This document shows, piece by piece, positions 1 through 11,299 of a stretch of DNA of 11,299 nucleotides. The notes beneath the pieces are model-generated. The model ran no database searches. It worked only from the letters and a program-made list of their open reading frames with translations, and was not told where the DNA came from. The stretch lies in assembly GCA_022826345.1 (NCBI GenBank), contig JAJDVB010000084.1:1-11299 (forward strand), given 5' to 3'. The position numbers were made by a program, and so were the translations under genes. Each line of letters opens with the position of its first letter. The first letter of the stretch is position 1. The stretch is from Alphaproteobacteria bacterium (GTDB lineage: Bacteria; Pseudomonadota; Alphaproteobacteria; UBA828).

Positions 1-1
1 C

Positions 2-397
2 GACATCGACGTGGCGGATTTCGAGGAGGCGGAGGAGAAGGGCGGCGTCAAGGTGGACGGCCACATCGTGCTGCTCAACACGGGCCTCCACAACCGCCAC
101 TACCCCGACGTGAAGTCGGTGTGGAGCAACCCCGGCATCACCGAAGCCGCGACCCATTGGCTCGCCGACCGGGGCTCCAAGCTGCACGGCGTCGAAGGCC
201 CGTCCACCGACAAGCCCTCGGACAACCTCTTCCCCAACCACCGGGTCTGCCGCGACCGCGGCATCGCCCACTACGAGTGGCTGATCAACCTCGAAGAACT
301 GATCGGCAAGGGCGAGTTCATGTTCTACGGGCCGCCGATCAAGATCGGCAACGGCAGCGGCGCGCCGGTCCGCGCCTGGGCGATCCTCGACGAATAA
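2..397 (+). CDS. Cyclase-family metal hydrolase (isatin hydrolase / kynurenine formamidase-like), 3' part
   Basis: Only the C-terminal 131 residues are in the window. The reading frame is open from base 2, so the true start lies upstream and the GTG at 11 is internal. Visible blocks typical of the cyclase family (PF04199) are NPGITEAATHWLADRG, the GVEGPSTDKP segment, NHRVCRDRGIAHYEWLINL, and the C-terminal GNGSGAPVRAWAILDE. The family hydrolyses cyclic or aryl amides (isatin, N-formylkynurenine) using divalent metal ions bound by an HxGTHxDxPxH motif; that motif would lie upstream and cannot be checked here. The gene ends 32 bp before a COG0523 GTPase on the same strand, suggesting co-transcription. 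Family assignment is fairly sure; the substrate is unknown. Confidence 0.8.
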   Translation, partial: DIDVADFEEAEEKGGVKVDGHIVLLNTGLHNRHYPDVKSVWSNPGITEAATHWLADRGSKLHGVEGPSTDKPSDNLFPNHRVCRDRGIAHYEWLINLEELIGKGEFMFYGPPIKIGNGSGAPVRAWAILDE

Positions 398-429
398 ACC
401 GCCCGCGCTTAGCGCCGGGTGAGGCGCCG

Positions 430-1503
430 GTGACCCGCATCGACGACCGCTCGGTCGACGAGCGCATTCCCATCACCCTGCTCACGGGCTTCCTCGGCGC
501 CGGCAAGACCACGCTGGTCAACCGCCTGCTCAGCGCGCCCGACGCCGGCAAGATCGCGGTCATCGTCAACGAGTTCGGCGAGATCGGGATCGACGGCGAC
601 CTCATCGCCCGCGCCAACGAGGACATGCTGGAGCTCACCAACGGCTGCATCTGCTGCGCCGCCCAGGGCGACCTGATGGACGGGCTCAACCGGCTCTTCC
701 TGCGCAAGATCGGCCTCGCCGAGCCCCAAGTTGACTTCGACAAGATCGTGATCGAGACCACGGGCATCGCCGACCCCTCGCCGCTGGCCCGGCTCTTCTA
801 CACGGACATGAAGCTCGACCTGACTTTCCGTCTGGACGCGGTGCTGACGGTGGTGGACCTGAAGCACGTGACCGGCCAGATCGTGCGCTCGCCCGAGGCG
901 CAGAAGCAGATCGCCATCGCCGACAAGCTGATCTTCAACAAGCGCGACCTGGTGGACGGCGAGCAGTTCACCGATGCCGTGGCGGCGGTCGAGCGCCTCA
1001 ACCCCTTCTCGGTCAAGGAGGTGACCACGCACGGCGCGCTGCCGGTGAACCGGCTGCTCGACCTCGACCTGTTCGAGCCCAAGCGGCGGGACGACATGGT
1101 GGGCGCCTGGATCGGCGCCGACCGGCCGGATACCGCCGATCACGCCCGCGACGATCATGTCCATACGCCTGGCGTGGGCGCGGTCTGCCTGCAAAGCCGC
1201 GAGCCGCTGGAGTGGAACGCGTTGCTCCGCTTCTTCCTGGAGCTCACGGAGGAGAAGGGCGAGGACCTCTTCCGCGTGAAGGGCATGGTGCATTTCCAGA
1301 ACGTCGAGAAGCCGGTGATCATCCAGGGCGTGCAGGCCACCTTCAGCCCGCCGACCTATGCCGAGGCGTGGCCGCGCGGCGAGGTGGCGACGCGGATCGT
1401 GGTGATCGGCCGCGACCTCGACCGGGCATCGATGGAGGCGCGGTTTGCGGCCTGCGTGGCGAAGCGGGAAACCACGCTCGACCGCGGCCTCGGCGCCATC
1501 TGA
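430..1503 (+). CDS. COG0523 (CobW/P47K-type) GTPase, putative metal chaperone
   Basis: A 357-residue G3E-family GTPase. Visible motifs are Walker A GFLGAGKT (20-27), the VNEFG switch-like segment (46-50), the metal-binding CxCC motif C73-I-C75-C76, ETTGIADP (109-116), and the guanine-specificity motif NKRD (170-173). A short histidine-rich loop, DHARDDHVH (237-245), precedes the CobW C-terminal domain, as in many COG0523 proteins thought to deliver zinc or other metals. I chose the GTG at 430 because the GTPase domain begins 13 residues later. An upstream ATG at 121 in the same frame would lie inside the cyclase gene and encode arginine-rich out-of-frame sequence. It lies between a metal-dependent cyclase and an amidase, so it may metallate a hydrolase of this cluster. 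COG0523 also includes nitrile hydratase activators, but no nitrile hydratase genes are seen. Confidence 0.9.
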   Translation: MTRIDDRSVDERIPITLLTGFLGAGKTTLVNRLLSAPDAGKIAVIVNEFGEIGIDGDLIARANEDMLELTNGCICCAAQGDLMDGLNRLFLRKIGLAEPQVDFDKIVIETTGIADPSPLARLFYTDMKLDLTFRLDAVLTVVDLKHVTGQIVRSPEAQKQIAIADKLIFNKRDLVDGEQFTDAVAAVERLNPFSVKEVTTHGALPVNRLLDLDLFEPKRRDDMVGAWIGADRPDTADHARDDHVHTPGVGAVCLQSREPLEWNALLRFFLELTEEKGEDLFRVKGMVHFQNVEKPVIIQGVQATFSPPTYAEAWPRGEVATRIVVIGRDLDRASMEARFAACVAKRETTLDRGLGAI

Positions 1504-1528
1504 GCGGCCACCCGAACAGGAGCCATCC

Positions 1529-2923
1529 ATGAGCTTTGCGTACATGACGGCGAGCGAACTCAAGGGCCTGCTGGCGGCGCGCGATATCTCGCCGGTCGAG
1601 CTGGTGGAGGACACGCTCAGCCGTCAGGAGGCGCTGGAGTCCAAGATCAACGCCTTCGTCACCCGCACGCCCGAGGTCGCGCTGGAAGCCGCGCGCCAGG
1701 CGGAGCGCGCCATCGCCGCAGGCGAAGGCGGCGCGATTGCGGGCCTCCCCACCTCGGTCAAGGACCTGGTGGCGATGGCGGGCGTGCCCTGGACCTTCGG
1801 CTCCCGCCCCTTCGCGGACAACGTCGTGGACTTCGATGCGCCAGCGGTGGAGCGGGTGAGAGAGGCCGGCGGCTGCATCGTCGGCAAGTCCACCACCAGC
1901 GAGTTCGGCTGCAAGGCGGTCTGCGATAGCCCGCTCACCGGGATCACCCGCAATCCGTGGAACCTGGCGAAGACGTCCGGCGGCTCCAGCGGGGGCGGTG
2001 CCGCGAGCGTCGCCGCCGGGCTCACGCCCTTCGCGGTCTGCACCGATGGCGGCGGCTCTGTGCGAATTCCGTCCGCGCTCTGCGGGCTCTTCGGCATCAA
2101 GGGGCAGTTCGCACGGGTGCCGGTGCACCCGGTCTCGGCGGCGCCGACCCTCGCCCACGTGGGCGCGATCGCGCGGACGGTGCGGGACGCCGCGTTGTTG
2201 CTCGGCGTGATGGCTGGCCACGACCGCCGCGATGCCTTTGGCGTCGCCGAGCCCGTGCCGGATTTCGTTGCCGCCTGCGATGCGGGCGCGAAGGGCCTGC
2301 GCATCGCCTGGAGCCCCACCTTGGGCTACGCCGAGCCCGAGCCCGAGATCGTCGCCCTCTGCGAGGTCGCCGCCCGGCGCTTCGAGGCGCTGGGGTGCGA
2401 GGTCGAGCTGGTCGAAGACGCGCTCGGCGAAGACCCGGTCGAGATCTGGATGGCGGAGTTCTACGGCGGCATCGGCACCAAGCTGAAGGGCGTGATGACG
2501 GAGCGGCCGGAGGAGCTGGACCCCGCCGTGGTCACAACGCTCAGCGGTGGGCTGGACCGCTCGATGGTGGACTATTTCGGCCAACTCTTCGCCCGCTACG
2601 AGTTCCGCGAGAAGATGCGCCAGTTCTTCGAGCGCTACGACTTGCTGCTCTCGCCGACGCTGCCGTGCGCCGCCTTCGACGTGGGGCACGACACGCCGCC
2701 GGGGCTAGGCGCGCGCAACATCGTCTCCTGGGTCTACTACACCTATCCCTTCAACCTGGCCGGCCAGCCGGCGGCCTCGATCCCGGCGGGCTTCACCGAT
2801 GCCGGGCTCCCGGTCGGCCTGCAGATGGTGGCAGGGATCAACCGCGAGGTGGACATTCTGCGCGCAGCCGCCGCCTTCGAGGAAGCGGCGCCCTGGGCCG
2901 ACCGCCGGCCGCCTCTGGCCTAG
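1529..2923 (+). CDS. Amidase (amidase signature family)
   Basis: A 464-residue amidase-signature enzyme of usual family length, hydrolysing a C-N amide bond to an acid plus ammonia or an amine. The Ser-cisSer-Lys triad is intact: Lys78 in TSVKDL, cis-Ser153 in TSGGSSGGG (149-157), and nucleophile Ser177 in DGGGSVRIPS (173-182). The spacing of 24 residues between the two serines matches the family (as in FAAH and malonamidase E2). The ATG at 1529 has a good Shine-Dalgarno sequence, CAGGAG, 6 bp upstream. An in-frame ATG at 1445 lies within the GTPase gene and is rejected. The gene starts 25 bp after the GTPase and is followed 46 bp later by an isochorismatase-fold amidohydrolase, suggesting a shared operon. 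It could belong to the Glu-tRNA amidotransferase GatA lineage, but no gatB or gatC is adjacent, so a catabolic amidase is more likely. The substrate is unknown. Confidence 0.92.
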   Translation: MSFAYMTASELKGLLAARDISPVELVEDTLSRQEALESKINAFVTRTPEVALEAARQAERAIAAGEGGAIAGLPTSVKDLVAMAGVPWTFGSRPFADNVVDFDAPAVERVREAGGCIVGKSTTSEFGCKAVCDSPLTGITRNPWNLAKTSGGSSGGGAASVAAGLTPFAVCTDGGGSVRIPSALCGLFGIKGQFARVPVHPVSAAPTLAHVGAIARTVRDAALLLGVMAGHDRRDAFGVAEPVPDFVAACDAGAKGLRIAWSPTLGYAEPEPEIVALCEVAARRFEALGCEVELVEDALGEDPVEIWMAEFYGGIGTKLKGVMTERPEELDPAVVTTLSGGLDRSMVDYFGQLFARYEFREKMRQFFERYDLLLSPTLPCAAFDVGHDTPPGLGARNIVSWVYYTYPFNLAGQPAASIPAGFTDAGLPVGLQMVAGINREVDILRAAAAFEEAAPWADRRPPLA

Positions 2924-2969
2924 CCCGTACCGCCGGTCCGCCGCACAGCGCATAACGAGGGAGGCGGCG

Positions 2970-3656
2970 ATGCCGCTGGATGACGAGGTTCGCGAGGCGC
3001 TCGACACCATCTTTTCCGGGGATTCGGGGCTCTACAAGAATCGCGGCTGGAACCAGCGCTCGGGCTTCGGCACGCGGCCCGCGCTCCTCAACATCGACCT
3101 CGCCAACGCCTGGACCCGTCCGGGCCACCGCTTCTCCTGCGATGACATGGACGAGCGGATCATCCCCGGCGTGCAGCGCCTGCTCGCGGCGGCACGGTCC
3201 AAGCGGGTACCGATCATCTACACCACTACCGCCTTCTGCAGCCGCTTCGACATGGGCGCCTTCCCGCTCAAGAAGCCCTTCGAGGACCTGATGCTGGGCT
3301 CGCCCGCGACGGAGATCGACGACCGCGTGCCCCTGGAGGAAGGCGTCGACACGCTGATCGTCAAGAAGCGGCCGAGCGCCTTCGCCGGCACCCATCTGGG
3401 CGGCATCCTGCGGGCCGGCGGCATCGACACACTGATCTGCACCGGCGTCACCATGGCTAGCTGCGTCAGGCACACGGTGGAGGACGCGCTCGGCGAGGGT
3501 TTTCGGACCGTCATCGTCCGCGAGTGCGTGGGCGATCGCGTGTCGGCGGCGATCGAGTGGAACCTGTTCGACCTCGACATGAAGTACTGCGACGTCGAGC
3601 CACTTGAGCGGGTGCTCGCCTACCTCGCCGACCTGGAGCCCTTCGAGGAGCGCTAA
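2970..3656 (+). CDS. Isochorismatase-fold cysteine amidohydrolase (N-carbamoylsarcosine amidase-like)
   Basis: A 228-residue cysteine hydrolase. The Asp-Lys-Cys triad is visible: Asp43 in LNIDLANAW, Lys132 (or the adjacent Lys133) in VKKRPSAF, and Cys165 in GVTMASCVRHT. The N-terminal extension of about 35 residues (YKNRGWNQRSGFGTRPAL) before the catalytic Asp is typical of the N-carbamoylsarcosine amidase branch. That fold also contains maleamate amidase NicF and the RutB peroxyureidoacrylate hydrolase. The likely role is hydrolysis of a ureido or amide group of a pathway intermediate in the cytoplasm. The start is supported by GAGGGAGG (2957-2964), 5 bp before the ATG. Its TAA stop overlaps the TAG stop of the convergent pcm gene, and a hairpin follows directly. 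Family is firm; substrate is not. Confidence 0.9.
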   Translation: MPLDDEVREALDTIFSGDSGLYKNRGWNQRSGFGTRPALLNIDLANAWTRPGHRFSCDDMDERIIPGVQRLLAAARSKRVPIIYTTTAFCSRFDMGAFPLKKPFEDLMLGSPATEIDDRVPLEEGVDTLIVKKRPSAFAGTHLGGILRAGGIDTLICTGVTMASCVRHTVEDALGEGFRTVIVRECVGDRVSAAIEWNLFDLDMKYCDVEPLERVLAYLADLEPFEER

Positions 3657-4333
3657 GCCGTCCCGCGCGTAAGCGGGACGAACGCCACCGGCAGCACCGT
3701 CTTCGCCTCACATGAGCCGTCGGCGCGCTTCTCGAGGCGCTGCAGCTGCTGGGTCGCGCCGGACGGGCCGATGGGAATGACCAGGCACCCGCCGGGCTTG
3801 AGCTGCGCCACCAGCGCTGCCGGCACTGAGGGCGCTGCCGCAGTCACGATGATGCCGTCGAAGGGCGCTTCTTCCGGCCAGCCTGCGCGGCCGTCCCCGG
3901 CGCGGACCGTGGCCTGCGTATAGCCCAGCGCCGCAAGACGCGCCGCCGCCGCCGTCGCCAGCGGCTCGACGACCTCGACCGAATAGACGGTGGCGCCCAG
4001 CGCACAGAGGACGGCGGTCTGGTAGCCGCAGCCGGTGCCGACCTCCAGGATGCGCGCGCCGGGCCCGACATCGAGAAGCTCGGTCATCAGGGCGACGACG
4101 AAGGGCTGCGAGATGGTCTGGCCGTGACCGATGGGGAGCGGCCTGTTCTCGTAGGCGAACGGCTTCTCTGCCTCGGGCACGAAGGCCGCGCGCGGCACGG
4201 TGCGCATGGCCTCCATCACGGCGGCGCTGAAGACCGGCCGCCCGGTCTTGTCGCCGGTCTCCCGCGCGTCGCGCGCGATCGCCTCCAGCATAGTCTCTGC
4301 GGTCGCACTCGCGCCGAGCAGGTGGCGCAGCAT
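3653..4333 (-). CDS. pcm: Protein-L-isoaspartate O-methyltransferase
   Basis: A 226-residue SAM-dependent methyltransferase that methylates L-isoaspartyl residues of damaged proteins. Family-defining blocks are PIGHGQTISQP (67-77), the SAM-binding motif I LEVGTGCGYQTAVL (96-109, Cys where many members have Ser), the acidic end of strand 2, SVEVVEPL (118-125), and GDGRAGW (146-152). A Shine-Dalgarno-like GAGAGGGG lies 8 nt before the start. It is 24 bp downstream of the luciferase-like gene on the same strand and probably shares its transcript. It converges on the isochorismatase gene with overlapping stop codons. Its job is housekeeping repair, so its place in the cluster is probably incidental. 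Confidence 0.93.
   Translation of the reverse strand: MLRHLLGASATAETMLEAIARDARETGDKTGRPVFSAAVMEAMRTVPRAAFVPEAEKPFAYENRPLPIGHGQTISQPFVVALMTELLDVGPGARILEVGTGCGYQTAVLCALGATVYSVEVVEPLATAAAARLAALGYTQATVRAGDGRAGWPEEAPFDGIIVTAAAPSVPAALVAQLKPGGCLVIPIGPSGATQQLQRLEKRADGSCEAKTVLPVAFVPLTRGTA
3659..3680. terminator. Hairpin at convergent gene ends, possible bidirectional terminator
   Basis: CGTCCCGC (3659-3666) and GCGGGACG (3673-3680) form a perfect 8-bp stem with a 6-nt loop. It begins two bases after the isochorismatase TAA and lies inside the last codons of pcm. No T-tract follows on either strand, so it is not a canonical intrinsic terminator. It may act as a stem protecting 3' ends or help factor-dependent termination between the two converging operons. 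The structure is seen directly; the function is inferred. Confidence 0.4.
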
Positions 4334-4357
4334 CGTCTGCGCCCCTCTCCCGCCCCG

Positions 4358-5380
4358 CTAGCGAAGGTGCGGTATCACCTTGGTCGCGTACTCCGCGATG
4401 ATCCGTTCCTGGTCTTCCGTCATCAGGTAGAGCGCGAACTGCGTGACGCCAGCGGCCTCCAGCGCCTTGATCTTCTCAACGTGGGCCTCGGCCGGGCCGA
4501 TCACGCAGAAGGATTCGGTGATGGCGTCGGTGACGTAGTGCACGTTGTCCGAGCCCGCCACCGCGTGCTTGTGATAGTCGTAGCCCTCGTCCGCGCCGCG
4601 TCCCTGGCGGGCGGCGATGAACGCGGTCAGGCTCTCCGGCACCAGGTCCGTTCCCGCGCCGTGGCGTTCCACGATGTCGGCGACATGGTTGCCGACCACG
4701 GCGGGGAACCAGCTGGTCTGGGCGATGGCGGTCTCTCGGTCGCCGATCCAGGCCGGCGCGCAGGAGAGCACCCGGTATCCGGCCGCATCGAGGCCGGCGC
4801 CCTTGCGCGCCGCGATCGCCTGGCCAGCCATCCATTGGCAGAGCCCCGGATCGGCGAGCTGGATCACCAGCCCGTCTCCGTGTGCACCGGCGGCAGCGAG
4901 CGCGCGCGGACCGTAGGCCGCAATCCAGATCGGCAGCTCGTAAGGGTCGGCCCAGTCGTCGAGCTGGACCGGCCCCCTGGCACCGTCGTATTCGCACGCC
5001 TCGCCCCGCATCATGGTGCGGAGCGCGTCGCAGTATTCGGTGAGCGTCTGGACCGTCGCGGGACGATGGCCCATGACGCGCACCGAGCTGTCGCCGCGGC
5101 CCACTGCCACGTCGAGCCGGCCGTCGCCGAACTGGACCAGCCGCGCGAAGATGCTGGCCGCCACCGACCAGTCCCGCACCCTGGGGTTGGTCACCAGCGG
5201 CCCCACGCGGATGCGCTTCGTGTGGTCCAGGCAGACCGCCATCTGGGTGTAGACGTCGGACCACAGGATGTGCGAGTCCGCGAACCACATGTAATCGAAG
5301 CCGGCGGCCTCGGCCTGATGGGCAAGCGCGACGGTGCGGCGCACGTCGAGGTCGCCCTTGATGCTGATGCCCAGTTCCAT
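4358..5380 (-). CDS. Luciferase-like (LLM) flavin/F420-dependent oxidoreductase
   Basis: A 340-residue (beta/alpha)8 luciferase-like protein starting MELGISIKGDLDVRR. It resembles the TIGR03842 group, annotated as F420-dependent but also found in genomes not known to make F420, where FMN is the likely cofactor; that placement is from memory. Supporting segments are HQAEAAGFDYMWFADSH (21-37), RIRVGPLVTNP (56-66), DGRLDVAVGRGDSS (86-99), and AYGPRALAAAGAHGDGL (155-171), which is typical of the flavin/F420 phosphate-binding region. The ATG at 5380 has GAGGGGGG 4 nt upstream of it. A longer frame reaching 5605 would run into the divergent gene and is rejected. It leads a two-gene transcript with pcm and is divergent from another LLM monooxygenase. 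The substrate is unknown; dehydrogenation, ring reduction or monooxygenation of a pathway intermediate are all possible. Confidence 0.85.
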   Translation of the reverse strand: MELGISIKGDLDVRRTVALAHQAEAAGFDYMWFADSHILWSDVYTQMAVCLDHTKRIRVGPLVTNPRVRDWSVAASIFARLVQFGDGRLDVAVGRGDSSVRVMGHRPATVQTLTEYCDALRTMMRGEACEYDGARGPVQLDDWADPYELPIWIAAYGPRALAAAGAHGDGLVIQLADPGLCQWMAGQAIAARKGAGLDAAGYRVLSCAPAWIGDRETAIAQTSWFPAVVGNHVADIVERHGAGTDLVPESLTAFIAARQGRGADEGYDYHKHAVAGSDNVHYVTDAITESFCVIGPAEAHVEKIKALEAAGVTQFALYLMTEDQERIIAEYATKVIPHLR

Positions 5381-5549
5381 GATGCCCCCCTCATGCAGCG
5401 ACGATCGCAGCCCGACCGGAGGATGGCACAGTCGTGGCCTGCCCGCCACGCGCCGGGCAGGCACGTCTGCCAAACGCCCGCGCGCCGTGCTAAACCGCGC
5501 GCAGGCGGCGCCCGGCTCCGCCTCCCGGCCCCAGCGAGCGACGGCGAAC
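5381..5549. promoter_or_regulatory. Shared divergent promoter region between two LLM genes
   Basis: This 169-bp gap separates two divergently transcribed luciferase-like genes, so it must hold the promoter(s) for both. I see no convincing -35/-10 pair in the GC-rich sequence. A weak AT-containing patch, GTGCTAAACC, lies near 5488-5497, about 55 bp before the right-hand ATG. The clearest element is the inverted repeat listed separately (5437-5462). Co-regulation of the two genes is inferred from the arrangement. Confidence 0.55.
5437..5462. promoter_or_regulatory. 9-bp inverted repeat, candidate operator
   Basis: GCCTGCCCG (5437-5445) and CGGGCAGGC (5454-5462) are perfect reverse complements separated by 8 bp. 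A related CTGCC half-site follows at 5467-5471, which could pair alternatively with GGCAG at 5456-5460. The centre is about 70 bp from the left-hand start codon and about 100 bp from the right-hand one, a plausible place for a dimeric transcription factor. No regulator gene is in the window. A GC-rich palindrome by chance or an RNA hairpin are alternatives. Confidence 0.4.
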
Positions 5550-6884
5550 ATGAGCAAGCGGCAGATGGTCCTGGTGGGCTTCCTCCAGGCGCAGAACTGC
5601 TCCAACTACCCGGCGTCCTGGCGGCACCCGGAGTCCGCCACGGATTTCCTCACCGCCGACTACTACCAGCGCATCGCGCGCATTCTCGAGGCCGGCAAGT
5701 TCCACCTCGCCTTCTTCGACGACCGCCTCGCGCTACCGGACATCTACGGCGGCGACCATGCCGAGGCGGTGCGCAACGGGGTGCGCGTGGTCAAGATGGA
5801 CCCGATCCCCATCCTCACCCTGATGGGGGCAGCGACCACGCGGCTCGGCCTGGGCGCCACCTGCTCCACCACCTACTACCAGCCGTTTCACGTGGCGCGC
5901 ATGTTCTCCACCCTCGACCACATGAGCGGTGGCCGGGCGGCCTGGAACGTGGTGACCTCGCTCAACGATTCCGAAGCCGCGAACTACGGCGCGGACAGGG
6001 TGATCGAGCATAACGAGCGTTACGACCGCGCCGACGAGTTCATGGAGGTGGTGCTTGGCCACTGGGATTCGTGGGCGCCCGACGCCATCGTCCTCGACAA
6101 GGAGCAGAGCGTCTTCGCCGACCCGGCGGGGGTGAGACGCCTCGACCATGAGGGCCGCTTCCTGCGCTCACGCGGTCCCTTCACCGTGCCGCGCACGCCG
6201 CAAGGGCGCCCCATCGTGATCCAGGCCGGCCAGAGCGGGCGGGGGCGGCAGTTCGCGGCGCGCTGGGCCGACGTGATCTTCGCGATTTATCCCACCCTGG
6301 AGTTCGGCCGGAAGGCCTACGCGGCGACGCGGGAAGCCGCGATTGCCGCCGGCCGCGACCCGGACTCCTGCCGCGTGGCGCCGGCGGCCTATGTCACGGT
6401 GGCCGAGAGCCAGGCGGAGGCGGAAGAGAAGGCCGCCTTCATCGCGGGCCTCGCGCGACCCATCGACACGCTGGCGCTGCTTTCGGAAGCGCTCAACTAC
6501 GACTTCGCGACCAAGCCCGCCGGCGAGCCTTTCAGCGACGAGGAGATGGCCTCAATCAGCGGCCTGCAGGCGATCCGCGACCGCGTGGTGACGCTGAGTG
6601 GCAATCCGCACCCGACGGTCGAGGATTTCGTCACCTACACCGGGCGCGGGACGGTCAATGAGATGCCTCATTTCGTCGGCACGCCCGCCGTCGTCGCCGA
6701 CCAGATGGCGGAATGGTTCGAGGGCGAGGCCTGCGACGGCTTCGTGCTCGCCGCGACCCACATGCCGGGTGCCTACGAGGACTTCGCGCGCCTCGTGGTG
6801 CCCGAGCTGCAGCGCCGCGGCCTTTACCACGAGGACTATGCTGGGCCCACGCTCCGCGAAAATCTCGGCCTGCACGCGGCCTGA
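5550..6884 (+). CDS. FMNH2-dependent monooxygenase, NtaA/SnaA/DszA family
   Basis: A 444-residue luciferase-fold monooxygenase of the nitrilotriacetate monooxygenase component A type (family of NtaA, SnaA and DszA). It is longer than the simple LLM proteins, as usual for this group. Characteristic segments are the N-terminal LVGFLQAQNCSNYPASWRHP (8-27), EAGKFHLAFFDDRL (47-60), LDHMSGGRAAWNVVTSLND (122-140) and VIQAGQSGRGRQFAARWAD (223-241). Such enzymes use FMNH2 supplied by a separate reductase and O2 to oxidise a C-N, C-S or ring carbon. No reductase gene is seen here. The ATG at 5550 is in line with the conserved N-terminus; its ribosome-binding site is weak. It heads the right-hand plus-strand series and is divergent from another LLM gene. 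Family is sure; substrate is unknown. Confidence 0.9.
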   Translation: MSKRQMVLVGFLQAQNCSNYPASWRHPESATDFLTADYYQRIARILEAGKFHLAFFDDRLALPDIYGGDHAEAVRNGVRVVKMDPIPILTLMGAATTRLGLGATCSTTYYQPFHVARMFSTLDHMSGGRAAWNVVTSLNDSEAANYGADRVIEHNERYDRADEFMEVVLGHWDSWAPDAIVLDKEQSVFADPAGVRRLDHEGRFLRSRGPFTVPRTPQGRPIVIQAGQSGRGRQFAARWADVIFAIYPTLEFGRKAYAATREAAIAAGRDPDSCRVAPAAYVTVAESQAEAEEKAAFIAGLARPIDTLALLSEALNYDFATKPAGEPFSDEEMASISGLQAIRDRVVTLSGNPHPTVEDFVTYTGRGTVNEMPHFVGTPAVVADQMAEWFEGEACDGFVLAATHMPGAYEDFARLVVPELQRRGLYHEDYAGPTLRENLGLHAA

Positions 6885-6907
6885 CCGCATCCCCGCACGG
6901 GCTACGC

Positions 6908-6913
6908 TATATT
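6908..6913 (+). promoter_or_regulatory. Possible -10 element upstream of the GST gene
   Basis: TATATT differs from the TATAAT consensus at one position and stands out in very GC-rich DNA, 54 bp before the GST start codon in the 82-bp gap after the monooxygenase gene. No good -35 hexamer lies 16-18 bp upstream; CTGACC at 6881 is too far away. This would let the GST be transcribed independently of the upstream gene. Weak, sequence-only evidence. Confidence 0.25.
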
Positions 6914-6966
6914 CAGCGGGTCCATCGGCGCTAAGCTGTACGCTCGCAGATCACAGGGAGATTCCC

Positions 6967-7773
6967 ATGAGCACGAAGCTGCGCTACCTCCACCACCCCG
7001 CGTCCCAGCCGTGCCGCTCGGCGCGCCAGTTCATGGTCGAGAACGACATCGAATTCGAGGACGAGGTCGTCGACATCACCACGAACATCAACGAGACGCA
7101 GGAGTTCCGGGACACCTACAACCCCACCGGGCAGGTGCCGATCCTCGTCGATGGCGACTTCACCGTGTGGGAGAACGTGGCCATCGGGCGCTACCTCAAC
7201 GAGAAGTTCGAGTGCCCCGGCCACTGGTTCGGGCGGACCCTGCGCGAGCGGTCGCTGATCAACCAGTACGTGCAGTGGTACGCCTACACGCTGCGCCTCG
7301 GCGGAGGTGCGTTCCACTGGACCATCTTTGCGCCGTTCATCTACGGCGAGGACAAGGACTTCACCGCCGAGCGCCGGAAGGGCTACCACGTTCTCTATGA
7401 GTCGCTGGCAGTCATGGAGGACTACTGGCTCAAGGACCGCGACTATGTGTGCGGCGACGAGGTCAGCTACGCCGATCTCGCCGGCTTCCACGAGATGGTC
7501 TCCCATCACGCGGGCAAGATCATTCCCGACAAGGTTTGGGACAAGCACCCCAGGGTCACGACGTGGTTCGAGAGGATGTCTGAGCGCCCGGCCAGCAAGG
7601 CCGTGAGCGAGTGGCAGTACAACGCCGTCGGCGCGATTCTCGCAGGCGAGCTCAAGGTCGAGTTCAATCGCAGAACCGCCGTGCTGAAGGGCACCGAGGC
7701 CTACGGCGGCCACAACCGCGGGATTCCTCACCTGGACGAGGCGGACGACTACATCGCAGAGGTCGAGGCCTAG
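6967..7773 (+). CDS. Glutathione S-transferase closely resembling dichloromethane dehalogenase (DcmA)
   Basis: A 268-residue theta-type GST: thioredoxin-fold domain about 1-85, helical domain about 95-230, then a C-terminal tail. As I recall the Methylophilus DM11 DcmA sequence, matching blocks include STKLRYLHHPASQPCR (2-17), YNPTGQVPILVDGDF (51-65), WYAYTLRLGGGAFHWTIFAP (104-123) and the tail segment TAVLKGTE. Ser13 (Ser12 without Met) is the expected GSH-activating serine and Trp118 (Trp117) a substrate-pocket tryptophan of DcmA. DcmA converts dichloromethane with glutathione to formaldehyde and chloride. WEN (68-70) replaces the usual WES at the GSH site. AGGGAG lies 6 bp before the ATG. 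No dcmR, dcmB or dcmC neighbours are seen. The GST identity is certain; dehalogenase activity is a reasoned hypothesis. Confidence 0.9.
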   Translation: MSTKLRYLHHPASQPCRSARQFMVENDIEFEDEVVDITTNINETQEFRDTYNPTGQVPILVDGDFTVWENVAIGRYLNEKFECPGHWFGRTLRERSLINQYVQWYAYTLRLGGGAFHWTIFAPFIYGEDKDFTAERRKGYHVLYESLAVMEDYWLKDRDYVCGDEVSYADLAGFHEMVSHHAGKIIPDKVWDKHPRVTTWFERMSERPASKAVSEWQYNAVGAILAGELKVEFNRRTAVLKGTEAYGGHNRGIPHLDEADDYIAEVEA

Positions 7774-7780
7774 GCCTAGG
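7769..7780. repeat. AGGCCT tandem / 12-bp palindrome at GST stop codon
   Basis: CCTAGGCCTAGG is a perfect 12-bp palindrome that includes the TAG stop of the GST gene. It is part of a 2.5-fold tandem of AGGCCT (7766-7780). There is no loop or T-tract, so it is not a terminator. It could be a chance product of GAG-GCC-TAG followed by a short duplication. No function is claimed. Confidence 0.3.
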
Positions 7781-7889
7781 TCGTCGTCGCACGTTAGATC
7801 GCAAGCTGGGGCGCCCCGTTTCGCCGGCCGAACGACAGTTCGCGCCGTAGCGGCATCGGGCGCCCCCCGCACCCTCACGAAGTATTCCG

Positions 7890-8885
7890 ATGGAATTGGC
7901 ACGAAAAGTTCAAGCCGACCCGGTGTGTACCGGAGAGTTCACCTACCTGGCGCCGTCCGTAGAGAGCTCGCTCTACGGCAATGGCAAGGTGTTCATGCGC
8001 CGGGACAGCGACGGCAACGACAGCCCTTGGGAAGGCACCGATCTGGAAAAGCGGCGGATGCAGGTCCATGACGCGCGCAGCCTGGCGGGACCGCAACGCC
8101 GCACCCTCGATGCCAATGGTTTCGAGCTGATCGAACGCCCCATCGGCGGGCCGGACATCGACTTCTTCGACCATGACGAGATCGTGCGCCGCTACTACCC
8201 GCACTGCGCCGCTGCCGTTCGGGACAAGACGGGCGCCCGCCTGGTCGCGGCTTTCGATCACAATATCCGTTCGGTCTCCGGTAATCGCAGCGGGCGCCGC
8301 ATCGAAGGCGGGCAGCAGGTGCAGCCGCCGATCCACATGGTGCATGGCGACTACACGCTGACCAGTGGACCGCGCCGCCTGCGCGATCTGGCGAAGGCAC
8401 CGACCGGCAACGACACCTATCGCACGGTGCTGGCTGAGGGTGAGTCGCTCCTCGACGAAACGGATGTGGCGCAGGCGCTGGGGGAAGGCCGCTTTGCGAT
8501 CATCAATCTCTGGCGGAACATCGCCGCGGAGCCCGTGGCGACCGAGCCGCTCGGGCTCTGCGATGCCGCCACGGTGCATCCCGACGATCTCGTGGTCTTC
8601 GAGGTCTTCTACAGCGATCGGACCGGCGAGAACTACCTCGCGAAACACGCCGATGCTCACCGCTGGTATTGCTATCCCGCGCTCACCCGCGACGAAGCGC
8701 TGCTGATCAAGCAGTGGGACTCCGCCGGCGGTCTGGCGCGTGCGCAGGGCGCGAAGGCGGACGCGGAGAGCCCTAAGACCCCTTGCACCTTCAGCTTCCA
8801 CACCGCCTTCGAGGACCCGACGGCGCCTCCGGATGCCCCCGATCGCTGGAGTATCGAGGTGCGCTGCGTCGCGCTTTACGGTTAG
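7890..8885 (+). CDS. CmcJ/NvfI-family non-haem iron oxygenase/oxidoreductase
   Basis: A 331-residue protein of the family that includes CmcJ (cephamycin C biosynthesis), fungal NvfI (endoperoxide synthase) and GA4 desaturase-like proteins. Recognisable segments are AAFDHNIRSV (119-128), HMVHGDYT (149-156) with the H152-x-D154 facial-triad pair, INLWRN near 205, and KHADAHRWYCYP (252-263), followed by DEALLIKQWDS. The distal iron-ligand histidine is probably His253 or His257. Such enzymes are Fe(II)-, and often 2-oxoglutarate-, dependent. An in-frame TAG at 7848 limits the start to the ATG at 7890, whose ribosome-binding site is poor. It sits 116 bp after the GST and 57 bp before the HpaB-type gene. 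In this catabolic setting it may hydroxylate or desaturate the substrate. Family placement is from remembered motifs. Confidence 0.8.
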   Translation: MELARKVQADPVCTGEFTYLAPSVESSLYGNGKVFMRRDSDGNDSPWEGTDLEKRRMQVHDARSLAGPQRRTLDANGFELIERPIGGPDIDFFDHDEIVRRYYPHCAAAVRDKTGARLVAAFDHNIRSVSGNRSGRRIEGGQQVQPPIHMVHGDYTLTSGPRRLRDLAKAPTGNDTYRTVLAEGESLLDETDVAQALGEGRFAIINLWRNIAAEPVATEPLGLCDAATVHPDDLVVFEVFYSDRTGENYLAKHADAHRWYCYPALTRDEALLIKQWDSAGGLARAQGAKADAESPKTPCTFSFHTAFEDPTAPPDAPDRWSIEVRCVALYG

Positions 8886-8902
8886 TTGCTCTCCGCATCC
8901 GG

Positions 8903-8936
8903 CCGGTCCCGATCGGACCCGGAATCGGACTATGAT
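8903..8936 (+). promoter_or_regulatory. Imperfect inverted repeat plus -10-like TATGAT before the HpaB-type gene
   Basis: CCGGTCCCGATCGGACCCGG (8903-8922) is a near-palindrome around CGATCG with one unpaired base per arm. It is followed by TATGAT (8931-8936), one mismatch from TATAAT, ending 6 bp before the ATG at 8943. If TATGAT is a real -10 box, transcription would begin at or next to the start codon, giving a leaderless mRNA. No clear -35 box is seen. Speculative. Confidence 0.2.
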
Positions 8937-8942
8937 GAGCGC

Positions 8943-10409
8943 ATGAACGTGAAAGACGGTGCCGCGCACCTGCGCGCTCTCGACAAGGACCGGGTGGTCT
9001 ATCTCGACGGCCAGTTGATCAAGCGCGTCGCCGACCATCCGGCCTTCGCCGCCGCCTGCCGCTCGGCTGCCGCTCTCTACGACTTCCAGGCGGCCGCCGA
9101 GAACGTCGAGCGCATGACCTTCGAGACCGGGACCGGCCGCCGCGCGAACCGCGCCTGGCAGATGCCGCAGAGCTATGCCGAGCTGGTCGCGAGGCGCGAG
9201 GCGCTCACCGCCTGGGCCCAGCTTCACGCGGGCTTCCTCGGCCGCTCGCCCGACCACCTCGCCTCCTCCATCGCGGGCCAGGCGATCGGGATCGAGGTCT
9301 TCGAGCGCCACGGCGCACGCCACGCCCATGCGCTCCGCGACTACTACGCCTACGCGCGCGATAACGACCTCTACCTCACCTACGTCATCATCAACCCGCA
9401 GGGCGACCGCTCCAAAGCATGGGGCGAGCAGGAAAGCGAAGAGATGACCATGCGGGTCGTCGACGAGGACGCGGAAGGCGTGACCGTGCGCGGCGCCAAG
9501 ATGCTCGGCACCGGCTCGGTCATGGCCGAGGAAATCCTGGTCGCGAACCTGCAGCCGCTCAAGCCGGGCGAAGAGCGTTTCGCCATCTCCTTCGCGCTCC
9601 CGCTCGATGCCCGCGGCCTCAAGGTGCTCTCGCGCAAGAGCTACGAGGCGAGCGCCGTCAGCGCCTGGGACAACCCGCTCTCCCACCGCTTCGATGAGAA
9701 CGATTCCGTCGTCTACTTCGACGACGTGAAGGTGCCGTGGGAGCGCATCTTCGTCTTCGGCGACACCGACATGTGCCGGGCGCAGTTCCACGATACGCCG
9801 GGGCACGTCTTCCAGAACTACCAGTCGCAGATCCGGCTGGTGGTGAAGCTCAAGTTCTTGCTGGCGGTTGCGCGTCGCATCGCCGAGACCATCGGCACCG
9901 CCAGGATGCCGCCGGTGATGGGGCAGCTCGGCGAGATGGCGGCCGAGGTTGCGGCCGTGGAAGGGCTGCTCTACGGCATGGAGAGCGCGGGCGGCATGGT
10001 GGGCGAGCACTACGTGCCCAATGCGAGCATGATGTACGCAGCCCAGGTGCAGACCCAGGCCCTCTACCCACGCCTGATCGACGGGATCCGCTCTCTCGCC
10101 GGCGGCGCGCTGATCATGCTGCCGTCCTCGGCGGCGGACCTGGACAACCCCGACATCGCGCCGCTGATCGAGCGCACCCAGGTTTCCTCGCGACCCGGCG
10201 AGGGCGCTGCCGAGCGGATGGCGTTGATGAAGCTTGCCTGGGACGCTGTGGGTTCCGAGTTCGCCAGCCGCCACACCCAGTACGAGATGTTCTACGCGGG
10301 CGCCAAGTTCGTCACCACCGCGCACTGCTTCAGGCGTTACGACTGGGCCGGCGCCGACCGCATCCTGGCGGGGCTGATAGCCGGTAACGAAGGCTCCGGC
10401 GCGCCGTGA
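8943..10409 (+). CDS. HpaB-type FADH2-dependent monooxygenase (4-hydroxyphenylacetate 3-hydroxylase family)
   Basis: A 488-residue member of the HpaB family (N-terminal acyl-CoA dehydrogenase-like part about 1-275, C-terminal helical part about 280-480). Diagnostic segments are DRVVYLDGQLIKRVADHPAF (15-34), TYVIINPQGDRSKAWGEQ (146-163), the FDDVKVPWERIFVFGD strand-loop (260-275) and the C-terminal QYEMFYAG motif. These enzymes hydroxylate aromatic or heteroaromatic rings with O2 and FADH2 from a separate HpaC-type reductase, absent here. Tyr147 stands where I recall a substrate-contacting His in HpaB (THxxxNP), suggesting a substrate other than 4-hydroxyphenylacetate. ATG 8943 was chosen over an in-frame TTG at 8886, which adds a non-conserved leader; the ribosome-binding site is weak. 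Its TGA overlaps the GTG of the enamidase-like gene, implying translational coupling. Confidence 0.9.
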   Translation: MNVKDGAAHLRALDKDRVVYLDGQLIKRVADHPAFAAACRSAAALYDFQAAAENVERMTFETGTGRRANRAWQMPQSYAELVARREALTAWAQLHAGFLGRSPDHLASSIAGQAIGIEVFERHGARHAHALRDYYAYARDNDLYLTYVIINPQGDRSKAWGEQESEEMTMRVVDEDAEGVTVRGAKMLGTGSVMAEEILVANLQPLKPGEERFAISFALPLDARGLKVLSRKSYEASAVSAWDNPLSHRFDENDSVVYFDDVKVPWERIFVFGDTDMCRAQFHDTPGHVFQNYQSQIRLVVKLKFLLAVARRIAETIGTARMPPVMGQLGEMAAEVAAVEGLLYGMESAGGMVGEHYVPNASMMYAAQVQTQALYPRLIDGIRSLAGGALIMLPSSAADLDNPDIAPLIERTQVSSRPGEGAAERMALMKLAWDAVGSEFASRHTQYEMFYAGAKFVTTAHCFRRYDWAGADRILAGLIAGNEGSGAP

Positions 10410-11299
10410 GGGTCGGGGTCGTCAATCTCGGCGCCATCGTCTCCGGCGACTGGCGCAAGCCCTTCGTGGAAGGCGATGCCCTCGTGGCCGCTGACGGCAT
10501 CTTGGAAGCCGTCGGCCAGGTGCCCCCCGCCGCTCTCGATGCCTGCGAGGTCGTGATCGACGCCGGCGGGGCGACGGCGATCCCGGGGCTGATCGATTCC
10601 CAGGTCCATGTCACCTTCGGCGACTTCACGCCGCGCCAGAACACCGTGGGCTACCTCACGAGCTACGTCCACGGCGGCACCACCACGGCGATTTCGGCCT
10701 CCGAGGTGCACGTGCCGGGCCGGCCGAACGACCCCGCCGGGGTCAAGGCGCTGGCGGTCGCGGCCTTCAAGTGCTTCGAGCACTACCGGCCGGGCGGCAT
10801 GCGCGTGCACGCCGGCTCCATCATCCTGGAGCCGGGGCTGACGCGCGCCGACTTCGACGACGTGCACCGGGACGGCGTCTGGCTCGCCAAGGCCGGCTTC
10901 GGCGCAGTCGAGACGGCGCGCGACTACGTGGCGCTGGTGCGCGACGCGCGCGAGGCCGGCCTGCTCACCACGCTGCACACCGGCGGGGCCTCGATCCCCG
11001 GCTCCTTCCCCATCACCGGCGACGACCTCATCGCCATCGACCCCACCGTCTCCTTCCACATCAACGGCGGGCCTGTCGCCATCGAGGACCGCTACTTCGA
11101 GCAGGTCGCGGCGGAGACCGAGATCGCCATGCAGGTCTGCACCGCCGGCAACCTGCGCACCACGCTGCTCTGCGCCGAGATGGCGCGCAAGCACGACGCC
11201 TTCGACCGCTTCCTGATCGCGACCGACACGCCCACCGGCAGCGGCGTCATGCCCCTCGGCATGATCTACACCATGGTGAACATCGCCTCGCTGGCAGGC
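10406..11299 (+). CDS. Enamidase-like amidohydrolase, 5' part
   Basis: The first 298 codons of an amidohydrolase-superfamily protein; the 3' end is outside the window. It resembles Eubacterium barkeri enamidase (EC 3.5.2.18, nicotinate fermentation), which opens 6-oxo-1,4,5,6-tetrahydronicotinate. Shared segments from memory are NLGAIVSGD near the start, FGDFTPRQ (71-78), HVPGRPNDPAG followed by KALA, LHTGGASIPGS (190-200), FHINGGP (217-223) and ATDTPTGSG (272-280). Retained likely metal/catalytic residues are His68, His191, His218 and Asp274. However, the usual HxH motif reads Q66-V-H68, and the expected bridging acidic residue near 162 is replaced by a WLAKAGFG segment with Lys162. The GTG start overlaps the preceding stop by 4 bp (GTGA), so the two products probably act together. 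The fold is certain; a cyclic-amide substrate is likely; activity is uncertain. Confidence 0.87.
   Translation, partial: MRVGVVNLGAIVSGDWRKPFVEGDALVAADGILEAVGQVPPAALDACEVVIDAGGATAIPGLIDSQVHVTFGDFTPRQNTVGYLTSYVHGGTTTAISASEVHVPGRPNDPAGVKALAVAAFKCFEHYRPGGMRVHAGSIILEPGLTRADFDDVHRDGVWLAKAGFGAVETARDYVALVRDAREAGLLTTLHTGGASIPGSFPITGDDLIAIDPTVSFHINGGPVAIEDRYFEQVAAETEIAMQVCTAGNLRTTLLCAEMARKHDAFDRFLIATDTPTGSGVMPLGMIYTMVNIASLAG

Follow-up and report, generated by a model that had tools for sequence, protein, structure and literature searches.

To our knowledge, the origin of dcmA, the gene of the dichloromethane (DCM) dehalogenase, is an open question. The 11,299-nucleotide stretch of DNA analyzed here (the window), from an Alphaproteobacteria bacterium, encodes a DcmA-like glutathione S-transferase (GST), which the earlier note had described as lying outside any dcm cluster, among monooxygenases and amidohydrolases. 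This locus raises the question of whether the gene belongs to the DcmA family, whether it stands alone, and what its product may do. The features under discussion are collected in Table 1.

Table 1. Coordinates of the features in the window and, in the last row, in related loci
Feature	Position	Strand	Remarks
CobW GTPase	412-1503		
Amidase	1529-2923		
Isochorismatase-type hydrolase	2967-3656		
TIGR03842 LLM oxidoreductase	4358-5380		
NtaA/DmoA-family flavin monooxygenase	5544-6884	+	TIGR03860, 485 bits; ends 82 bp before the GST gene
dcmA-like glutathione S-transferase	6967-7773	+	Intact ORF, 268 aa
Ser13 codon (Ser12 without Met)	7003-7005	+	Column invariant in a 47-row alignment
His117-Trp118, DcmA-clade markers	7315-7320	+	The sister clade has FFY or FFF here
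TAVLKGTE tail	7675-7698	+	TAVL versus TSLA divides the DcmA clade from the sister clade
dcmB-like gene, CmcJ/NvfI family	7890-8885	+	331 aa; NF041278, 225 bits (cut-off 80)
HpaB-type flavin hydroxylase, downstream	8943-10409	+	PF11794/PF03241
CaiB-type CoA-transferase and nitrilase beside dcmA(B)	L028 9769-11945; L030 4292-7051; L006 7379-10796		

Identity and phylogeny of the DcmA-like GST

The window GST contains GST_N and GST_C domains and shared 165 of 265 residues (62%) with its DM11 counterpart (P0049, Methylophilus leisingeri DcmA). As the earlier note had proposed, the two proteins have in common the N-terminus, the TAVLKGTE tail, and, between them, the WYAYTLRLGGGAFHWTIFAP block. The two proteins also share a near-identical length and the FHW block, whereas the window GST, compared by protein only, falls in a separate, well-supported subclade. 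DcmA of a Hyphomicrobium-type cluster (L062), of the DM4 type that occurs in Hyphomicrobium and Methylobacterium, showed 66% identity to the window GST and, like it, has a dcmB homologue next downstream, but it is 288 aa long with a longer N-terminus. Among about 5.8 billion proteins searched, 657 were candidates, and 199 of these matched at E 1e-10 or better; of the best 120 of the 199, the top one was a relative with 93% identity. The AlphaFold model of the GST (mean pLDDT 89.2) showed a theta-type fold, with human GSTT2 and GSTT1 as its best PDB matches.

Ser13 is presumably the glutathione (GSH)-activating serine of theta-type GSTs and DcmA, and His117-Trp118 are taken here to be substrate pocket residues. 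Among 145 collected proteins, the block holding positions 117-118 was FHW in 52, FMW in 1, and FFY or FFF in 91, with 1 chimera. W118 was paired with TAVL in 51 rows (two further W rows had no alignable tail), and Y or F at position 118 was paired with a TSLA tail in 91 rows. One protein, P0144 (309 aa), joins a DcmA-type C-terminal part to predicted methyltransferase domains; it is a fusion or an assembly chimera and fits neither pattern. The window GST has the complete DcmA marker set (W118 with TAVL, Ser13, His117-Trp118, and TAVLKGTE), and the FFY/FFF block and TSLA tail of the sister theta-like GSTs were not found in it. It also has all the residues that divide 26 DcmA-type from 21 sister rows (Y105, Y107, G113, W118, F132, W216, F233, and A238-V239-L240). 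The proposal that ordinary theta GSTs lack the TAVLKGTE tail was correct for TAVL, which is specific, but not for the tail as a whole, since TSLAKGTE-like tails occur in the nearest other GSTs (91 of 145).

The phylogenetic analysis placed the GST in the DcmA clade, the opposite outcome to the tree far from DcmA that would have spoken against the DcmA reading. Tree 1, built from 48 DcmA-type and 16 sister rows, separated DcmA from sister proteins at 100/100, and its DcmA side comprised a DM11 subclade (13 rows), a DM4-type subclade (8 rows), and the window subclade (27 rows). Tree 2 (50 rows, 13 of them sister rows, with locus-derived proteins and L062 DcmA) repeated this split at 100/100 and recovered all four groups again, none with support below 100/98, with the window clade sister to the DM4 type at 97/83. 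The alternative of a DM4 plus DM11 clade without the window was not rejected by the AU test (p 0.092). Judged by its sequence, the GST thus is inside the DcmA clade and lies either within the DM4/DM11 span or just beside it. The trees support the proposed membership in the DcmA family and the value of this lineage for the question of DcmA origin.

As a measure of DcmA frequency, matches were counted in genome samples, with the centre genome included whenever it matched. For P0041, there was 1 match among 385 genomes in the class of G005 (G005 itself), there were 7 among 397 in its order (five DcmA-type, including G005, and two sister-type), and there was 1 among the 103 genomes of the G705 family. 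For P0049, the one match among 369 genomes in the class of G004 was G004. For P0001, 3 of the 21 genomes in the G001 family matched (G001-G003), as did 1 of the 17 in the G004 family (again G004). The window group is a real DcmA lineage, of which we found no earlier description in the literature searched. A predicted dcmA in one Binatota genome (Bin18), also of an uncultured lineage, resembles the window gene by description alone (PMC8262859).

The GST gene is under purifying selection, with dN/dS values of 0.057-0.075 against L001-L004, 0.136 against L005, and 0.174 against L006. GC3 (0.922) is like that of the neighbors, in line with the unchanged base composition noted before, although total GC (0.638) is the lowest among the 11 genes measured. 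Among 72,556 plasmid records, there were 217 matches, all below 60% identity (24-31% in the best 20 of the 217), and two scans of viral sequences gave no relative.

The dcmB-like neighbor and the classical dcm cluster

Contrary to the earlier claim, the gene does not lie outside any dcm cluster: a dcmB homologue was found directly downstream of it. Its product was 56% identical to L062 DcmB over 320 aa and, from sequence, is a predicted Fe(II)/2-oxoglutarate dioxygenase. His152, Asp154, His304, and Arg319 were invariant in 28 rows, L062 DcmB included; by assignment from the family, they would be the iron and 2-oxoglutarate residues. The best of five models (pLDDT 82.1; range 47.7 to 82.1) matched the endoperoxidase NvfI and CTB9 (E 3e-23 to 4e-19). 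The fold and the HxD...H residues are common to the CmcJ/NvfI/CTB9 dioxygenases and the window protein; however, it is only 24% identical to NvfI and belongs to a bacterial 331-aa subfamily. In the dcmB tree, L062 DcmB was on a long branch, and the GST-linked copies did not form one clade against the unlinked paralogues. The close CmcJ paralogues L036-L040 (64-74%), from G001-G005, had no DcmA-type neighbor in the stretches fetched and point to a large bacterial dioxygenase subfamily. According to a 2020 paper, the closest annotated relative of DcmB is a cephalosporin hydroxylation/methyl-transfer protein at 30% (PMC7760279, citing work on a two-protein cephem methoxylase); another paper gives the function of DcmB as unknown (PMC12750041).

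For comparison, a methanol dehydrogenase query was used to find methylotroph genomes holding a real dcm cluster. The G705 copy (L044) was closest to PDB 2d0v, which we take to be a Hyphomicrobium enzyme, and G1212 was the sole genome with a DM4-type dcmA among 103 in the family of G705. The G1212 cluster (L062) has the order dcmR (MEDS domain), dcmA, dcmB (NF041278, 204 bits), followed by an ORF where dcmC would be expected, and it is flanked by IS701 and IS256 transposases, one per side. The 56% match of its DcmB, together with this layout, indicates that the window holds a dcmA-dcmB pair in the classical order and orientation. In contrast to L062, neither dcmR, a dcmC-position ORF, IS701, nor IS256 was found in the window. 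No exact copy of the published dcm promoter motif GATC(C/G)ATAGCCT was found in 12 stretches, and, since it was missing even from L062, this search was uninformative. By eye, a variant, GATG(C/G)ATAGCCT, occurs at two places in L062 7227-7916.

Related loci, regulator, and insertion sequences

Ten window-type loci (L001-L006 and L028-L031) were compared. The CmcJ gene adjoined the GST gene on the same strand in seven of the nine decidable loci (L001, L002, L003, L005, L028, L030, and L031), being frameshifted in L002 and cut by the contig end in L031. It was missing in L004 and L006, and the contig of L029 ends before that position. L001 and the window showed 88-92% DNA identity in three long blocks, and L002 showed 85.5% over the pair. 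Only the pair was kept from the window genes in L002 and L005, save a distant amidase match (27%) in L002, and the GST was the sole window match in L004, labelled a Gammaproteobacteria metagenome-assembled genome (MAG). Synonymous divergence from the window was 0.34 for L004 and 0.34 for L002, whose genome is of one family with those of L001 and L003. This equal divergence, despite the label of another class for L004, points to transfer or a misbinned contig.

Each of five genomes had only three to five CmcJ matches, pieces included. Because the pair is kept while its flanks change and CmcJ copies per genome are few, a chance adjacency of dcmA and dcmB is not credible. The orphan reading is ruled out by the adjoining dcmB homologue.

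No dcmR match was found in the window by tblastn at E 1e-3. L001-L004, the four closest relatives, come from MAGs of unstated completeness (G001-G004), and these gave none at E 1e-10. A DcmR homologue (MEDS and HTH) was located divergently upstream of the GST gene in L005, L006, L028, L029, L030, and L031, an arrangement also seen in DM4-type strains. The window gene is thus no orphan amid unrelated genes: it has a dcmB-like partner, and in 6 of 10 relatives dcmR adjoins the corresponding gene. In 7 of 11 whole genomes, a DcmR match at E 1e-10 adjoined dcmA; G005 has a second, distant match elsewhere. For dcmC, tblastn at E 1e-3 gave no match in the window, nor did any of 19 other fetched stretches, some of them overlapping, yield one, and a dcmC-like ORF was seen only in the IS-flanked, Hyphomicrobium-type L062 cluster.

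The absence of a regulator or transposase near the gene, as first noted, was borne out for the ten other window genes scanned; for insertion sequences, this covers the 7 kb upstream and 3.5 kb downstream that the window contains. No transposase was found among the scanned neighbor genes (a subset) of L005, L006, L028, L029, and L030. From the dcmRABC layout, the window thus has dcmB downstream of dcmA but not the divergent dcmR, dcmC, or flanking insertion sequences.

By eye, the dcmR-dcmA intergenic regions of L005, L028, L029, L030, and L031 share a similar AT-rich stretch near TATACTTTCCTGTCGTTTGATTGACAATG, which might be a candidate DcmR operator. This stretch was not seen in the 82 bp before the window GST gene.

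The simplest reading would be an old dcmR-dcmA-dcmB module, from which the window lineage lost dcmR and to which the solvent-degrader lineage added dcmC and insertion sequences. We infer the loss of dcmR, rather than its gain, because members of the window clade and the DM4-type cluster alike contain it.

Proposed function and origin of the pair

The reading we favor, with moderate confidence, is that the window carries a regulator-less dcmA-dcmB pair from a dcmRAB module, encoding a putative GSH-dependent dehalogenase of the DcmA family and a DcmB-like dioxygenase. The most likely chemistry of the GST, by analogy, would be GSH-dependent dehalogenation of a dihalomethane. Ser13 would activate glutathione, and the thiolate would attack a carbon of the dihalomethane type, positioned close to His117/Trp118, and displace a halide from it. 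The resulting S-halomethyl-glutathione would hydrolyze to formaldehyde, GSH, and two halides, as in characterized DcmA. The second gene would supply the predicted Fe(II)/2-oxoglutarate dioxygenase. The pair would descend from a dcmR-dcmA-dcmB module and, with dcmR presumably lost, would probably rely for its expression on a neighboring or otherwise unplaced promoter and not on the classical DcmR switch. This explanation is supported by the homology, clade position, gene order, conserved residues, and purifying selection described above and by the lack of a dcmR match in the closest genomes. The position of the pair outside an IS-flanked dcm island, the lack of a dcmB neighbor in L004 and L006, the AU result for a DM4 plus DM11 clade, and a dcmB tree that did not show orthology count against it.

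The formaldehyde genes of the hosts agree weakly with a formaldehyde-making GST. A formaldehyde marker was present in all 11 genomes: GSH-dependent formaldehyde dehydrogenase was over the cut-off in 9, and fae was present in the other 2 (G004 and G1212). In G004, fae and the GST gene share a contig (C6; L069 3968-9361, L034 9904-10731) and are approximately 15 kb apart. By eye, fae adjoins ORFs resembling ftr, mtdB, and mch. Among 14 control genomes, the dehydrogenase was over the cut-off in 3 and gave some match in 13, and fae was over its cut-off in 1. The link is weak because this dehydrogenase is common in the controls.

A different, less probable possibility is that, in hosts other than solvent degraders, enzymes of the DcmA clade take part in a longer catabolic route, which would act on some other compound, halogenated or reactive with GSH and probably of natural origin. 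Its successive steps would fall to the GST, the dioxygenase DcmB, a CoA-transferase of the CaiB type, another GST, and a nitrilase; DCM use would have been recruited later, leaving dcmB and the nitrilase of DCM degraders as relics. The gene order in L028 is dcmR, dcmA, dcmB, CaiB-type CoA-transferase, and nitrilase, and that in L030 is dcmR, dcmA, dcmB, LysR, CaiB, second GST, nitrilase, and a GFA-family protein; L006 has the L030 order without a dcmB match (GFA left aside). The dcmA(-dcmB)-CaiB-nitrilase set is thus common to L006, L028, and L030 (CaiB 74-78% and nitrilase 68-79% to L028), and L006 and L030 also share the second GST (62%) and the LysR gene (48%). This set may be an ancestral pathway. 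As its CaiB and nitrilase are not needed for dihalomethane use, it counts against a dihalomethane dehalogenase. A nitrilase is reported to lie near dcmRABC in DM4 and beside a dcmC relic in MC8b (PMC7760279), and an IS-broken GST is reported in the DM4 dcm region (PMC2680597). However, tblastn at E 1e-10 gave no orthologue-like match for CaiB, nitrilase, second GST, or LysR in the window, the L005 nitrilase is more distant (40%) with no CaiB match there, and neither CaiB nor nitrilase was matched in the 20-kb stretch around L062.

A local operon is improbable, in which the GST would act with the NtaA-type and HpaB-type monooxygenases to degrade an aromatic or heterocyclic compound. The four co-directional genes from 5544 to 10409 have short gaps, and the same block recurs in L001 and L003. 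The NtaA gene was kept upstream in these two, with no match in the stretches L002, L004, L005, L006, L028, and L030, and the HpaB-type gene, among L001-L006, was kept only there. L002 and L005 keep the pair with no match to either monooxygenase in the stretch, and L004 has the GST match only. The NtaA gene is a possible source of read-through transcription into the GST gene. The window genes from 412 to 5380, near the pair, have an amide/heterocycle catabolic look. The least probable of the readings, an ordinary theta GST that detoxifies but does not dehalogenate, is in line with the theta fold and the breadth of the GST family but is opposed by the DcmA-side position in the 100/100 split, the clade-diagnostic residues, the dcmB linkage, and the sister-type loci L032 and L033, whose stretches gave no CmcJ or DcmR match (only 430 bp upstream in L033).

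The favored regulator-less pair suggests that dcmA-dcmB may be older than the mobile cluster of the solvent degraders. dcmRAB looks like an old module later mobilized for solvent degradation, with the window as a regulator-less derivative and its pair possibly a remnant of an older pathway. No description of dcmR-dcmA-dcmB outside DCM degraders was found in the literature searched, a search that mostly left subscription papers aside. A more tentative proposal, which we think rather unlikely, is that dcmRAB is an ancient module of an unrecognized natural-organohalogen pathway (GST, 2-oxoglutarate dioxygenase, CaiB-type CoA-transferase, and nitrilase) in uncultured Alphaproteobacteria and that the DCM cluster is an IS-captured fragment of it; this would account for the strong expression on DCM of dcmB, a gene not needed there. 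The loci described here are related to the mobile dcm cluster, share its gene order, and add a third subclade of DcmA. They also offer a candidate for the ancestral set of genes, with which it can be tested directly whether an enzyme for solvent degradation was recruited from a natural pathway.
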